Part shown: positions 1-64,000 of the stretch, in pieces
How the letters are laid out: each line of letters opens with the position of its first letter
Position numbering within the stretch: position 1 is the first letter of the stretch
Assembly: GCA_023819255.1 (NCBI GenBank)
Contig: JAMWBU010000003.1
Span: forward strand, 1 to 64,000
DNA from: Candidatus Omnitrophota bacterium
GTDB taxonomy: Bacteria; Ratteibacteria; UBA8468; B48-G9; DTJG01
Direction of reading: 5' to 3'
Length of the DNA: 64,000 nt
Translations under genes and position numbers: made by a program
The notes under the pieces: model-generated
Database searches by the model: none
What the model was told of the DNA's origin: nothing
The model's input: only the letters and a program-made list of their open reading frames with translations

Positions 1-2018
1 GCACAATCGAGACATCTTTTCCCATTTTTTCTCCTTGTAATTTTTGTTTTGAAAATCTTGAAACCAATTGATTTTACTGAATCTTCGGTTTTTAAACTGA
101 AATCAAGCTTTACAGGATCAACAAATCCCGGGTCACCAAAAAAAGAATGTATATCAAATCCTTTTTTTTGTGCATCCTCAAAAGAAAGTTTCTTGTCCTG
201 TTTTCTTTTTATAATGCCCCATTCAACCTTTCTTGCTGAAATATCCCAGAATATGTTGAGATCACTTATGATACCCCCTGCGTCCTGGCAGCCATAGCCA
301 AAAATAAAAAATGGCTTTCTGTCTGTCAAAAGTATGTTTCTCTCAAATGTGAATGAATTATGATTTTCTTTTCTTGAAAAACCGATGATTCCTTCTTCCC
401 CGAATGCAAAGATATTGTTTCTTATTATGTTTTCCCGTCCATAATGTTGATGAAATATCTGGCTATTTGTAAATGCGCAAAGGTTATTTTCAACAATAAT
501 ATGGGAACTTCCTTCGTCAAGATAGATGCACCATGCTCCATATTCGGATTTTTCCAGATTGTAAATGGTATTTCCCCTGATCACTGTGCCTGGCTGCACA
601 CCAAGCGTGTAAATTCCTCCCATATCGCTCAAAAGGCTTTTCCCAATATCATGTATGATGTTATTTTCAATGATATTGTCTTTTGAAACATTTTCAGAAT
701 ACCCCCAGACCCACCCACAGGAGATACCTGTATAATAAAGATTGTGAATGTGATTACCTGAAATTAAATTATTTGCAGAATGCATTGATAGTATTCCAAC
801 AGCGCTGTAAAAGACATTTCCACAGCCATAAATGTGATTATCTGAAATGACTATTGAATGCGTTCTCAACAACGCTGGCGATCGGGCGTCGCCACCATTT
901 ATTTTTACCCCACCAGCACCCATATCCCATATCCTGTTGCCTCTGATTTCTATTTGTGAACATCCATCTGATATTTCAATCCCGTACCATCCACAGTGTC
1001 TGATTTCACAATCTTCTATTGCGCAATTTTTGCATCCTTTCAAAAAGACAACCCCAGGGACTCTGTACGCTGCCTGGCTGCAGGATGCATTTTCTCCATA
1101 TGGATGTATCCAGTCGGTATGCTCCATTATTATGCCTTTGATTTTAAAACCTTCAACAAAATTGTTATTTTCAGGGTCACCAACAACTTTAATCGCCTGC
1201 AAAGTCAATGGTGCGTAAATATCTATGGAGTCAATTGTCTGATCTTTTTCTAAAATGTAGTAAAGAAGTCCGGAATTTCTGTCAAGATACCATTGCCCTG
1301 GTTTTTTCAATTCTTCAAAAACGTTCTCAATCCTGTATCTGGTATCTTTTTCAACCCTCATAACGGTTTTTTTTGAACAAATGACAAAGCCAGTTTTTTC
1401 ATCAACTCGTTCTACTGGCATCCTCTCTTCAATCCATTTATGGAACATTAAAATTTCAATATCCTGCAGGTTGGTCCAGTTTTTGATGTCGCCCCTATCG
1501 AAGAAAAAGGAATTACTGCCACTAAAAAGGTCTGTCTTTCCTTCTCTATCAAAGACATCTTTTACCTTGAAAAAGTTGTTTTTGCCTTCTGGAATAACTG
1601 TTCTTGATTTTCTTCTTCCATTGACAAATAGCTGTCTGAAATACCATTTTCCGCTCTTTACTTCAGGAATTTCTGCGACACAGGCGCTTATGCCGTTGAC
1701 AGTTGTTTTCTTCCAGCCAGTAATTTTTAACCCACAGTCAAAAATTACCTTTTCACCAGGAAAATTCGTGTATGTAACATTTGAATCATCCTGTGTAAAT
1801 TCAATCGTATTTTGAATTGTATATCTGCCCGAGCGAATAAAAACAGTAATGTTGCCTGAAACATTATCCTTCACTCTCAATTTCCTGATCTTATCCCTTG
1901 CCGCCTCAATTGTCGCAAGAGGACCATCTGCTTTATCAACAAGCGGCTCTGGATATAGCCCTGACCAATGATCATTGCCGTTTGGCGCGATGTATAAGCA
2001 ACTGATTTTTGTGTTCAT
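1..2018 (-). CDS. Right-handed parallel beta-helix protein (3' end beyond window)
   Basis: An open frame reads leftwards from an ATG at 2016-2018 to the window edge without a stop, giving 672 visible residues. It begins MNTKISCLYIAPNGNDHWSG, the usual opening of secreted-type beta-helix proteins of PVC-like bacteria, but it has no hydrophobic signal peptide. From about residue 320 to 560 short repeats recur with the pattern N-x-I-x-G/N-N-x-I (for example ISDNHIYGCGN, ISGNHIHNLYY, VIRGNTIYNLE), which are coils of a pectate-lyase-like beta helix. The family binds or cleaves polysaccharides. No catalytic residues can be assigned here. It diverges from glyQ across a 98-base gap. The fold is confident and the substrate is unknown. 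Confidence 0.85.
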   Translation of the reverse strand, partial: MNTKISCLYIAPNGNDHWSGLYPEPLVDKADGPLATIEAARDKIRKLRVKDNVSGNITVFIRSGRYTIQNTIEFTQDDSNVTYTNFPGEKVIFDCGLKITGWKKTTVNGISACVAEIPEVKSGKWYFRQLFVNGRRKSRTVIPEGKNNFFKVKDVFDREGKTDLFSGSNSFFFDRGDIKNWTNLQDIEILMFHKWIEERMPVERVDEKTGFVICSKKTVMRVEKDTRYRIENVFEELKKPGQWYLDRNSGLLYYILEKDQTIDSIDIYAPLTLQAIKVVGDPENNNFVEGFKIKGIIMEHTDWIHPYGENASCSQAAYRVPGVVFLKGCKNCAIEDCEIRHCGWYGIEISDGCSQIEIRGNRIWDMGAGGVKINGGDARSPALLRTHSIVISDNHIYGCGNVFYSAVGILSMHSANNLISGNHIHNLYYTGISCGWVWGYSENVSKDNIIENNIIHDIGKSLLSDMGGIYTLGVQPGTVIRGNTIYNLEKSEYGAWCIYLDEGSSHIIVENNLCAFTNSQIFHQHYGRENIIRNNIFAFGEEGIIGFSRKENHNSFTFERNILLTDRKPFFIFGYGCQDAGGIISDLNIFWDISARKVEWGIIKRKQDKKLSFEDAQKKGFDIHSFFGDPGFVDPVKLDFSLKTEDSVKSIGFKIFKTKITRRKNGKRCLDC

Positions 2019-2058
2019 TGAACCCTGTAAAAAAGCCATCTGTATAACTTGAAAAAGC

Positions 2059-2067
2059 ATTTTATCA
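2059..2067 (-). promoter_or_regulatory. Extended -10 for the beta-helix gene
   Basis: On the minus strand this reads TGATAAAAT, an extended -10 (TGn plus TAAAAT). A start about 7 bases downstream would leave a leader of about 34 bases carrying AGGG before the ATG at 2018. No convincing -35 is seen. Confidence 0.4.
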
Positions 2068-2100
2068 CTAAAAAACAAAAAGGCAAGGTAGTGTAAAATG

Positions 2101-2109
2101 TGTTATAAT
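2101..2109 (+). promoter_or_regulatory. Extended -10 promoter of glyQ, probably leaderless
   Basis: TGTTATAAT is a perfect extended -10. Only seven bases separate the hexamer from the glyQ ATG at 2117, so transcription should begin at or next to the start codon. There is no Shine-Dalgarno sequence. Confidence 0.6.
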
Positions 2110-2116
2110 TATTGCC

Positions 2117-2959
2117 ATGGAATTTCAAAATATTATCATTTCTCTGGAGAAGTACTGGATTAATAAAGGATGTTTCCTGTGGCATCCTTATGCAACTGAA
2201 GTTGGCGCAGGGACGATGAATCCTGCGACATTTTTCGGAATTCTTGGAAAAAAGAAGTGGAATGTAGTTTATCTTGAGCCATCTCAAAGACCTGCGGACG
2301 CAAGATACGGTGAAAACCCAATACGACTCTATCAACACCACCAGATGCAGGTCATTCTGAAACCGCCCCCATCAGACATCCAGAATATTTATATACACAG
2401 CTTGAAAACTCTCGGAATAGATGTATCAAAGCATGATCTTCGTTTTATCGAAGATAACTGGGAAGCGCCAACGCTTGGAGCATGGGGTGTCGGATGGGAG
2501 GTATGGCTTGATGGCCTTGAGATAACCCAGTTCACATATATGCAGCAGGCAGGTGGCATAGATCTTGATCCTGTAAGCGTCGAAATCACTTATGGACTCG
2601 ACAGGATTGCATGCTTTCTTCAAGGAAAGCAATCTGTATTTGACATCGATTGGGGCTCAAACACAAACTATGGATTTCTGCATCAGGAAAGAGAAAGGCA
2701 GTATTCTTTTTTTGGTTTCAAGGAAGCAAATGTCGAACTACTCTGGATTTGTTTTGACGGCTTTGAAAAGGAGGCGAAATCACTCCTTGAGAAAAAACTT
2801 TTCTACCCTGCATATGATTATATTCTTAAACTGTCTCATATATTCAATCTTCTTGAAGCAAGATCTTCAATAAGCGTTGGCGAAAGAACACGAATTATAG
2901 CGAGAATAAGGGCGCTGGCAAATCTATGCGCACAACAATATATTGAAAGGGGAAATTGA
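2117..2959 (+). CDS. glyQ: Glycyl-tRNA synthetase alpha subunit
   Basis: This 280-residue protein is the catalytic alpha chain of bacterial alpha2beta2 glycyl-tRNA synthetase, which charges tRNA-Gly in the cytoplasm. It has full family length and near-invariant segments such as HPYATEVGAGTMNPATF (residues 23-39), LEPSQRPADARYGENP, EDNWEAPTLGAWGVGWEVW and ITYGLDRIACFLQG. The beta-subunit gene glyS, which normally follows, is not here. The stop overlaps the next start (TGATG), coupling glyQ to a URO-D family gene. The ATG lies 7 bases after an extended -10, so the message is probably leaderless. Confidence 0.97.
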   Translation: MEFQNIIISLEKYWINKGCFLWHPYATEVGAGTMNPATFFGILGKKKWNVVYLEPSQRPADARYGENPIRLYQHHQMQVILKPPPSDIQNIYIHSLKTLGIDVSKHDLRFIEDNWEAPTLGAWGVGWEVWLDGLEITQFTYMQQAGGIDLDPVSVEITYGLDRIACFLQGKQSVFDIDWGSNTNYGFLHQERERQYSFFGFKEANVELLWICFDGFEKEAKSLLEKKLFYPAYDYILKLSHIFNLLEARSSISVGERTRIIARIRALANLCAQQYIERGN

Positions 2960-3954
2960 TGACCGGGAAAGAACTCATAACAAGGGCTGTACTGTTTCAG
3001 GGACCGGAAAGGATTCCATATACACTGTCTGACGAATACGGAAGCGATATGATTGGAGTTGGCATTAAACCTGACCCGAACTGGAAACCATCATTTCCAC
3101 CAACCGATACAAAATGGGAAGACGAATGGCACTGCGTGTGGGAGCGACTTTCTGGAGACATTACAAAAGGCCAGGTTACAGGACATCCTTTGAAATCTTA
3201 TGAAATCTTTGACTCTTTCAAATGGCCGGATTTCAAAATTCCAGAAAGATATTCTGCAATGAAAGAAAAAATCGCTGGCAACAAAGAAGATAAATTTGTT
3301 CTCGCAAGCATTGATTTTTCACTGATGCACAGGCTTGAATACCTTCGTGGACATGAAAATGCCTGGACAGATCCATATCTTGAACCTGATAATCTTAGAA
3401 AACTTTTGCATAAACTTGCCGCTCTTGCGATTGACCAGATTGATATGGTCGCTGAAGCAGGCGCACATGGTATATGTTCAGCAGACGACCTTGGTTTTCA
3501 GGACAGACCAATGGTCTCGCCTGAAATATTCCATAATTTTTTTGCGCCATATTATAAGATGGCCTATCAACATGCCAGGAAGAAAAATATCCTGACATTT
3601 CTTCATTCCTGCGGATATATCATAGACCTGCTGGATGATTTAATCGCTGCAGGTTTGCAGGTAATACAGATGGACCAGCAGGAAAATATGGGCCTTGAAA
3701 ATCTTGGAAAAAGATTTGGCGGAAGATTGTGTTTCTGGTGTCCTGTTGATATTCAAAAAACGATGAATTATGGAACAGTTGATGATGTTAGAAATTACGC
3801 AAAAAAGCTCATTGACACGCTTGGAAGATATAATGGGGGTTTCATTGCAAAATGGTATGGCGCCCCTGACGCAGTGGGTCATACAAAAGAAAAAATAAAG
3901 GCAATGTGCGAAACATTTATTTCCTATGGCGCAAGTTTCTATAAGAAAACCTGA
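2959..3954 (+). CDS. Uroporphyrinogen decarboxylase (URO-D) family protein
   Basis: A 331-residue URO-D-fold protein, most like the MtaA/CmuA branch of cobalamin-dependent methyltransferases rather than the heme enzyme HemE. The segment FLHSCGYIIDLLDDLIAAG contains the H-x-C-G ligand motif expected for zinc, and the C-terminal barrel strand reads VDIQKTMNYGTVDDVR. The frame is open from a TTG at 2956, but the ATG at 2959, preceded by AAAGGGGAAA and sharing one base with the glyQ stop, is the likelier start. It is one of three URO-D paralogs in the window. No corrinoid protein or MtaB-type partner lies nearby, so the substrate (a methyl group or a sugar-derived acid) cannot be stated. Confidence 0.85.
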   Translation: MTGKELITRAVLFQGPERIPYTLSDEYGSDMIGVGIKPDPNWKPSFPPTDTKWEDEWHCVWERLSGDITKGQVTGHPLKSYEIFDSFKWPDFKIPERYSAMKEKIAGNKEDKFVLASIDFSLMHRLEYLRGHENAWTDPYLEPDNLRKLLHKLAALAIDQIDMVAEAGAHGICSADDLGFQDRPMVSPEIFHNFFAPYYKMAYQHARKKNILTFLHSCGYIIDLLDDLIAAGLQVIQMDQQENMGLENLGKRFGGRLCFWCPVDIQKTMNYGTVDDVRNYAKKLIDTLGRYNGGFIAKWYGAPDAVGHTKEKIKAMCETFISYGASFYKKT

Positions 3955-3956
3955 TA

Positions 3957-5237
3957 TCAGGAACTTCCCAGTTTTTCTATATCAAGTGAATCAATATTGT
4001 CAAGGACCTTTTTAATTGCCTTTCCAACCATTATCGCAACATCTTTTTGATTTGGAGCTCTCAGAGGTTCTGTCATTCCAAAATGGGTATCGGTGTGCTT
4101 CTGTGCAACCGGATACTCGTCTGGATCATATAAAACCTGCCTGCTGTGCTTGCATAACCAGGGACAACCTTTCCCATAGGCATTTTTTGCCTGAAACACT
4201 GTCATCCCTGGAAGAATGAAACTCTGCCATACAGAAACCTTTGCTCCTTCTGCCTGGATTGCCTTCATCACGGCATTTCTAAAAATGTGTGGGCTTTTTT
4301 TCCATCCAAGTTCCTCTGGAACAAGTCGAATCGTATAATTATACCAGTTGTGCTGGCAATTTTCTGGTTCAAAAGGAAGAATCAGTCCCTTTGTTCCATT
4401 TAACTCGCTTGTGAGAGCATCGGCATTTTCTCTCTGGACATCAAGATAATCATCAAGTTTTCTCAGCTGCGCCCTGCCAAATGCTGCGGTAAGGTCATTG
4501 TTTCTGTACATCCATCCAAGCGCATATGCGTGGTAATCTCTCTTTTCAACAGGTGTTCTTGTTTCACCGAAAGACCACAGGGTTAGCGCCTTTTTGTAAA
4601 TTTTTTCGTCATCAGTCACAAACATTCCTCCTTCTCCGGAACACAGGCACTTATTCTGATTAAAACTGAACGCAGCGCAATCACCCCACAATCCCACCTT
4701 TTTTCCTTTAAATCGAGCACCATGCGCCTGGCAGCAATCTTCAATCAGCTTCAGGTTATATTTTTTTGAAATCAAAAGTATATCATCCATGTTTACTGGC
4801 AATCCGTGCAGATGAACAACAATGATCGCTTTTGTTTTTTCACTGATCTTTTCCTCAATCTTTTTTGTGTCAATATTCATTGTGTCAAAGTCAATATCAA
4901 CAAACACTGGAATGCAATTGTGGTGAAGAACACATGTTGCACTTGAAGACCATGAATATGCAGGCACAATAACCTCATCGCCCGCACCGCAGTCGCACGC
5001 TGCAACAGCCATATGCAAAGCCGCGGTTCCGCTATTTGTTGTGATTGCAAACTTGTTTCCATTCCAGTCAGCAAATTCTTTTTCGAATTCTTTACAGTTT
5101 GGCCCAAATGCGTGATTTGTTTGTCTCAGGGATGAAAGCACAAAATCTTCGTCAATTCTGTCTACCGGTGGCCAGCTTTTTATAAAACCATCAGGAATTA
5201 ATTTGTCTCCACCATTGATTGCGAGTTTTTCTGCCAT
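3957..5237 (-). CDS. DegT/DnrJ/EryC1/StrS-family PLP aminotransferase
   Basis: A 426-residue fold-type-I PLP enzyme. It opens AEKLAINGGDKLIPDG, the family's usual beginning, and has TTNSGTAALHMAVAA (phosphate-binding region), HLHGLPVNMDDI, EDCCQAHGARFKG and the Schiff-base lysine in FNQNKCLCSGEGGM. Such enzymes transaminate keto-sugars or, in some branches, dehydrate them. The ATG at 5237 was chosen over an upstream ATG at 5255 because it has AGGAGGA (5241-5247) correctly placed. It is the last gene of the dnaG-rpoD-MBL-ceramidase-DegT run and overlaps the upstream ceramidase-like gene by 40 bases. Its stop lies two bases from that of the convergent URO-D gene. The specific sugar is unknown. 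Confidence 0.9.
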   Translation of the reverse strand: MAEKLAINGGDKLIPDGFIKSWPPVDRIDEDFVLSSLRQTNHAFGPNCKEFEKEFADWNGNKFAITTNSGTAALHMAVAACDCGAGDEVIVPAYSWSSSATCVLHHNCIPVFVDIDFDTMNIDTKKIEEKISEKTKAIIVVHLHGLPVNMDDILLISKKYNLKLIEDCCQAHGARFKGKKVGLWGDCAAFSFNQNKCLCSGEGGMFVTDDEKIYKKALTLWSFGETRTPVEKRDYHAYALGWMYRNNDLTAAFGRAQLRKLDDYLDVQRENADALTSELNGTKGLILPFEPENCQHNWYNYTIRLVPEELGWKKSPHIFRNAVMKAIQAEGAKVSVWQSFILPGMTVFQAKNAYGKGCPWLCKHSRQVLYDPDEYPVAQKHTDTHFGMTEPLRAPNQKDVAIMVGKAIKKVLDNIDSLDIEKLGSS

Positions 5238-6553
5238 CTTTCCTCCTGTTTCCATAGTTTATAGAGTAATCTTGCGCAGATGTCTGCAACAATATAACCT
5301 GCCTCAAACTGGTGTCTTGTCCAGTAGATTGTCATTCCTGAATAGCCGCCTCCAACAATTCCATAAACTGTAGGGCAATAACCATACCAACCATCGGCAA
5401 GCTGCGCAATCATCGTGATTTTCGCCGGACTTCTTCGCCGTATATCAATTCCAAACTGGCAATAGTATTCATATGGATTTGTCGCTATGCCGCAATCTCC
5501 AATTCTGATTGCGCTAACAGGTATTTCTTCTACAGGATTATTCCTGTAATCCTGATAAAGCTTCAGTATGCTCCAGTTCAAAACATATTTCCATCTTCCT
5601 GATTTTTTCTCTCCGTCTTCAACAATTTTCTGCGCCTTTTTGAGTGTGTCTGGCTCAGGCAGTCTTACCCTCATAATCAGTTTTTCAGTAACGTTTTTCA
5701 AAACAGCCTCATCTTCATATTCAATCTCTGAAATAATTCTAAGTGTCTCACAGGCAAGTACTGCTCCGATTTCCTTCATTCTCTGAATGCCAGGAACTCT
5801 CTTTTTTTTACTCAGTAGATTCCAGGGTGAAAGATCTCCGCTTGCGCCCTGAATATAGAGCACAGGCAGGTCTTTCCTATCCAGCATATCCCTTATCAAA
5901 CGTCTGGCTTCACCGGGAAAATCAGCAGAAACAAAATTGCTGTTTTCCACTGTTGTGGAGTGGCACGCATTATTATGAATAATTGCAATGTGCTTTCCTT
6001 CTTTATCAACAATTGACACAACGCAATGGGTTGAATCTTCAGGTCCTTCAATTCCAGCAAAATCATCTTTTGCTGTATCCCCGTACATAGTATGGCTGCC
6101 ATCCATCCAGCACACCCTGCGGTTATATCCGATCAAAGCATTCCCTTTTCCAGAAGCAATCTTTGCTTCTTTTGCAGAAGAATGAACCTCTTGTGCAAGT
6201 TCAACAAGCCAATTTTCAAGATTTTTCAGGTATTCAGCATTCACCGGGTCATCAGGCAGAAGTCCAGCAGTATTAGGTCCTGTGTGGGTATGTGTGCAGA
6301 AAATATGGATATTCTGGCATGGTACTGCAGTTTTTCCACTAATACCCTGTCTGACTCTTTCCACAAAATCTGAAAGTAGCACTGCTAAATCGCAGCTGAT
6401 TAAAATAATCTTCTCCCTGCCATCAGAAAGAAAAACGCAGTTTGCTTCAAGGTCGTCCCTGATGTAATCGCAATTTCTTATGTGGAGCTGTCCCATAAGG
6501 CTGTCGCCAATTTTGCAGTTTATTTTCTTTGTTCCTGCAGAAGCAAGAAGCAT
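5198..6553 (-). CDS. Neutral/alkaline ceramidase-fold protein, apparently intact active site
   Basis: A 451-residue protein with the N-terminal domain of neutral/alkaline non-lysosomal ceramidase (a zinc amidase). It has the zinc histidine motif THTHTGP (about 87-93), a second histidine in NNACHSTTVE (H197) and the nucleophile motif GASGDLSPW (S241). It lacks a signal peptide and the C-terminal domain, and is shorter than true ceramidases of about 650 residues, so a ceramide substrate is unlikely. Such short versions are common beside sugar enzymes in PVC bacteria. It lies 12 bases after the MBL gene and overlaps the downstream DegT gene by 40 bases. Of the three paralogs here this one keeps all the motifs checked. 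Confidence 0.85.
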   Translation of the reverse strand: MLLASAGTKKINCKIGDSLMGQLHIRNCDYIRDDLEANCVFLSDGREKIILISCDLAVLLSDFVERVRQGISGKTAVPCQNIHIFCTHTHTGPNTAGLLPDDPVNAEYLKNLENWLVELAQEVHSSAKEAKIASGKGNALIGYNRRVCWMDGSHTMYGDTAKDDFAGIEGPEDSTHCVVSIVDKEGKHIAIIHNNACHSTTVENSNFVSADFPGEARRLIRDMLDRKDLPVLYIQGASGDLSPWNLLSKKKRVPGIQRMKEIGAVLACETLRIISEIEYEDEAVLKNVTEKLIMRVRLPEPDTLKKAQKIVEDGEKKSGRWKYVLNWSILKLYQDYRNNPVEEIPVSAIRIGDCGIATNPYEYYCQFGIDIRRRSPAKITMIAQLADGWYGYCPTVYGIVGGGYSGMTIYWTRHQFEAGYIVADICARLLYKLWKQEERWQKNSQSMVETN

Positions 6554-6565
6554 CGCTGGCTCCAG

Positions 6566-7327
6566 TTAAAGTTCAAGTGTCATTCCATCTGATGCTGCCA
6601 TTATATCAATAGAAAGTTTCTCTGACAAATTTTCTGTTTTTTCCCATATCCTTTCTCTTAGCATACTCATGCCGAAATGTGTAAGGATAGCTTTTTCAGG
6701 CTTTATTCCCGAGATAATTTCAAGCGCTTCAGGCAGGCTCAGATGCATTATGTCCGGTCTTGGCTGACTGAACACAACATTGATTATAACTATTTCTGTT
6801 CCTGCATAGGCGTTTATTATTTCAGGGAAAAAACAGGTATCAGGAATATATCCGATGGAAGGAACATCATCGCTTTCAAGAATAAATCCGTATGTTTCCA
6901 CCTGATGATGAAGTCTAACTGGCACATTTATTTTCAATTTTTTCACATTGTATTGAGCACCTGATTTTAGAATTTGAACTTTTTCAACAAGCTCAAGCGC
7001 GTATGGAAACACCACAGCTGGATTATCAATTGCTTCGGCCGGACATAGAAGCGTACCCCTTTTTCTGAAACCGCCATCAGTCATTGCTTCAATCATAACA
7101 TTTACATCGTTTGAGTGATCTATATGCTTGTGTGAAACATATATCGCGTCAAGAGACGAAAGGCTCAAGCGGGGACGGGATTTATTTGCTTTTACAAGGC
7201 TTCCTGGACCAGGGTCCACAAGCATTCGACTGTCGTTAATCTCAATCCATATTCCACCAGAAGCCCGAAGCTGCTTTATCATTACAAATCGGGCTCCTGC
7301 TGTTCCAAGAAATTTTATAAAATTCAA
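6566..7327 (-). CDS. MBL-fold metallo-hydrolase
   Basis: A 253-residue metallo-beta-lactamase-fold protein. The metal-binding motif SHKHIDHSND (H-x-H-x-D-H) is complete, followed by RLHHQVETYGF, GYIPDTCFF and LTHFGMS, which supply the remaining ligands. It resembles the RNase Z/PhnP-like branch that cleaves phosphodiesters, but it lacks features that would fix the substrate. It begins 12 bases after rpoD and precedes the ceramidase-like gene by 12 bases, so it should be transcribed with the primase and sigma-factor genes. It is predicted to be cytoplasmic. Confidence 0.85.
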   Translation of the reverse strand: MNFIKFLGTAGARFVMIKQLRASGGIWIEINDSRMLVDPGPGSLVKANKSRPRLSLSSLDAIYVSHKHIDHSNDVNVMIEAMTDGGFRKRGTLLCPAEAIDNPAVVFPYALELVEKVQILKSGAQYNVKKLKINVPVRLHHQVETYGFILESDDVPSIGYIPDTCFFPEIINAYAGTEIVIINVVFSQPRPDIMHLSLPEALEIISGIKPEKAILTHFGMSMLRERIWEKTENLSEKLSIDIMAASDGMTLEL

Positions 7328-7339
7328 AGAGTGTCCAGG

Positions 7340-8626
7340 TCAGGTGAAATTTATCTGGTCAAGAAATGGCTTAAGTTTTTCCGCCCTTGGCGCGTGTTTC
7401 AGTTTTTGAATGGCTTTTCCTTCAATCTGTCTGATTCTTTCTCTTGTCAGGTTGAAATACTTGCCGACTTCTTCAAGAGTTCTCGCGTAGCCGTCTGTGT
7501 CAAGCCCGAATCTCAATCGAAGTATCTTTTCCTCCCTTTCATCCAGTACCTCAAACGCCTTTTCAAGCTCTTCCCTGAGGAGAGTCCTTTTTGTATGCGT
7601 CAGCGGACTTGATTCCTCTCCGTCTTCAATAAAATCTCCAACCGTTGCTCTCTCTTCGTCGCCAACAGGCATGTCCAGTGATACAGGTTCGGGTCTCATA
7701 GATTTCTTGATTTTTTTAACCTTGTCGCAGTCAGTGTTGAGCACTTTTGCAAGTTCTTCGTCTGTGGGCTCTCTGTCAAGGCTCTGCGCCAGCCACCTGT
7801 ATGCCTTACTGAGTTTATTTATCTTTTCTATCATATGCACGGGTATTCTGATTGTCGCAGAGTGGTCTGCTATCGCCCTTGTAATCGCCTGACGTATCCA
7901 CCAGGTTGCATAAGTGCTGAATTTGAAACCTTCTTTGTACCTGAACTTTTCGACTGCTTTCATCAGGCCTATATTCCCTTCCTGAATCAAATCCCTGAGG
8001 GAAAGCTTTGGATTTGAGTATTTTTTTGCAATGCTGATAACCAACCTGAGATTTGCATGGATCAATCTATCTCTTGCCTCAATAAACCCCTCTTGATACT
8101 TGCATATCAATGCCAGGTTCTTTCCATTTTTCCGCTTTTTAACAGCCTGAATCAGGGCTTTTTTGTATTTTTCCATCGCCTTTGCTATCTCCACTTCTTC
8201 CTCTGATGTCAGCAGATTATAGGAGCCCGCATCTTTGAGATATGCCCTCAAAGGATTCCTGAGATCTTCAAGAAGCGCCTTTGTATCCTGTTCGGTTTCT
8301 TTTTCTGCAAGAAGATCATCGCCTATCTCTATGTTCATTTCCTCGAGTTCATCAAAAAGTTCATCAATCTTATCGCCAGGAGTATCAATCGGAAGAAACT
8401 TATTTATATCTTCCAGGAAAACAGTTCTTGTCCCTTTCCCGAGAGCCAGAATCTGATCTTTGGCTTTTCTGAAATGTTCCTCAGAAAAGTGCACATCAAA
8501 ATTTTTGTCGTGTACTTTTGAAGTGGCTTTATCACTCTTTTTCTTCGACTCTTTCTCTACAGGTTTGTTAGTTTTTCGAGATACTAACTTTTTCTTTTTT
8601 TTCTCAATGGTTTTATTTTTCGCCAT
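7340..8626 (-). CDS. rpoD: Principal sigma factor (sigma-70/RpoD)
   Basis: A 428-residue primary sigma factor. A lysine-rich N-terminus (residues 1-35) leads into a region-1.1-like segment. Region 1.2 follows (DLRNPLRAYLKDAG, about 121-134), then regions 2.1-2.4 (RLVISIAKKY to KFSTYATWWIRQAITRAI, about 194-252), region 3 and the region 4.2 helix-turn-helix TLEEVGKYFNLTRERIRQIE (383-402). The start at 8626 is preferred because AAAGGAGC sits just upstream, while the frame could begin 12 codons earlier. It overlaps the 3' end of dnaG by 14 bases, the classic macromolecular-synthesis order without rpsU. The strong sigma-70-type promoters seen in the window fit this regulator. Confidence 0.97.
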   Translation of the reverse strand: MAKNKTIEKKKKKLVSRKTNKPVEKESKKKSDKATSKVHDKNFDVHFSEEHFRKAKDQILALGKGTRTVFLEDINKFLPIDTPGDKIDELFDELEEMNIEIGDDLLAEKETEQDTKALLEDLRNPLRAYLKDAGSYNLLTSEEEVEIAKAMEKYKKALIQAVKKRKNGKNLALICKYQEGFIEARDRLIHANLRLVISIAKKYSNPKLSLRDLIQEGNIGLMKAVEKFRYKEGFKFSTYATWWIRQAITRAIADHSATIRIPVHMIEKINKLSKAYRWLAQSLDREPTDEELAKVLNTDCDKVKKIKKSMRPEPVSLDMPVGDEERATVGDFIEDGEESSPLTHTKRTLLREELEKAFEVLDEREEKILRLRFGLDTDGYARTLEEVGKYFNLTRERIRQIEGKAIQKLKHAPRAEKLKPFLDQINFT

Positions 8627-10406
8627 CATTGCTCCTTTCGGTTCTTGACAAAAATGGGTCAAGACTTTTTTGTGATGTCAGTTTAATGCATAAATTCATT
8701 TCTTCCAGTTCTTTTTCATAGTTCTGGTTGTTTTCAATTTTTTGTTTTATGGTTTCTTTCAGTTCTTTTACACGCTTTTCAAAAGATTTTCTGCACAAAA
8801 TTCCCACACAATCGTAAAATTCTTTTCTGATTAATTCAGGCTTTGAATCTGCTGTTTCCTTAAGAATCGCCTGTGTTAAAATGCTGACCTGTTCAGGGTC
8901 GTTCAACTTGTTCAAAAATTTTGAAATGTGCGCTTCAGAAACCTGCTCATTTAAACAGCAATCCATAACAGACCTCACAGAATCAGGCAAAAGGTCCATG
9001 CATCCAGAAATCTCCTTTGCCAGTTCAGGCTGACGAAGAAGAATCTTAATCAGGGTTTTTTCGGCATTGTCAACCGCATTGCGCTGAATCTCTCCTGTTA
9101 AGGGCTTTGCTACATTTTGAATTTTGGTTTTTTCTGAAATTCTTGACATCTGCTGCAACAGAATATCGCCTTCGATGCCTGTCATTTTTGCCAGCTGCTT
9201 GATCCTTAGGGACCTTTCAATCTCATCAGGAATGTTTTTTATCAATTTCAATATCTCTTCAACAAGTTTAGCACGCCCCTTAGGATCTTCTATCGAGTAC
9301 TTTTGACTTTCTATGTAAAAAGCAAAATCCACAAAATCCCTTGATTGATTGAGCAATTTTTTTAATGCATCAGCACCATAATTATCAATAAAATCTTCAG
9401 GATCAAAACCCGCAGGCAACACGCCTATTTTGACCTCAAAACCCCCGGCAATGATGGTTTCAAGACTGCGAAACGCAGCCGCTGTTCCTGCTGAATCAGA
9501 ATCAAAAACCAGCAGTACCCTGCTTGTCCATCTTTTCAGAAGCCTCAGATGATTTTCTGTAAGAGAGGTTCCAAGAGGAGCAATTGTATTTTCAAAACCC
9601 GCCATATGCATCTTTATAAGATCGAAATATCCTTCAACAATAATAGCGAATCCAGAATTTTTTATCTTTTCTTTCGCCCAGTTCAAGCCGTAGAAAAGAC
9701 TTCCTTTTTTGAAAACATAGCTTTCGGGCGTGTTCAAATACTTTGGTTGTTGTTGTTCTTCGAGAGCCCTTGCGCCAAATCCAGCAATATTGTTCTGATG
9801 GTCAAAAATCGGTATTGTCACTCTATGTTTGAAAACATCCGTATAAACATCGTCCTTTTTTACAATAAGTTTTGCCTGTTCGAAATCGGAAATTTTCAGT
9901 TTCTTATCCATTAAAAAGGCTACAAGCCTTCCTCCTGATGGAGCGTATCCAAGCCCGAACTTCTTACGTTGAATCTGACTTATTCCCCGTTTCTCAAGAA
10001 AATCGACAGCAATATCCCCTGAACTTGATTCAAGGAACAATGAAAAAAATTCCTGCGCGATTTTATTTGCCTCAAAAATCGTCTTTTTTATCGCCTGTTT
10101 TTCATCATTGATTGTGTCAGGATAAATCCTTACTCCCGCCATTTCTGCCGCCATCCTTGCAGCTTCGGCAAAATCAATATTTTCCATTTTCATCAAAAAT
10201 GTGATTATGTTTCCGCCAACGCCACATCCAAAACAATGGAAGATTTGCTTCTCTGAACTTACAAAAAATGAAGGAGTTTTTTCAGGATGAAAAGGACATA
10301 GTCCCCTGTGACTTCTTCCAGATTTTTTCAGATGCACATATCTGGAAACCACCTCCACTATATCAAGTTTTTCAATTATCTCGTCAATCTTTTCAGCAGT
10401 TAACAT
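8613..10406 (-). CDS. dnaG: DNA primase
   Basis: A 597-residue bacterial primase, which makes RNA primers at the replication fork. The N-terminal zinc-binding domain has ligands C37, H40, C58 and C61 (CPFHPEKTPSFF and FHCFGCGVGG). The catalytic core has GFGARAL near 210 and a TOPRIM domain with VEGYFD (257-262) and DSDSAG (302-307). A divergent C-terminal helicase-binding region follows. The length is normal. It leads the dnaG-rpoD operon and is transcribed divergently from lepB, behind a promoter with TTGACA at -35. Confidence 0.97.
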   Translation of the reverse strand: MLTAEKIDEIIEKLDIVEVVSRYVHLKKSGRSHRGLCPFHPEKTPSFFVSSEKQIFHCFGCGVGGNIITFLMKMENIDFAEAARMAAEMAGVRIYPDTINDEKQAIKKTIFEANKIAQEFFSLFLESSSGDIAVDFLEKRGISQIQRKKFGLGYAPSGGRLVAFLMDKKLKISDFEQAKLIVKKDDVYTDVFKHRVTIPIFDHQNNIAGFGARALEEQQQPKYLNTPESYVFKKGSLFYGLNWAKEKIKNSGFAIIVEGYFDLIKMHMAGFENTIAPLGTSLTENHLRLLKRWTSRVLLVFDSDSAGTAAAFRSLETIIAGGFEVKIGVLPAGFDPEDFIDNYGADALKKLLNQSRDFVDFAFYIESQKYSIEDPKGRAKLVEEILKLIKNIPDEIERSLRIKQLAKMTGIEGDILLQQMSRISEKTKIQNVAKPLTGEIQRNAVDNAEKTLIKILLRQPELAKEISGCMDLLPDSVRSVMDCCLNEQVSEAHISKFLNKLNDPEQVSILTQAILKETADSKPELIRKEFYDCVGILCRKSFEKRVKELKETIKQKIENNQNYEKELEEMNLCIKLTSQKSLDPFLSRTERSNDGEK

Positions 10407-10479
10407 ATTTGAAAGAAAATCCCCTCTATTTGTTTCGCGATCTAAAATAACCAGGTTTTTCTGGATTCGCTTTTTTATA

Positions 10480-10509
10480 GTATTACCTTTCAGGTTGGCC
10501 GTGTGTCAA
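10480..10509 (-). promoter_or_regulatory. dnaG-rpoD operon promoter
   Basis: On the minus strand there is a perfect TTGACA -35 (10504-10509), an 18-base spacer and TAATAC as the -10 (10480-10485). An alternative -10 (TACTAT) overlaps it. The leader to the dnaG ATG would be about 66 bases. Confidence 0.55.
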
Positions 10510-10556
10510 GATATATTGAAAAAAGCTGAGTGTATCAAATAACTTTGCCTTAATTG

Positions 10557-10565
10557 TGCTATAAT
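10557..10565 (+). promoter_or_regulatory. Extended -10 promoter of lepB, probably leaderless
   Basis: TGCTATAAT is a perfect extended -10. Six bases separate it from the lepB ATG at 10572 and there is no Shine-Dalgarno sequence, so translation probably starts at the very 5' end of the transcript. Confidence 0.6.
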
Positions 10566-10571
10566 TAAAAT

Positions 10572-11066
10572 ATGATTTTCAGAACCATCAGATTGATTGT
10601 AAGCGCAGCGGTTCTTTTCCTTACTGGATATTATTTTGGCCTGCGTGGAATAAGATTCTACCAGGTTATATCAGAATCAATGTATCCAACGCTTCAGATC
10701 GGGGATCGTCTGATTGGTGAAAAATTTGAAAAACTTCATTACGGAGATATCGTCATACTTGATGATCCGATTGAAAAAAATAGTGTCATCATTAAACGAG
10801 TTGTTGGACTTGAAGGCGACATTATTGAGATAAGAAACAATGGTTATCTTTACAGAAACAGAGAAAAAGTTGAGGAACCATATATTGCTGAAAAAGCAAA
10901 ATATGTCGTCGAACCGGTAAAGTTAAAAAAAGGCGAGATCTTTGTTCTTGGAGACAACAGAAATAATAGCGCCGATAGCAGCATATGGGGACCTGTTGCT
11001 GTCGAATCTGTCCACGCTAAAATAAAATTCAGATACTGGCCTGTCAAAAGGTTTTCTCATTTATAA
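10572..11066 (+). CDS. lepB: Signal peptidase I
   Basis: A 164-residue type I signal peptidase, the membrane serine protease that removes signal peptides from Sec-exported proteins. A single N-terminal membrane segment covers about residues 6-20. The catalytic serine is S36 in SESMYPT, the general-base lysine is K75 in IIKRVVG, and the conserved box GDNRNNSADSSIWGPV follows. It is short, in the range of Gram-positive or mitochondrial-type enzymes with no second membrane segment. It is monocistronic and ends at a strong hairpin shared with the convergent HU gene. Confidence 0.95.
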   Translation: MIFRTIRLIVSAAVLFLTGYYFGLRGIRFYQVISESMYPTLQIGDRLIGEKFEKLHYGDIVILDDPIEKNSVIIKRVVGLEGDIIEIRNNGYLYRNREKVEEPYIAEKAKYVVEPVKLKKGEIFVLGDNRNNSADSSIWGPVAVESVHAKIKFRYWPVKRFSHL

Positions 11067-11070
11067 AAAG

Positions 11071-11098
11071 AGATACGGGCCAGAACTGGCCCGTATCT
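11071..11098. terminator. Hairpin terminator between lepB and HU
   Basis: A perfect 13-base inverted repeat, AGATACGGGCCAG then AA then CTGGCCCGTATCT. On the minus strand it is followed by CTTTTTAT, a good intrinsic terminator for HU. On the plus strand the trailing sequence is only moderately T-rich. It is the only convincing intrinsic terminator seen in the window. Confidence 0.85.
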
Positions 11099-11119
11099 TG
11101 ATCAAATTTAATTCCTGTG

Positions 11120-11389
11120 TTATTTAACCGCTGCCTTCAATTCAGAACCAGCTTTAAACACTGGAATATTCTTTGCTGGAATCTTGATTGTGGCGCCGGT
11201 TCTTGGATTGCGACCAGTGCGAGCTTTTCTCTTAACAACCTTGAATGTGCCAAAACCGACCAGAGTAACTGGCTTTCCTTTTTTCAAAGATGCCTTTATG
11301 CTGCTAACAACAGTATCCAACGCTGCTGCCGCTGCCTTTTTCGAACCCACCACCTTTGCTACTGCTTCTATCAATTCTCCTTTATTCAT
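11120..11389 (-). CDS. hup: HU-family DNA-binding protein
   Basis: An 89-residue histone-like protein that bends and compacts DNA as a dimer. It shows the whole HU fold: the N-terminal helices MNKGELIEAVAKVVG, the signature VGFGTFKVVKRKARTGRNP (about 44-62) that enters the minor groove, and KIPAKNIPVFKAGSELK at the C-terminus. It has an excellent ribosome-binding site (AAAGGAGGTGAG at 11395-11406) and the best sigma-70 promoter in the window, as expected for an abundant protein. HU rather than IHF is inferred from the general sequence. Confidence 0.95.
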   Translation of the reverse strand: MNKGELIEAVAKVVGSKKAAAAALDTVVSSIKASLKKGKPVTLVGFGTFKVVKRKARTGRNPRTGATIKIPAKNIPVFKAGSELKAAVK

Positions 11390-11422
11390 TCTTTCTCACC
11401 TCCTTTAATTTTTATTTTCATC

Positions 11423-11451
11423 AATATATCACTGGCTTTGCAACTTGTCAA
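11423..11451 (-). promoter_or_regulatory. Strong sigma-70 promoter of the HU gene
   Basis: On the minus strand: TTGACA (11446-11451), a 17-base spacer and TATATT (11423-11428), followed by a short leader with AAAGGAGGTGAG. This is near-consensus. Confidence 0.8.
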
Positions 11452-11464
11452 GTGCCTTTTGCTA

Positions 11465-11493
11465 TTGACTGATAAAGGTTTTCGAATTATTGT
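11465..11493 (+). promoter_or_regulatory. tilS promoter, probably leaderless
   Basis: TTGACT (11465-11470), a 17-base spacer and TATTGT (11488-11493), then six bases to the tilS ATG at 11500, with no Shine-Dalgarno sequence. It stands back to back with the HU promoter. Confidence 0.5.
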
Positions 11494-11499
11494 AATTGT

Positions 11500-12888
11500 A
11501 TGAACAAGGAAATACAACAGATTGTCGACATTGCAAGTTCAGAAATCCGCGCCATTATTGATTCCGGAGGAATTCTGTTTGCAGTTTCTGGCGGACCTGA
11601 CTCTGTTGCGCTTGTTGATGTATGCGCGAACAATATTTCGCAGGCGAAAGAAAAAATGCACATTGCCTACATACATCATGGCCTGAGGAAAAACGCTGAT
11701 AAGGAAATTTTGTTTGTCAAAAATCTCGCAAGAGGCTTAGCTGTGCCATTCCACTGCAAAAAAATTATGGTAAAACGCAAAAAAAACAGATCCCTTGAAG
11801 AACAGGCGCGAATAAAAAGGTACAAAGCCCTTGTCGAGATTGCCAGAAAATATGGCTGCAGCTCAATTGTTACAGGTCACACGCTTGATGATCAGGTTGA
11901 AACAGTTTTGCTTAATCTTGCAACAGGGACCGGACTGAAAGGCCTGTGTGGAATGCAATCAGTATCAAAAATTGACAGGGATTTAGTCCTTGTAAGACCT
12001 CTTCTTTCAATAACAAAAAAACAAATTCTCTCGTACCTTCAAGAGAGAAAAATCGAATATTTGTTTGATGAAAGCAATATTGATACAAGATTCAAAAGAA
12101 ACCTCATCCGCTATCAAATTTTGCCATTGTTTGAAAAAATCAATAAAGGAGTAAGGAAAAACATCTACCGAACATCCAGAATTCTTACAGATGATTTTGA
12201 CTGCATTGATACCCAATCAAGAAAAATTATTCAAAGAAAAGTCGCGAAAGGAAACGGGCTTGTAGAATTTCCCATAAAAAGTTTCTTGAGGATGCATATC
12301 TCTTTACAAAGATTTTTCCTGAGAAACATCTTGATGGAGCTTTGCAAACTTGACCATCCACCAAATTTTATGACGATTGAAAAAATAAGATTATCCATTA
12401 TTTCGCGCAAGAAAATTTTTGTTGATAAGCTCAAAATCTATTTGGGATTCAAAGAAGAAAAAGTAGTCCTGTATGAAAAAAAAACTTTTGAAATTCCCAT
12501 CGAAAAACCTGTGCCAATAAAAGTACCCGGAATAACAGAAATTGCCGGCTGTTTGGAAATCAGAACTGCTTTCAGAAGCTTTTCAAAAAAATTTTTGAAA
12601 AATCCAGACCCACTGATTGCTTATATAAACCCGGACAGGATTACTAACAGGCTTGTTGTAAGAAAACCGGAGAAAAATATGAGCTTCGTGCCCCTTGGAA
12701 TGGGGAAAAAAATCAGTCTCAAAAAATACTGGAAAACACACAAGAAAAAAATTAGCTCCTTCATTGAATTCCCGCTTGTCGTCGAGGATAGCGGTGAGAT
12801 TGTGTGGGTCGCTGGAGGTCATATCTCTCAACAATATGCTATATCGAAAGAAACCTGTGTGCTTGAAATAACCGCAAGGAAGAAGTAA
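11500..12888 (+). CDS. tilS: tRNA(Ile)-lysidine synthetase
   Basis: A 462-residue enzyme that ligates lysine to C34 of tRNA-Ile (CAU), so that AUA is read as isoleucine. The N-terminal PP-loop ATP pyrophosphatase motif is SGGPDS (30-35), followed by IHHGLRKNADKE, GHTLDDQVETVLLNLATGTG and RPLLSITKKQI, all diagnostic of TilS. The C-terminal TilS-C domain ends with PLVVEDSGEIVWVAGGHI. The start lies directly behind a -35/-10 pair and lacks a Shine-Dalgarno sequence. Confidence 0.95.
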   Translation: MNKEIQQIVDIASSEIRAIIDSGGILFAVSGGPDSVALVDVCANNISQAKEKMHIAYIHHGLRKNADKEILFVKNLARGLAVPFHCKKIMVKRKKNRSLEEQARIKRYKALVEIARKYGCSSIVTGHTLDDQVETVLLNLATGTGLKGLCGMQSVSKIDRDLVLVRPLLSITKKQILSYLQERKIEYLFDESNIDTRFKRNLIRYQILPLFEKINKGVRKNIYRTSRILTDDFDCIDTQSRKIIQRKVAKGNGLVEFPIKSFLRMHISLQRFFLRNILMELCKLDHPPNFMTIEKIRLSIISRKKIFVDKLKIYLGFKEEKVVLYEKKTFEIPIEKPVPIKVPGITEIAGCLEIRTAFRSFSKKFLKNPDPLIAYINPDRITNRLVVRKPEKNMSFVPLGMGKKISLKKYWKTHKKKISSFIEFPLVVEDSGEIVWVAGGHISQQYAISKETCVLEITARKK

Positions 12889-13009
12889 AATATAAAAAAG
12901 CGGTTAAAACTTTTTTCATTTGTAAAAAAGGGTTATCTGGTTCAAGGGTTTATCAGGCTTCCAGTAAGTTTCCCATAGAGCCCGAAATTTCTAAAAGATA
13001 TGAAAAAAA

Positions 13010-14113
13010 ATGAGATACAGAGAATTCGGTAATACACCTTATTATGTCTCAATGCTGGGTTTTGGCGCGATGAGATTGCCACATCTTCCCGATGGCACAG
13101 TTGATTTTGACAGGTCAACTCAATTAATAAAATACGCAATTGAGCATGGAGTAAATTTTATTGACTCGCACCATTTTTATCATAATGGGCAGAGTGAACA
13201 GGCAATAGGAATGGCAATAAAAGGCTTTCCGAGGGAAAAACTAATAATTCAGACAAAAATCGGAATGTACAATAACTACACAGATGATCAATGCTGGAAA
13301 CTTCTCGAAACAGCCCTTAAAAAACTGGGTACCGACTACATTGATTTTTATCTGACCCACAGTCTGAGATGGGAAACCTATCTGCAACACAACAGGCAAT
13401 TTATGAATTTCACTCAAAAAGCGCTTGATCAAAAATTAATTCGCTATACTGGATTTTCTGTTCATGATTCGCTTGAAAACATAAAAAAAATTATCAGTAC
13501 TGGCGAATTTTCCACAATGACAGTGCAATACAACATTTTATATAGAGAAAGCGAAGAAGCGATTGCACTGGCGCACGAAAAAGGAATGGGCGTTGTCGTA
13601 ATGGGACCTGTTGGGGGTGGGACATTTGGCAATCCTGCTGAAGAGCTCACGCAATGGCTGGAAAAGAAAATCGAAAGCACAGCAAGCCTGGCGCTGAGAT
13701 TTGTCCTTTCTAACCCTAATGTTAGTGTTGCTATTTCAGGCATGAACGCAATTGAACAGGTTATTGAAAACATAGAAACAGTCAGTAACTTTGTACCTCT
13801 GGATAGCGATGATATCAAAAAACTTGACGCAATTATAGAAACAAGAAAAAAACTCCTGAATCTTTACTGCACAGGGTGCAAGTACTGTATGCCATGTCAG
13901 CATGGCGTTAATATTCCTGGCAACTTCAACTGGTATAATGTGGCAAATGTTTATGGAGTAAAAAAGAGATCCGAAGAAAAGTATTTTTCGATGAAGCCTG
14001 AAGAAAGGGCTTCATCCTGCGCACAGTGTGGCGAGTGTGAATCAAAATGTCCCCAGAAAATACCAATAAGGGAAAAATTGAAAGAAGTTTCAGATTATTT
14101 TGAGAAAAAATGA
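13010..14113 (+). CDS. Aldo/keto reductase with C-terminal 4Fe-4S domain
   Basis: A 367-residue protein of the aldo/keto reductase family with the tetrad D52, Y57 (HHFYHNG), K83 (QTKIG) and H117 (YLTHSL), so NAD(P)H-dependent carbonyl reduction is plausible. The C-terminal third has two cysteine clusters, CTGCKYCMPCQHGVNIP and SCAQCGECESKCPQKIP, typical of the ferredoxin-like extension in anaerobe AKRs. The ATG at 13010 gives the family's usual MRYREFGNT opening, and a preceding ATG is out of frame. It is translationally coupled (ATGA) to the PPC-domain gene. The physiological substrate is unknown. Confidence 0.9.
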   Translation: MRYREFGNTPYYVSMLGFGAMRLPHLPDGTVDFDRSTQLIKYAIEHGVNFIDSHHFYHNGQSEQAIGMAIKGFPREKLIIQTKIGMYNNYTDDQCWKLLETALKKLGTDYIDFYLTHSLRWETYLQHNRQFMNFTQKALDQKLIRYTGFSVHDSLENIKKIISTGEFSTMTVQYNILYRESEEAIALAHEKGMGVVVMGPVGGGTFGNPAEELTQWLEKKIESTASLALRFVLSNPNVSVAISGMNAIEQVIENIETVSNFVPLDSDDIKKLDAIIETRKKLLNLYCTGCKYCMPCQHGVNIPGNFNWYNVANVYGVKKRSEEKYFSMKPEERASSCAQCGECESKCPQKIPIREKLKEVSDYFEKK

Positions 14114-14550
14114 AATTCAGCCAGGCGAAGATAAAAAGAGTGTTTGTTATAAGGTTGGAAGATAAAGAAAAACTTCCTGACGCAATTGAAGATTTTGCAA
14201 AAAAACATAAAATCCTGCGCGCAATCTGTATAATGATAGGCGGGATAGGAAGCGGAAAACTTGTGTCTGGACCGGAAAAAGCTAATGTTTTCCCGGTCAG
14301 GCCAATTTTGAAAAATATCTATGGAACAAGCGAAATTCTCGGAACAGGAACCCTTTTCCCGGATGAAAACAACAACCCAAAACTTCATATGCATGCCGCA
14401 ACAGGAAGAAAGAATAAAACCCTTGTCGGTTGCATCAGACCCGGAATAAAAGTATGGAAAATACTGGAGTTTATTATTCTTGAGATTGTTGAATCGAAAG
14501 CAACTCGCATTAAAGATAAAGAAGCAGGGTTTTCTGTCCTCGAGCCCTGA
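14110..14550 (+). CDS. PPC (DUF296) domain protein
   Basis: A 146-residue single-domain protein of the PPC/DUF296 family, which in bacteria is a small trimeric protein of unsettled function and in plants is joined to AT-hook motifs. The hallmark histidine motif LHMHAATGR is present, and GGIGSG and ILGTGTLFPDENNNPKLHMH match the family core. It overlaps the AKR stop codon by four bases. The stop codon directly abuts the stop of the convergent URO-D gene, with no spacer. Confidence 0.85.
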   Translation: MKFSQAKIKRVFVIRLEDKEKLPDAIEDFAKKHKILRAICIMIGGIGSGKLVSGPEKANVFPVRPILKNIYGTSEILGTGTLFPDENNNPKLHMHAATGRKNKTLVGCIRPGIKVWKILEFIILEIVESKATRIKDKEAGFSVLEP

Positions 14551-15636
14551 TTACGAAATAAGCTTGCTCACCATCTCAACCCTTTCAAAATCAGCGTTTG
14601 GAGGAACATTATCGCCCATTCCTAAAATAAAACACCTTCTCTCTTTCAAAGGGACTATCACCTCATTGATATATCTGACAAAATCCTCTCTTGTGCCTCC
14701 TTCTTCGCAGACCATCACTGATGGAATCCCACCCTGCAAAACAACCCTGCCGTCAAGAATATCCAAAGCTTCTTTCAGGGTAATCTTTGCCATAGGGGCA
14801 GTAACTATTGCCTCAACAACATCCAGTCCGCAGCCAGGAACAAGAGGAAGTAAATTTTCAGTTCTTCCACACCAGTGCCCTTCAAAAATCTTGCCTTTTT
14901 CAGAAAGGATTTTTTTGCATTCTTGATAGTAAGGAATCGCATATTCTTTGAATATCGCCGGGGTTATCATTACGCCGTCCATATTATCGCCTGTCGCAAT
15001 TACATCAGCGTATCCATCGGCAAGAATTTTAATTGCTTCAAGATACTTCTTAAAATAAACATCAAGCAGCCGGTCAACCTCTTCTCTGTAATCAAACCAG
15101 AGATAGAACGCATTTATGTAACCAGCGTCAATCTTTGCAAATTGAATAAAAGGCACTGAAAAACATCCATTGAGAACAACTCCATCATCTTTTGTTTCTT
15201 CAAGCGCCTTTATGGTTGACTGGTAATCAGGTTCGAAATATGTTGCCTCTGAAATATATTTCATAACCCGGATGTCATCGCGTGTCTTAATGAAATGCTC
15301 TGAAAGATGCTTTGAGCGATGTTCTCCTTCAGTTTTTTTATACATATTCCATACTGTGCCAGCCGGGGTGCTTATTTCTGTTATTGAGCCTTCTTCTGTA
15401 TCCTGGTGCTTGAATACCACACTTTTATCATAGACAGATTTTATTCCTGTTTGCCTGTTCCAGATGTATCCACCTATAGTTCTTACAATATCGTTTCTGC
15501 TCATACTCCTGTATTTTTCTGGTAGTGTACCTTCAGCAGTATTAACCTTTAACCAGTAGTCAAAATTAGGCGCCCAGACAAGGCAATCCACTTTTTCTTT
15601 TCTCAATGCTCTGAGATATCTTTCCCTTTTTGTCAT
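14551..15636 (-). CDS. URO-D family protein (second copy)
   Basis: A 361-residue URO-D-fold protein starting MTKRERYLRALRKEKVD, a typical opening. It has EGHWCGRTENLLPLVPGCG, again with the H-x-C-G ligand motif, and ILDGRVVLQGGIPSV near the C-terminus. The start at 15636 was chosen for GAGAGGAAAT just upstream, while the frame opens 17 codons earlier. It is transcribed alone, divergently from rpmA, with a long inverted repeat in the shared upstream region. As with the other copies, HemE function is unlikely and the substrate is unknown. Confidence 0.85.
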   Translation of the reverse strand: MTKRERYLRALRKEKVDCLVWAPNFDYWLKVNTAEGTLPEKYRSMSRNDIVRTIGGYIWNRQTGIKSVYDKSVVFKHQDTEEGSITEISTPAGTVWNMYKKTEGEHRSKHLSEHFIKTRDDIRVMKYISEATYFEPDYQSTIKALEETKDDGVVLNGCFSVPFIQFAKIDAGYINAFYLWFDYREEVDRLLDVYFKKYLEAIKILADGYADVIATGDNMDGVMITPAIFKEYAIPYYQECKKILSEKGKIFEGHWCGRTENLLPLVPGCGLDVVEAIVTAPMAKITLKEALDILDGRVVLQGGIPSVMVCEEGGTREDFVRYINEVIVPLKERRCFILGMGDNVPPNADFERVEMVSKLIS

Positions 15637-15660
15637 ATTTCCTCTCTGTTTTGTTTTTTT

Positions 15661-15666
15661 ATTATA
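15661..15666 (-). promoter_or_regulatory. -10 of the second URO-D gene
   Basis: TATAAT on the minus strand, about 25 bases before the start codon. The expected -35 position falls inside the inverted repeat at 15678-15715 and has no good -35 match, compatible with regulated expression. Confidence 0.5.
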
Positions 15667-15677
15667 CACGCAGCGTG

Positions 15678-15715
15678 AATCCTGCAAGATGAGAAATTCT
15701 CTGTCTTACAGGATT
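15678..15715. repeat. 38-base imperfect inverted repeat, candidate operator
   Basis: AATCCTG, one unpaired base, AAGA, then GAGAA-A-TTCTC at the centre, then TCTT, one unpaired base and CAGGATT. The arms match at nearly every position. It covers the -35 zone of the minus-strand URO-D gene and touches the rpmA -35 (15715-15720). It could be a protein-binding operator, or a hairpin in a longer transcript. Confidence 0.55.
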
Positions 15716-15743
15716 TGACCGGCGTCAAAGTTTATGATACCAT
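15715..15743 (+). promoter_or_regulatory. rpmA promoter, probably leaderless
   Basis: TTGACC (15715-15720), a 17-base spacer and TACCAT (15738-15743) with an extended TGA before it. Eight bases follow to the rpmA ATG at 15752, which has no Shine-Dalgarno sequence. Confidence 0.45.
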
Positions 15744-15751
15744 AAAATATT

Positions 15752-16000
15752 ATGGGAAGAAAAAAACAGGGAAACGGCAGGGATTCAAATCCCAAACGCC
15801 GTGGAGTAAAAATTTTTGAAGGCCAGTTTGTAAAGCCGGGCAATATCATAGTGCGGCAGAAAGGCACCCATTTTGTTCCCGGGCCTGGAACTTATATCGG
15901 CTCCGATTGTACGATTCACGCTGCAAAAGAAGGAATGGTTGTCTTTGGCACAAGCAAAGGCAAGAAACTTGTCAGTGTCATCAGCCAACCCCTCACATGA
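15752..16000 (+). CDS. rpmA: 50S ribosomal protein L27, short N-terminus
   Basis: An 82-residue L27, which sits at the peptidyl-transferase centre of the large subunit. The segments [20 protein letters not shown] and [15 protein letters not shown] are diagnostic. The N-terminal tail reads MGRKKQG before NGRDS, about five residues shorter than the usual MAHKKGGGSSK form, with Gly-Arg in place of Ala-His. The normal upstream partner rplU (L21) is absent. The stop overlaps the acpS start (ATGA), so L27 heads a run into acpS, nnrD and glycan genes. Confidence 0.93.
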
Positions 16001-16383
16001 TATCAGCCGGCTTTGAATGTATTGATGCGAAAAAAATTGCAGTTCTGCTTGAAAAACCAGATGAACTGAGCCGATTTTTTCTGGCATCTGAGATTGAATA
16101 CTGCGCTTCTTATAAAGATAGGAATGTTCGTATGGCAGGCTGTCTTGCCGCTAAATTCGCATTCATAAAAGCATCTTCGTCTTTTAAACCACCTGACATC
16201 AATAAAATTAGAATAATCCATACAAAATCAGGAAAGCCATCAGTCATTGTTGATAAGAAATATCTGGAAGAATACTCAATATCGGTTTCAATATCCCACA
16301 CAAGATCGATTGCAGTCGCATTATGCGTTATTTCAAAAAATGGAAAGATTCCATCTACCCCCAAGAAAAAAAGATACGCATAA
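15997..16383 (+). CDS. acpS: Holo-[acyl-carrier-protein] synthase
   Basis: A 128-residue phosphopantetheinyl transferase of the AcpS type, which activates acyl carrier protein. The N-terminal metal-binding strand reads [11 protein letters not shown] (normally GIDIVEI), then [23 protein letters not shown] (the R-x-AxK-A helix region) and [14 protein letters not shown] at the C-terminus. It is divergent: the first motif is altered and the arginine of the usual GRFAAKEA helix is replaced. The ATG overlaps the rpmA stop, and the 3' end overlaps nnrD by 44 bases, an arrangement (acpS before nnrD) common in bacteria and supportive of the call. Confidence 0.85.
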
Positions 16384-17197
16384 AGGTACTTATGGCCATC
16401 TATTTGTCATAGGTGGTTCTCCCGGCTTGACAGGTGCAGTTTGTCTGGCGTGTCTTTCAGCTTTGAGAACAGGCTGTGGTATGGTTACTGCTGGAGTTCC
16501 TGAATCTCTCAATGATATTTTTGAGGTAAAGCTTACTGAAGTAATGACAAAACCACTATCTGAATCCGGAAGAAAAACCATCGGGATTCTTGCGGTTGAA
16601 AAGTGCCTTGAATTCATTGAAAAGACCGCAGATGGCGTTGTTATAGGTCCGGGAATTTCTACAGAATCTGGCACAGAAGAATTTTTCAGGCAGCTTTTGC
16701 CAGAAATAAAAAAACCCGTGGTCATAGATGCTGATGGACTTAAACTTCTTGCAAAAAACCTTGACATCCTTAAAAAGGTGGAAAAAAATTTAGTTCTCAC
16801 GCCTCATCCAGGAGAGATGTCTCATTTAACAGGATTATCAATCGCCCAAATTCAAGAAAACCGGAAAAATATCGCCATCGAGTTTGCAAAGAAATACAAG
16901 GTGATTATGGTTTTGAAAGGAAATAAAACAGTTGTTACAGATGGCCAAAGCTTTTATATAAACAAAACCGGAAATCCTGGAATGGCAACAGCAGGCAGCG
17001 GTGATGTTCTTTCTGGAATTATTGGTTCGCTTATCGTTCAGGGGCTTACTCCTTATGAAAGCGCAAAAATTGGCGTATATCTGCACGGACTTGCAGGTGA
17101 CCTTGCGGCAAAAAAATTAGGCCAGTATTCCCTGATTGCCGGAGATATTATTGATTTTCTTCCTGTGGCTATAAGAAAGATTGAGCAGAAAAAATAA
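16340..17197 (+). CDS. nnrD: ADP-dependent (S)-NAD(P)H-hydrate dehydratase
   Basis: A 285-residue ribokinase-like enzyme that repairs hydrated NADH and NADPH. Diagnostic motifs are GTYGHLFVIGGSPGLTGA near the N-terminus, GVVIGPGIS, VVIDADGL, LTPHPGEMSHLTG and the nucleotide site NPGMATAGSGDVLSGIIG. It is a stand-alone dehydratase, since the NnrE epimerase domain usually fused to it is absent. The ATG at 16340 fits the family N-terminus, while an upstream in-frame start would lie deep in acpS. GH78 follows after 11 bases. Confidence 0.92.
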   Translation: MERFHLPPRKKDTHKGTYGHLFVIGGSPGLTGAVCLACLSALRTGCGMVTAGVPESLNDIFEVKLTEVMTKPLSESGRKTIGILAVEKCLEFIEKTADGVVIGPGISTESGTEEFFRQLLPEIKKPVVIDADGLKLLAKNLDILKKVEKNLVLTPHPGEMSHLTGLSIAQIQENRKNIAIEFAKKYKVIMVLKGNKTVVTDGQSFYINKTGNPGMATAGSGDVLSGIIGSLIVQGLTPYESAKIGVYLHGLAGDLAAKKLGQYSLIAGDIIDFLPVAIRKIEQKK

Positions 17198-17208
17198 ACG
17201 GAGCGTAA

Positions 17209-19623
17209 ATGTTTGAAAATAATTCGTACTGGATCTGGAATGATTCAGAAAAAGAAGATGTCTTTCAATTCTGCTATTTCAGAAAGAAATTTTTGTCACA
17301 AAAGAAGGCCATCGCTTCAATCCGCTGCTGCGCTGACTCAAAGTATAGATTGTGGGTCAACGGAAAATATATCGGATCTGGTCCTGCAAGGGGAAAACCA
17401 GCCAATCCATATTATGACACCCATAAAGTACAATTGCAGCAAGGTGAAAATGTCATTGCGTTTCTTGTTCAGCATTATTTTAAGGAAACCAATTTATATG
17501 AATCAGTCGAACCAGGACTGATATGCGAAATAGAATCAGACGGAAGAACAATTGCTGCCACAGATAGGACATGGAAAACAAAACTGGCGCATGCTTACTC
17601 ACCTGTTTCAGGAATTTTCTTCCCTGAATGCTTTGACGCACAGCTGGAGGAACCAGACTGGTATATGGCTGACTTTGATGATAGCGGCTGGAAAAACGCA
17701 ATTGAGAAACATCAGACAAAACTGGCACCTGGTGAAAGATTGATTCCGAGACCAATCCCTTTATTAAAGGAAAAGCCGATTGCACCGGAAAAAATTCTCA
17801 GAGTTTATCTGTGCCAGATAGAAAACATCGATGATTTTCTTGATAAGGAAAAAATTGCCGAAACATTGTGGCATGCGAAAATCATTGACCGGCCAGTAGT
17901 TATTTCTCCTGATATTAAAGTACCCTGTAAATGGAAGAAGTTTTCCTTGCAATTAGAGCCGAAAACAGCCATTTGCGTTGTGCTTGATTTTGGATTTGAA
18001 ACACTTGCGTATGTTGAATTCTGCATAAAAGGAACAGCCGGAACAATTGTTGATTTTTCTCAAAGCGAGTGTCTCTGGGATAACAGAGTGGCGACTCTGT
18101 GGCAATCTCCGTCTTGCAAACAGGCGCAAAGGATTCTATTGAGAGACGGCACAACTTCGTACAGGACAAATCAACCAAGAGGATTCAGATATATGGTCGT
18201 GAGGTTTTTCAATCCACAGGACAAGCCGACAGAGATAACAGTAGAATCAATAAAGGGATATGAAGCCATCTATCCGGTTGAAAAAAATGGTTTTTTCAAG
18301 TGCTCTGACAGGTTACTGGAAGAAATTTATAAGATTTCTGCTCGAACAGTAAACCTTTGCATGGAGGACGCATACACTGATTGTCCATGGAGGGAACGAT
18401 CCCAATGGATTGGAGATATGCATATTGAAGCTCTTGTGAATTATTATTGTTTCGGCGCGTATGATTTATCAAAAAAGGCAATACTTGAAATTACTTCAAG
18501 TAACACAGAAGAAGGCTGGGTGCCTGGTGTCTGCCCTGGGGCATACAAAAAAAATCTTCCAACATGGGCAATGAGAATACCAGTGATTGTATGGGAATAC
18601 TATCTTTTTACAGGAGATTTTGAAACTCTGAAAAAGGCATATCCTGGTGTAAAAAAACAGATGCAGTGGCTTTTGACCCACACTGCTGAAGACGGGCTCT
18701 ATGATCTTAAAGAAGGCTGGAATTTTGTCGACTGGACCTGTCTGGATGAATTACGCGCCGATGGCGCTGTGCAGGGCTGGTTTCTTGAATCATTGATTTA
18801 CGCTGAAAAGATAGCAAAAACCCTCAAAGATTTTGAAGAAGCAAAAAATTATGCAAAGAAAGCAAAAGTTTTGAAAAACAGTATTGCAAAATTTTACTGG
18901 TCGAGAAAAAACCAGGCATTCAAAAAATACAAAAATGGAAGTCCAAAAAAACCATCAGATGCATCTGATGAAATTCTCTCTCAGCACGAAAACTTCCTTT
19001 TTTACCTGCTTGAAATAGGTACAAAGGAACAAAGGGAGTCAGCATTGAATGCAATTGCAGGAATAACAGGTAATTATCTTCCAAATACAGGAGATTTTCA
19101 AAGCGGGTTTCTTCATGGTCGTTATGGAAATTACATTGGCGAAGATATTATTAAGATCAATACCCCGTTCTGGTCTTTCTACGCGCTTGTTGCTCTTTTG
19201 AAGGCAAAGAAATATGAAATAGCAATTAACTACATCAGGCATTGCTGGGGACTTATGCTGGAATTCGGGGCTACCAGTTGCTGGGAAATGTGGGACAGAC
19301 ACACATCCTTATGCCATGGATGGAGCGCAGGGCCGGCAATTATACTGCCTGCCTATATTCTGGGAGTAAAACCGCTTGAACCAGGATTCAAAAAGTTTCT
19401 CATAGAACCTGAGCTTTTCGATCTTGAAAAAGCACAGGGCTCTGTACCAACTTTTGGTGGCCAAATTTCTATATCATGGGAATTAAAAAAAGATTTATTT
19501 AAAATTTCTGTCCAGGTCCCTGAAAATCTTTCAGGAGTGCTAATACCGCCAGAGGGCTTTGTGCCAGAGAAAAAAATTCTTCTGAAAGCAGGAAAACATA
19601 TATTTAACTTCAAAAGGAGATAG
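17209..19623 (+). CDS. GH78-type alpha-L-rhamnosidase
   Basis: An 804-residue protein with a GH78 architecture. The N-terminal beta domains bear RLWVNGKYIGSGPARG and DWYMADFDDSGWKNA, characteristic of rhamnosidase carbohydrate-binding domains. The alpha/alpha-barrel has the catalytic-region signature DCPWRERSQWIGDMH (from D391), and TSCWEMWDRHTSLCHGWSAG precedes the C-terminal beta domain. The family removes terminal alpha-L-rhamnose from pectin, flavonoid glycosides or exopolysaccharides. There is no signal peptide, so it should act on imported oligosaccharides. It has the weak ribosome-binding site GGAGCG and is followed after one base by a URO-D gene. Confidence 0.85.
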   Translation: MFENNSYWIWNDSEKEDVFQFCYFRKKFLSQKKAIASIRCCADSKYRLWVNGKYIGSGPARGKPANPYYDTHKVQLQQGENVIAFLVQHYFKETNLYESVEPGLICEIESDGRTIAATDRTWKTKLAHAYSPVSGIFFPECFDAQLEEPDWYMADFDDSGWKNAIEKHQTKLAPGERLIPRPIPLLKEKPIAPEKILRVYLCQIENIDDFLDKEKIAETLWHAKIIDRPVVISPDIKVPCKWKKFSLQLEPKTAICVVLDFGFETLAYVEFCIKGTAGTIVDFSQSECLWDNRVATLWQSPSCKQAQRILLRDGTTSYRTNQPRGFRYMVVRFFNPQDKPTEITVESIKGYEAIYPVEKNGFFKCSDRLLEEIYKISARTVNLCMEDAYTDCPWRERSQWIGDMHIEALVNYYCFGAYDLSKKAILEITSSNTEEGWVPGVCPGAYKKNLPTWAMRIPVIVWEYYLFTGDFETLKKAYPGVKKQMQWLLTHTAEDGLYDLKEGWNFVDWTCLDELRADGAVQGWFLESLIYAEKIAKTLKDFEEAKNYAKKAKVLKNSIAKFYWSRKNQAFKKYKNGSPKKPSDASDEILSQHENFLFYLLEIGTKEQRESALNAIAGITGNYLPNTGDFQSGFLHGRYGNYIGEDIIKINTPFWSFYALVALLKAKKYEIAINYIRHCWGLMLEFGATSCWEMWDRHTSLCHGWSAGPAIILPAYILGVKPLEPGFKKFLIEPELFDLEKAQGSVPTFGGQISISWELKKDLFKISVQVPENLSGVLIPPEGFVPEKKILLKAGKHIFNFKRR

Positions 19624-19624
19624 A

Positions 19625-20776
19625 ATGACAGACAGGGAAAGAGTGCAAAAAATTTTACATTACCAGGATTATGACAGGATGCCGCTGGTACATTTTGGCT
19701 TCTGGAAAGAAACGTTACAGTTATGGGGATCCCGTGGATACATCAAAAAAGAAATTGCGGAAAAATGGGCAGACGGAAATCCTGCTGATTTTGAAATCGG
19801 TAAAGCACTTGGCTTTGATTTTAACTGGTATAATGTCTTCAAGCCTATACTGGGCTTATGGCCGCCTTTTGAACCCGAAATTATAGAACAACTTCCTGAT
19901 GGCACTAAAAAAATTCTAAATGGAGACGGAGTTATCGTATTGCAGAAACCTGGTGCTGGTTCTATTCCTGCTGATGTTGACCATCTTTTAAAAGACAGGG
20001 ATTCATGGGAAAAGCTTTATCTTCCAAAGTTACAATGGAGCAAAGACAGGGTAATGAAAGCGCCTGTTATCGCCGGAGAAAAAATTATCACTTTTGATCA
20101 GGGTGGAATTGATTATCTAAAAAATCAAAAAAGAGATTATCCTTATGGCATTTACTGCGGAAGCCTTTATGGATGGATACGAAACTGGCTCACAATGGAA
20201 GGCGCCTGTTATCTTCTTGTAGACGATGAACCATTGTTTGACGAAATTGTTGAGACAAACGCTGAGATCTGTTATCAGGCAGTCAAAACCACACTTGAAA
20301 CAGGTATAAAATTTGACTTCGCGCATTTCTGGGAAGACATCTGTTTCAAAAATGGTCCATTGATATCACCGCAGGTTTTCAGAAAAAAGATAGGGCCACA
20401 TTACAGAAGGATATGCGACCTTTTGAATAAATACGGCATAGATATTGTCAGCGTTGACTGTGACGGAAACATTGACGCGCTTGTTCCAGTATGGTTGGAA
20501 AACGGAGTAAATACAATGTTTCCAATAGAAGTTGGAACATGGAATGGAAACATAAGGCCATGGAGGGAAAAATACGGAAAAGATCTTCGTGGTGTTGGTG
20601 GAATGAACAAGGTTGTATTTTCAAAAGATAAAAAGGCAGTTGATGATGAAATAAAAAGGCTTTTAGAACTTATTGAGCTTAAAGGTTACATACCCTGTGT
20701 TGACCACAGAATTCCACCTGATGCAAAGTGGGAGCTTGTTGTCTATTACTGCCAGCAGATGCGCAGGTTAACTTAA
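19625..20776 (+). CDS. URO-D family protein (third copy, divergent)
   Basis: A 383-residue URO-D-fold protein beginning MTDRERVQKILHYQDYDRMP, the standard family opening. The usual H-x-C-G motif is replaced by VDCDGNIDALVPVWLENG, as in branches found next to glycosidase genes. The central FDFAHFWEDICFKNGPLISP is well conserved. It lies one base after GH78, whose last codons supply its ribosome-binding site (AGGAGAT), and 12 bases before the ceramidase-like gene. Altered metal ligands suggest a different chemistry from the other two copies, but the reaction is unknown. Confidence 0.83.
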   Translation: MTDRERVQKILHYQDYDRMPLVHFGFWKETLQLWGSRGYIKKEIAEKWADGNPADFEIGKALGFDFNWYNVFKPILGLWPPFEPEIIEQLPDGTKKILNGDGVIVLQKPGAGSIPADVDHLLKDRDSWEKLYLPKLQWSKDRVMKAPVIAGEKIITFDQGGIDYLKNQKRDYPYGIYCGSLYGWIRNWLTMEGACYLLVDDEPLFDEIVETNAEICYQAVKTTLETGIKFDFAHFWEDICFKNGPLISPQVFRKKIGPHYRRICDLLNKYGIDIVSVDCDGNIDALVPVWLENGVNTMFPIEVGTWNGNIRPWREKYGKDLRGVGGMNKVVFSKDKKAVDDEIKRLLELIELKGYIPCVDHRIPPDAKWELVVYYCQQMRRLT

Positions 20777-20788
20777 GCAGGGGGAAAT

Positions 20789-22270
20789 ATGAAATCAAAA
20801 GAATTTTTCGCTGGATGGGAAAATGTTGACATCACTCCGCAACAGCCGGTCTGTCTTTGCGGTCAGTTTTCTGCAAGAGTATCTGAAGGAATTAAAGACC
20901 CTATAACATCAACCATTTGTTTTTTTGAATCAGTGGCACAGGATGGCGCCACCAGCCATGCTGTAATTGTAAGCTGCGACCTTGTTGCAATTCCAGGACA
21001 ATTCAGGAAAGCCATTGTTGAAAAAACAAAAATAATGATGCCTGATGTCAGGGATGAAGAAATTATCATCAGCGCCACACATACCCATACTGCGCCTGAG
21101 GTTGGAGGAGATATTCTCAGAGGAACTGAAGGACTGGATATCAAGGATATTTACGGGGTAGAACTTGTTGTAATGGAAATTCCTGATTACATTGAGTTCG
21201 CTTCCGCAAAAATAGCTCACGGAATTAAAAACGCAAGAGAAAAAAAGCATAGATGCGGTATAGGATTTGGTCTGGGCTTTGCAGTGGTTGGATTTAATAG
21301 AAGGGTAACATATTACGACGGCTCTTCAAAGATGTATGGCAATACAAATGAAAGCCTGTTCAGCCACATTGAAGGATATGAAGACCACAGTATAAACATA
21401 ATGGGAACATGGGACCAGAGCAAAAATCTTACAGGACTGATTGTCAACATTGCCTGCCCTTCGCAGGTTGAAGAACAGCTTTTTGTAATCAGCGCTGATT
21501 ACTGGAATGAAGTGAGGATGGAACTTAAAAGAAGGTTCGGAGAAAAAATATATGTGCTGCCTCAATGCGACACGGCAGGAGATCAGTCGCCGCATGTTGT
21601 TCTATGCAAACAGGCCTACCAGCGAATGTGGAATCTATCAGGAAGAACACAACGGCAGGATATCGCAATAAGGGTTGTCGATGGAATTCAAAGGGTTCTT
21701 CCTGATATAGAAAAGGATATCGACTATCAGCCTGAGTTCAAAATGGCGCATAAGACATTACGTCTTACGGGATATGGCATATATGAAAAGGACCTTAAAG
21801 AATTCGAAAAAGAAGCGGAAAAACATAAAAAAGAATATGATAGACTGAAGGTAGAGATCGAAAAAAATCCTGAAAAGAAAAACAAGCCTCGCTGGTATCT
21901 GGATATTACCTACAATTTCAGAAGATACAGATGGTACAACAGTTATAAAGAAAGGTGCCAGCATCTCAAAAAGAATCCGAAGGTTCCTGTAGATATCTAT
22001 GCCTTAAGAATCGGAGATATGGTTTTTTCAACAAATCCATTTGAATTATACCTTGATTACGGGCTCAGGATAAAAGCGCGGAGTCCTGCGACGCAAACAT
22101 TTGTTGTTCAGCTTGCAGGTGGCGGGACATATCTTCCAACAGAACGGGCAGTTAAAGGCAAAAGCTACGGCGCAATTGGACCTTCCTGTGTTGTTGGACC
22201 TGAAGGCGGCAAAGAACTTGTTGAACAATCGCTGGAGGTGATTAACAGTTTATGGGAGAAAAAATTATAA
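20789..22270 (+). CDS. Neutral/alkaline ceramidase-fold protein (second copy)
   Basis: A 493-residue ceramidase-fold protein without a signal peptide. The first zinc motif THTHTAP (97-103) and the nucleophile motif DTAGDQSPH (S267) are present. The second zinc histidine, found in the 5198-6553 copy as ACHSTT, is here ACPSQV (P224), so canonical zinc coordination looks disrupted. A charged insertion of about 60 residues lies near 330-390 (repeated Lys/Glu, probably helical). The start follows AGGGGGAAAT. Its 3' end overlaps a Gfo/Idh/MocA gene by 19 bases. The substrate is unknown, and an amide or ester in a sugar derivative would fit the context. Confidence 0.83.
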   Translation: MKSKEFFAGWENVDITPQQPVCLCGQFSARVSEGIKDPITSTICFFESVAQDGATSHAVIVSCDLVAIPGQFRKAIVEKTKIMMPDVRDEEIIISATHTHTAPEVGGDILRGTEGLDIKDIYGVELVVMEIPDYIEFASAKIAHGIKNAREKKHRCGIGFGLGFAVVGFNRRVTYYDGSSKMYGNTNESLFSHIEGYEDHSINIMGTWDQSKNLTGLIVNIACPSQVEEQLFVISADYWNEVRMELKRRFGEKIYVLPQCDTAGDQSPHVVLCKQAYQRMWNLSGRTQRQDIAIRVVDGIQRVLPDIEKDIDYQPEFKMAHKTLRLTGYGIYEKDLKEFEKEAEKHKKEYDRLKVEIEKNPEKKNKPRWYLDITYNFRRYRWYNSYKERCQHLKKNPKVPVDIYALRIGDMVFSTNPFELYLDYGLRIKARSPATQTFVVQLAGGGTYLPTERAVKGKSYGAIGPSCVVGPEGGKELVEQSLEVINSLWEKKL

Positions 22271-23454
22271 ATATTGGCATTGTGGGAGCAGGAAACAGGG
22301 GAATAAGGTGTTATGGCCTTTATCTTATGAAAGAAAAAAGAAATTCAGTCAGGATAATGGGTATTTCTGATCCTGACAGAAAAAGGCTGGAATTCGGAAA
22401 AAAAGTCTTAAATCTTGATGACAGTTCTGTCTTTGATGACACTGAAAAAATGTTAAGCGTTTTACCTCTCGATGCAGTCATCATCACAAGCCCTGACTAC
22501 ACCCACAAAAAAATCGCAATCTCTGCCTTTAAAAAAGGTATCGATGTTCTCTGCGAAAAACCCCTTGCACTTACTGTGAAGGATTGCGACGATATTATCA
22601 GAGAACAGAAAAAATCAGGAAAAATTCTGTGTGTAGGCTTTGTCTTGAGATACAACAATTTTTATAAAAAAATGCATGAAATCGTCAATGTTGAAAAGAA
22701 AATTGGAAGAATTATAATGGCTGGAGCTATGGACTCTGTTTCAACAGGATCTCAGTATTTTTTTCATGGATGGTGGAGATTGAGGAAAAACAGCGGAGGA
22801 CTTCTGGTTCAAAAGGCAACGCATTCCATTGATATCCTTAACTGGGTCATAAACAGCAGAGCCACAAGGGTATATGGAGAAGGCGGGCTCAGTGTCTTTG
22901 GCGGAAATAAATCAAACACAAAAAGATGCTCGAGCTGTGAAATAAAAAACACCTGTCCTGAGGCGCTGCTTGAAAATAATGTGCAGTGGGATTATGGAGA
23001 AGGAAATATCAAGATGGAGATCGAAGATAAGTGCGTTTTTGCAAAAGAAATTGATGTATATGACCACGAAGTTCTTACCATTGCCTATGAAAATGGCGTA
23101 AAGGCATTTTTTGTTGAAAGCCAGTTCACGCCTGATTATAAAAGAGAATTCTGGTTTATTGGAGATAAAGGCAGAATGTATGGAATAGACCCCTATATTG
23201 TTTCCAATAAGGATGAAAGAAAGCCATACATCGAAATTGTTTACAGACACACCAGAGAAAAGGAGATTATACCTGTAAAACTCAGGCCAGGTGGACACGG
23301 AGGCGGAGACCCTGGATTGATCGAAGATTTTCTTTCATGCTGTCTTACGAGAAAAAATCCGCTTGCAGATGGAGTTGCTGGAAGGGAAAGTATCGCAATA
23401 TGCGCTGGTGGAGAAAAGTCCATAGAAACAGGAAAAATCATCAAGCTGAGGTGA
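22252..23454 (+). CDS. Gfo/Idh/MocA-family oxidoreductase
   Basis: A 400-residue NAD(P)-dependent sugar oxidoreductase. The Rossmann motif GIVGAGNRG (9-17) and the catalytic-site motif CEKPLAL (K103) are intact. In the C-terminal domain a cysteine set, RCSSCEIKNTC, and a later DKCVF suggest a structural metal site, a feature of one subgroup of this family. The start overlaps the ceramidase-like gene, with GGAGGTG further upstream than ideal. An aldolase follows after three bases. It would oxidise or reduce a sugar, inositol or sugar-derived intermediate in the cytoplasm. Confidence 0.88.
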   Translation: MGEKIINIGIVGAGNRGIRCYGLYLMKEKRNSVRIMGISDPDRKRLEFGKKVLNLDDSSVFDDTEKMLSVLPLDAVIITSPDYTHKKIAISAFKKGIDVLCEKPLALTVKDCDDIIREQKKSGKILCVGFVLRYNNFYKKMHEIVNVEKKIGRIIMAGAMDSVSTGSQYFFHGWWRLRKNSGGLLVQKATHSIDILNWVINSRATRVYGEGGLSVFGGNKSNTKRCSSCEIKNTCPEALLENNVQWDYGEGNIKMEIEDKCVFAKEIDVYDHEVLTIAYENGVKAFFVESQFTPDYKREFWFIGDKGRMYGIDPYIVSNKDERKPYIEIVYRHTREKEIIPVKLRPGGHGGGDPGLIEDFLSCCLTRKNPLADGVAGRESIAICAGGEKSIETGKIIKLR

Positions 23455-23457
23455 ATC

Positions 23458-24360
23458 TTGAATCCTTTTATGAAAATCTCTGATGTGATGAAAATTGCTT
23501 ATAAAAAACATATACTGATACCTGCGTTCAATGTTGCGTATTTACCCATGTTAAAGCCAATTTCTGATGCGCTATGCGAGTGCAATTGCACAGGTATTAT
23601 TGAGGTTTCAAGGCCTGACATAATAAACTTTGGCGCAAAAAGTATCGAAGCAGTTGCCCTTGAGTTTGAAAAAAACGCAGACTTGAGATATTGCTTTCTT
23701 CATCTTGATCATGTGCCTGTGATTGATGAAAACTATCAGGCCATCGACTGGCAGAAATTGATAAAAACAGGCATTGAACTTGGCTTTGATTCGGTTATGA
23801 TTGATGGCTCACGACTTGCGTTTGAACAGAATATAAAAATTACCCGGACAACAGTTAAAATGGCGCATCAGAAAGGAGTCTGCGTTGAAGCAGAACTTGG
23901 CTCTGTTTTAGGGCATGAAAAAGAAAAACTGCCTCCTTATGAGGAGATTTTTGAAAAAAAGATAGGGTTTACTGAGCCGGAAAAAGCGAAAATATTTATT
24001 GAAGAGACAACTGTTGACTGGCTTTCGGTATCCGCTGGCTCAATTCATGGAGCAATTTCAGGCGCGGCAAAAGACAGAAAAAAGCCCTCTGCAAGGATTG
24101 ACATTGACCACCTGGCAAAAATAAATGAAAAAGCAAAAATACCGCTTGTTTTACACGGAGGTTCTGGAATTTCGCCACAGTGTATTAAAGAAGCGGTTAA
24201 AAATGGCATTACAAAAATTAATATCGGCACTGAAATAAGACAGGCATATCAGAAGGCTTTAAAGTCAGGGAAAAATTTTGCGCAGGAAAATGTGAAAAAA
24301 GCGGTAAAAAAAATTTTAGAAACATATCAAATCTGTAATTCAGCAGAGCTTCTCAAATAA
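23458..24360 (+). CDS. Class II (zinc) aldolase, fructose/tagatose-bisphosphate type
   Basis: A 300-residue class II aldolase that cleaves a ketose bisphosphate or a related keto-sugar phosphate. Metal and substrate motifs are visible: FLHLDHVPV (HxDH-type), MIDGSRLAFEQN, EAELGSVLGHE, SAGSIHGA, LVLHGGSGIS and INIGTEIR. A TTG at 23458 placed five bases after GAGGTG is the likeliest start, with the ATG at 23470 as an alternative. It ends the rpmA-to-aldolase run. The 3' end overlaps the convergent radical-SAM gene by 34 bases. Substrate choice among FBP, tagatose-BP and others cannot be decided. Confidence 0.88.
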   Translation: MNPFMKISDVMKIAYKKHILIPAFNVAYLPMLKPISDALCECNCTGIIEVSRPDIINFGAKSIEAVALEFEKNADLRYCFLHLDHVPVIDENYQAIDWQKLIKTGIELGFDSVMIDGSRLAFEQNIKITRTTVKMAHQKGVCVEAELGSVLGHEKEKLPPYEEIFEKKIGFTEPEKAKIFIEETTVDWLSVSAGSIHGAISGAAKDRKKPSARIDIDHLAKINEKAKIPLVLHGGSGISPQCIKEAVKNGITKINIGTEIRQAYQKALKSGKNFAQENVKKAVKKILETYQICNSAELLK

Positions 24361-25445
24361 TTTGCAATCTTCTTAAACTCGGGTATTGTCTTTTTATAAA
24401 AAATTTTCCATCCTTCGCACAGTACGCTTTTTTCTTTCTGTGAATGATTTTTTGAAATCCTGTGTTTCTGGCAGTCGCCTGCGCAGAATTTTACAAACTG
24501 ACACCTGTCACAGTCAGGATGCCACAGTGATTTTTTTATTCCAAAATTTTTGTATATCTTTGAATCAAAAAAATCCTGCCAGTCATTGCTCATTATGTTT
24601 CCAAGCAGAGTACTGTCTCTGACAAAAAAGTCGCAGGGGAAAACATCGCCATTATGTTCTATTACAAAATACTGGCAGCAGCTGGTTCCCATCTGGCAGA
24701 TGCCTGGATTTCTGCCAAGCAAAACAAGTATGATTGAATCAAAAAACCTGATTGAAGCCCTATTAGAATCATTAATCCAGATTTCAAATAAGTCGCAAAG
24801 AAAGTGTCCCCATTGTTTGCCATCTATTGTCCATGGTAATCTTGTTGCACCTCTGGCGTATTCAACACAGGGAATATACTGGTGGTAATCAGAACCAATG
24901 CCTTTGAGAAACTGATAAATTTGTTTTGCTTTTCCCGCACTGGCTGAACTAACAACCGTCAAAGTGTTGAATGTAACATTATGTTTGTGCAGTAATTTTA
25001 TGGCATTCATTACCAAACTGAAAGAATTTGTTCCATCAGGCGCAATCCTGAATTTGTTGTGCAATTCTTCAGGCCCGTCAACGCTTATTCCCACGAGAAA
25101 CTTTGCCTGTGAAAAAAAATCAGCCCAACTGTCATTGATAAGATAACCATTGCTTTGTATTCCATTGCCAATAACAGAACCCTGTCTCGCAAATTCAACT
25201 TGAAAAGAGATGACCTTTTTATAAAATTCAAGCCCCATCAAAAGGGGCTCTCCTCCCTGCCAGGAAAAAACATATTGCGCTTGCTCAGTTTTCAGATACT
25301 TTTCAACAAGCGTCCGAAGCGTTTCTTCGCTCATTCTTTTTAACTTGTTTTCCCTGTATAAACTCAGGTTTTTGTAAAAACAGTAAAGGCAGTCAGAGTT
25401 GCACTCTGATGAAGTCGGCTTGATAAGCAAGGAAAATTGTTTCAT
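24327..25445 (-). CDS. Anaerobic sulfatase-maturating radical SAM enzyme
   Basis: A 372-residue radical SAM/SPASM protein. The SAM-cluster motif is C15, C19, C22 (ECNSDCLYCFYK). The C-terminal SPASM cysteines appear in CQMGTSCCQYFV, GDVFPCDFFV and HPDCDRCQFVKFCAGDC. The segment SWQGGEPLLMGLEFYK matches anaerobic sulfatase maturases, which convert the active-site cysteine of sulfatases to formylglycine without oxygen. It is divergent from a Cys-type sulfatase with about 27 bases between start codons, which strongly supports the role. The ATG at 25445 lies seven bases after a minus-strand TATAAT and has no Shine-Dalgarno sequence. Confidence 0.92.
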   Translation of the reverse strand: MKQFSLLIKPTSSECNSDCLYCFYKNLSLYRENKLKRMSEETLRTLVEKYLKTEQAQYVFSWQGGEPLLMGLEFYKKVISFQVEFARQGSVIGNGIQSNGYLINDSWADFFSQAKFLVGISVDGPEELHNKFRIAPDGTNSFSLVMNAIKLLHKHNVTFNTLTVVSSASAGKAKQIYQFLKGIGSDYHQYIPCVEYARGATRLPWTIDGKQWGHFLCDLFEIWINDSNRASIRFFDSIILVLLGRNPGICQMGTSCCQYFVIEHNGDVFPCDFFVRDSTLLGNIMSNDWQDFFDSKIYKNFGIKKSLWHPDCDRCQFVKFCAGDCQKHRISKNHSQKEKSVLCEGWKIFYKKTIPEFKKIANYLRSSAELQI

Positions 25446-25452
25446 AATAACT

Positions 25453-25462
25453 ATTATATAAT
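25453..25462. promoter_or_regulatory. Palindromic -10 shared by maturase and sulfatase genes
   Basis: ATTATATAAT is its own reverse complement and so gives TATAAT on both strands: 25457-25462 (+) towards the sulfatase and 25453-25458 (-) towards the maturase. On the minus strand the distance to the start codon is seven bases, as in the other leaderless candidates. Confidence 0.55.
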
Positions 25463-25472
25463 GGAGGCTGTT

Positions 25473-26984
25473 TTGAAGAAAAAGCCAAATATCCTTTTTA
25501 TTACATCTGACCAGCAGCACTATAACACGCTTGGCTGCACAAATCCAGAAATAAAAACCCCTAATCTTGATAAGCTTGCAAGCCAGGGAATAAGATTCAC
25601 TAGCGCCTATTGCACAAATCCAACCTGCACACCTTCAAGGGCATCTTTAATAACAGGCAAATATCCAAGCCAGCATGGCGCCTGGGCTTTAGGCACAAAA
25701 CTGCCTGAAACAGAACCAACGCTTGGAAAGTACCTCTCTGAGGCAGGATACAAGACAACACTCATTGGAAAGGCGCACTTCCAGCCGTTAAAAGATACAG
25801 CCCTGTATCCTTCAATAGAATCAAATCCCTTAATGCAGAATCTTGATTTCTGGAAGAAGTTTCATGGGCCTTTTTACGGATTTCAGAGAGTGGAACTTGC
25901 AAGAAACCACACTGATGAATTTCATGTTGGACAGCACTATGCTGTGTGGATGGAGAAAAAAGGATTTAAAGAATGGAGAAACTATTTCCGCTGGCCTGCT
26001 GGCAATGTTAAACATCAGCAAAAATGGAAGTGGGCAATCCCTGAAAAATTTCACTACGATGCATGGATTGCAGAAAGGACAATAAAATTTCTAAAACAGT
26101 ATCATAGAAAAGGACAAAATTTTTTCCTGTGGGCAAGTTTTCTTGATCCACACCCTCCTTACCTTGTGCCTGAACCCTGGGATACAATGTACGATCCTGA
26201 AAATCTAACAATACCAGAGGGCAAACCAGGAGAACATGAAAAAAATCCTCCTCATTTTCAGCTCACGCAAAAGGAAAATCCGGATTTTTCGTCATGGAGA
26301 GAATCAGGTATGGGTCTTCATGGTTTTCATTCACATCTTCCATTATTGAAAACCCTTAGAAAGGATACAGCTGCCTATTATGGAATGATTAGTTTAATGG
26401 ATAAATATATCGGGCTGATCATTGACCAGCTTGACACACTGGGGCTATCAGAAGACACAATCGTTATTTTCACAACAGACCATGGGCATCTTATTGGACA
26501 GCACAATCTTGCCGCAAAGGGCGCATTTCATTACGAGGATCTTTTGAGGGTGCCTTTTATTGTAAGGTGGGCTGGCCATTTTCCTGAAAATAAAGTTTCA
26601 GATAGCCTAATTTCTTTTGTTGATTTTGCGCCCACTATTTTGTCTCTGTGCGGACTAAGCATTCCAAAAACCATGTCCGGTGTTGACCAGACCGAAGTTT
26701 TGTTCTGGAAAAAGGAAAATGTTAGAAAATGGGTCATTGTCGAGAACAGACATGAACCAACAACCATACACCTTAAAACATACATTGACAGAAGGTACAA
26801 AATTACGGTTTATTTTAGAAAAGAATACGGGGAACTGTTCGACCTTGAAAATGACCCGAATGAGAATAATAATCTCTGGAATGAGCCTGAATATAAGGAA
26901 CTGAAACAGTATTTGATCAAACAGTTGCTTTTTGCTGAAATGGAAAAGGAGCCACTATGGATGCCAAGGGTCTGGAGCGCATGA
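25473..26984 (+). CDS. Type I sulfatase (Cys type)
   Basis: A sulfatase of about 503 residues that removes sulfate esters from carbohydrates. The active-site motif TCTPSRASLITGKYPSQHG holds the cysteine to be converted to formylglycine (C52). Metal motifs are ITSDQQH at the N-terminus and FTTDHGHLIGQHN in the centre. No signal peptide is visible, so it is predicted to be cytoplasmic. The start is uncertain: TTG at 25473 gives the family opening KKKPNILFITSDQQH and follows GGAGG, while ATG at 25461 is in frame just upstream. Its stop overlaps the prepilin start (ATGA). Confidence 0.93.
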   Translation: MKKKPNILFITSDQQHYNTLGCTNPEIKTPNLDKLASQGIRFTSAYCTNPTCTPSRASLITGKYPSQHGAWALGTKLPETEPTLGKYLSEAGYKTTLIGKAHFQPLKDTALYPSIESNPLMQNLDFWKKFHGPFYGFQRVELARNHTDEFHVGQHYAVWMEKKGFKEWRNYFRWPAGNVKHQQKWKWAIPEKFHYDAWIAERTIKFLKQYHRKGQNFFLWASFLDPHPPYLVPEPWDTMYDPENLTIPEGKPGEHEKNPPHFQLTQKENPDFSSWRESGMGLHGFHSHLPLLKTLRKDTAAYYGMISLMDKYIGLIIDQLDTLGLSEDTIVIFTTDHGHLIGQHNLAAKGAFHYEDLLRVPFIVRWAGHFPENKVSDSLISFVDFAPTILSLCGLSIPKTMSGVDQTEVLFWKKENVRKWVIVENRHEPTTIHLKTYIDRRYKITVYFRKEYGELFDLENDPNENNNLWNEPEYKELKQYLIKQLLFAEMEKEPLWMPRVWSA

Positions 26985-27355
26985 AGAAAAAAGGATTCAC
27001 ACTGATTGAACTTTTGATTGTATTTATAATAGTGGGGTTACTTGCCGCAATTGCAATACCCATATACAGGGCAAACATTAAAAAGGTGGCCTCATCAGAA
27101 GGCGCTGCTTTGCTGGGTTCTATCCTGACAGCGCAAAAAACCTATTTCTCTGAACATGGAAGATATACAACAGATGAAAACCAGATTGGAATAGACCTTT
27201 CGGGCAATAAATACTTCAAGGATTTTATTGTCCAACATGCCGATGAAAACGGGTTTACTGCAAAAACAGTAGGCACCGGCTTATGCGAAGGTGTTGAGGT
27301 GATAATGGAGTATACAAACACTGCTGGAGCTACAATATCCCATAACGGACTTTAA
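26981..27355 (+). CDS. Type IV/type II secretion prepilin-like protein
   Basis: A 124-residue prepilin. The leader MKKKG is followed by the cleavage and methylation site FTLIELLIVFIIVGLLAAIA, the class III signal processed by prepilin peptidase, then a short soluble domain with FSEHGRYTTDENQIG. Its two cysteine-poor beta segments resemble minor pseudopilins. The ATG at 26981 overlaps the sulfatase stop, and an in-frame ATG 24 bases upstream is possible. No other pilus or secretion gene is present in the window. It sits between a sulfatase and a secreted glycosidase, so it may be an isolated pseudopilin linked to exported glycan enzymes. Confidence 0.85.
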   Translation: MKKKGFTLIELLIVFIIVGLLAAIAIPIYRANIKKVASSEGAALLGSILTAQKTYFSEHGRYTTDENQIGIDLSGNKYFKDFIVQHADENGFTAKTVGTGLCEGVEVIMEYTNTAGATISHNGL

Positions 27356-27362
27356 TATATAA

Positions 27363-29654
27363 ATGAAAACTTATTTTTTCTCAGCGTTGATTTTGATATT
27401 GTGGAATTCAGGATACTGCCTGCCTGCAAGAACCCTTTTTGACTTTGAAGAAAACACAAATGGCTGGGTTGTCATAGAAGAGTTTTCAAAAACAACTGCC
27501 ATAGAACATAGTAAAGAAAACGCTACTGAGGGATCTGGGTGCATGAAGATAAGCGCTCAATTTCCAGAACAAGCAGGTGTTTCTGTCAGAATTAATGAAA
27601 ACTGGACATCCTATCAATCCTTAAGCTTTGACATGGTTGTTGTTGAAACTCCGGTTGCGCAGGTTAATTTTTCTGTCTTTCTGAAAGACAGGGATTGGCT
27701 CTGGTATCAAACAAAAGAACAACCGATCAAATATGGTACGACAAAGATTCAGATAAACCTATCGGGTTCAAGTCTGGACCTTGTTCCAAAAGGACATAAA
27801 AAACCCTGGAATCAGTACAGCGGCGAGGAAATAAAAGAAATAGGAATAAAATTGATCTGCAAGGAAAAAACATCTATCAATGTTTACATTGATAATTTCA
27901 GAATTTCACCTGTGCTTTTTTCTTCGCTGAAAGTTAACAAAACAGAAGTTCCTCTTTATGAAAAATTTGAAATAACATTTCAAACCCCAATTTATTTTTC
28001 AAATCCGTTTGACCCTGATTGCGTCGCGATTGACTGCCACTTTACAAGCCCTTCAGGAAAACAAGTCATAATGCCTGCCTTTTTCTACCAGGACTTTTAT
28101 TTCGAAGGACCAGGAATAAATGGAAGGGATAATCTGAAACCACAGGGATATCCTGAATGGAAGATAAGGTTTTCACCCACTGAAACAGGCGTCTATAAAT
28201 ACAAAATTGTCGCATCCTTAAATGGCGGAGAAGAAACCATTTCAACCCAGACGATGCGCTTTAAGGCAATAGCCAGCTCAAAAAAGGGCTTTGTGCGTGC
28301 TAGTCAAAAGGACATCAGATACTTTGAGTTTGACGATGGCAGTTTTTTCTATCCAGTAGGCCATAACATCAGGTCTCTTGATGATAATAGATATTCTCAG
28401 TTGTTTGGAAGACCTCTTGCGGCGCAGAGCGGAACAATAAATTTTGAGACCTGGCTGGCTGATATGAAGGAAAATGGTGAAAATTTTTTTGAAACCTGGA
28501 TGGCTGCCTGGTGGATTGCGATTGAATGGAAAAAAGGATATGGCTCATATCAGGGAATTGGAAGATACAATTTAGAAAACGCCTGGAAACTTGACTGGAT
28601 TCTGGAAAGGGCAGAAAAAAACGGTATTTACATACAACTTGTGATAATCAATCATGGCTCTGTCAGCACCTATTGCGACCAGGAATGGCAGGATAATCCA
28701 TATAATGTTGTCAATGGCGGATTTCTTAATTCACCAGAAGAATTCTTCGTAAATCAAAAGGCAAAAGAACTCTTCAAAAAGCGGCTTCGTTATATAGTGG
28801 CAAGATGGTCATACAGCCCTTTCATTTTTTCCTGGGAACTTGTCAATGAGATGAATTTGATAGGCTCGAGCAATCAATTTTATAAGAAAGATGTGCTTGC
28901 AAAATGGTATGCTGAAATCGGAGACTATCTGGCGCAGATAGATCCGTATAATCATATGATAACCGGCCATTACACAATACTTTACGATAGCGATGTCTTC
29001 AAGCTTCCGCAGGTGGACTTGGTTTTGACCAATGCCTATTATAATGTTAACAGCGGAAATATCGTAGATTATCTCAAAACTATAGCAGACTTCAACGCAA
29101 GATTTAAAAAGCCACATTTTGTTTCTGAATATGGCGGAAACTGGAACGCAGGGCCGCAACCACTCATCGAGGCAGACCTGCACAATGGAATATGGGCTGG
29201 AGCGCATCTTGACTTTGCCGCAGTGCCTCTTTTCTGGTGGCACAATTTTATTGAGGATAAAAACCTTTATTTCCATTATAAGGCGCTTACAAATTATCTA
29301 CGGGATATTGATAGACTAATAGACACCTTTGAGTCAAAACCAGTTACTATCACTGGAGAAAATCTCGAAAATCTTAAATCCCTCTGTCTTGCCAGCAAAC
29401 AAAAAGCTATTATATGGATATACAGCCGGGATCGTCTCAAAAGACCACCTTCTGATGCAGACCTGCCTATCACAAAAAATAACAAGTGCAGTATTGAGGG
29501 TTTAAATCAAGGTGATTATGTGATAGAATTCTGGGACACATACTCGGGTAAAATCATTCAGAAAATCAGGGAAAGCAGTTATGATGGAACATTAAATTTT
29601 TCATTGCTTGAGATAAACAAAGATTTCGCAATTAAAATTTACAAAACTCAGTAA
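27363..29654 (+). CDS. Secreted GH5-like glycosidase with N-terminal beta domains
   Basis: A 763-residue protein with a signal peptide (residues 1-20, ending YCLPA). Residues about 22-185 look like a jelly-roll carbohydrate-binding domain (LFDFEENTNGWVV to NVYIDNFRIS). About 190-300 is an Ig-like DUF5060-type domain. From about 310 a TIM-barrel follows, with putative acid/base E496 in WELVNEMN and putative nucleophile E589 in FVSEYGGNW, the spacing of clan GH-A enzymes. A small C-terminal beta domain ends the protein. It begins seven bases after the prepilin gene. It is one of only two proteins in the window with a clear Sec signal peptide. The substrate is unknown. Confidence 0.85.
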   Translation: MKTYFFSALILILWNSGYCLPARTLFDFEENTNGWVVIEEFSKTTAIEHSKENATEGSGCMKISAQFPEQAGVSVRINENWTSYQSLSFDMVVVETPVAQVNFSVFLKDRDWLWYQTKEQPIKYGTTKIQINLSGSSLDLVPKGHKKPWNQYSGEEIKEIGIKLICKEKTSINVYIDNFRISPVLFSSLKVNKTEVPLYEKFEITFQTPIYFSNPFDPDCVAIDCHFTSPSGKQVIMPAFFYQDFYFEGPGINGRDNLKPQGYPEWKIRFSPTETGVYKYKIVASLNGGEETISTQTMRFKAIASSKKGFVRASQKDIRYFEFDDGSFFYPVGHNIRSLDDNRYSQLFGRPLAAQSGTINFETWLADMKENGENFFETWMAAWWIAIEWKKGYGSYQGIGRYNLENAWKLDWILERAEKNGIYIQLVIINHGSVSTYCDQEWQDNPYNVVNGGFLNSPEEFFVNQKAKELFKKRLRYIVARWSYSPFIFSWELVNEMNLIGSSNQFYKKDVLAKWYAEIGDYLAQIDPYNHMITGHYTILYDSDVFKLPQVDLVLTNAYYNVNSGNIVDYLKTIADFNARFKKPHFVSEYGGNWNAGPQPLIEADLHNGIWAGAHLDFAAVPLFWWHNFIEDKNLYFHYKALTNYLRDIDRLIDTFESKPVTITGENLENLKSLCLASKQKAIIWIYSRDRLKRPPSDADLPITKNNKCSIEGLNQGDYVIEFWDTYSGKIIQKIRESSYDGTLNFSLLEINKDFAIKIYKTQ

Positions 29655-29664
29655 TGGAGGAATT

Positions 29665-31284
29665 ATGAAGAAAATTTTCTATCTCTTCGACAGAGATGGT
29701 GCGCACATTTCAAGATGGGCAAAAGCAGAAGTTGAAAAAATTTTTGAAGCCGATAGAAGGTTTTCGCTGGAAAGCGGTGTGGAACCAGCCAGGGCTTTTT
29801 CAAAAAATTATGACGCAGTAATAATTTTTGCTGGCAGTGAAAATTTAATTCAGGATGAGCAAAAAAAGCTTGATGCATATGTAAACTCTGGTGGCGCGCT
29901 TGTTTTCATAAGCCCCTGTGCTGAAACGGAGATAGCAAGAAAGTTAACCGGAATAAAAACTATCGAAGATACTGGCATTCAGCAATTTGGCGTTTTTACA
30001 GAAAACAAAAGCCATTACATAACACAAAGGTTTCCCGCAGAATTCCAGTTAACAGATAATCTTCAGGATGCAAAAACGGCAGATGTAGAAACAATTTTTT
30101 CAACCATCGCTGGAAAAGAAAAGGTTCCTTTTGTTTTCACCAGGGCATATGGAAAAGGAAAAATTTGCTGTGTTCTTGCAGGAAAAACCAGAGATGCATG
30201 GACAGATTTTAATTTCAGAAAAATCCTGATAAGATGCGTTGCCTGGATGCTCGGGGAAAGACAGAATGAAAAAACAATCAATTGCGCTCTTGTGGGTTAT
30301 GGACCAATGTTCAATATGGGAAAGGCGCACGGCAATTCAATAAATGCGACAGCAGGATTAAAAACTATTGCTGTTTGCGACACAAATCCTGAAAGATTAG
30401 AAGCAGCAAAGCAGGAACTGCCCGGACTTTCAGGGTGTTTTACAAATCTTGAAGAGATGCTCAAGATGAAAGAACTCGACCTTATTATTGGCATTGTGCC
30501 TCATAATGTTCATTTTGAAGTTGTGATGAAGGCACTGGCATATGGAAAACATGTTGTCATTGAAAAACCCTTCTGCATAAATGTCAGTGAAGCAAACCAG
30601 ATGATAGAAACAGCGAAGAAGAAAAATCTGATGTTAAGCGTGTTCCATAACAGAAGATGGGATGGCGACTATGTTATGATAAAAAAACTTGTTGAATCAG
30701 GTTTAATCGGTGATGTTTTTCATATAGAATGCTTTATTGGTTTTTACAGACATCCAGGTTACTGGTGGCGCTCATACAAAGACATAAGTGGTGGTGTCAT
30801 GCATGACTGGGCAGCTCATTTCATTGACTGGATTTTGAATCTTGTTCCTTCAAAAATAGAAAGCATCTATGGCGATTTCCAGAAAAGAGTGTGGTTTTCT
30901 GTCACAAATGAAGACCACGGGCACGCGTTAATCAGGTTTAAAAATGGTGTGCTGGCTGACTTTATCATCTCATCAATTGCTGCGATAAACAAACCGAAAT
31001 GGAAAATCTTTGGAACCAGGGGAGCGATTGAGGTTAACTGGGAGACAACAGACAGGATTAATTTTGTAAGTTTTGTTTCAGGCATAAAGCAGGAAGGTTT
31101 TGTGAAAGCGCCGCAATCAACAGGATGGGTTGATTACTACAGAAATATCGCAGACCACCTGCTGATGAATGAAGAACTTTTAGTAAAACCCGAGCAGTCT
31201 CGAAGGATAATAGGTGTTATTGAAGCAGCAGAAAAATCGTCAGAAACCGGCAGTTTAATGGCGCCTTTTGAAGACTGTGAATGA
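29665..31284 (+). CDS. ThuA-like / Gfo-Idh-MocA fusion protein
   Basis: A 539-residue two-domain protein. Residues 1 to about 200 form a ThuA-like (class I glutamine-amidotransferase-fold) domain with YDAVIIFAGSENLI, LDAYVNSGGALVFISP and FTRAYGKGKICCVLAG. From about 206 a full Gfo/Idh/MocA oxidoreductase follows, with a Rossmann start NCALVGYGPMFNMGKAHG and the active-site motif IEKPFCI (K301). ThuA and Gfo proteins often act together in disaccharide oxidation (ThuA/ThuB of trehalose use), so the fusion joins consecutive functions. It has a good ribosome-binding site (GGAGGAATT). The sugar is unknown. Confidence 0.87.
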   Translation: MKKIFYLFDRDGAHISRWAKAEVEKIFEADRRFSLESGVEPARAFSKNYDAVIIFAGSENLIQDEQKKLDAYVNSGGALVFISPCAETEIARKLTGIKTIEDTGIQQFGVFTENKSHYITQRFPAEFQLTDNLQDAKTADVETIFSTIAGKEKVPFVFTRAYGKGKICCVLAGKTRDAWTDFNFRKILIRCVAWMLGERQNEKTINCALVGYGPMFNMGKAHGNSINATAGLKTIAVCDTNPERLEAAKQELPGLSGCFTNLEEMLKMKELDLIIGIVPHNVHFEVVMKALAYGKHVVIEKPFCINVSEANQMIETAKKKNLMLSVFHNRRWDGDYVMIKKLVESGLIGDVFHIECFIGFYRHPGYWWRSYKDISGGVMHDWAAHFIDWILNLVPSKIESIYGDFQKRVWFSVTNEDHGHALIRFKNGVLADFIISSIAAINKPKWKIFGTRGAIEVNWETTDRINFVSFVSGIKQEGFVKAPQSTGWVDYYRNIADHLLMNEELLVKPEQSRRIIGVIEAAEKSSETGSLMAPFEDCE

Positions 31285-31319
31285 AAAAATCAATGGGCTC
31301 AATTGAATGCGTGTAAAAA

Positions 31320-32618
31320 ATGAATAAAGGATATAACCTTCTTGCAGGAGCAGCAGAAATTGACATAACTCCACCTGTCGGCACTCTGCTTGCAGGTTCT
31401 TTAAAACCAAGGGTTTCCATCGGCATAGAGGAACCTCTCTACGTAAAGGCAATTGTCATTGAGTCAAACGGTAAAAGAATTGCTTATGTAATTTTCGACC
31501 TTGTTGCGCTTGACAGAATTCTGGCTGAAAAGGGAATAAAGATGGCTTCAGAAAAAACAGGAATTTTTGCTGAATCCATTGTCTGGGCAGCCAGCCATAC
31601 CCATACCGGGCCTTATACCGGTGGACTTTTTTTTGATGAAAGTAATATAAATAACAGGTGGCTTGAAACTATTTGTGAAAAGATGGCGCAGTGCATTGTT
31701 GAAGCAGACAGAAGAAAAACACCTGTAAAATTTTCAAAGATGCGCAGTTTTCATTACGGGCTTGGACACAACAGGCGGATTGAATTCAAAAATGGCAGAG
31801 CGATAAACACCTGGCTTCTTGCAAATGCTCCTGAACAAATTCAGTCTCTCGGAAGCTCAGGACCTATTGACCCTGAAATTGGAATTTTTTGTTTTGAGAA
31901 GCTTGATGGGACAATTCTTTCAGTGATGTTTCATTTTACCCTGCATACCAACACAAACTTTGGCCTGAAATTCAGCGCAGATTATCCCGGGGTTGTTGCG
32001 GCAAGATTGCGAGAACGTTTTGGCCCTGATGTAACCACTCTTTTTCTTCCTGGAGCATGTGCGGACATTAATACCACAGGACCAAGACACAGAGAGGTAG
32101 GGAACGAACTTGCCGTAAAAATCATTGAGTCAATTGAAAGAAGAAAAGTGTATGATGGAAAACTGGAGCTCGATGCAATTAAAGCTGAGATAACTGTGCC
32201 AAGGCGAAATTTTATGATTGACCAGACAGAAAGAATAAAAAATTCGGGATGGAATTTAGAAAGCCAAAAGGTCTTTTACCGGGAGATTGAAGCGCTAAAA
32301 AAAGAAGGGAAAACTGAAGATTCAACAATAATTCAGGCATGGCGAATCGCTAATATCGGCTTTGTCTCTTTTCCTGGCGAGCTTTTTGTTGAATGGGGGC
32401 TTAAAGTTAAAAAGGAAAGCCCTTTTCCTTTCACATATCCGGTTGAACTTGGTGGTGATTATCTCGGCTATCTTGTTACACAGAAAGCATACCAGCAGGG
32501 CGGATATGAAAGTTTAATCGCAAGAAGCGCAAAAACATCAGTGGAAGGAGTTATGCTTATGTTTGATAAGGCAATGGAACTATTAAACACTCTGTATAAT
32601 AAAAGGGGTTTTCAATGA
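31320..32618 (+). CDS. Ceramidase-fold protein (third copy, nucleophile lost)
   Basis: A 432-residue ceramidase-fold protein, opening LLAGAAEIDITPPVGT and with SHTHTGP (92-98) for zinc and a possible second histidine in TLHTNTN (H209). The GDxSP nucleophile motif of the other copies is replaced by GACADINTTG, so serine becomes asparagine (N251) and proline becomes threonine. It is therefore probably not a serine-dependent amidase, and may be a lyase-like, lectin-like or otherwise repurposed version. There is no signal peptide and no clear Shine-Dalgarno sequence. It overlaps the next Gfo gene by four bases (ATGA). Confidence 0.8.
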   Translation: MNKGYNLLAGAAEIDITPPVGTLLAGSLKPRVSIGIEEPLYVKAIVIESNGKRIAYVIFDLVALDRILAEKGIKMASEKTGIFAESIVWAASHTHTGPYTGGLFFDESNINNRWLETICEKMAQCIVEADRRKTPVKFSKMRSFHYGLGHNRRIEFKNGRAINTWLLANAPEQIQSLGSSGPIDPEIGIFCFEKLDGTILSVMFHFTLHTNTNFGLKFSADYPGVVAARLRERFGPDVTTLFLPGACADINTTGPRHREVGNELAVKIIESIERRKVYDGKLELDAIKAEITVPRRNFMIDQTERIKNSGWNLESQKVFYREIEALKKEGKTEDSTIIQAWRIANIGFVSFPGELFVEWGLKVKKESPFPFTYPVELGGDYLGYLVTQKAYQQGGYESLIARSAKTSVEGVMLMFDKAMELLNTLYNKRGFQ

Positions 32619-33685
32619 AAAAACTGAAAGTTGGTGTCGTGGGTCTTTCAAGAGGAAGAGGATTTGTCAGTGTGTTTTCCGCTCATCCCGAACTTGAAAT
32701 TAGCGCATTATGCGACATAGACGAAAACAAACTCGCTGATGTTGGCGATGCCTTTGGATTACCTGATAAAGCGAGATTTACTGACTTTGACGATTTTTTG
32801 AACGCAGATACAGATATTGTTATGATAGCAACACCGATTCCTTTCCATGCAGATCAATCAATCAAATCCCTTCAAGCGGGAAAGCATGTTCTCTGTGAAC
32901 AAACAGTTGCCTATACGGTTGAGGAATGCGAAAAGGTGGTTGAAGCAGTGAAAAAATCAGGAAAGAAGTTTATGATGGCAGAAAACTATTGCTATTTTCA
33001 CTATATCCGAGAATGGAAGAAGATTGTTGAAGCAGGAAAAATCGGACAGATTCTTTATGCTGAAGGCGAGTACATCCATAACATTGTTCATCTTCTTGTG
33101 GATGAGAAAAGCGGCAAGTTTTTCTGGAGGCATGAAAGGCCTCCAATCTGGTATTGCGCCCACACACTCGGACCATTACTTATGCTTATGAATGACAGAA
33201 TCATAAAGGCATGCGGATTGACAACAGGTTTCAACACATATCCTGAATACAGCCAGCATTACGGGTTTCTTGATTTTGAACTCGGCATTTTCAAAACAGA
33301 AAAGGGGTCAGTGATCAAAATTTTGCGAAGCCAGGTTCCAGCATGTCCTCATTTTGTCTGGTACTGCCTGTATGGGACAAAAGGACATCTGGAAAATCGT
33401 CGCGTTAAGGGCGAGGGTTTTATTTACATCAAAGGCCAGACACCAGAAGATGGAGAGGTTTTTACCAGTTCCATTGTAGATCCAAATGCGCCCGAAGAAG
33501 CAAAAAGAGGCGGGCATGGAACATCTGAATATTATATGATACGGGATTTCATTGAATCAATAAAAAATGGCGTTGAGCCTCCGATCAATGTATTTCGCGC
33601 GACAGAATGGACCATCCCGGGCATAATTGCCCATCAATCCGCGATGAAAGGTGGCAAATGGCTTGATGTGCCGATTCTATCCTGA
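32615..33685 (+). CDS. Gfo/Idh/MocA-family protein lacking the EKP lysine
   Basis: A 356-residue protein with a Rossmann domain (VGVVGLSRGRGFV at the N-terminus) and a Gfo/Idh/MocA C-terminal domain. The usual EKP motif, whose lysine sits at the active site, reads CEQTVAY here (E95, Q96, T97). The rest of the fold, including ENYCYFHYIREWKKIV, is well preserved, so this is a diverged but probably folded enzyme. It is coupled by ATGA to the ceramidase-like copy that has itself lost its nucleophile. It may be a dehydratase or epimerase variant, or non-catalytic. Confidence 0.83.
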   Translation: MKKLKVGVVGLSRGRGFVSVFSAHPELEISALCDIDENKLADVGDAFGLPDKARFTDFDDFLNADTDIVMIATPIPFHADQSIKSLQAGKHVLCEQTVAYTVEECEKVVEAVKKSGKKFMMAENYCYFHYIREWKKIVEAGKIGQILYAEGEYIHNIVHLLVDEKSGKFFWRHERPPIWYCAHTLGPLLMLMNDRIIKACGLTTGFNTYPEYSQHYGFLDFELGIFKTEKGSVIKILRSQVPACPHFVWYCLYGTKGHLENRRVKGEGFIYIKGQTPEDGEVFTSSIVDPNAPEEAKRGGHGTSEYYMIRDFIESIKNGVEPPINVFRATEWTIPGIIAHQSAMKGGKWLDVPILS

Positions 33686-33713
33686 TTTCTAAGACACAAA
33701 AAAAGGAGAAAAG

Positions 33714-35996
33714 ATGCAACAGAAAATTATTTTAAAAAACCGCATTCATAGAAAGATAAAAAACAAGCCGATAAGTTATGGTGTTTGCTGGCCTGAGGCA
33801 GCTGTCTTCGATGAAAACAAAATAGCGCTTTTTGACGAAAACGGGAAACAGATTCCTGCTGGAATTAAAGTTCTCAACAGATGGGCTGATGGAAGCATCC
33901 AGTGGACTCTACTGGATTTCAGCATTGACATTGAAGAATCATCAACCAGGACAATCACCGCAAAAATTATGGAAGATGTTTCTGCAACTATGTCAGAAAA
34001 TCCTGTAAGTATTATTTCAAATGGCCAACATATCATAATTGGTAATGGTCTGGTGGAACTGGTTGTCTCATCAGAAAAAGGGAAACTGATAGAAAGCTGG
34101 ATTGTAGAAAAAAAAGAACTGATGGAGCCAGATGGTTTTGATATCACATTTAAGGACAAAAATGGCAGAAAGTTTTCAGCAAAAAATGGAAACAGAAAAA
34201 TCAGCATAGAACACTCAAATCCCATTAGATGCGTTGTAAGAGTTGATGGAAGACACAGCTGCGGAAAAAAAGAAATGCTTGACTATTTTTTAAGATTTGA
34301 AATTTTTTCAGGCAGAAAGGATGTCAAAATTACTTACAGTTTCAGGAACAGAGAACCAGTTGTTCCTGGAATTACCATTAATTCCCTTTATATGGAATTT
34401 AAATCATCTGTTAAGAAAGGTAAAAAGTGCTTTGCCGCAAGAAATCTGACAAGATATTACAAACCTGGTTTTCTCAGAATCGATGAAGATCTGTGTATTG
34501 TTGCTTCTGATACTCCGGATTTAGAAAATTATGAAAAAACACACCAGAAGTCAAACAGCGGGCTTGTCTTTGTGAAAGACGAAAGGGTATTGCACGACCC
34601 TGTGGAAGAAAAGCCCTGGTTTATGAGGAATGTGAAATTCAGGATGAGCGTTGGAAACCGCCTTGTTTTCCCGTACATTGCGACAGTTGGTGAAAATTGC
34701 GGAGTTATTGCGCATTTTCTGGCAATGAATACCCTTTATCCAAAGGAACTGAAAATTAAAAAGAACATCTTTTCATTCGGAATATGGCCTGTGTGGACAA
34801 AAAATTTATTCATCACTCAGGGAGCAGGAAGGTCCCACTCATTTATAATCTCAGCCATAGATCCATCTCTTTCTGATATGGAAATCCAGGACAATTACCT
34901 GAACTGGGAAGTTCCAATGAATGCCGGATGGCCTTCTCAGGATTCTGTTGAAATAATTTGCGATATTGAACATGTAAGAAAAAGCAAGGTGTTTGCGATT
35001 GATATGCTGCCTGAATACGATATGAAAAACCGACCCCTTTTTGAAAAAAAGGTGCTCAATTCCTGGATCGGGATTGCATATGGAAGTCTTGGCTGGACAG
35101 AAGAAGTTATACCGATGCAGCCGATTGGATTCTGGGATTACGGAGATAATGGAGCAAACAACGAAGAAATGTTCGGGCATGTTTATTTCCAGAATTATTT
35201 CAGAACAGGAAACTGGACATGCGCTGAAAATGGCATATCAATAGCAAGACACATTCTTGAGGTTGACTTTGTTGATTTCAGCATTGATAAACTCCAAAAC
35301 GGCGGAATGGTAGCGCACTGTCTCAATCATAATGATGGCGCTGTGTATCCGTCCCATATGTGGTTCACTGAACTATTGTTTGCCTATGCTCTGACAGGCG
35401 ATGGCGAATTCAAGCGTGCAACATTAAGAATCTGTGAGAACCTGCTTTTATGGATCAATGAGTATTTCTGGATAATATCGGGAGATCACAGAGAATCAGG
35501 CCAGCCGATGATAAATCTAACATGGTGTTATGAATTCAACAGAGACCAGAGATACCTGAAGGCGTGTGAAAAAATAATAAAGGAAAACCTGATGGTTCAG
35601 GCAAAAAAATATGGCAGGATGATTACTCCAAAACCTTCCTCAATGCCGATTAAACTGGTAAGGTATGGCGATTATGCAAGCTGGGAAGGAATGTTCTGGT
35701 ACTGGAAGATAACAAAAGACAGAAAAGTTAAGGAATTTATGCTGAACCAGTTAGAGTGGCGGCTTTCAACAGAGTTTATGACTCCTTTTTCCTATCACAG
35801 GGTAAGTGACATCAACCCGGCTGCCTATGCGTATTATATGAGCGGAGACAGAAGCTGGTTCGACAGAATATCAAAATTCATAAAGGCATCTTTCAGGTGC
35901 GCAAATTGGCCTATTGGCTGGATACATTCAATGTATGCCCTCAAGATTGCTTTTGACCTGAAAATTATCAGCGATGATGATATTATTCCGCAGTAG
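33714..35996 (+). CDS. RIFT-barrel / exo-rhamnogalacturonan lyase-like protein
   Basis: A 760-residue protein. The N-terminal segment GVCWPEAAVFDENKIALFDE followed by VLNRWADGSIQWTLLDF matches the RIFT-barrel domain that opens exo-rhamnogalacturonan lyase (PcRGLX/YetA-like, PL26-related) proteins. A central beta-sandwich covers about 90-400 and an alpha/alpha toroid-like region covers about 440-740 (for example MVAHCLNHNDGAVYPSHMW). The family cleaves rhamnogalacturonan I by beta-elimination, which would complement the GH78 rhamnosidase. Catalytic residues cannot be assigned by eye. There is no signal peptide. The ribosome-binding site is AAGGAGAAAAG. The stop directly abuts the stop of the convergent DUF4838 gene. 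Confidence 0.7.
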   Translation: MQQKIILKNRIHRKIKNKPISYGVCWPEAAVFDENKIALFDENGKQIPAGIKVLNRWADGSIQWTLLDFSIDIEESSTRTITAKIMEDVSATMSENPVSIISNGQHIIIGNGLVELVVSSEKGKLIESWIVEKKELMEPDGFDITFKDKNGRKFSAKNGNRKISIEHSNPIRCVVRVDGRHSCGKKEMLDYFLRFEIFSGRKDVKITYSFRNREPVVPGITINSLYMEFKSSVKKGKKCFAARNLTRYYKPGFLRIDEDLCIVASDTPDLENYEKTHQKSNSGLVFVKDERVLHDPVEEKPWFMRNVKFRMSVGNRLVFPYIATVGENCGVIAHFLAMNTLYPKELKIKKNIFSFGIWPVWTKNLFITQGAGRSHSFIISAIDPSLSDMEIQDNYLNWEVPMNAGWPSQDSVEIICDIEHVRKSKVFAIDMLPEYDMKNRPLFEKKVLNSWIGIAYGSLGWTEEVIPMQPIGFWDYGDNGANNEEMFGHVYFQNYFRTGNWTCAENGISIARHILEVDFVDFSIDKLQNGGMVAHCLNHNDGAVYPSHMWFTELLFAYALTGDGEFKRATLRICENLLLWINEYFWIISGDHRESGQPMINLTWCYEFNRDQRYLKACEKIIKENLMVQAKKYGRMITPKPSSMPIKLVRYGDYASWEGMFWYWKITKDRKVKEFMLNQLEWRLSTEFMTPFSYHRVSDINPAAYAYYMSGDRSWFDRISKFIKASFRCANWPIGWIHSMYALKIAFDLKIISDDDIIPQ

Positions 35997-38000
35997 TCAA
36001 TCCCTGTACCACAGGTTATGAAACTTTGCGTTTGTTGCATCCTTGAGAAGTTTTATCACACTAAGGATGCCTCTTCTGTCGGATTCAGAGCCAAGGATAT
36101 GTCTGTAAAGGATACCGCGCCACTTTTTATAATTTTTAAGAAGCGGATGATTGAAAAGTTTTTGAATTTTATCGTCAATTTTTGCATGCTCTGCAAGAAG
36201 AGAAAAGCACGCATCGATATTATCGTTTTTCAGCTCATTTTCAATCTTTTTCTCAATCTCTCTTGTCTGCCAGAACAGATGACCGAACTCAAGAAGAACT
36301 CTCTGATCTTTTATTCTCTTTTTTATCTTTTTTGAATCTGCCATTTTAAGCGCAAGATTTAACCTATCAAGGCAACTTCTGTATGTTTGAGTATCAAAAA
36401 CCTGAAGTATTTCTGGTATGCCCATACCAAATCTCACATTTCTTGCTGAATTTTCAAGGATTTCATAGTACTGGACCATTGGTTCTGCCGCATTGTGGAA
36501 AAGCGCTCGACAGTACTCGCCTGCAAGATCTTTCCATGTTGCCTTTTCATCCCACATTGCGCGGCTTGTAACATACATAGATAGGCCATAGGAAGTCCAT
36601 ATGATAGGAGAATTAAACCACTGAGAACCGTATCCTTCAAAACCCTGACTTTTGAGAAACCTGATTGTTCTCATACAGGACTTGCTCACTGGAAAAAGCA
36701 TACCCATTGATCCAAGCGTGCTGGTAAGATAATCGTAATAATAAAATGGTCCTTTGATATGTTTTCTCCACCTGGCAAAAATCTGTGGATATATTGTGTA
36801 TTTTTTTGCATCCTTCTCATAGGTTGAAACTGTTGTCTGGCTAAGAGTCCTTCTCAGTTCTTCGTCTGACGGAGGATCATCAAGCGCTCTGTCCCATTTC
36901 CTTTCATAGATGCAAAAAATAACCCCGAGATTTTCAGGAAGCTGAAGGTTAAAATCCTCAGGCAGTTCTGTATGACCCGCATAACTGCCAATCTCAATGA
37001 TCACATCAGGAAATTCTTTTGCAACGGCTCTTGCTATATCAGCAGCAAAAAGAACATAGTTTTTTGTGTACTGAAGCTGCTTTGTTGTTATTCCCTGCCA
37101 TGGCTCCTCAACATTTCTGCAATTTTCACAAAAGCAGGGGCTCTGACCGTCATTGGGGAAAAATGAGAATCTTTTCACATAGGGGTGTTTTCTGAAAAAA
37201 TTCAGAAAATAATCAATGAAGATTTTTTTAACATCTGGATGAGTCCAGCATATTCCAAAAGAATCCCTTCCATTTTTCATTTTGTGAAGGGCGTCTGGTT
37301 TCTGTTCAGGATTGTATGCAAAATATTCAGGATGTTGATCAAAGTATTTGCTTGGTGGCATAATGGATTCACAGGCATGACCGCCGACATAAAGCCCTGA
37401 TTCTCCGCGCAACTCAACTGCTTGTTTTGCCCAGAATCTTCCTGTTGTTTCTGAAAGCAACTCCTTTTCGCCCTGAAATTCCGGGCTCTTTTTACCCTCT
37501 GGCTTAACTGAATGGCTCATCCCAATCTTTGCGCACCAGTCAATCATCTTCAGATCTTCATCACCAAGCCCAATCATAAATCTTGTTTTCATAAATGGCC
37601 TGTGATAATAAAACTCTTCTGAAATATCTACCGTATTCAATTCAGGAATATATTCAATATCCGGCCAGGCAAAAATACAGCCAAGCCGATGAAGAAAATC
37701 GTAAACACCCAGAAGCACTCCCCTTTTATCTCCGCCAACAATAAAAAATCTCTGATTGTCCGTAAATCTCATAACTGATTCTGGTTCCATATTTCTGGAT
37801 TTTTCAAATTCAGCGTGGGTCTTTTCAGCAATGCATATCGCAGGGCCGGATTCTGGAAACCCGCGAAGAATCTGAATTTTTACCCCTGAGATTTTTTTGA
37901 TGTATTTTTGAAGCTGTTTTGCGCTGAAAACTTCGACAGGAAAGGGTTTTTTGGGAAAACAAATGCTGCACAGAGCCAATCCATTTTCAACGATTTTCAT
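35997..38000 (-). CDS. DUF4838 protein with glycosidase-type N-terminal domain
   Basis: A 667-residue protein. Residues 1-120 look like the alpha/beta accessory domain that precedes GH20, GH67 and GH84 barrels (VEVFSAKQLQKYIKKISG, FFIVGGDKRGVLLGVYDFLH, GCIFAWPDIEYIP). The following TIM-barrel-like part, with FPNDGQSPCFCENCRNVEEP, DVIIEIGSYAGHTELPEDF and GPFYYYDYLTSTLG, is DUF4838, common in Lentisphaerae and relatives and of unproven activity. It ends with a helical region. There is no signal peptide. It is coupled to the DHODH-like gene (ATGA) and has its own AAGGAGATG ribosome-binding site. It is probably a hexosidase- or uronidase-like enzyme. Confidence 0.8.
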   Translation of the reverse strand: MKIVENGLALCSICFPKKPFPVEVFSAKQLQKYIKKISGVKIQILRGFPESGPAICIAEKTHAEFEKSRNMEPESVMRFTDNQRFFIVGGDKRGVLLGVYDFLHRLGCIFAWPDIEYIPELNTVDISEEFYYHRPFMKTRFMIGLGDEDLKMIDWCAKIGMSHSVKPEGKKSPEFQGEKELLSETTGRFWAKQAVELRGESGLYVGGHACESIMPPSKYFDQHPEYFAYNPEQKPDALHKMKNGRDSFGICWTHPDVKKIFIDYFLNFFRKHPYVKRFSFFPNDGQSPCFCENCRNVEEPWQGITTKQLQYTKNYVLFAADIARAVAKEFPDVIIEIGSYAGHTELPEDFNLQLPENLGVIFCIYERKWDRALDDPPSDEELRRTLSQTTVSTYEKDAKKYTIYPQIFARWRKHIKGPFYYYDYLTSTLGSMGMLFPVSKSCMRTIRFLKSQGFEGYGSQWFNSPIIWTSYGLSMYVTSRAMWDEKATWKDLAGEYCRALFHNAAEPMVQYYEILENSARNVRFGMGIPEILQVFDTQTYRSCLDRLNLALKMADSKKIKKRIKDQRVLLEFGHLFWQTREIEKKIENELKNDNIDACFSLLAEHAKIDDKIQKLFNHPLLKNYKKWRGILYRHILGSESDRRGILSVIKLLKDATNAKFHNLWYRD

Positions 38001-39079
38001 AACATCTCCTTTTTCTTCAACAAGGTTGCAAGATAGCCATCTTCAATGTCCAGCATAAGCTTATAAAAGACCTGCTGAAACCTGTTTCCTTTTTTTTCAA
38101 ATGGCTTTTTTACCTTTCCCATAAGATAGCTTAGAATCTGAACATTTTCCGCTCCAGCACATATATAATCAAAAATATGTTTCCCTTTGTATATTCCGCC
38201 TGTTGCTGAAACAGAACAATTTTGAAAAAGACAATGAACCCTTTCGACCTGCTGCAGGTTCCTGATCCTGAGTTCTTCTCCTCCATGCGCACAACCAAAC
38301 TCTTTTTTATAAATTCTGTTGGCAATAACAACACCATCTGCATTGCCAGCAAGGGAAGATTCAACCATTTTTATCTGAAAATCAATTCCGTAGTCAAGGT
38401 TCATAATCTTGGGGAAAACAGAGATATCCTTAAAGGATTTTTTCAATATTTCTGGAATTTTTCTGTACCAGCGAAGGATTGTTTTTTGATTCATCAAATG
38501 GTCCTGCTCTTTTAAAAAAGGGCAGAAATCAATCTCAAAAAACCTGTAACCGAGATCATAAAGCTTCTCTGTTGTGTAAATCCACTCTTCTTCGATAAAA
38601 TCCTGATCAAAAGAAGGCAGATGCCCTAAAAGAGATGCAATAATCTGAAAATCAGGGCTTTTTATTTTTGATGCTTCTTTTGCAAACTCAAGATATTCTT
38701 CAAGATTCCTTGTGTCAAGCCCGCCATCCCAGTGTATGATTGGAAATTCTCCATTATCATCAGTTTCATCATAAACTGTTTCAACCTTTGTCGGCTTTTT
38801 TCTCAGTATTTTCATAGAACATCTCTGGTTTTTATCTTCTGCCACAACTGACTTCAAAACACATCCGGCAAAACCTGCCTGCTTGATAAGATGCAACTGT
38901 AAAATCGATGTTGTCATCTGGCCTGGCGCAACAATAACTGGATTTTTTAGCTCTAAATTTCCATATTTTGCCCATATATCAAGATTTAATTCATTTTTCA
39001 CAATGTCTGAAAAATCCTCCGGTATATCAGAAAAAAGAAAATGCTGGCTCAATTCTGAAAGCTTTTTGTCGCTGCTCAT
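37997..39079 (-). CDS. Dihydroorotate-dehydrogenase-like TIM-barrel flavoprotein
   Basis: A 360-residue protein of the DHODH/dihydropyrimidine dehydrogenase barrel group. The FMN-binding entry reads GNLELKNPVIVAPGQMTTS, and the phosphate-binding end reads VSATGGIYKGKHIFDYICAG with ENVQI. The middle is divergent and the usual catalytic Cys/Ser loop is not recognisable, so pyrimidine synthesis is not assured. It overlaps the DapA-like gene and the DUF4838 gene by four bases each. In this operon a reductive or oxidative step on a sugar-derived keto acid is a possible role, which is inference. Confidence 0.7.
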   Translation of the reverse strand: MSSDKKLSELSQHFLFSDIPEDFSDIVKNELNLDIWAKYGNLELKNPVIVAPGQMTTSILQLHLIKQAGFAGCVLKSVVAEDKNQRCSMKILRKKPTKVETVYDETDDNGEFPIIHWDGGLDTRNLEEYLEFAKEASKIKSPDFQIIASLLGHLPSFDQDFIEEEWIYTTEKLYDLGYRFFEIDFCPFLKEQDHLMNQKTILRWYRKIPEILKKSFKDISVFPKIMNLDYGIDFQIKMVESSLAGNADGVVIANRIYKKEFGCAHGGEELRIRNLQQVERVHCLFQNCSVSATGGIYKGKHIFDYICAGAENVQILSYLMGKVKKPFEKKGNRFQQVFYKLMLDIEDGYLATLLKKKEML

Positions 39080-39984
39080 AAAGGAATTTCTCTCAGGATT
39101 TTATCTATTGCCTTTTTCTCTCTTTCGTCAATCTGCATCAGGGGCGGTTGAACACAGGTATTTTTAAATATCTTCTGTTTTTTAAGGACATATTTCATTC
39201 TTACCCTGTAATTCCTTACAGGAGGAGAAAAACAAAACTCGCACAATTTTGCAAGCGGCTCAAATGTTTTCATCGCCTCGATGAATTTTTTTTCAAGGGC
39301 AAGGTTAATTGCTGCCGCCTGGATATCAGTAAAAACTGAACCAAAACCAATAAGCGCGCCCTGAGCGCCAAGAATGAATGATTCTATGATAAAGTTGTCA
39401 TTTCCAGTAAGGAGAGTAATTTTTTCTGGCAGGGACTCAAGAAGATCTTTGGTTTTTCTGAATTTCAACGCGTCAAAGGTTGCTTCCTTTATTGCAACAA
39501 CATTATCAATCTGAGCAAGTTGAGCAAGTGTTTCGTCTGAATACTGAACACCTCCAAGGTCCTCCTGAAGCTGGAAAAGAATAACAGGCACCCCTATTTT
39601 TGACAGCGACAGATGATAGTTAAGCGCTGCCAGGTCTATGCCTTTTGCGCCCCTGAAGGCAAAATGAGGAAAAACAAGAAAATAATCCGCGCCACAATCC
39701 TTATATCTTTTTCCGTATTCGACTGCCTGTTGCGTGGATTGCGCTCCAAGTCCGCAAACAACAGGAATATTTTTTGCCTTTCTTTTCACAATCTTTAATA
39801 TTCTTTCTCTTTCCGATTGCGAAAGGAAAGCGCCTTCACCTGCGTCCGTATTTACTGCGATTGAGGCAATTTGTGCAGAACAAACAATTTCAAGATATTG
39901 TTCAAAAATATCCTGCTCGAGCCTTAATTGTTCGTCAAAAGGAATGACAATTGCCGGAATAAGTCCATATAAACCCTTATCCAT
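39076..39984 (-). CDS. Dihydrodipicolinate synthase (DapA/NanA) family protein
   Basis: A 302-residue class I (Schiff-base) aldolase/lyase barrel. The lysine is K166 in NVVAIKEATFD. The substrate-loop segment reads NTDAGEGAFLS instead of the usual GTTGE form, and the conserved tyrosine of YNxP is phenylalanine (F137 in VILFQLQED), so it is not a standard lysine-pathway enzyme. Family members cleave or form 2-keto acids, sugar acids and sialic acid. The ATG at 39984 follows GAGGGA, with an ATG six codons earlier as an alternative. It is the second gene of the isomerase-DapA-DHODH-DUF4838 run. Confidence 0.85.
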   Translation of the reverse strand: MDKGLYGLIPAIVIPFDEQLRLEQDIFEQYLEIVCSAQIASIAVNTDAGEGAFLSQSERERILKIVKRKAKNIPVVCGLGAQSTQQAVEYGKRYKDCGADYFLVFPHFAFRGAKGIDLAALNYHLSLSKIGVPVILFQLQEDLGGVQYSDETLAQLAQIDNVVAIKEATFDALKFRKTKDLLESLPEKITLLTGNDNFIIESFILGAQGALIGFGSVFTDIQAAAINLALEKKFIEAMKTFEPLAKLCEFCFSPPVRNYRVRMKYVLKKQKIFKNTCVQPPLMQIDEREKKAIDKILREIPL

Positions 39985-40011
39985 TTTTGTTCCCTCTTTC
40001 ATTGTTGAAAC

Positions 40012-40824
40012 CTATAATTGTTTCAGGATTCTGTGCAGAAAGTTAATATCCTGCTCAAATTTTTGCTCTGAAGGCCTTTTATCAAGAGCTTCAAGTGAAA
40101 GAAAACCATCAAATTTTGCCATTTTCAGCGCCTTTATTATGGCAGGCCAGTCCAGATCTCCTTCTTCAAGAGAGCCAAACTCCATTTTATATTTTCTACC
40201 AGAAACTGCTCCTTCGGAAGAATTTGACTGCCTGCAGTTTTTAATATGGACATGGGCAAGATATTTCCCGAAAACGCTTATTGCATACTCTGGCCTTGTA
40301 AAGCCTTCCACAGCAGAATTCCCGGGGTCAAAAATAATTCCAATGTGCCTTTCCGGAAGTCCATCAACAAGGTCCCTGCACGCGTTTGGTGTGCAACATA
40401 TATTGTTGTGGTGCTGTTCAATATTTAATCTCACATCGAATTTCTCTGCCTCAGGTAAAACAGTTTCTTCAAGCCACTTTCTTTGTTTACTCATCAATTC
40501 TTCAAAAGGAATACTTCCATCAAAGCCATAGCTGTGGCATCTGACATTTCTTGTCTTCAGGATTGTGGCTGCCTCAAAAATCGAGCTGATGTAATCTTTC
40601 GTCTCATTAAACTTAAAGTATGGAGCAATCCCTGCGCACAGAAGACCGGATCCATCCATCATTTTTGCAACATGATCTGCTGATTGTTTCAGGTTCGTCA
40701 GGTCAATATGAGCGTTTTCCCTGCACCACCACTCAATTCCATCACAATGATACTTTTTCGCTAAATTTATTACTTCAGAAACTTTCCTGTCAGACGCTGA
40801 TAAAGAATATACTGAAATCTTCAT
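40012..40824 (-). CDS. Sugar phosphate isomerase/epimerase (xylose-isomerase-like barrel)
   Basis: A 270-residue AP-endonuclease-2/xylose-isomerase-like TIM barrel. Metal-binding residues are visible in LNIEQHHNN, GIIFDPGNSAVEG, LAHVHIKNCRQS and FLSLEALDKRP (Glu, Asp, His, Glu order), as in inosose isomerases and ketose 3-epimerases. The ribosome-binding site is GGGGAAAGGAA. It is the first gene of a four-gene minus-strand operon whose later members overlap by four bases. It follows the glutamate dehydrogenase gene by 45 bases and may be co-transcribed with it. The sugar is unknown. Confidence 0.85.
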   Translation of the reverse strand: MKISVYSLSASDRKVSEVINLAKKYHCDGIEWWCRENAHIDLTNLKQSADHVAKMMDGSGLLCAGIAPYFKFNETKDYISSIFEAATILKTRNVRCHSYGFDGSIPFEELMSKQRKWLEETVLPEAEKFDVRLNIEQHHNNICCTPNACRDLVDGLPERHIGIIFDPGNSAVEGFTRPEYAISVFGKYLAHVHIKNCRQSNSSEGAVSGRKYKMEFGSLEEGDLDWPAIIKALKMAKFDGFLSLEALDKRPSEQKFEQDINFLHRILKQL

Positions 40825-40869
40825 TTCCTTTCCCCTGTTAAATTTGAAAATTTAGAGACCCGTTGAATA

Positions 40870-43800
40870 TTAAAAAAATAGTTCTTCCACCACAACTCTG
40901 GTATTTTTTTCAATCCTTGCCCTCAAGACATCCCAGTTCATAGCGTGTTTGTATAGAGCCATTTGAGCAATCTTTTTTGTGATTATTGCATCCCTGTAAG
41001 GCTTCAATTCGTCCGCATCGAGAATGCGAAGAATTTTGTTTATGCCAAGATTTTCAACAAGATTTTCTGGCACATATGAAGCAATAATCTTTCTTATAAG
41101 AACCCTGTTGTTTAAAAGAACATCCAGCTTCTCATAAAGAAATTGCTGCAATTCAATCAGCATCTCGCTTGTTTCAATGCTCAATTGATGCAGGGGCTTT
41201 TTAGTTCTCTCTCTGAGAGCAATGAGCATCTCAATTTCATCAACCGCGTTTTTCTCAATAATCGAAAAGACAGACTTCACAAGAGCCACCTTAGCTTTTT
41301 GATCTCTAACAAGTATTTCTTCATATTTGTTTCCAAGAAGAAAAGATGGAAGAACCTCTGCTATTGCGCTTGCTGTAACCCCGCCTTTATTGGCAGAAGA
41401 ATCCCTGATTTGAAGTATTCCGCTATCAGCAATAATGTCTCGAGCTGCGTCATCAAAAAAGACATTTGCGCCTTCAACAATAATTTTAAGTTCCTTAAAA
41501 AGCTCAAGGAAACTTTTGACATTGTTGATATTGATTGTGTCCTTGAATCCGCCGCACGGCACAAAAACATTTATATTTGCCTTCTGAATGACTTTTCGCA
41601 ATCGTACATCTGAAAGAAAATTTCTGTGAAAATAGCTTCCGTCTTCCACTATCGTTCCATCCGGCAGTTTGAATCTCTGTTTCAACCTTGGTATCCTGAA
41701 TCCGCCAGGACTTATTTTTTCTTCAGGATAGGAAAGCGTGTTTAGTCTTGGACTTGTATGTCTTGCAAAGGCAATTTTCATCAATTCTTTTTTATCTAGC
41801 CCCTGCGGATCAAAAAGTATACTTCCACTATCAATAATCAGTTTTATTCTTCCCTTAAAGGACTGTATTTGATTTGCGCCAAGATCTCCATCAGGTCCAC
41901 CTGTCATCATTAAATTCGTTTCTTCTTCCTTTATGCCCGAATATTTAAGAAGCGATCGCAGGCATGCCATAATTGAGGTTGTTGTCATACCGCTGGAATG
42001 AATAATTTTTCCGATAACATCGTATATTTTTTCTGTGTCAGTGGTTTTCAAAACATCCTTACCATCTATCTGAAGCCGGGTGCCGTCTTTTTCTCCAGAT
42101 AATTCAAAAACCCTTCCGTCAATCGTCAGGCCGAATGCGTCATGGGGCACACCTGTGGACTTGCCTGTCGTTATTGTTCTCCAGTATCTGTATTTTCTTT
42201 CCCTGGCAAGTTGAGCGATAGCATCCATAAAAATGCCTGTTCCTTCATCAGGGCCGAAAAACACTATTTCCTTTTTTCCGTAGTAATCACGTATCTCATC
42301 CGAACCAATAACAAGATCAAGGATGCCATTAGCAAAATCATAGGTGGCTTCAAGCCCGTCAAAAGCATACTCTGGGTATGGAACAATAACTCCTTTTGCT
42401 CCACTTTCAGCAATATCTTTGTGTTTAAGTCTCTGTGCAACAGGCCCGAGCGAGTAGTTCAGAAGGGGCATATTATCAAGTTCTGTTTCATAGTTGTTTG
42501 TTGTCACCCTTATCAACCTGATTCCACCCCTTGCAATCTCCTCAGCCCGCATGTAGGAACCAATGGAATAAAATCCAATGACAAAAAAGACGCTTTCAAC
42601 CTTTTTTTGAAAAACAAGCGGGTCAAGTATTGTGTTTGTTAACTTGAATGCAAAAGAACGTTTCTTTATCTGATAGAAATTTGTCTTTAAAACACCTGTC
42701 ACAAGTTTTGTCATAAACAAAAATATATCCGCGGTTGTCCTGTCGTCGGCAAGAGCAATTTCGACTTCATTCTTATACTTTTGTATTTCAGACATAATTT
42801 CCTCGATACCCAGCATTTTTCCTGAAGGATTGAATCTTCTGTCAAAGATTGAAAAGATTTTTTTGATAAAATGTGGGTTCTGTTTGATAGCTGACATAAT
42901 TACAGATCGGCTGTATTCTGCCCTGTTGGACTCAAAAATTCTTTTTGAAAATCCGTCCTTGAGCTGTTTTTCTCCAAGATTCTGCATAATGCGCTGGTCT
43001 ATCAACTCATTCTTATAAATAAAAGTATGGACAAAAACTGCGGCAATTGTCGCAAAAATGTACTGGTAAAAAGATAATTGTCCCTGCACATAAAGATGGT
43101 CAAATTCGGCTGGTTGAATTGCAAGCAGATAATGTAATTTCTCAATGGCGAGCTTAAGTTTTTCTTCCGGCACATCTCCTTCAAGATAAAGAGAACAGAT
43201 AGATTCAATCCTTCCTGTTTTGCCCCTGTATGTTTCCCAGTATGCCCGTGTAAGAGTAATATTGAGTTCTTCAAGCATTTTTCTCACCACAGGAAGAATG
43301 GATTTTGAAAAATCCTCCTTAAACATAACCCTTGTTTCACCTGTTTCTTTTGCCTGCGAGACGGAAATTATCGGAATAAAACTGTTGCTGGCTTTTTCTA
43401 AAAATTCCTCATATCTCTTTTTTGTAACTTCAGGCACAGCCGTACCGGATACAATATTATTGAATGCAAAAGGCGACTCATTTTCTTTTAATTCAATCAA
43501 TTCCTTGCACCTTTCAGGCCTTATTATGTAGGTGTAGTAATGATGCTCCTTTCCGAAATAATATTCAATCCTGTGCCCTGACATAACAGGATTCAAAACT
43601 GCCTCCATCCTGTCCCGATTTTCATCAGTAGCGATTCTTACCTGTACTCCGCCTTCAACTCTCAATGGAACCTCTGAAACCTCGCTTCTTAACACATACT
43701 GATTATTTTCAAACTGCAGGTTGTTCGCAATTGTCTTCAGCACAGTTTTCAATGATTCTTTTGATAGTCCCCTGAAGAAATAGCCGGGCAGCCCGAGGTC

Positions 43801-43956
43801 AGAAAACAAAATCCCGGCCGCAGCATTGATGCAGGAAGCTGTAAGAAGGCCTTCTGAAGAAAGCTCAATCACACACTCATAAAGCATGCTTGCTTCAAGC
43901 CCGCTTTTTTTTGCCTTCTCAATAATTGAACTGATTCCTGTTTCAGAATTTTGCAT
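40870..43956 (-). CDS. NAD-dependent glutamate dehydrogenase, large 115-kDa type
   Basis: A 1028-residue NAD-glutamate dehydrogenase of the large class best known from fungi and protists and found in some bacteria, distinct from the common 450-residue GDH and the 1600-residue GDH180. A long N-terminal regulatory region (about 1-480) precedes the catalytic domain with AKGVIVPYPEYAF, FFGPDEGTGIFMDAIAQLAR, TGKSTGVPHDAFG, MTGGPDGDLGANQIQSFKGR and VEGANVFFDDAARDI. It oxidises glutamate to 2-oxoglutarate and ammonium. The start codon has no strong ribosome-binding site. Confidence 0.92.
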   Translation of the reverse strand: MQNSETGISSIIEKAKKSGLEASMLYECVIELSSEGLLTASCINAAAGILFSDLGLPGYFFRGLSKESLKTVLKTIANNLQFENNQYVLRSEVSEVPLRVEGGVQVRIATDENRDRMEAVLNPVMSGHRIEYYFGKEHHYYTYIIRPERCKELIELKENESPFAFNNIVSGTAVPEVTKKRYEEFLEKASNSFIPIISVSQAKETGETRVMFKEDFSKSILPVVRKMLEELNITLTRAYWETYRGKTGRIESICSLYLEGDVPEEKLKLAIEKLHYLLAIQPAEFDHLYVQGQLSFYQYIFATIAAVFVHTFIYKNELIDQRIMQNLGEKQLKDGFSKRIFESNRAEYSRSVIMSAIKQNPHFIKKIFSIFDRRFNPSGKMLGIEEIMSEIQKYKNEVEIALADDRTTADIFLFMTKLVTGVLKTNFYQIKKRSFAFKLTNTILDPLVFQKKVESVFFVIGFYSIGSYMRAEEIARGGIRLIRVTTNNYETELDNMPLLNYSLGPVAQRLKHKDIAESGAKGVIVPYPEYAFDGLEATYDFANGILDLVIGSDEIRDYYGKKEIVFFGPDEGTGIFMDAIAQLARERKYRYWRTITTGKSTGVPHDAFGLTIDGRVFELSGEKDGTRLQIDGKDVLKTTDTEKIYDVIGKIIHSSGMTTTSIMACLRSLLKYSGIKEEETNLMMTGGPDGDLGANQIQSFKGRIKLIIDSGSILFDPQGLDKKELMKIAFARHTSPRLNTLSYPEEKISPGGFRIPRLKQRFKLPDGTIVEDGSYFHRNFLSDVRLRKVIQKANINVFVPCGGFKDTININNVKSFLELFKELKIIVEGANVFFDDAARDIIADSGILQIRDSSANKGGVTASAIAEVLPSFLLGNKYEEILVRDQKAKVALVKSVFSIIEKNAVDEIEMLIALRERTKKPLHQLSIETSEMLIELQQFLYEKLDVLLNNRVLIRKIIASYVPENLVENLGINKILRILDADELKPYRDAIITKKIAQMALYKHAMNWDVLRARIEKNTRVVVEELFF

Positions 43957-44087
43957 TATATTTTTCTCGTTATCCAGTACGCCTATATCTTACTTTTTTT
44001 CCTTTCAGGTTTCAACAGGAGATAGCACAGGTATTTAAAAAATTACCATCAGATTGCGTAAGTTGGGTGGATTTATTGGGTGTTTCT

Positions 44088-44096
44088 TGTTAAAAT
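44088..44096 (+). promoter_or_regulatory. Extended -10 for the conserved unknown gene
   Basis: TGTTAAAAT (TGn plus TAAAAT), about 22 bases before the ATG at 44119, with AAAAAGG (44103-44109) as a ribosome-binding site in the short leader. Confidence 0.45.
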
Positions 44097-44118
44097 ATGT
44101 TGAAAAAGGTAAAGTCTG

Positions 44119-44634
44119 ATGAGAAAAAAGCTCATTGTAGTGAATGATAAGATGCAAAAAAACTACAGGTATTATCTTGTAGAACCTGCTGGAAAAAACT
44201 TTCATCCTGATTTTAAGCCTGAGTTAACTCCTGCGAAGATGCTGGCTCTCGGTGTCTTTGGAGGAAGATATATGAGGGACTGCGGAAATGAGTTTCCGAA
44301 ATCCTGGTTTAAAAATGCAAAGCTTCATCCTGAAGGTGTTCCCGGCCATAGCAAAAGTTTGAACTTTTTTAAGGTTGATGCCTCACAGCCGCTGAAGGTA
44401 TGGCAGGAAAAAGGATGGATTCACCCTGATGATCCGCGCGGCTGGTTTCAGTGGTACTGCCGTTATTATATGGGCAGAAGACACCCTGATGATGAAAGGC
44501 AGATTAAAAGATGGAAGGCAATGAAAAGACATATCCAGCAGATTAAAAAAAACTGCAAGCCCGGGGATTTAAACTGCCGCAAAAAACAAAGGCAGGCGCT
44601 CTTGCACTGGGCTTATGACAGCAGGAGAATTTGA
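44119..44634 (+). CDS. Conserved protein of unknown function, Trp/Tyr- and Lys-rich
   Basis: A 171-residue soluble, basic protein with no signal peptide. The stretches LALGVFGGRYMRDC, EFPKSWF, WIHPDDPRGWFQWYCRYYMG, RQIKRWKAMKRHIQQIKKNC and RQALLHWAYDSR look highly constrained and resemble a conserved but uncharacterised family seen in varied bacteria and some eukaryotes. There are four cysteines, two in KKNCKPGDLNCRKKQ. Aromatic and basic residues together suggest nucleic-acid or nucleotide binding, but this is inference. It stands alone with its own promoter, and its stop abuts the stop of the convergent gene. Confidence 0.8.
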   Translation: MRKKLIVVNDKMQKNYRYYLVEPAGKNFHPDFKPELTPAKMLALGVFGGRYMRDCGNEFPKSWFKNAKLHPEGVPGHSKSLNFFKVDASQPLKVWQEKGWIHPDDPRGWFQWYCRYYMGRRHPDDERQIKRWKAMKRHIQQIKKNCKPGDLNCRKKQRQALLHWAYDSRRI

Positions 44635-46878
44635 CTATTTAACAACCAGTAGTTCAATGTTTTTCAAATCAAGACAGAGCCATTCATTTGAAATTGAAAA
44701 ATTCTTGTTTTTGAAAAATCTCTTTGCTTTTTTATAGCCAGGCAACTTTATCTTAACACTGCTTTGTTTTCTGCCATAATTTGCCAGAACAAGATATTTT
44801 TTTCCATCAAAGCCCGTTATTCCAATTGCTTTTACAACGCAATCTGTCTCTATTTCAGGTATCCAGAATCCCTTCCTGAAAAATCGCTGCGTTTCCCTGC
44901 GATTTTTTCCAGCAAGAACAACGCAACATATGTCAAAGATGCTACTATCCTTTCTAACAGCAATTTTTTCTCTGTATGGATAACATATCTCATCCGCAAA
45001 AAGGCCTGTGCTGATTGCTTCTGCTTCAAACTGATTCAGATTCAGACCTGCCTGCCTTTTTGCAGGTCTGAAAATTGTAAAAGAGTCTCCACCGTAAACA
45101 GAAACAATGCCAAGGCGGTTATCAACATTAAGCCAACCTGATTGAATCCTAATTATTTCCTGTTTTTCAGATGGCCCTTTTATTTTCTTATTGCCGCCTT
45201 CAAACCAGTAGGTTCTTTCACATCCATTGAAAATGTCGTTTGGTATGTTCAAAAATAGGCCTTTCGCCCGATATAAAAATGTTTCCGGCATAATGGCAAC
45301 GGATCTCTGCATCACAATGCATGTTGTGTCATCAGGCAGAGCCACAAAAACTATGTTGTTTTTTGCGAGAACTTCTGGTTTGTGTCCCTCTGAAAGAAAA
45401 GATTCTGAACATACTTTTGTTTCTCCGTAAACAGCAAATCCATTATCAAAGACAAACTCTTTGTGATAAACCAAAGATTGAAAATTTATTCTTCCATAGC
45501 CGCCAATAACGCCAGCCAGATTGTGTCTCCACTCCGCAAAATCGCTTCTATTTGAAGGAACACAAAGCCCCTGAGGCGGCTGCGCTGCCAACCAGCACCA
45601 GGAAGCAATCCTGTTTTTCCCACGGACAAAACAGGCGCCGTGATGCCTGTCATACCACTGCTTTATGCCGGAAATCTTTATCGGCTTTCTCTGGTTGAAA
45701 TGACTAAAAATTCTTTTCCAGTATGCCGCCATTGACAGTGTGCAGGCCCTGTCTGTTTCAAGGCGGGCATAATAGATTGGCGCCCTTTCATAAAGATCCT
45801 GACATCTTATGGAAAGAAAGGAGCCATCTTTATTGGCATCCATTTCTTTTCTTATTATTTCAAGCCAGCCCTTTTCAAAATTTTCACAGTCACTATCACC
45901 ATATAAATCTCTGATCAAAAGCCAGACAGGTATTGCATAGTCCTGACAATAGCAGTACCTGATTCTGGTATCTCCGCCTATCCTGCATAATCTTCCATCA
46001 GAAAATGTAAAACTTTTCACAAGTTTCCACAACCTGTCAATGTGTCTGTAAATAAAATCCGGCGGCTTGATATTTGCTTTTTTGCAGGCAAAGTGAAGCA
46101 TTGCAATGTTAGACAGGCATATCACCATATAACCAGTATTCAGGTATCCGTGATGATTGAGAGCAAAAGAAGGAAAGAAATTATCTCCCCTGTACCAGTA
46201 AGAAACAGGTTTTCCATTGACAGGTTCTTTGCATTTTGCGTCAGAGGAAATTGATATTCCGTTTATAATAAAGGTTGTAGCCTTCTCAATGTATTCTTTT
46301 TTCCTTTTTACATCAGGAAACAACAAGACTGTCCTGAGAAGATGAGCGCCATTCCAGATATTGCTTTCAGGATGGTTGTGAATGGTTTTCCCTGCAAGAA
46401 CCTCACCTTTTCTTTCCGGCATATCCCTGAAATAATCGTCAACGAGCCAGTCAGATTCTGAAACCATCACCTTTTCAAGCAATTTCCGGTCATAATCTGT
46501 CAGGTATTCTTTAATTGCGTCTATGCCATGCATCATTCTTTCAATTCCAAGCGCGCTTATCCAGGTGTGTCCCCATTTTGTTCCATCAAGGCAAAAAAAG
46601 CTTCCCTGTATATGGGTTTCAAGATTGAATCGAAGCATTTTCAGCGCGTGATATAGAATTTCATCTCTTTTCATCTGACAGTTTTTCTCGTCAAGGTCAG
46701 GGTCTACCGCGCATACCGCAAAAGCCGAAAAAGCCTTCTGATGGGTTTGAACTGCCCAGTTATTGTAGCCAGTGCCAAAATATTCAAGTTCAGGCCTACC
46801 CCCGACTTGGCGAACAAGGCCCCTGGCAAACCCCAACCAGCGCTCAATCAATTTCATATAGTCTTTGCTGGACACCAT
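44635..46878 (-). CDS. Large alpha/alpha-barrel and beta-sandwich protein, polysaccharide lyase or hydrolase-like
   Basis: A 747-residue protein with no signal peptide. The N-terminal half is helical, with toroid-like segments (FGTGYNNWAVQTHQKAFSAF, NHPESNIWNGAHLLRTVLLF, RGDNFFPSFALNHHGYLNTG) that resemble alginate/heparin-lyase-like and GH88/105-like barrels. The C-terminal half is beta-rich, with IKQWYDRHHGACFVRGKNRI and a terminal small beta domain ending NIELLVVK, as in PL8/PL21-type lyases. No family is certain. The ATG at 46878 was chosen because AGAGG precedes it, although the frame is open a further 85 codons upstream. It is divergent from a DegT gene. Confidence 0.7.
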   Translation of the reverse strand: MVSSKDYMKLIERWLGFARGLVRQVGGRPELEYFGTGYNNWAVQTHQKAFSAFAVCAVDPDLDEKNCQMKRDEILYHALKMLRFNLETHIQGSFFCLDGTKWGHTWISALGIERMMHGIDAIKEYLTDYDRKLLEKVMVSESDWLVDDYFRDMPERKGEVLAGKTIHNHPESNIWNGAHLLRTVLLFPDVKRKKEYIEKATTFIINGISISSDAKCKEPVNGKPVSYWYRGDNFFPSFALNHHGYLNTGYMVICLSNIAMLHFACKKANIKPPDFIYRHIDRLWKLVKSFTFSDGRLCRIGGDTRIRYCYCQDYAIPVWLLIRDLYGDSDCENFEKGWLEIIRKEMDANKDGSFLSIRCQDLYERAPIYYARLETDRACTLSMAAYWKRIFSHFNQRKPIKISGIKQWYDRHHGACFVRGKNRIASWCWLAAQPPQGLCVPSNRSDFAEWRHNLAGVIGGYGRINFQSLVYHKEFVFDNGFAVYGETKVCSESFLSEGHKPEVLAKNNIVFVALPDDTTCIVMQRSVAIMPETFLYRAKGLFLNIPNDIFNGCERTYWFEGGNKKIKGPSEKQEIIRIQSGWLNVDNRLGIVSVYGGDSFTIFRPAKRQAGLNLNQFEAEAISTGLFADEICYPYREKIAVRKDSSIFDICCVVLAGKNRRETQRFFRKGFWIPEIETDCVVKAIGITGFDGKKYLVLANYGRKQSSVKIKLPGYKKAKRFFKNKNFSISNEWLCLDLKNIELLVVK

Positions 46879-46916
46879 TTTTTCCTCTTCCAACATAATA
46901 ACATAAGAATAATATG

Positions 46917-46925
46917 TGTTATAAT
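46917..46925 (+). promoter_or_regulatory. Extended -10 promoter of the second DegT gene
   Basis: TGTTATAAT, identical to the glyQ element, but here about 21 bases before the ATG at 46947, leaving a leader with AGGGAGG (46936-46942). Confidence 0.55.
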
Positions 46926-46946
46926 CTGTCAAAGCAGGGAGGACAA

Positions 46947-48227
46947 ATGCCAGAGCTTGCAATAAATGGCGGGAAGAAAGCAGTAAGGAAGAAACCGAAA
47001 AAATCAGGGTTATTTGATGAAATGTTAAAAGAACAGGAAACGCTTGTTTTGCAGCTATTGAGAAAAAGAGAAACTTCTCAATCTCCCTGTGTAAAAGAAC
47101 TTGAGGAAAGATGGGCGGATTATGTTGGAGCAAAATATTGCCTTGCTATGAACAATGGCACTGCGACCCTCCACAGTGCGTTTTTCTCTGTGATAGAGGA
47201 ACCTGGGGATGAAATAATAACAAGCGTACACACCTGGCATCTTGGAGTAACCCCGATTATATGCGCTGGCGGAATACCGATTTTTTGCGACATTGACCCT
47301 CTGAGTTTGAATATCAATCCTTCTGAAATTGAAGAAAAGATCACATCAAGAACAAAGGCAATCTGCGTAACACACTGTTATGGCCATCCTGCTGATATGG
47401 ACAGGATAAATGAAATCGCAGAAAAACACAATCTTGCTGTAATTGAAGATGCTTCACATTCGCATGGATGTGAATACAAAGGAAGAAAAACAGGTTCTCT
47501 CGGCGACATAGGGTGTTTCAGCTTGCAGGGAAGCAAGCTGATGACAGGAGGTGAGGCAGGTCTTTTTACCACCAACAGCAAGAATTATTACCAGCAGGCA
47601 ATAATTCTTGGCCATTATGAAAGGTTTTCTTGTCTTTCATCGACATATGACAGATACAAAGGAAATGCTGAAACCATTCCTTTTATGAATGCTGGCTTCA
47701 AGTATAGAATCCATCCATTTGCTGCTGCGATGGCTCTTGTTGAACTGAAATACCTTGATGAAAGAAATGCCTTGCAGATGAAAAACTGCTGGTACATAAA
47801 CAATGGCCTTGACAGAATTGAAGGTTTTGCAGGAGCGTATGTTGCGCCTTATGTCACAAGGCTTGGCTGGCTGAATTTCTTGATTAGATGCGACCTTGGG
47901 TACTTCAAGGAAATACCAAGAGCCAGAATTATTGAAGCGTTGCGCGCAGAAGGCGTGGAGGCGGCATCCGGAAGACCTGGTTATATTCCACTTGTACGCC
48001 AGAACCTGCTTAATGACAGGGAAAATCATCCAGCAAGAGTGCTCTGGTATCATTTTCTTAAAAACCATCCTGAATACAAGATTCAGGATTATCCTGCGGC
48101 AGAAAAGGTTCTTTTTGAAAGAATATCAATCAATCCTCTGAGAGATATCGAGTTTGACCAGGAATACCTTGAACAGATTCTTGACGCCTTCAGAAAGGTA
48201 TCAAAAAACAAAAAGGATTTGAAATGA
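46947..48227 (+). CDS. DegT/DnrJ/EryC1/StrS-family PLP aminotransferase (second copy)
   Basis: A 426-residue PLP enzyme. It opens MPELAINGGKKAVRKK and has MNNGTATLHSAFF, THCYGHPADMDRI, EDASHSHGCEYKGRKTG and the Schiff-base lysine in LQGSKLMTGGEAG. It shares the family and length of the 3957-5237 copy but is clearly distinct in sequence. The ATG was chosen for the AGGGAGG ribosome-binding site. Its stop overlaps the start of an amidohydrolase gene by four bases. Together with the divergent lyase-like gene this forms a small sugar-metabolism locus. The substrate is not known. Confidence 0.9.
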   Translation: MPELAINGGKKAVRKKPKKSGLFDEMLKEQETLVLQLLRKRETSQSPCVKELEERWADYVGAKYCLAMNNGTATLHSAFFSVIEEPGDEIITSVHTWHLGVTPIICAGGIPIFCDIDPLSLNINPSEIEEKITSRTKAICVTHCYGHPADMDRINEIAEKHNLAVIEDASHSHGCEYKGRKTGSLGDIGCFSLQGSKLMTGGEAGLFTTNSKNYYQQAIILGHYERFSCLSSTYDRYKGNAETIPFMNAGFKYRIHPFAAAMALVELKYLDERNALQMKNCWYINNGLDRIEGFAGAYVAPYVTRLGWLNFLIRCDLGYFKEIPRARIIEALRAEGVEAASGRPGYIPLVRQNLLNDRENHPARVLWYHFLKNHPEYKIQDYPAAEKVLFERISINPLRDIEFDQEYLEQILDAFRKVSKNKKDLK

Positions 48228-48997
48228 AATTCTCTGAAATTATCGACTGCCACATCCATCCTGCAATTGATAGAAAAACAGATTTTTGCTGGTATCACAG
48301 ATCTGGAAGCATTAGAAAACAGTTCGATGACCTGAAAAGAGCAGGTATCACAAAGGCATGCGGAAGCATTATTGTTTCTGGAAAACCTGTATCCTTTGAT
48401 GTGATAAAACATCTCAATGATGCTGCCCTTTCCATACGGGACAGATACCCTGATTTCTATATTCCTGGAATTCAAATACACCCGGATTTTCCTGACCAGT
48501 CCTGTAAAGAGATAGAAAGATGCTGCGGCAGGCATGACGTTAAATGGATTGGCGAGCTTGTTGGATACTTAATGGGCTATGAAAATAATTACACATCCAG
48601 GAATATGATGCAGATTATGAGGACCATTGCAAAATTCAATGCTGTCGTGAATCTTCATTGCTCTGATATCTATGTTGTGGAAAAACTGTGCAAAAGTATG
48701 CCTGAAACTAAATTTGTCCTTGCGCATCCCTGGGAAAGGGATGTTTTTGAAAGCCGAATTAAGGCTGTGGCACAAATTAAAAACCTGTATCTTGATTGCT
48801 CTGGAACAGGCATTGACAGGTATGGAATGCTTAAAAAAGCCGCCAGTATCGCGGGAAGAAAGAAACTTCTTTTTGGCTCTGATTATCCAGTCAATAATCC
48901 TGCCGTTTATATTTATGGCGCCCTTTTTGAAAAATTGCAGGAAAATTTTTATAAAGATTTTTTTGCAGGAAACTTCAAGAAAGTTTTGGAACTATAG
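48224..48997 (+). CDS. Amidohydrolase-family (amidohydrolase 2-like) TIM-barrel protein
   Basis: A 257-residue metal-dependent amidohydrolase. The N-terminal motif IIDCHIHPAID gives the H-x-H pair. Then NLHCSDIYVV, KFVLAHPWERD and LLFGSDYPVNNP supply the remaining histidines and the terminal catalytic aspartate. This branch includes decarboxylases and lactonases such as 2-pyrone-4,6-dicarboxylate lactonase. It is coupled by ATGA to the DegT gene. A phosphodiester glycosidase gene follows after a few bases with its own ribosome-binding site. Confidence 0.85.
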   Translation: MKFSEIIDCHIHPAIDRKTDFCWYHRSGSIRKQFDDLKRAGITKACGSIIVSGKPVSFDVIKHLNDAALSIRDRYPDFYIPGIQIHPDFPDQSCKEIERCCGRHDVKWIGELVGYLMGYENNYTSRNMMQIMRTIAKFNAVVNLHCSDIYVVEKLCKSMPETKFVLAHPWERDVFESRIKAVAQIKNLYLDCSGTGIDRYGMLKKAASIAGRKKLLFGSDYPVNNPAVYIYGALFEKLQENFYKDFFAGNFKKVLEL

Positions 48998-49006
48998 GGG
49001 GTGAAA

Positions 49007-49858
49007 ATGAAAACTTTAAGAACATTTATTTCTTTTTGCTTTTTCTTTGTATTTCTGTGCCTTGCAGAGCAATTTTCACATCTTTCTCAATATGGCATAC
49101 AATACAGCTTCCACCAGTTAAATCAGCCACGACCTATCAGGATACATGCGCTTAAGATAGATTTACAAAAAGGTTCTGTTAAACCTGTTGTTATTCCGGC
49201 AAAAGACCCTGATGGCCCAGGACAAGCAGAAGCAGTTCTTACAAACCCACTTGAGCTTGCTAAGGATAAAAATGTGATTGCTTTTGTTAATACGAACCCA
49301 TGGGATAGTTTCCCTGACGAAAAAGGAAAAAGAAATAGGAACTGGTATGATGGCCAGCCTGTTGATATCACAGGACTTGCCGCAACAGGTGGCAGGTTAA
49401 TTAGCCCTGCTGGAGACGGCTGCGTTTCTGTATGGACAGACAGCACTGGTAGATTTTATATCTCTCAAAAACCTGATGAAAAAATTATGTCAGAAGGAGT
49501 TGCTGGCTGGTACCAGATAGTTAAAGAGCGCCAGATAATTCCAAAACAAAATGAAACTCTTAATCCGCTGACAGGCATTGGCATAGACCAGACCGGTTAT
49601 ATTGTATGGCTTGTTGTCGCCGATGGAAGACAGAAGGGTTTCAGCGAAGGAATGAGTCATTATGAGCTTGCTGAGTTTATGATAGGCCTTGGCTGCTATG
49701 ATGTTGCACTGATGGATGGCGGCGGCAGCAGCATTATGGGCATATCTGACGAGAAAGGTTGCATAAGAATTGTCAATAGCCCCTCTGATAGGATTCTGTG
49801 GATACACAGAATCAGGCCACTACCCTTGATTTTAGCAATAAAAAAGTCAGATTCTTAA
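49007..49858 (+). CDS. Secreted phosphodiester glycosidase (NAGPA domain)
   Basis: A 283-residue protein with a signal peptide (hydrophobic core about residues 8-20, ending LCLAEQ). The NAGPA domain is shown by VIAFVNTNPWDSF, LTGIGIDQTGYIVWLVVADG, AEFMIGLGCYDVALMDGGG and SSIM. These are the motifs of N-acetylglucosamine-1-phosphodiester alpha-N-acetylglucosaminidase-like proteins, which in bacteria act on cell-wall or extracellular polymers. GTG at 49001 also opens the frame, but it lies inside the ribosome-binding site AGGGGGTG, so ATG at 49007 is preferred. Its stop is five bases from that of carB. Confidence 0.88.
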   Translation: MKTLRTFISFCFFFVFLCLAEQFSHLSQYGIQYSFHQLNQPRPIRIHALKIDLQKGSVKPVVIPAKDPDGPGQAEAVLTNPLELAKDKNVIAFVNTNPWDSFPDEKGKRNRNWYDGQPVDITGLAATGGRLISPAGDGCVSVWTDSTGRFYISQKPDEKIMSEGVAGWYQIVKERQIIPKQNETLNPLTGIGIDQTGYIVWLVVADGRQKGFSEGMSHYELAEFMIGLGCYDVALMDGGGSSIMGISDEKGCIRIVNSPSDRILWIHRIRPLPLILAIKKSDS

Positions 49859-49863
49859 TAGTT

Positions 49864-52800
49864 TTAGCTGTCCAGCGGACTTTCTAAAATCTCTTTGTGA
49901 TATTCCTTCAGAGATTTTACCTCATAGCTGTTTTTTGATTTTACCATTGCTTCTATTCCTCTTGCTGCTGCGTGCGCAGCTGCAACTGTTGTAATGTATG
50001 GTATTCTGTATTTTATTGCATTTTTCCTGATGTAGGAGTCATCGTACTGACTTTGTTTTCCCGCTGGGGTATTGATAATAAGTTGAATCTGTCCGTTTTT
50101 AATGAGGTCGACGATATTTGGTCTTTGTTCGTGAAGTTTCCATGCTATTTCATATGGTATGCCAACCTTTTTAAGAATTTCCCCTGTCCCCTTCGTGGCA
50201 TAAACTTTGTATCCGAGTTCTTGAAATTTTTTTGCGACGCTCGGAATGAACTGCTTTTCTCTGTCTGCTACTGTGATTAAAACTGCTCCTTTCAAAGGAA
50301 GGCATTGATTCGCTGCTTCTTCTGCCTTATAGAAAGCTACGCCAAAAGTGTCTGCCATGCCAAGAACTTCTCCGGTCGAACGCATCTCAGGTCCTAAAAC
50401 AGGATCCACTTCAGGAAACATATTGAAAGGAAAAACCGCTTCTTTGACTCCAAAATGAGAAAATCGTCTTCTCACAGGATGCATATCCTTCAGTTTCTTA
50501 CCTATAGCGAGCTTTGTAGCGATTTTTGCCATAGGAATGCCACATACTTTTGAGACCAGCGGGACTGTTCTTGAAGCCCTGGGATTTGCTTCCAGGACAT
50601 AAACAGTATCATTGCATATTGCGTACTGTATGTTAATAAGCCCCACGACTTTCAACTCTCTGGCAATAATCTCGGTGTAGTGATAAATCGTCTCAAGATG
50701 CTTGTGAGAGATACCTATGGGAGGAATCACGCAGGCAGAATCGCCAGAATGGATTCCCGCCTGTTCTATGTGCTCCATAACAGCGGGAACAAAGGCGTCT
50801 ATTCCATCACAAAGGGCATCTGCCTCAGTTTCCACAGCATTTTCAAGAAACTTGTCAATCAGAATTGGCCGTTCCGGAGTGACTCCAACCGCTGCTGCGA
50901 CATATTCCTTAAGCATCTGCTGGTCATAAACGATCTCCATTCCTCTTCCACCAAGCACATATGATGGCCTGACCATCAGTGGATATCCAATTCTTTTAGC
51001 AATTTCAATCGCCTCTTGTTCACTGGAAGCCATCCCTGACGCTGGCATTGGTATATTGAGCCGTTCCATCATTTTTCTGAATCTATCCCTGTCTTCAGCA
51101 AGATCAATTGTGTCAACACTTGTGCCAAGTATCTTTACTCCGGATACTTCAAGCTCCCTTGCTATATTTAAAGGCGTTTGCCCGCCAAACTGAACTATGG
51201 CGCCTAAGGGTTTTTCTTTCTCATAAATGCTGACAACATCTTCTACAGTCAATGGCTCAAAATACAACCTGTCAGAGGTGTCGTAGTCGGTTGAAACCGT
51301 TTCTGGATTGCAGTTAATCATAATTGTTTCATAACCTTCTTCCTTAAAAGCAAAAGCAGCATGGACGCAGCAATAATCAAACTCTATACCCTGGCCTATC
51401 CTGTTTGGTCCTCCGCCAAGAATTATCACCTTTTTCTTGTTAGAAACCTTCACCCTGTCAGGCCCATTATATGTTGAATAGAAATATGCTGCGTTTTCCA
51501 CCCCGCATACAGGCACTGCATCCCATGCCTGAACAATATTAATTGATGTTCTTCTATTCCTGATGTCTGTCTCGGGAATGCCAAGAAGAATTGAAAGATA
51601 CTTATCAGAAAATCCATCTTTTTTCGCCTTTTCAAGCAAAACATCAGGAATTGTCTTACCTTTGTATTTCAGAATCTCTTCTTCGAGCTCAACCAGCTCC
51701 TTCATCTGCTGTATAAACCATGGTTTTATGTAAGTCTTTCTATAAAGTTGTTCGATTGAGGCACCCTTTCTGAGCGCCTCATACATAATAAACTGCCTTT
51801 CGCTTGTTGGGTAAGAGAGCTTATCCATTAGCTCATCAATTGTCAATTCATGGAAATTCTTTGCAAAACCAATTCCGTATCTGCCTGTTTCCAGAGACCT
51901 GATGGATTTTTGAAGGGCTTCTTTATATGTTTTTCCTATGCTCATCACCTCGCCAACAGCGCGCATCTGAGTGCCAAGTTCATCTTTCACATCTTTAAAT
52001 TTTTCAAACGCCCATCTTGCAAACTTCACAACCACATAATCGCCTGATGGCTTGTACTTATCAAGGGTGCCTTCTTTCCAGTATGGAATTTCATCCAGGG
52101 TCAGTCCTGCTGCAAGCTTTGCTGATATAAGAGCTATTGGAAACCCTGTTGCCTTGGACGCCAGGGCAGAAGAGCGGGAAGTCCTCGGATTGATTTCTAT
52201 TACCACAACCCTTCCTGTTTCAGGGTCATGGGCAAACTGGATATTTGTTCCACCTATGACTTTTATCGCCTCAACAATTTTGAAAGAATACTGCTGAAGT
52301 TTTTGTTGAAGTTTTTCATCGATTGTAAGCATTGGAGCAACACAGAATGAATCTCCTGTATGAACCCCCATTGCATCAACGTTCTCAATAAAACATACTG
52401 TAATCATCTGGTTTTTTGAATCCCTTACAACCTCCAGCTCCAGTTCTTCCCATCCCAGAACGCTTTCCTCAACAAGTATTTGACCAACAAGGCTGGCAGA
52501 CAACCCTCTTGCCGCAACAACTTTCAGCTCATCCCTGTTATAAACCAGTCCTCCGCCAGTGCCACCAAGAGTGTATGCGGGTCTTATAACAACAGGATAT
52601 CCAAGCTTATCAGCGATTTTTTCTGCTTCTTCAACTGAAAAGGCAGGAGCGCTTTCAGGCATTGGGATCCCGAGTTTCTTCATTGTCTCCTTGAAAATTA
52701 TACGGTCTTCACCTCTTTCAATGGCATCTGCCTCAACCCCTATGATTTTCACTCCGTATTTTTCAAGAATTCCTGCTTTATGAAGTACTGAACTTAAATT

Positions 52801-53088
52801 CAGACCAGTTTGGCCCCCAAGATTGGGCAAAAGTGCATCAGGTCTTTCTTTCTCTATGATGCTTTCAAGTGTACGCGGGGTAAGTGGCTCAATGTAGGTC
52901 TCATCAGCCATTTCCGGATCAGTCATAATTGTTGCAGGATTTGAATTCACCAGAACAATCTCATAACCCAGCTGCCTCAATGCCTTGCATGCCTGCGTTC
53001 CAGAATAGTCAAATTCGCACGCCTGACCAATTACAATGGGACCCGAACCAATTATTAGCACCTTCTTTATGTCTCGCCTCGGTGGCAT
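49864..53088 (-). CDS. carB: Carbamoyl-phosphate synthase large subunit
   Basis: A 1074-residue CarB, full length, which makes carbamoyl phosphate for arginine and pyrimidine synthesis. Two homologous ATP-grasp halves are visible: [20 protein letters not shown] starts the first and [20 protein letters not shown] the second near residue 555. Each carries [16 protein letters not shown] or [16 protein letters not shown]. The C-terminal MGS-like allosteric domain contains [19 protein letters not shown] and INTPAGK. carA is not adjacent. It has a TATAAT -10 and an AAAAAAGGAG ribosome-binding site of its own, 38 bases after a small unknown gene. Confidence 0.97.
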   Translation of the reverse strand: [1074 protein letters not shown]

Positions 53089-53108
53089 TTGTTCTCCTTT
53101 TTTGAGCT

Positions 53109-53114
53109 ATTATA
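53109..53114 (-). promoter_or_regulatory. -10 of carB
   Basis: TATAAT on the minus strand, 20 bases before the carB ATG, in the 38-base gap after the upstream small gene. The leader would contain AAAAAAGGAG. No good -35 is seen. Confidence 0.4.
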
Positions 53115-53126
53115 ATATGGCAATAA

Positions 53127-53402
53127 TTATAATTGACTGTCCATCTTTGAATCTTCACCCTTCAAAAGCGCTGTAAGTTGCGTCCACTTTCCGGCTATCA
53201 ACTTGTATATGCCCGCATATTTTCTCTTCATCTCGTCTACAGAAATATCTTCTGCGCCTGTTTCAGTAGTTCTTCTGAAACACAATCCAAGCATATCATT
53301 GAATGCAAACCACTTCTCAGAATCAATTATCATACAAAGCCCGGCGTGGTTTACGCCATCCCTTCCCTTGACCACTGCAAGAGCAAACCTCACATTTGCC
53401 AT
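53127..53402 (-). CDS. Small protein of unknown function
   Basis: A 91-residue soluble protein, not recognised. It begins MANVRFALAVVKGRDGVNHA, contains one tryptophan-rich stretch (DSEKWFAFNDMLGLCF) and a helical charged C-terminus. The start at 53402 is preferred because GGAGG sits upstream. A longer frame would start inside the M20 hydrolase gene, whose stop is eight bases before this start. It sits between the hydrolase and carB and may be translated with the former. Confidence 0.75.
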   Translation of the reverse strand: MANVRFALAVVKGRDGVNHAGLCMIIDSEKWFAFNDMLGLCFRRTTETGAEDISVDEMKRKYAGIYKLIAGKWTQLTALLKGEDSKMDSQL

Positions 53403-53410
53403 AGCGCCTC

Positions 53411-54574
53411 CTATTTTTGAGAACCAATTTCCCACAGGATATTTGATAGAGATTGAATACCATATCCTATGCACTTCTCGTCTAAGTTGAACCTGCTGCT
53501 ATGATGAAAAAACTCAGATCTCCCGCATCCAATATTGAAATAACAACAGGGTATAATCTGGCTATAAAAAGAAAAATCTTCGCTTCCCATCGTCGGTTTT
53601 TCGTCTGTTTTAACAGCGGCTTTTCCAAAATTGTTTAAAAGAATGTCTACGACTTTTTCGGAAAGAGCTCTGTCATTGATTGTCACAGGTACAAAACCTT
53701 CATATTCAAGCGCAGTTTTCACTCCAGTACCCTGTTCCAGTCCTTTGAGCAACTTTTTAATCCACTTTTGCGCCAGAGCATTCTGTTTTGAGTTTAAAGT
53801 TCTGACTGTTCCAACAAGTTCCGCCTGCTCCGGGATAACATTAAATGCGTCTCCTGCTGAAATTTTTCCAACAGATATCACAAGGGGTTCTACTGGAGCG
53901 CTCTTTCTGCTAACAATCGACTGCAACTGGCTTATAAAATACGCCGAAGCAACGATAGGGTCAATTGCCGTATGGGGGCTGGCGCCATGTCCTCCTTTGC
54001 CTTTTATCAGAATTTTAAACCTGTCAGCAGACGCCATAACAGGTCCGCTGATGACAGAAAATGTTCCTGTTTCCAGGCCTGCCCAGACATGAAATCCTAT
54101 CAAACATTTCATACCATTCAGCGCTCCTTCTTTTATCATTCGCGGCGCTCCGCATGGAAGGGATTCCTCTGATGGCTGGAAAATAAATCTGATAGAAAAG
54201 GGTAATGGCTTAATCTTTGAAAAAACCCCGGCGACACCAAGAGCAATTGCCATATGAGCATCATGACCGCACGCATGCATAACTCCGTCGTTTTCTGAAG
54301 CAAATTCAAGGGAGGGCTCCTCCTTAACCGGAAGAGCGTCCATATCTGCTCGAAGCCCGATAATATCTTTCCCGGCACCCTGAATTTCAGCTATTACTCC
54401 TGTACCAGCGGCTTTTTTATATTTGATTCCAAATTTATCTAGAATCTCCCGAATTTTTTCAGACGTTCTGTATTCCTGGTTTGATAGCTCAGGAAACTGG
54501 TGGAAATGTCTTCTCCACGCAACAGCATCCTGCACCATTTTCTTTGAGAGCTCTTTCAATTTTTCCATTTCCAT
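53411..54574 (-). CDS. M20-family amidohydrolase (aminoacylase/hippurate hydrolase-like)
   Basis: A 387-residue M20D-type metallo-amidohydrolase, which deacylates N-acyl amino acids or related amides. Motifs are WRRHFHQFPELSNQE at the N-terminus, GLRADMDALPVKEE and HACGHDAHMA for metal binding, FQPSEESLPCG, GKGGHGASPHTAIDP in the dimerisation domain, and PTMGSEDFSFYSQ at the C-terminus. There is no signal peptide. It starts 10 bases after serS and is followed closely by a small unknown gene. Substrate specificity cannot be told from sequence. Confidence 0.9.
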   Translation of the reverse strand: MEMEKLKELSKKMVQDAVAWRRHFHQFPELSNQEYRTSEKIREILDKFGIKYKKAAGTGVIAEIQGAGKDIIGLRADMDALPVKEEPSLEFASENDGVMHACGHDAHMAIALGVAGVFSKIKPLPFSIRFIFQPSEESLPCGAPRMIKEGALNGMKCLIGFHVWAGLETGTFSVISGPVMASADRFKILIKGKGGHGASPHTAIDPIVASAYFISQLQSIVSRKSAPVEPLVISVGKISAGDAFNVIPEQAELVGTVRTLNSKQNALAQKWIKKLLKGLEQGTGVKTALEYEGFVPVTINDRALSEKVVDILLNNFGKAAVKTDEKPTMGSEDFSFYSQIIPCCYFNIGCGRSEFFHHSSRFNLDEKCIGYGIQSLSNILWEIGSQK

Positions 54575-54584
54575 GCCTGAGATT

Positions 54585-56124
<1,540 letters not shown>

Positions 56125-56180
56125 ATCCGGCCCAGATCAGTATAGGAAAACAGCCCGCTTCCGTAAAATTTTCGAAAATT

Positions 56181-56759
56181 TCATCCATTTCTGCCTTCAG
56201 GGTTCTCTAAAGAAAGCTGCTGCACAAACCACTTTCCTGTGGAAGTAAGTATGCTGCTTTTCAATGAAAGGTTCTGCCTTCTGCAGGGTATCATATCCTC
56301 TACTGAAAATCCGCATGTCGCAAGAACCCTTTCCATAAAAAAGCAACAGCTAACTGCGCCACCCCCGCCTCCGCCGGCAACGCACACTCCAATTGTGGGC
56401 TTTTCATAAATGCCATTCTTACCCTGAGGGTGTCTTGTGATTCTTCTCAACCTGTCGAGAAAGCATTTTATGCTCTCGCTCATATCTCCAAAATAGACAG
56501 GTGTAAAAAAAACCACTGCATCTGCTTTCCTTATCCTGTTTACAATTTTTTCAAAATCGTCCTCTATAACACATCTACCTTCAGTTCTACATAATCCCCA
56601 TCCATTAAAATCGCATTGCCTGCAAAGTTCCAATTTCTTTTCTGTCAGCAATATCGTTTCACACTGGTGTTCTTTCGCGATTTCTAAAAAAAAGGACATC
56701 ACACACAAACTTGTTTTTCCTTCAGGATTCTTGCTTCCTGCTATCGCGAGAATTTTCAT
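56181..56759 (-). CDS. Iron-sulfur flavoprotein / NADPH-dependent FMN reductase family
   Basis: A 192-residue flavodoxin-fold protein. The N-terminal FMN phosphate loop reads IAGSKNPEGKTSL. A cysteine cluster, C46, C49, C57 and C63 (LCRQCDFNGWGLC to GRCVIEDD), resembles that of anaerobe iron-sulfur flavoproteins. FFTPVYFGDMSESIKCFLDR is the usual FMN-binding loop. A stretch of five glycines (VAGGGGGGA) is unusual. It is transcribed away from the tRNA-Phe gene, with TATAAT on the minus strand at 56800-56805. Confidence 0.87.
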   Translation of the reverse strand: MKILAIAGSKNPEGKTSLCVMSFFLEIAKEHQCETILLTEKKLELCRQCDFNGWGLCRTEGRCVIEDDFEKIVNRIRKADAVVFFTPVYFGDMSESIKCFLDRLRRITRHPQGKNGIYEKPTIGVCVAGGGGGGAVSCCFFMERVLATCGFSVEDMIPCRRQNLSLKSSILTSTGKWFVQQLSLENPEGRNG

Positions 56760-56799
56760 GAAAACCCCCAGGTAAATTTGCTGTTTTCCCTTGCGTATT

Positions 56800-56805
56800 A
56801 TTATA
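56800..56805 (-). promoter_or_regulatory. -10 of the flavoprotein gene
   Basis: TATAAT on the minus strand, about 40 bases before the start codon. The leader carries GGGGG just before the ATG. The overlapping plus-strand TATAAT at 56802-56807 could serve the tRNA-Phe/secA direction, but no -35 supports either. Confidence 0.35.
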
Positions 56806-56906
56806 ATATAAAATAGGTTTTTGTGCCACGAAGAAAATTTGACTTTTTACAGGAAACATGAGAAACTGATTTGGTTGAAATTTACCCGTTTTTATTTCCA
56901 TGTCGG

Positions 56907-56978
56907 GCCGGGGTAGCTCAGTGGTAGAGCGCAGCCCTGAAAAGGCTGGCGTGGGCAGTTCGATTCTGCCCCCCGGCA
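56907..56978 (+). tRNA. tRNA-Phe (anticodon GAA)
   Basis: A complete cloverleaf: acceptor GCCGGGG paired with CCCCGGC, D-stem GCTC/GAGC, anticodon stem CAGCC/GGCTG around the loop CTGAAAA (anticodon GAA), a five-base variable loop, and T-stem GGCAG/CTGCC around TTCGATT. The discriminator is A. The 3' CCA is not encoded (CGC follows), so it must be added after transcription. It ends 16 bases before the secA start codon, suggesting that secA lies downstream on the same transcript. Confidence 0.97.
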
Positions 56979-56994
56979 CGCGAGAAGATTTCCT

Positions 56995-59769
56995 ATGGAC
57001 TATTATCAGAATTTTCTTAAAAGACTGACTATCCTTAATCCAGGGACCCGACTTTTCATTAACAGGGTTCTTAACAGGAATAAGGTCTCATTCATGAATG
57101 AGCTGGTTGAAATCCTGAAAAAGGTCAATGCCCTGGAATCAGACATTCAGAGATTGTCGCTTGATCAGCTCAGAGCGAAAACAGGCGAGTTCAGAGAAAG
57201 ATTGAAAAAAGGAGCCACGCTCGACGACATCCTGCCTGAATCATTCGCTGTTGTGAGAGAAACATCAAAACGTATCATTAACATGCGCCATTTTGACTGC
57301 CAGATTGTCGGCGGGGTTGTTCTTCACAGAGGCCATGTTGCCGAGATGGCCACAGGCGAAGGAAAAACATTAGTCGCAACCCTTCCTCTGTATCTCAATG
57401 CGCTCACTGGAAGGGGCTGCCACCTTGTAACAGTTAATGACTACCTTGCAAAAAGAGATAGATTCTGGATGGGGCCTGTTTTTGAGGCGCTGGGTCTTAC
57501 GGTGGGTCTCATCCAGCACGATTTGCAACCGCCTGAAAGAAGAAAAGCATATTCCTGCGACATTACCTATGGCACAAACAACGAGTTTGGCTTCGATTAC
57601 CTTAGAGACAATATGGCATGGCGGCTTGAGGACCAGGTTCAGAGAGAACTTTACTACGCGATTGTTGATGAAGTAGACAGTATTCTTATAGATGAGGCAA
57701 GAACGCCTTTGATTATTTCAGGTCCTTCTGAAGAATCTGTGTCTCTTTATTATGACATCGACAGGGTTGTCAGAAGGTTAAAAAAAGATGAGGATTACAC
57801 TATTGACGAAGAAAGCCATACAGCCAGTCTGACAGACCAGGGTGTTTCTAAATGCGAAAAAATGCTTAACGTTCAAAACCTTTATGATATATCTAACACA
57901 GAAACAGTTCATCACATCATCCAGTCTTTGCGAGCCCACAATTTTTACAAAAGGGACGACCAGTACATTGTTAAGGATGGACAGGTCATAATAGTCGACG
58001 AGTTTACAGGCAGATTGATGCCGGGCAGACGCTGGTCAGACGGCCTGCATCAGGCGGTAGAAGCAAAGGAAGGGGTTAAGATTGAAAGTGAAAATCAAAC
58101 ACTTGCCACCATTTCTTTTCAGAATTATTTTCGCCTTTATGAAAAACTCGCGGGTATGACGGGAACAGCCCTGACAGAGGCAGTGGAACTGAAAACAATT
58201 TATAAGATTGATGTCCTTGTTATACCCACAAACAAACCTCTAAATAGACGGGAATTTGACGATGAAATTTACAAGACAGAAAAGGAAAAGTTCGAAGCAG
58301 CCGCTCAGGAAATAGAAGAGCTTTACAGGAAGGGCAGACCAGTACTGGTCGGTACAACATCTATAGAAAAATCTGAGAGGTTAAGCAGACTGCTGTTGAG
58401 AAAAAATATCCCGCATCAGGTACTTAACGCAAAATATCATGAGAAGGAAGCTGAGATCATCGCCCGGGCAGGACAGAAATTTGCCGTGACTATAGCCACA
58501 AATATGGCAGGACGTGGCACAGATATCGTGCTGGGAAGCGGCGTCGTTGAACAGCAATGCATCTCTCCTGAAACCGGAACAGCCAAATGCTGCATCGCAT
58601 GTGAGGACGATTGCTCAAGTTGCTTCAAGAGCAGGAAATTTGTTGAATGCAGAACCAGTTCAAAAATTGACTGCGGTCTGCATGTAATCGGCACAGAAAG
58701 GCATGAGGCAAGAAGAATAGATAATCAGCTCAAAGGCAGATCTGGAAGGCAGGGAGATCCTGGATCAGCCAGATTTTATCTGTCTATGGAAGACGACCTT
58801 TTGAGAATTTTCGGTTCTGACCGTATTAAAGGAATGATGGGTAATCTTCCTGAAGGAGAAAAAATAAAACATCCTCTAATAACAAAAATGATAAACAACG
58901 CGCAGCGAAAGGTGGAAGCAAGAAATTTTGAAATAAGAAAGCAGCTTCTCGAATTTGACGATGTTATGAATGAACAAAGAAAGGTAATCTATGGTATCCG
59001 CCAGGATGTCCTTCTCGGCAGAAATCTTGACGGCTACATAGAGGATTTCATCGATGAAATTGTGGATTCTGCCGTCGAAGAACATTTGAACCTTCATGCA
59101 AAAGCAGAGAGCTGGAATGTTTCTGCTCTTGCAAACCATATTAAAAACATTTTTGATGTCAGCGTGAATCTTAGCATTCCTGACACCCTGAGAGAAGCGC
59201 AGGCATGGAGAGACGATATCCCTCAGGAGATAAAAAAAGCCGTAAAACAGGGCCTGCGGAAGCAGAAAGACGAACTCGGCGAGTACTTCAGTGAAATATT
59301 GAAACTTGTGTTTCTTCAGGCAATAGACCATAGATGGAAAGCCCATTTAAGGTCCATAGACGAGTTAAGAGAAGGCATAGGGCTTCGGGCATATGGACAG
59401 AGAGATGTCATTGTTGCCTATAAACAGGAAGCGTTCATTCTTTTCGAAGCAATGCTTGATTCTATAAGACAGGAGGTTCTTACACACATCTTCAGGGTAA
59501 AGGTTTCTGAAAAGACGTTTGCCAGCGCTCCTGCAAGAGTGTTTGTTCCTGCCAGTTATTCACATCAGGAATTGAACCAGTTTGATGTGGTGCGGCAGCA
59601 GGAACCTGTAGCTGTTTCTCACGCTACAGCAGAACCTTCTGCTGGTGCTCCGTCTGTTCCAGGAGTCAAACAACAACCTGTAAGGGTTGGCACAAAAATA
59701 GGAAGGAACGAGCCCTGTCCGTGCGGAAGTGGCAAGAAGTATAAAAAATGTTGCGGAGCTAACAAATGA
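56995..59769 (+). CDS. secA: Protein translocase subunit SecA with cysteine-rich insert
   Basis: A 924-residue preprotein translocase ATPase. Walker A is [14 protein letters not shown] (about 120), the DEAD-like box is [16 protein letters not shown], and [11 protein letters not shown] and [17 protein letters not shown] mark the second nucleotide-binding domain. The C-terminal zinc motif [17 protein letters not shown], which binds SecB or lipid, is present. Between these last parts of NBD2, residues 522-560 contain eight cysteines (522, 532, 533, 536, 540, 543, 552, 560), not a standard SecA feature. The start ATG lies 16 bases after tRNA-Phe with only GAGAAG as a ribosome-binding site. The stop overlaps dnaA (ATGA). 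Confidence 0.96.
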
Positions 59770-61097
59770 GCGATAAAGCTGTGGATAACCTGTGGAAAAT
59801 ATGGGAAGATGTGTTGACAAAGATTGGAAATAGATTGCAGAATGAAAGGGTTATTGATACCTGGTTTAAGCCATTGAAAATCAACAAGATAGATGGGCAT
59901 ACCGTTTATATAGAAATCCCGAATCAAATTTTTTATAAGGGACTTGCTCCTTTTCTGGATATATTTAAAGAAGTTCTTGAAGAGGTGCTGGAAAGAACCC
60001 CAACACTGCAGTGGATTCTGCCAGAAGCACAGAGCACAACGCGAGAACAATCGAATCATAAGGATCAAAACAATATTCCATGCGAAAACCTGAATCCTGA
60101 CTATGTTTTTGAAAACTTCGTGGTGGGACCGTGTAATAGACTTGCTCACGCGGCAAGCCTTGCTGTGGCGCAATCGCCAGGAGTGGCTTATAATCCTCTC
60201 TTTATTTATGGCGATGTGGGATTAGGGAAAACTCACCTTATGCAGGCGATAGGGCACTCGGTCTATGAAGCATCTCGCGGGTATGTTGCTTATCTTCCCT
60301 GTGAAATTTTTGTCAACCAGTTCATTCACAGCATTCAAACCAAAACCACTCATCTTTTCAGAAACAGGTTCAGAAAAGCCGACATTCTTTTGATAGACGA
60401 TATCCATTTTCTTGCAGGAAAAGAAGGAACCCAGGAAGAATTTTTTCACACTTTCAATACACTTTATGATCAGCGGAAGCAGATTGTTCTTTCGAGCGAC
60501 AAGCCGCCAAAAGAAATAGCAGACCTTGAAAAAAGACTTGTATCCCGTTTTGAGTGGGGGCTTGTGGTTGACCTTCAGCCACCGGATTTTGAAACGAGGG
60601 TGGCGATTTTGAAAAAGAAATGTGAAACAAAACATCTCTTTCTCAGCGATGATGTGATTTTCTATCTTGCTGAAAATATTAGCGATAATATCAGATTACT
60701 GGAAGGAGCGCTTAATCGTCTTGTTGCGGTGTCGTCCCTGTTCGAAAAAGACCTTAATGTTAATGTCGCAAAAGAATATCTAAAAGAAATAATAATTTCT
60801 CAGAAAAAGCTTGTCACAATTCAGAAAATTATTGATGCTGTATCAGATTATTTCCGTGTAAGTGTGCATGATCTTAAAAGCCAGAGAAGGGTAAGAAATC
60901 TGGTTATTCCCAGACAGATCGCAATGTATCTTGCAAGAGAATTGACAACCTGCTCTTTAACATCAATTGCTGAAGAATTTGGGGGAAAAGACCATACAAC
61001 AGTAATTCACGCTTGCAAAAAGGTTAAATCATCTATAGAGAAGGACGAAAATATGCGGGCTATTGTTAATAAATTAATTAACATCTTGAGTATATAG
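59766..61097 (+). CDS. dnaA: Chromosomal replication initiator DnaA
   Basis: A 443-residue initiator protein. Domain I (1-80) is followed by a short linker. The AAA+ domain has Walker [10 protein letters not shown] (149-157) and Walker [10 protein letters not shown]. Domain IV carries the DnaA-box-binding signature [16 protein letters not shown] near the C-terminus. Its ATG overlaps the secA stop, so it has no own 5' region and must be read through from secA. Two DnaA-box-like 9-mers lie within its first 12 codons. dnaN follows after 101 bases. Confidence 0.97.
59780..59799 (+). promoter_or_regulatory. Two DnaA-box-like 9-mers inside the dnaA 5' end
   Basis: TGTGGATAA (59780-59788) is a perfect DnaA box (complement TTATCCACA). 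TGTGGAAAA (59791-59799) differs at one position. They have the same orientation and start 11 bases apart, about one helical turn. They lie in the region that encodes DnaA residues 5-12, so a coding coincidence is possible. Autoregulation or a minor origin element is the alternative. Confidence 0.45.
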
Positions 61098-61108
61098 TTG
61101 TTAACATA

Positions 61109-61117
61109 TTATAAACA
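61109..61117 (+). promoter_or_regulatory. Weak DnaA-box-like 9-mer before dnaN
   Basis: TTATAAACA matches TTATCCACA at 7 of 9 positions, in the AT-rich 101-base dnaA-dnaN gap. This is weak evidence, and the gap is too poor in boxes to be called an origin. Confidence 0.2.
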
Positions 61118-61147
61118 GGGTAAGCTTTAATTTTTCATGTATATGGG

Positions 61148-61153
61148 TATAAT
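61148..61153 (+). promoter_or_regulatory. -10 of dnaN
   Basis: TATAAT about 45 bases before the dnaN ATG. The ribosome-binding site AAAAGGAGA lies at 61187-61195. There is no clear -35. Confidence 0.45.
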
Positions 61154-61198
61154 AAACAATAACTACTGAACTTTATTACTAAGTTAAAAGGAGATAAT

Positions 61199-62299
61199 AT
61201 GGAAATAGTAATAGAAAAAGAAAAACTTCTTGATGAACTGGAAAAGATTTCAAAAATAATACCTTCAAAACCATTAATCGGCGCAACTGGTGGAATTATG
61301 ATAGAGGGAAGGAAGGATGGAGTAACTCTAACAAGCACTGATTTGCAATTGACCCTCAGAACTTTTGTTGAATGTGATATAAAGGATAAAAGCACTGTTT
61401 TAATACCAGGAAAGAATTTTATCTCTCTTATCAAAAAGATTCCGGAACAACAAATAAGAATTACAACAAAAGAAAATAGCGCTGTGATAAACAACAAATC
61501 TTTTCAGTATAAATTTCTGCTTATGAATGCGGAGGAGTATCCTAAACTACCAGCAGAAAGGGATGGTGCTACAGAATCAGAAAGTTTTATGGTTTCTTCA
61601 GCGATACTTCTGGATATGATTAAAAAAACAGTGTACTGTATAAATCCAGATGAACCAAGGATGTACTTCAGAGGAGTTTTAATAGAGAAAAAGAATAATA
61701 CATTGAATATGGTTGCAACAGATACGCGTCGGCTTTCTCTTGTGAAAAAGGATGTTCAGGGTGAAAGCAAGGTTAAGATTATTCTTCCACTTCGCCTTAT
61801 AGAGGTTTTTCCGCTCATTTTCAAAGAGACAGACGTTTCCCTTTCATTCTCAAAAAATCAGATAACGATTAAAACAGAGAGAACAACATTGATATCGCAG
61901 TTACTTGAAGGAGAATTTCCTGATTACGAAAAGGTTATACCTGCTTCTAATAAACAGGGCACAGCCATAATAAAAACAGAAGAATTCCTTCAGAGTCTGG
62001 AAAGACTTTCGCTTATGTCTTCTGAAAAGTTTGGTTCAGTGAGAATGAACTTTAGAAAAAATCTGCTGGTTATGAACATAGAAAGCCCTGATAGCGGTTC
62101 TGGAGAAGAAAAGATTAGTATAGAATACGCAGGGCCTGAAAACACCCTTGTTTTCAATCCCGATTACATTATACAGTTTCTCAAAACAGTAAGTCAGGAA
62201 CATATAGAGTTCTCGTTTCAAGACCCTGTTAAACCCGCAAAACTCTGTGGAAAAGAAGACCGGGAATATCTGTATGTTGCGATGCCGATGAAAACATGA
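61199..62299 (+). CDS. dnaN: DNA polymerase III beta subunit (sliding clamp)
   Basis: A 366-residue beta clamp of normal length with three tandem clamp domains. Recognisable segments are TSTDLQLTLRTFVECDIKD in domain 1, FRGVLIEKKNNTLNMVATDT and RRLSLVKK in domain 2, and the C-terminal CGKEDREYLYVAMPMKT, matching the universal YxxxMPMR-type ending that borders the peptide-binding pocket. It follows dnaA, the usual order. Its stop overlaps the start of dciA (ATGA). It has a strong ribosome-binding site and probably its own promoter. Confidence 0.97.
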   Translation: MEIVIEKEKLLDELEKISKIIPSKPLIGATGGIMIEGRKDGVTLTSTDLQLTLRTFVECDIKDKSTVLIPGKNFISLIKKIPEQQIRITTKENSAVINNKSFQYKFLLMNAEEYPKLPAERDGATESESFMVSSAILLDMIKKTVYCINPDEPRMYFRGVLIEKKNNTLNMVATDTRRLSLVKKDVQGESKVKIILPLRLIEVFPLIFKETDVSLSFSKNQITIKTERTTLISQLLEGEFPDYEKVIPASNKQGTAIIKTEEFLQSLERLSLMSSEKFGSVRMNFRKNLLVMNIESPDSGSGEEKISIEYAGPENTLVFNPDYIIQFLKTVSQEHIEFSFQDPVKPAKLCGKEDREYLYVAMPMKT

Positions 62300-62586
62300 A
62301 AGAAAAAAGAATTTCGGATATTCTGCCGGAAGCATGGAAGGTAAAGCCAGCTCAAGAAACCCGGCTGAGAAATGCAGGAATTGTGGATTGGGAGAAAGTT
62401 TGGGCGCAGGAGTGCGATGAAGCCAGAAATTACAGCTATGTCATTAAGTATGCGGAAGGCACTCTTATCGTTGCGGTGAAAAATTCGGCATGGGTCCTTG
62501 AGTTGAACAAAAGAGAAAATGAACTGCTGGAAAAACTGCGGGAAGCTACAGGTGAAAAAATAAAGAAAATCAAGCTTGTTCGATGA
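62296..62586 (+). CDS. dciA: DciA/DUF721-family replicative helicase loader
   Basis: A 96-residue DUF721 protein. WEKVWAQECDEARNYSYVIK and GTLIVAVKNSAWVLELNKRE match the KH-like core of DciA, the ancestral loader of DnaB in bacteria without phage-type DnaC or DnaI. The position directly after dnaN, overlapping by four bases, is a common place for dciA and supports the call. Its stop is one base from the end of the convergent GH42-like gene. Confidence 0.85.
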   Translation: MKEKRISDILPEAWKVKPAQETRLRNAGIVDWEKVWAQECDEARNYSYVIKYAEGTLIVAVKNSAWVLELNKRENELLEKLREATGEKIKKIKLVR

Positions 62587-62587
62587 A

Positions 62588-64000
62588 TCAGTAGTAAATC
62601 TTTATAAAATCGGTTTCCAGCAGTGGCACAGAAAATTTGAGCCTGCCTGCGCGAAGAGAAAAAGATAGCGGTCCGCAGTGTACACTTTCTACTTTCCTTA
62701 CCCGTTTCTTCGGAATTGCCTCTATTTGAAGGTTTTTGATTGGCTGAAATGTATAATTTGAAAGAACAAGGACGCTTCCTTTATCGCTGTCCATTATGAC
62801 TGCATCAACCAGAGCATTTGAACATCTAACAGGCAGTTCAACGCGCGCCTGGAAAACAGGCATACAGATAAGGTCTCTGTACTGTTGGGGATAGTTCCAC
62901 GGCTCAAAAGCTCTCTTGATCAAAAGCTGGTCAGGAACGATTGCGCCAGGATCTGGTTGTTCAATTGTGTCAGGATTGGCTATACCTTTCATTATTTCAT
63001 TTCTGTGTATTAACGCCCTTCTCATATACGCAACTGCGGGCAGAAAGCCAGTACAGTAAACCTTTCCCCTGCCATAAGCGCCTTTCACTATAGCCGGTGT
63101 TGCATCAGAAAAGGTCGCAAGTACTTCTGCTTTTTTTAGCGGTAGAAGTTTTTGTCTTACTGAAACAACATCGACAATGGCCCCTGAATCCCGGACTATT
63201 ACGGTATCAACCACCGTTAGAGTATCGAGATATCTTCCACTATACAGGTAAACCTGATTCTCCTTTGGTTCTGAGCGGACAGCTGGCAAAATCTCATCCA
63301 GAACAACGCTTTTTTTGTTAAACTGGTTTCTCATACCCGCGCCGGCTGTCAGAACAAGTATCCCACCTTTACCGACCCACTTTTTTATCTGCCATGCGGC
63401 TTTTTCATTTATCGCCGTGCCAGAAAAATAGGCGACCCTGTAATCTTTCAACCAGCCTTCTTCTATCATTTTTTCTGAAAGGAAGTCCACAGGTATCTGG
63501 CTGTGAGCGAGAGCCAGCCAGGTATGCATTCTTTCAAACCCGTAAATGTAGTTAATGCCCATCTCCCATATATCCGCTGAAGAGGAGTAAATAATTGCCA
63601 CCTGGCTTTTTCTTTTTTTTGCAGGATAAAGAAGGTCTTCTGCCGACCCTATTTCCCTTACGATTTCTGCCAGGCTATGCCACATATCGGTTCGCGCCTG
63701 AATTGAATGATTATTCCATGGTGGACCTGCTTCATGCGCTGACCAAACAGGACCATACCAGTATGCGTTAAGTATTTTGTTATCCCTTGCGACATGGCTT
63801 GCTGTGTAGGTTTTCATTGTCCAGGCCGACCTGCCAGCATATCCAATGAGGTAATGCCCGAGAACCTGTTTGTTTTTCATTGCGGCAGAGCGCATAAGTT
63901 CTGAGTTATAGGTTGTGCATTGCCTTGTTGAGGAGCCATTAGCCCAATCCTCGCTCCACAGGGAGTTGTTATCATCTGAATCAAGCAGGTCAAAATAGTC
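62588..64000 (-). CDS. GH42-like beta-galactosidase, C-terminal part (5' end beyond window)
   Basis: The open frame continues past the right edge, so the start is not seen and 470 residues are visible. The first part (LGHYLIGYAGRSAWTMKTYT, WYGPVWSAHEAGPPWNNH) resembles the end of a TIM barrel. The next part, about visible residues 150-320 (SQVAIIYSSSADIWEMG, VAYFSGTAINEKAAWQIKKW, GGILVLTAGAG, IVKGAYGRGKVYCTGFLPA), has the amidotransferase-like fold of the GH42 trimerisation domain. A small C-terminal beta domain (VLVLSNYTFQPIKNLQIEAI) ends the protein. The catalytic residues lie outside the window. It is probably a glycosidase of the GH42 type or a related family. Confidence 0.7.
   Translation of the reverse strand, partial: DYFDLLDSDDNNSLWSEDWANGSSTRQCTTYNSELMRSAAMKNKQVLGHYLIGYAGRSAWTMKTYTASHVARDNKILNAYWYGPVWSAHEAGPPWNNHSIQARTDMWHSLAEIVREIGSAEDLLYPAKKRKSQVAIIYSSSADIWEMGINYIYGFERMHTWLALAHSQIPVDFLSEKMIEEGWLKDYRVAYFSGTAINEKAAWQIKKWVGKGGILVLTAGAGMRNQFNKKSVVLDEILPAVRSEPKENQVYLYSGRYLDTLTVVDTVIVRDSGAIVDVVSVRQKLLPLKKAEVLATFSDATPAIVKGAYGRGKVYCTGFLPAVAYMRRALIHRNEIMKGIANPDTIEQPDPGAIVPDQLLIKRAFEPWNYPQQYRDLICMPVFQARVELPVRCSNALVDAVIMDSDKGSVLVLSNYTFQPIKNLQIEAIPKKRVRKVESVHCGPLSFSLRAGRLKFSVPLLETDFIKIYY

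Follow-up and report, generated by a model that had tools for sequence, protein, structure and literature searches.

The window analysed here is a stretch of 64,000 nucleotides from a Candidatus Omnitrophota bacterium, and it carries on its minus strand four closely spaced genes for an isomerase-like protein, a DapA-like protein (DapAL), a DHODH-like protein (DHODHL) and a DUF4838 protein. The locus raises the question of which of these proteins act together, and on what. Automatic annotation would label the two central proteins dihydrodipicolinate synthase and dihydroorotate dehydrogenase, and such mislabels would count towards lysine and pyrimidine synthesis in an uncultured phylum known from such counts alone. 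If the two form one module, they would offer a testable two-enzyme reaction and a new DHODH/DPD flavoenzyme subfamily, with the cysteine and without the pyrimidine site.

Gene layout and selection

The four open reading frames are real genes under purifying selection (Table 1), with dN/dS of 0.05–0.16 over all four in the comparisons with unsaturated dS. The preliminary description had placed four genes with two four-base overlaps here, and this layout was recovered, with all four on the minus strand (overlaps at 39076–39079 between DapAL and DHODHL, and at 37997–38000 between DHODHL and DUF4838). Its spacing of about nine bases after the first gene is that of the longest open reading frame; relatives of DapAL begin at Met7 (position 39984; alignment of relatives), the likely start, which makes some 27 bases the likelier gap. 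The same gene order, whose absence outside this strain had been named as a result that would refute the earlier reading, was found in other genomes of the genus, within which DHODHL orthologues share 64–72% identity (near-identical G006 set apart).

Table 1 Features of the locus, with Pfam matches; scores in bits, model cut-offs in parentheses.
Feature	Coordinates	Strand	Match
Isomerase-like protein, xylose-isomerase-like TIM barrel	40012..40824	-	PF01261 87.7 bits (cut-off 31.1)
DapA-like protein (DapAL), core gene 1	39076..40002	-	PF00701 109.3 bits (cut-off 22.1)
DHODH-like protein (DHODHL), core gene 2, 360 residues	37997..39079	-	PF01180 30.2 bits (cut-off 27)
DUF4838 protein	35997..38000	-	PF16126 122.4 bits (cut-off 26.6)
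PcRGLX-like protein, PL26-type exo-rhamnogalacturonan-lyase-like	33714..35996	+	PF19501 + PF21345

Distribution of the DapAL/DHODHL pair

The conserved unit is two genes, DapAL and DHODHL, the sole part of the locus that is conserved across genera. Among the 35 genomes of the phylum examined, DapAL is present in 11 and DHODHL in 15, and DHODHL accompanies DapAL in all 11 DapAL-bearing genomes; the chance of this co-occurrence is 3e-6 in a statistic that ignores kinship. The two genes are adjacent in 10 of the 11; in the remaining genome, contig ends separate them. Their order is reversed in one genus (G010), with the four-base overlap kept. Since 4 of the 15 genomes with DHODHL have no DapAL, DHODHL can act alone or with another partner.

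A single genome scan with two short peptide patterns, by which distant relatives would be missed, returned 13 loci, all matching genomes of the phylum search, and no DHODHL outside the phylum. No relative was found in a scan of viral contigs, and a plasmid search with DHODHL gave four records, with 22.9% identity in the one covering >80% of the query.

It is quite improbable that the pair is a biosynthetic or housekeeping module (serving, say, a compound related to lysine or pyridine) that lies near polysaccharide genes by coincidence: the distribution is patchy (11/35), catabolic neighbours accompany the pair in g1, g2 and f5, the DHDPS residues are lost (see below), and the genome carries other DapA-family genes. 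Of the three f3 genomes that have the pair, two (G023 and G025) would suit such a role: in them it follows housekeeping genes (lysS and murJ, named by eye) and no sugar gene was seen beside it; a DapA-type condensation followed by flavin oxidation would also be chemically reasonable for a dihydropyridine.

The isomerase-like gene and DUF4838 as neighbours

The isomerase-like protein is a member of PF01261, with a score above the cut-off and conserved metal-ligand residues; E136, D166, H191/H193 and E245, which we take to be these ligands, are invariant in 7/7. A PDB sequence search gave no match at 1e-6 and a weak match to IolE (E 0.0027). The gene is intact and adjacent to the pair in 5 of 7 g1 genomes, interrupted by two TAA in G004 and unlinked to the pair in G005. 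Relatives also occur elsewhere without the pair, in G018 and in the more distant G002, where the gene lies upstream of an apparent threonine synthase and a phosphoglycerate mutase (named by eye). The DUF4838 protein, whose score places it in PF16126, follows the pair in genus g1 only, in all seven pair-holding genomes (cut by a contig end in one); the orthologue of the sister genus (G010) is on another contig, unlinked. Searches of plasmids and of PDB sequences with the DUF4838 protein gave no match. In f3 and g2, the pair is present without either gene.

These distributions bear on the earlier reading, in which the four proteins act one after another and together make up a complete pathway for an unusual sugar acid. 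All four genes are codirectional and close here, several genomes of the genus share their order, and carbohydrate-active genes lie beside them. The part of that reading that stands is the DapAL/DHODHL pair, conserved across genera; the complete pathway is decidedly unlikely, with the isomerase-like gene unlinked, interrupted or found apart from the pair in the genomes named above, the DUF4838 orthologue of G010 unlinked, and the pair able to occur without both. The isomerase-like gene and DUF4838 were accordingly rejected as obligate parts of the module. The isomerase-like gene is probably co-transcribed with the pair here, as a separable neighbour.

The DapA-like protein

DapAL belongs to the DHDPS/NAL superfamily (PF00701) by score, fold and Schiff-base lysine. 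Its predicted model (pLDDT 89.7) has the DHDPS fold and matches 3si9_A with Z 38.0 and an rmsd of 1.8 over 289 residues. As had been described, the Schiff-base lysine is retained (K172, invariant in 11/11 relatives) and the GTTGE and YNxP motifs are absent (motif check, 11/11). The aldolase Thr/Tyr proton relay is lost in 11/11, with T44-T45 replaced by D53-A/C54 and Y133 by F143. DapAL thus shares the fold and the lysine of DapA and N-acetylneuraminate lyase and differs from them in the absence of Thr44-Thr45, Tyr133, Tyr107 and Arg138. It is not DapA proper, as it scores 120.5 bits with TIGR00674, whose cut-off is 206, and lacks the Thr/Tyr relay, and it is below the cut-off for 5-keto-4-deoxyglucarate dehydratase (TIGR03249; 52.1 against 374 bits).

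A DHDPS fold without the family tyrosine is also described for L-2-keto-3-deoxyarabinonate dehydratase (KdaD), which, according to PMC9795676 and PMC13398020, has a catalytic Glu at lysine +2 and a Gln at the tyrosine position. The corresponding residues of DapAL are Ala174 (9/9 aligned, no Glu there) and Phe143. A KdaD-type dehydratase by known residues was rejected on the replacement of this Glu by A174, the position being that given in PMC9795676.

The DH​ODH-like protein

DHODHL is confidently predicted to have a DHODH/DPD-type fold: the model (pLDDT 91.6) matches dihydropyrimidine dehydrogenase (1gt8_C) with Z 32.3 and rmsd 3.0 over 303 residues, and DHODHs with Z of about 27–28. Membership of the PF01180 DHO_dh superfamily follows from this fold and from a score above the cut-off. 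The protein had been described as lacking a recognisable catalytic loop, which is contradicted by the alignments and was rejected: a loop E(I/V)DF-CP (EIDF-CP here) is present in 15/15 relatives and aligns, in profile alignments, on the catalytic-cysteine loops of PyrD (ELNISCPN) and PreA (ECNFSCPQ). The profile matches are E 3.7e-9 to PreA and E 1.1e-6 to the phylum's PyrD; in both, C186 lies on the catalytic Cys, D184 on the substrate Asn, and C186-P187 on C-P. The orotate-binding asparagines (N..CPN) are not kept, the first being D184 and the second F188 or other residues. Further invariant residues (13/13 aligned) are K76, K224, N254, R255, G294-G295, R93 and R124; the register of K224 in the profile alignments is uncertain by about two residues. 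DHODHL is predicted, from residue conservation and fold, to be an FMN oxidoreductase.

The FMN domain of dihydropyrimidine dehydrogenase and PreA give the best fold match, with the Cys-Pro of the catalytic loop aligned; DHODHL differs in having Asp for the loop Asn, a loop one residue shorter and no Fe-S domains (a Pfam scan of its 360 residues found no ferredoxin or C-terminal 4Fe-4S domain). With class 1 PyrD it shares PF01180, the FMN-site glycines, the Lys and Asn positions and the catalytic Cys; it differs in the SCPN Asn, replaced by F/Y/G/A/S/T, and in the substrate loop, where an insert with IIHWDG..D.RNL is found and the NxxG type is not seen. The highest-scoring NCBIfam model is PRK07565 (NF005741; 55.8 against a cut-off of 303 bits), with which DHODHL has in common Asn-Arg-(I/F)-Tyr, a motif that follows the same strand in both; the member compared (Bacteroides finegoldii) is without the Cys-Pro loop, unlike DHODHL.

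A clear match to PyrD had been named as the result that would overturn the earlier reading, and none was obtained: scores are far below the PyrD cut-offs (31.4 against 301 bits for NF002702; 30.3 against 270 for TIGR01037), a separate PyrD is encoded in the same genome, and DHODHL was rejected as the organism's PyrD. The PreA model (NF006183) is likewise below cut-off (23.2 against 335 bits).

These scores and the separate PyrD, together with the relay lost in 11/11 DapAL and the retention of the pair across genera with rearranged order, make it rather unlikely that both proteins are ordinary paralogues, DapAL a slightly altered 2-keto-3-deoxy-sugar-acid aldolase and DHODHL a pyrimidine-type dehydrogenase in an accidental neighbourhood. 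That reading draws on the textbook folds of both proteins, on dapA as still the best-scoring model for DapAL, and on backbone amides, which can hold substrate carboxylates in its family (PMC13398020). Canonical KDPG aldolase (PF01081) was found in only 3 of 8 g1 genomes, and a replacement would therefore be useful.

Proposed reaction and genomic context

The pairing and the altered active-site signatures suggest an undescribed two-step reaction. We tentatively propose, as a reading with a little less than an even chance, a two-enzyme module in which DapAL, as a Schiff-base enzyme, and DHODHL, as an FMN enzyme, would act on an acidic non-pyrimidine metabolite, polysaccharide-derived in this genus. 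We infer the FMN, the chemistry, its direction and the substrate of both proteins as follows. DapAL would carry out dehydration/hydration or another lysine-imine lyase reaction, more likely than aldolase chemistry because the Thr/Tyr/Tyr proton relay is gone. DHODHL would most likely add or remove hydrogen across a C=C that neighbours a carbonyl, because the catalytic cysteine is kept and the pyrimidine-binding residues are lost; its substrate would be acidic, not a pyrimidine, and made or consumed by DapAL, which may either feed DHODHL or be fed by it. Points against this module are the four genomes with DHODHL and no DapAL, the housekeeping surroundings of the pair in G023 and G025, the uncertain register of K224 and, at A174, the missing Glu of KdaD.

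In a more specific and very doubtful form of this module, DapAL would dehydrate a keto sugar or sugar acid via the lysine imine, and DHODHL would saturate the enone with FMN and its cysteine, in a step akin to that of dihydropyrimidine dehydrogenase on uracil. If true, the product would be deoxygenated and an anaerobe would gain an electron sink, by a flavin-based route of sugar deoxygenation for which we know of no described counterpart.

The PcRGLX-like gene converges on the DUF4838 gene with zero bases between them, a layout found in 6/6 g1 contigs reaching that far. In this genus, the module may have been recruited to polysaccharide breakdown, and its substrate there is probably polysaccharide-derived, because glycosidase-like DUF4838 and rhamnogalacturonan-lyase-like genes adjoin it. 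Catabolic neighbours are GH78, sulfatase and PL26-like genes in the window, a glycerate kinase gene that follows the pair in G010 and an alcohol dehydrogenase gene that follows DHODHL in G031. The link to sugar acids is one of context only: glycoside hydrolases, the sulfatase, the PL26-like gene and this one relative's glycerate kinase. In G010 the pair is preceded by a transporter-like DUF6785/6784 gene, which was rejected as a specific clue because such a gene is present in 31 of 35 genomes.

Gene organization in the window

Four minus-strand genes lie where the preliminary description placed them, with 4-base overlaps, as it also had it, at DapAL/DHODHL and at DHODHL/DUF4838. The gap between the first two genes, described as nine bases, is 9 bases by the longest open reading frame; because relatives of DapAL start at Met7 of that frame, 27 bases is more probable. 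The DUF4838 gene is met head-on, with 0 bases between, by a convergent PcRGLX-like gene (exo-rhamnogalacturonan-lyase-like, PL26 type), an arrangement found in all six contigs of the window's genus that reach that far. Left of the four genes, the window encodes a GH78-type rhamnosidase, a sulfatase, Gfo/Idh oxidoreductases and a class II aldolase. The draft genome comprises 78 contigs and 2.0 Mb. Elsewhere in the window, three proteins belong to the URO-D family, with matches of varying strength (2956-3954, 14551-15687, 19625-20776), and an 832-residue open reading frame (44635-47133) has no Pfam match at 1e-3.

Four-gene locus of the window (TIM, xylose-isomerase-like TIM barrel; DapAL, DapA-like protein; DHODHL, DHODH-like protein)
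Feature	Position	Strand	Pfam
TIM, isomerase-like TIM barrel	40012-40824	minus	PF01261
DapAL, DapA-like protein	39076-40002	minus	PF00701
DHODHL, DHODH-like protein	37997-39079	minus	PF01180
DUF4838 protein	35997-38000	minus	PF16126

Distribution of the DapAL-DHODHL pair

DapAL and DHODHL form a real and conserved pair, built from known folds. In the phylum sample (35 genomes, the window's own included), DapAL is a clear subfamily, since 11 genomes match its profile at E < 1e-150 and all further matches are at 2.8e-30 or weaker. DHODHL matches (E <= 1e-8) occur in 15 genomes: all 11 with DapAL (chance under independent placement 3.3e-6, kinship ignored) and four lacking it (G001, G002, G030, G031). 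Gene maps place the two genes side by side in 10/11; in G004 both are at contig ends. Their gene trees are compatible in the major groups. A DHODHL profile scan of genome contigs gave 13 loci, none outside genomes of the 35-genome set, and the sole plasmid match covering >80% of the DHODHL query was only 22.9% identical. No description of the pair was found in the literature searched.

The order DapAL-DHODHL-DUF4838 holds in 7/7 genomes of the window's genus that have the pair (G003 cut in DUF4838; G006 split within DHODHL; G004 split between DapAL and DHODHL). G006, whose proteins (loci L021, L022) are 98.4-100% identical to the window's, is thus very close to the window's genome, though counted as another species. 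In G010, DHODHL comes first, followed by DapAL and glycerate kinase; the overlaps are here too of 4 bases, and a DUF6785/6784 gene lies upstream. Transporter-like proteins of the DUF6785/6784 type occur in 31/35 phylum genomes (e.g. G020:C56), which have as many as 5 each, and in 0/14 control genomes. In group f3 the pair overlaps by 26 bases in three genomes; two of the three maps extend to apparent lysyl-tRNA synthetase and MurJ genes, assigned by eye.

TIM and DUF4838 are separable neighbours of the pair, and the proposal that all four genes make up one pathway for an unusual sugar acid was too broad. TIM is intact and adjoins DapAL in five of the seven genomes of the genus with the pair; its frame has two stops in G004, and in G005 it is on another contig than the pair, away from the contig end. 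Beside TIM in G005 (L078, 995-7104), four opposite-strand open reading frames replace the DapAL block of other genomes, the block being on another contig. TIM relatives in G018 and G002 (58% and 52% identity) have no adjacent pair, that of G002 lying upstream of apparent threonine synthase and phosphoglycerate mutase genes (assigned by eye). In G010, the DUF4838 orthologue and the pair are on different contigs.

Fold and residues of DapAL

The predicted model (pLDDT 89.7) has the DHDPS fold (Z 38.0, rmsd 1.8, 289 residues). K172 aligns on the Schiff-base lysine in a profile alignment with solved DHDPS, as the preliminary description had read it. Unlike solved DHDPS (residues in E. coli numbering), DapAL has D53-A54 for Thr44-Thr45 and F143 for Tyr133, and has lost the Tyr107 and Arg138 residues. 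All 11 DapAL proteins carry N(T/S)D(A/C)GE, F replacing the tyrosine, and AIKEA. According to two papers (PMC9795676, PMC13398020), the Tyr-Thr/Ser-Tyr relay is the aldolase proton shuttle of the family, one dehydratase of the family has lost the tyrosine, and backbone amides can hold the substrate carboxylate; a 2-oxo acid substrate would thus be compatible with the loss of Thr45. The catalytic Glu of the tyrosine-less dehydratase is absent from DapAL.

Fold and residues of DHODHL

The best structural match of the predicted model (pLDDT 91.6) is the FMN domain of dihydropyrimidine dehydrogenase (1gt8_C, Z 32.3, rmsd 3.0, 303 residues); DHODHs come next (Z about 27-28). EIDF-CP falls on ELNISCPN when DHODHL is aligned by profile with the PyrD proteins of the phylum (E 1.1e-6), and on ECNFSCPQ when it is aligned with E. 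coli PreA (E 3.7e-9). The catalytic Cys and Pro are retained; Asp replaces the preceding Asn, the loop is shorter by one residue, and the Asn found after Cys-Pro in PyrD is lost. The catalytic loop, E(I/V)DFCP, is recognisable, contrary to the first reading, in 15/15 genomes (frame cut by contig ends in G006 and G004). All 13 aligned proteins share Lys76, Lys224 (register uncertain by about two residues), Asn254, the GG of T-G-G and other positions of the FMN site, as well as Arg93, Arg124 and Arg255; the invariance of these arginines suggests an acidic substrate. All NCBIfam scores are far under cut-off. A second, separate PF01180 protein of the window's genome (G000:C71, 205 bits) is likely its PyrD.

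Possible role of the pair

DapAL is predicted to be a relay-less lysine-imine enzyme and DHODHL a cysteine-bearing FMN enzyme; the conserved pair would most simply act in two steps on a single metabolite, reacting at a C=C adjacent to a carbonyl. Glycerate kinase in G010, an alcohol dehydrogenase downstream of DHODHL in G031 and the polysaccharide genes of the window's genus point to a catabolic role; the f3 setting gives no such pointer.

A 391-residue DapA-like protein (L030, 5459-6634; weak PF00701 score) has GVHTTQFEI replacing GTTGE; its gene is 4 kb away from that of DHODHL, and the genome has no DapAL. On Natrinema versiforme plasmid pNVE414 (L062, 6947-8871), behind an ABC transporter, a DapA-like gene whose product, like DapAL, has the G-N-D motif shares a 4-base overlap with an LLM-class flavin-dependent oxidoreductase gene, an independent pairing of a DapA-like protein with a flavin enzyme.
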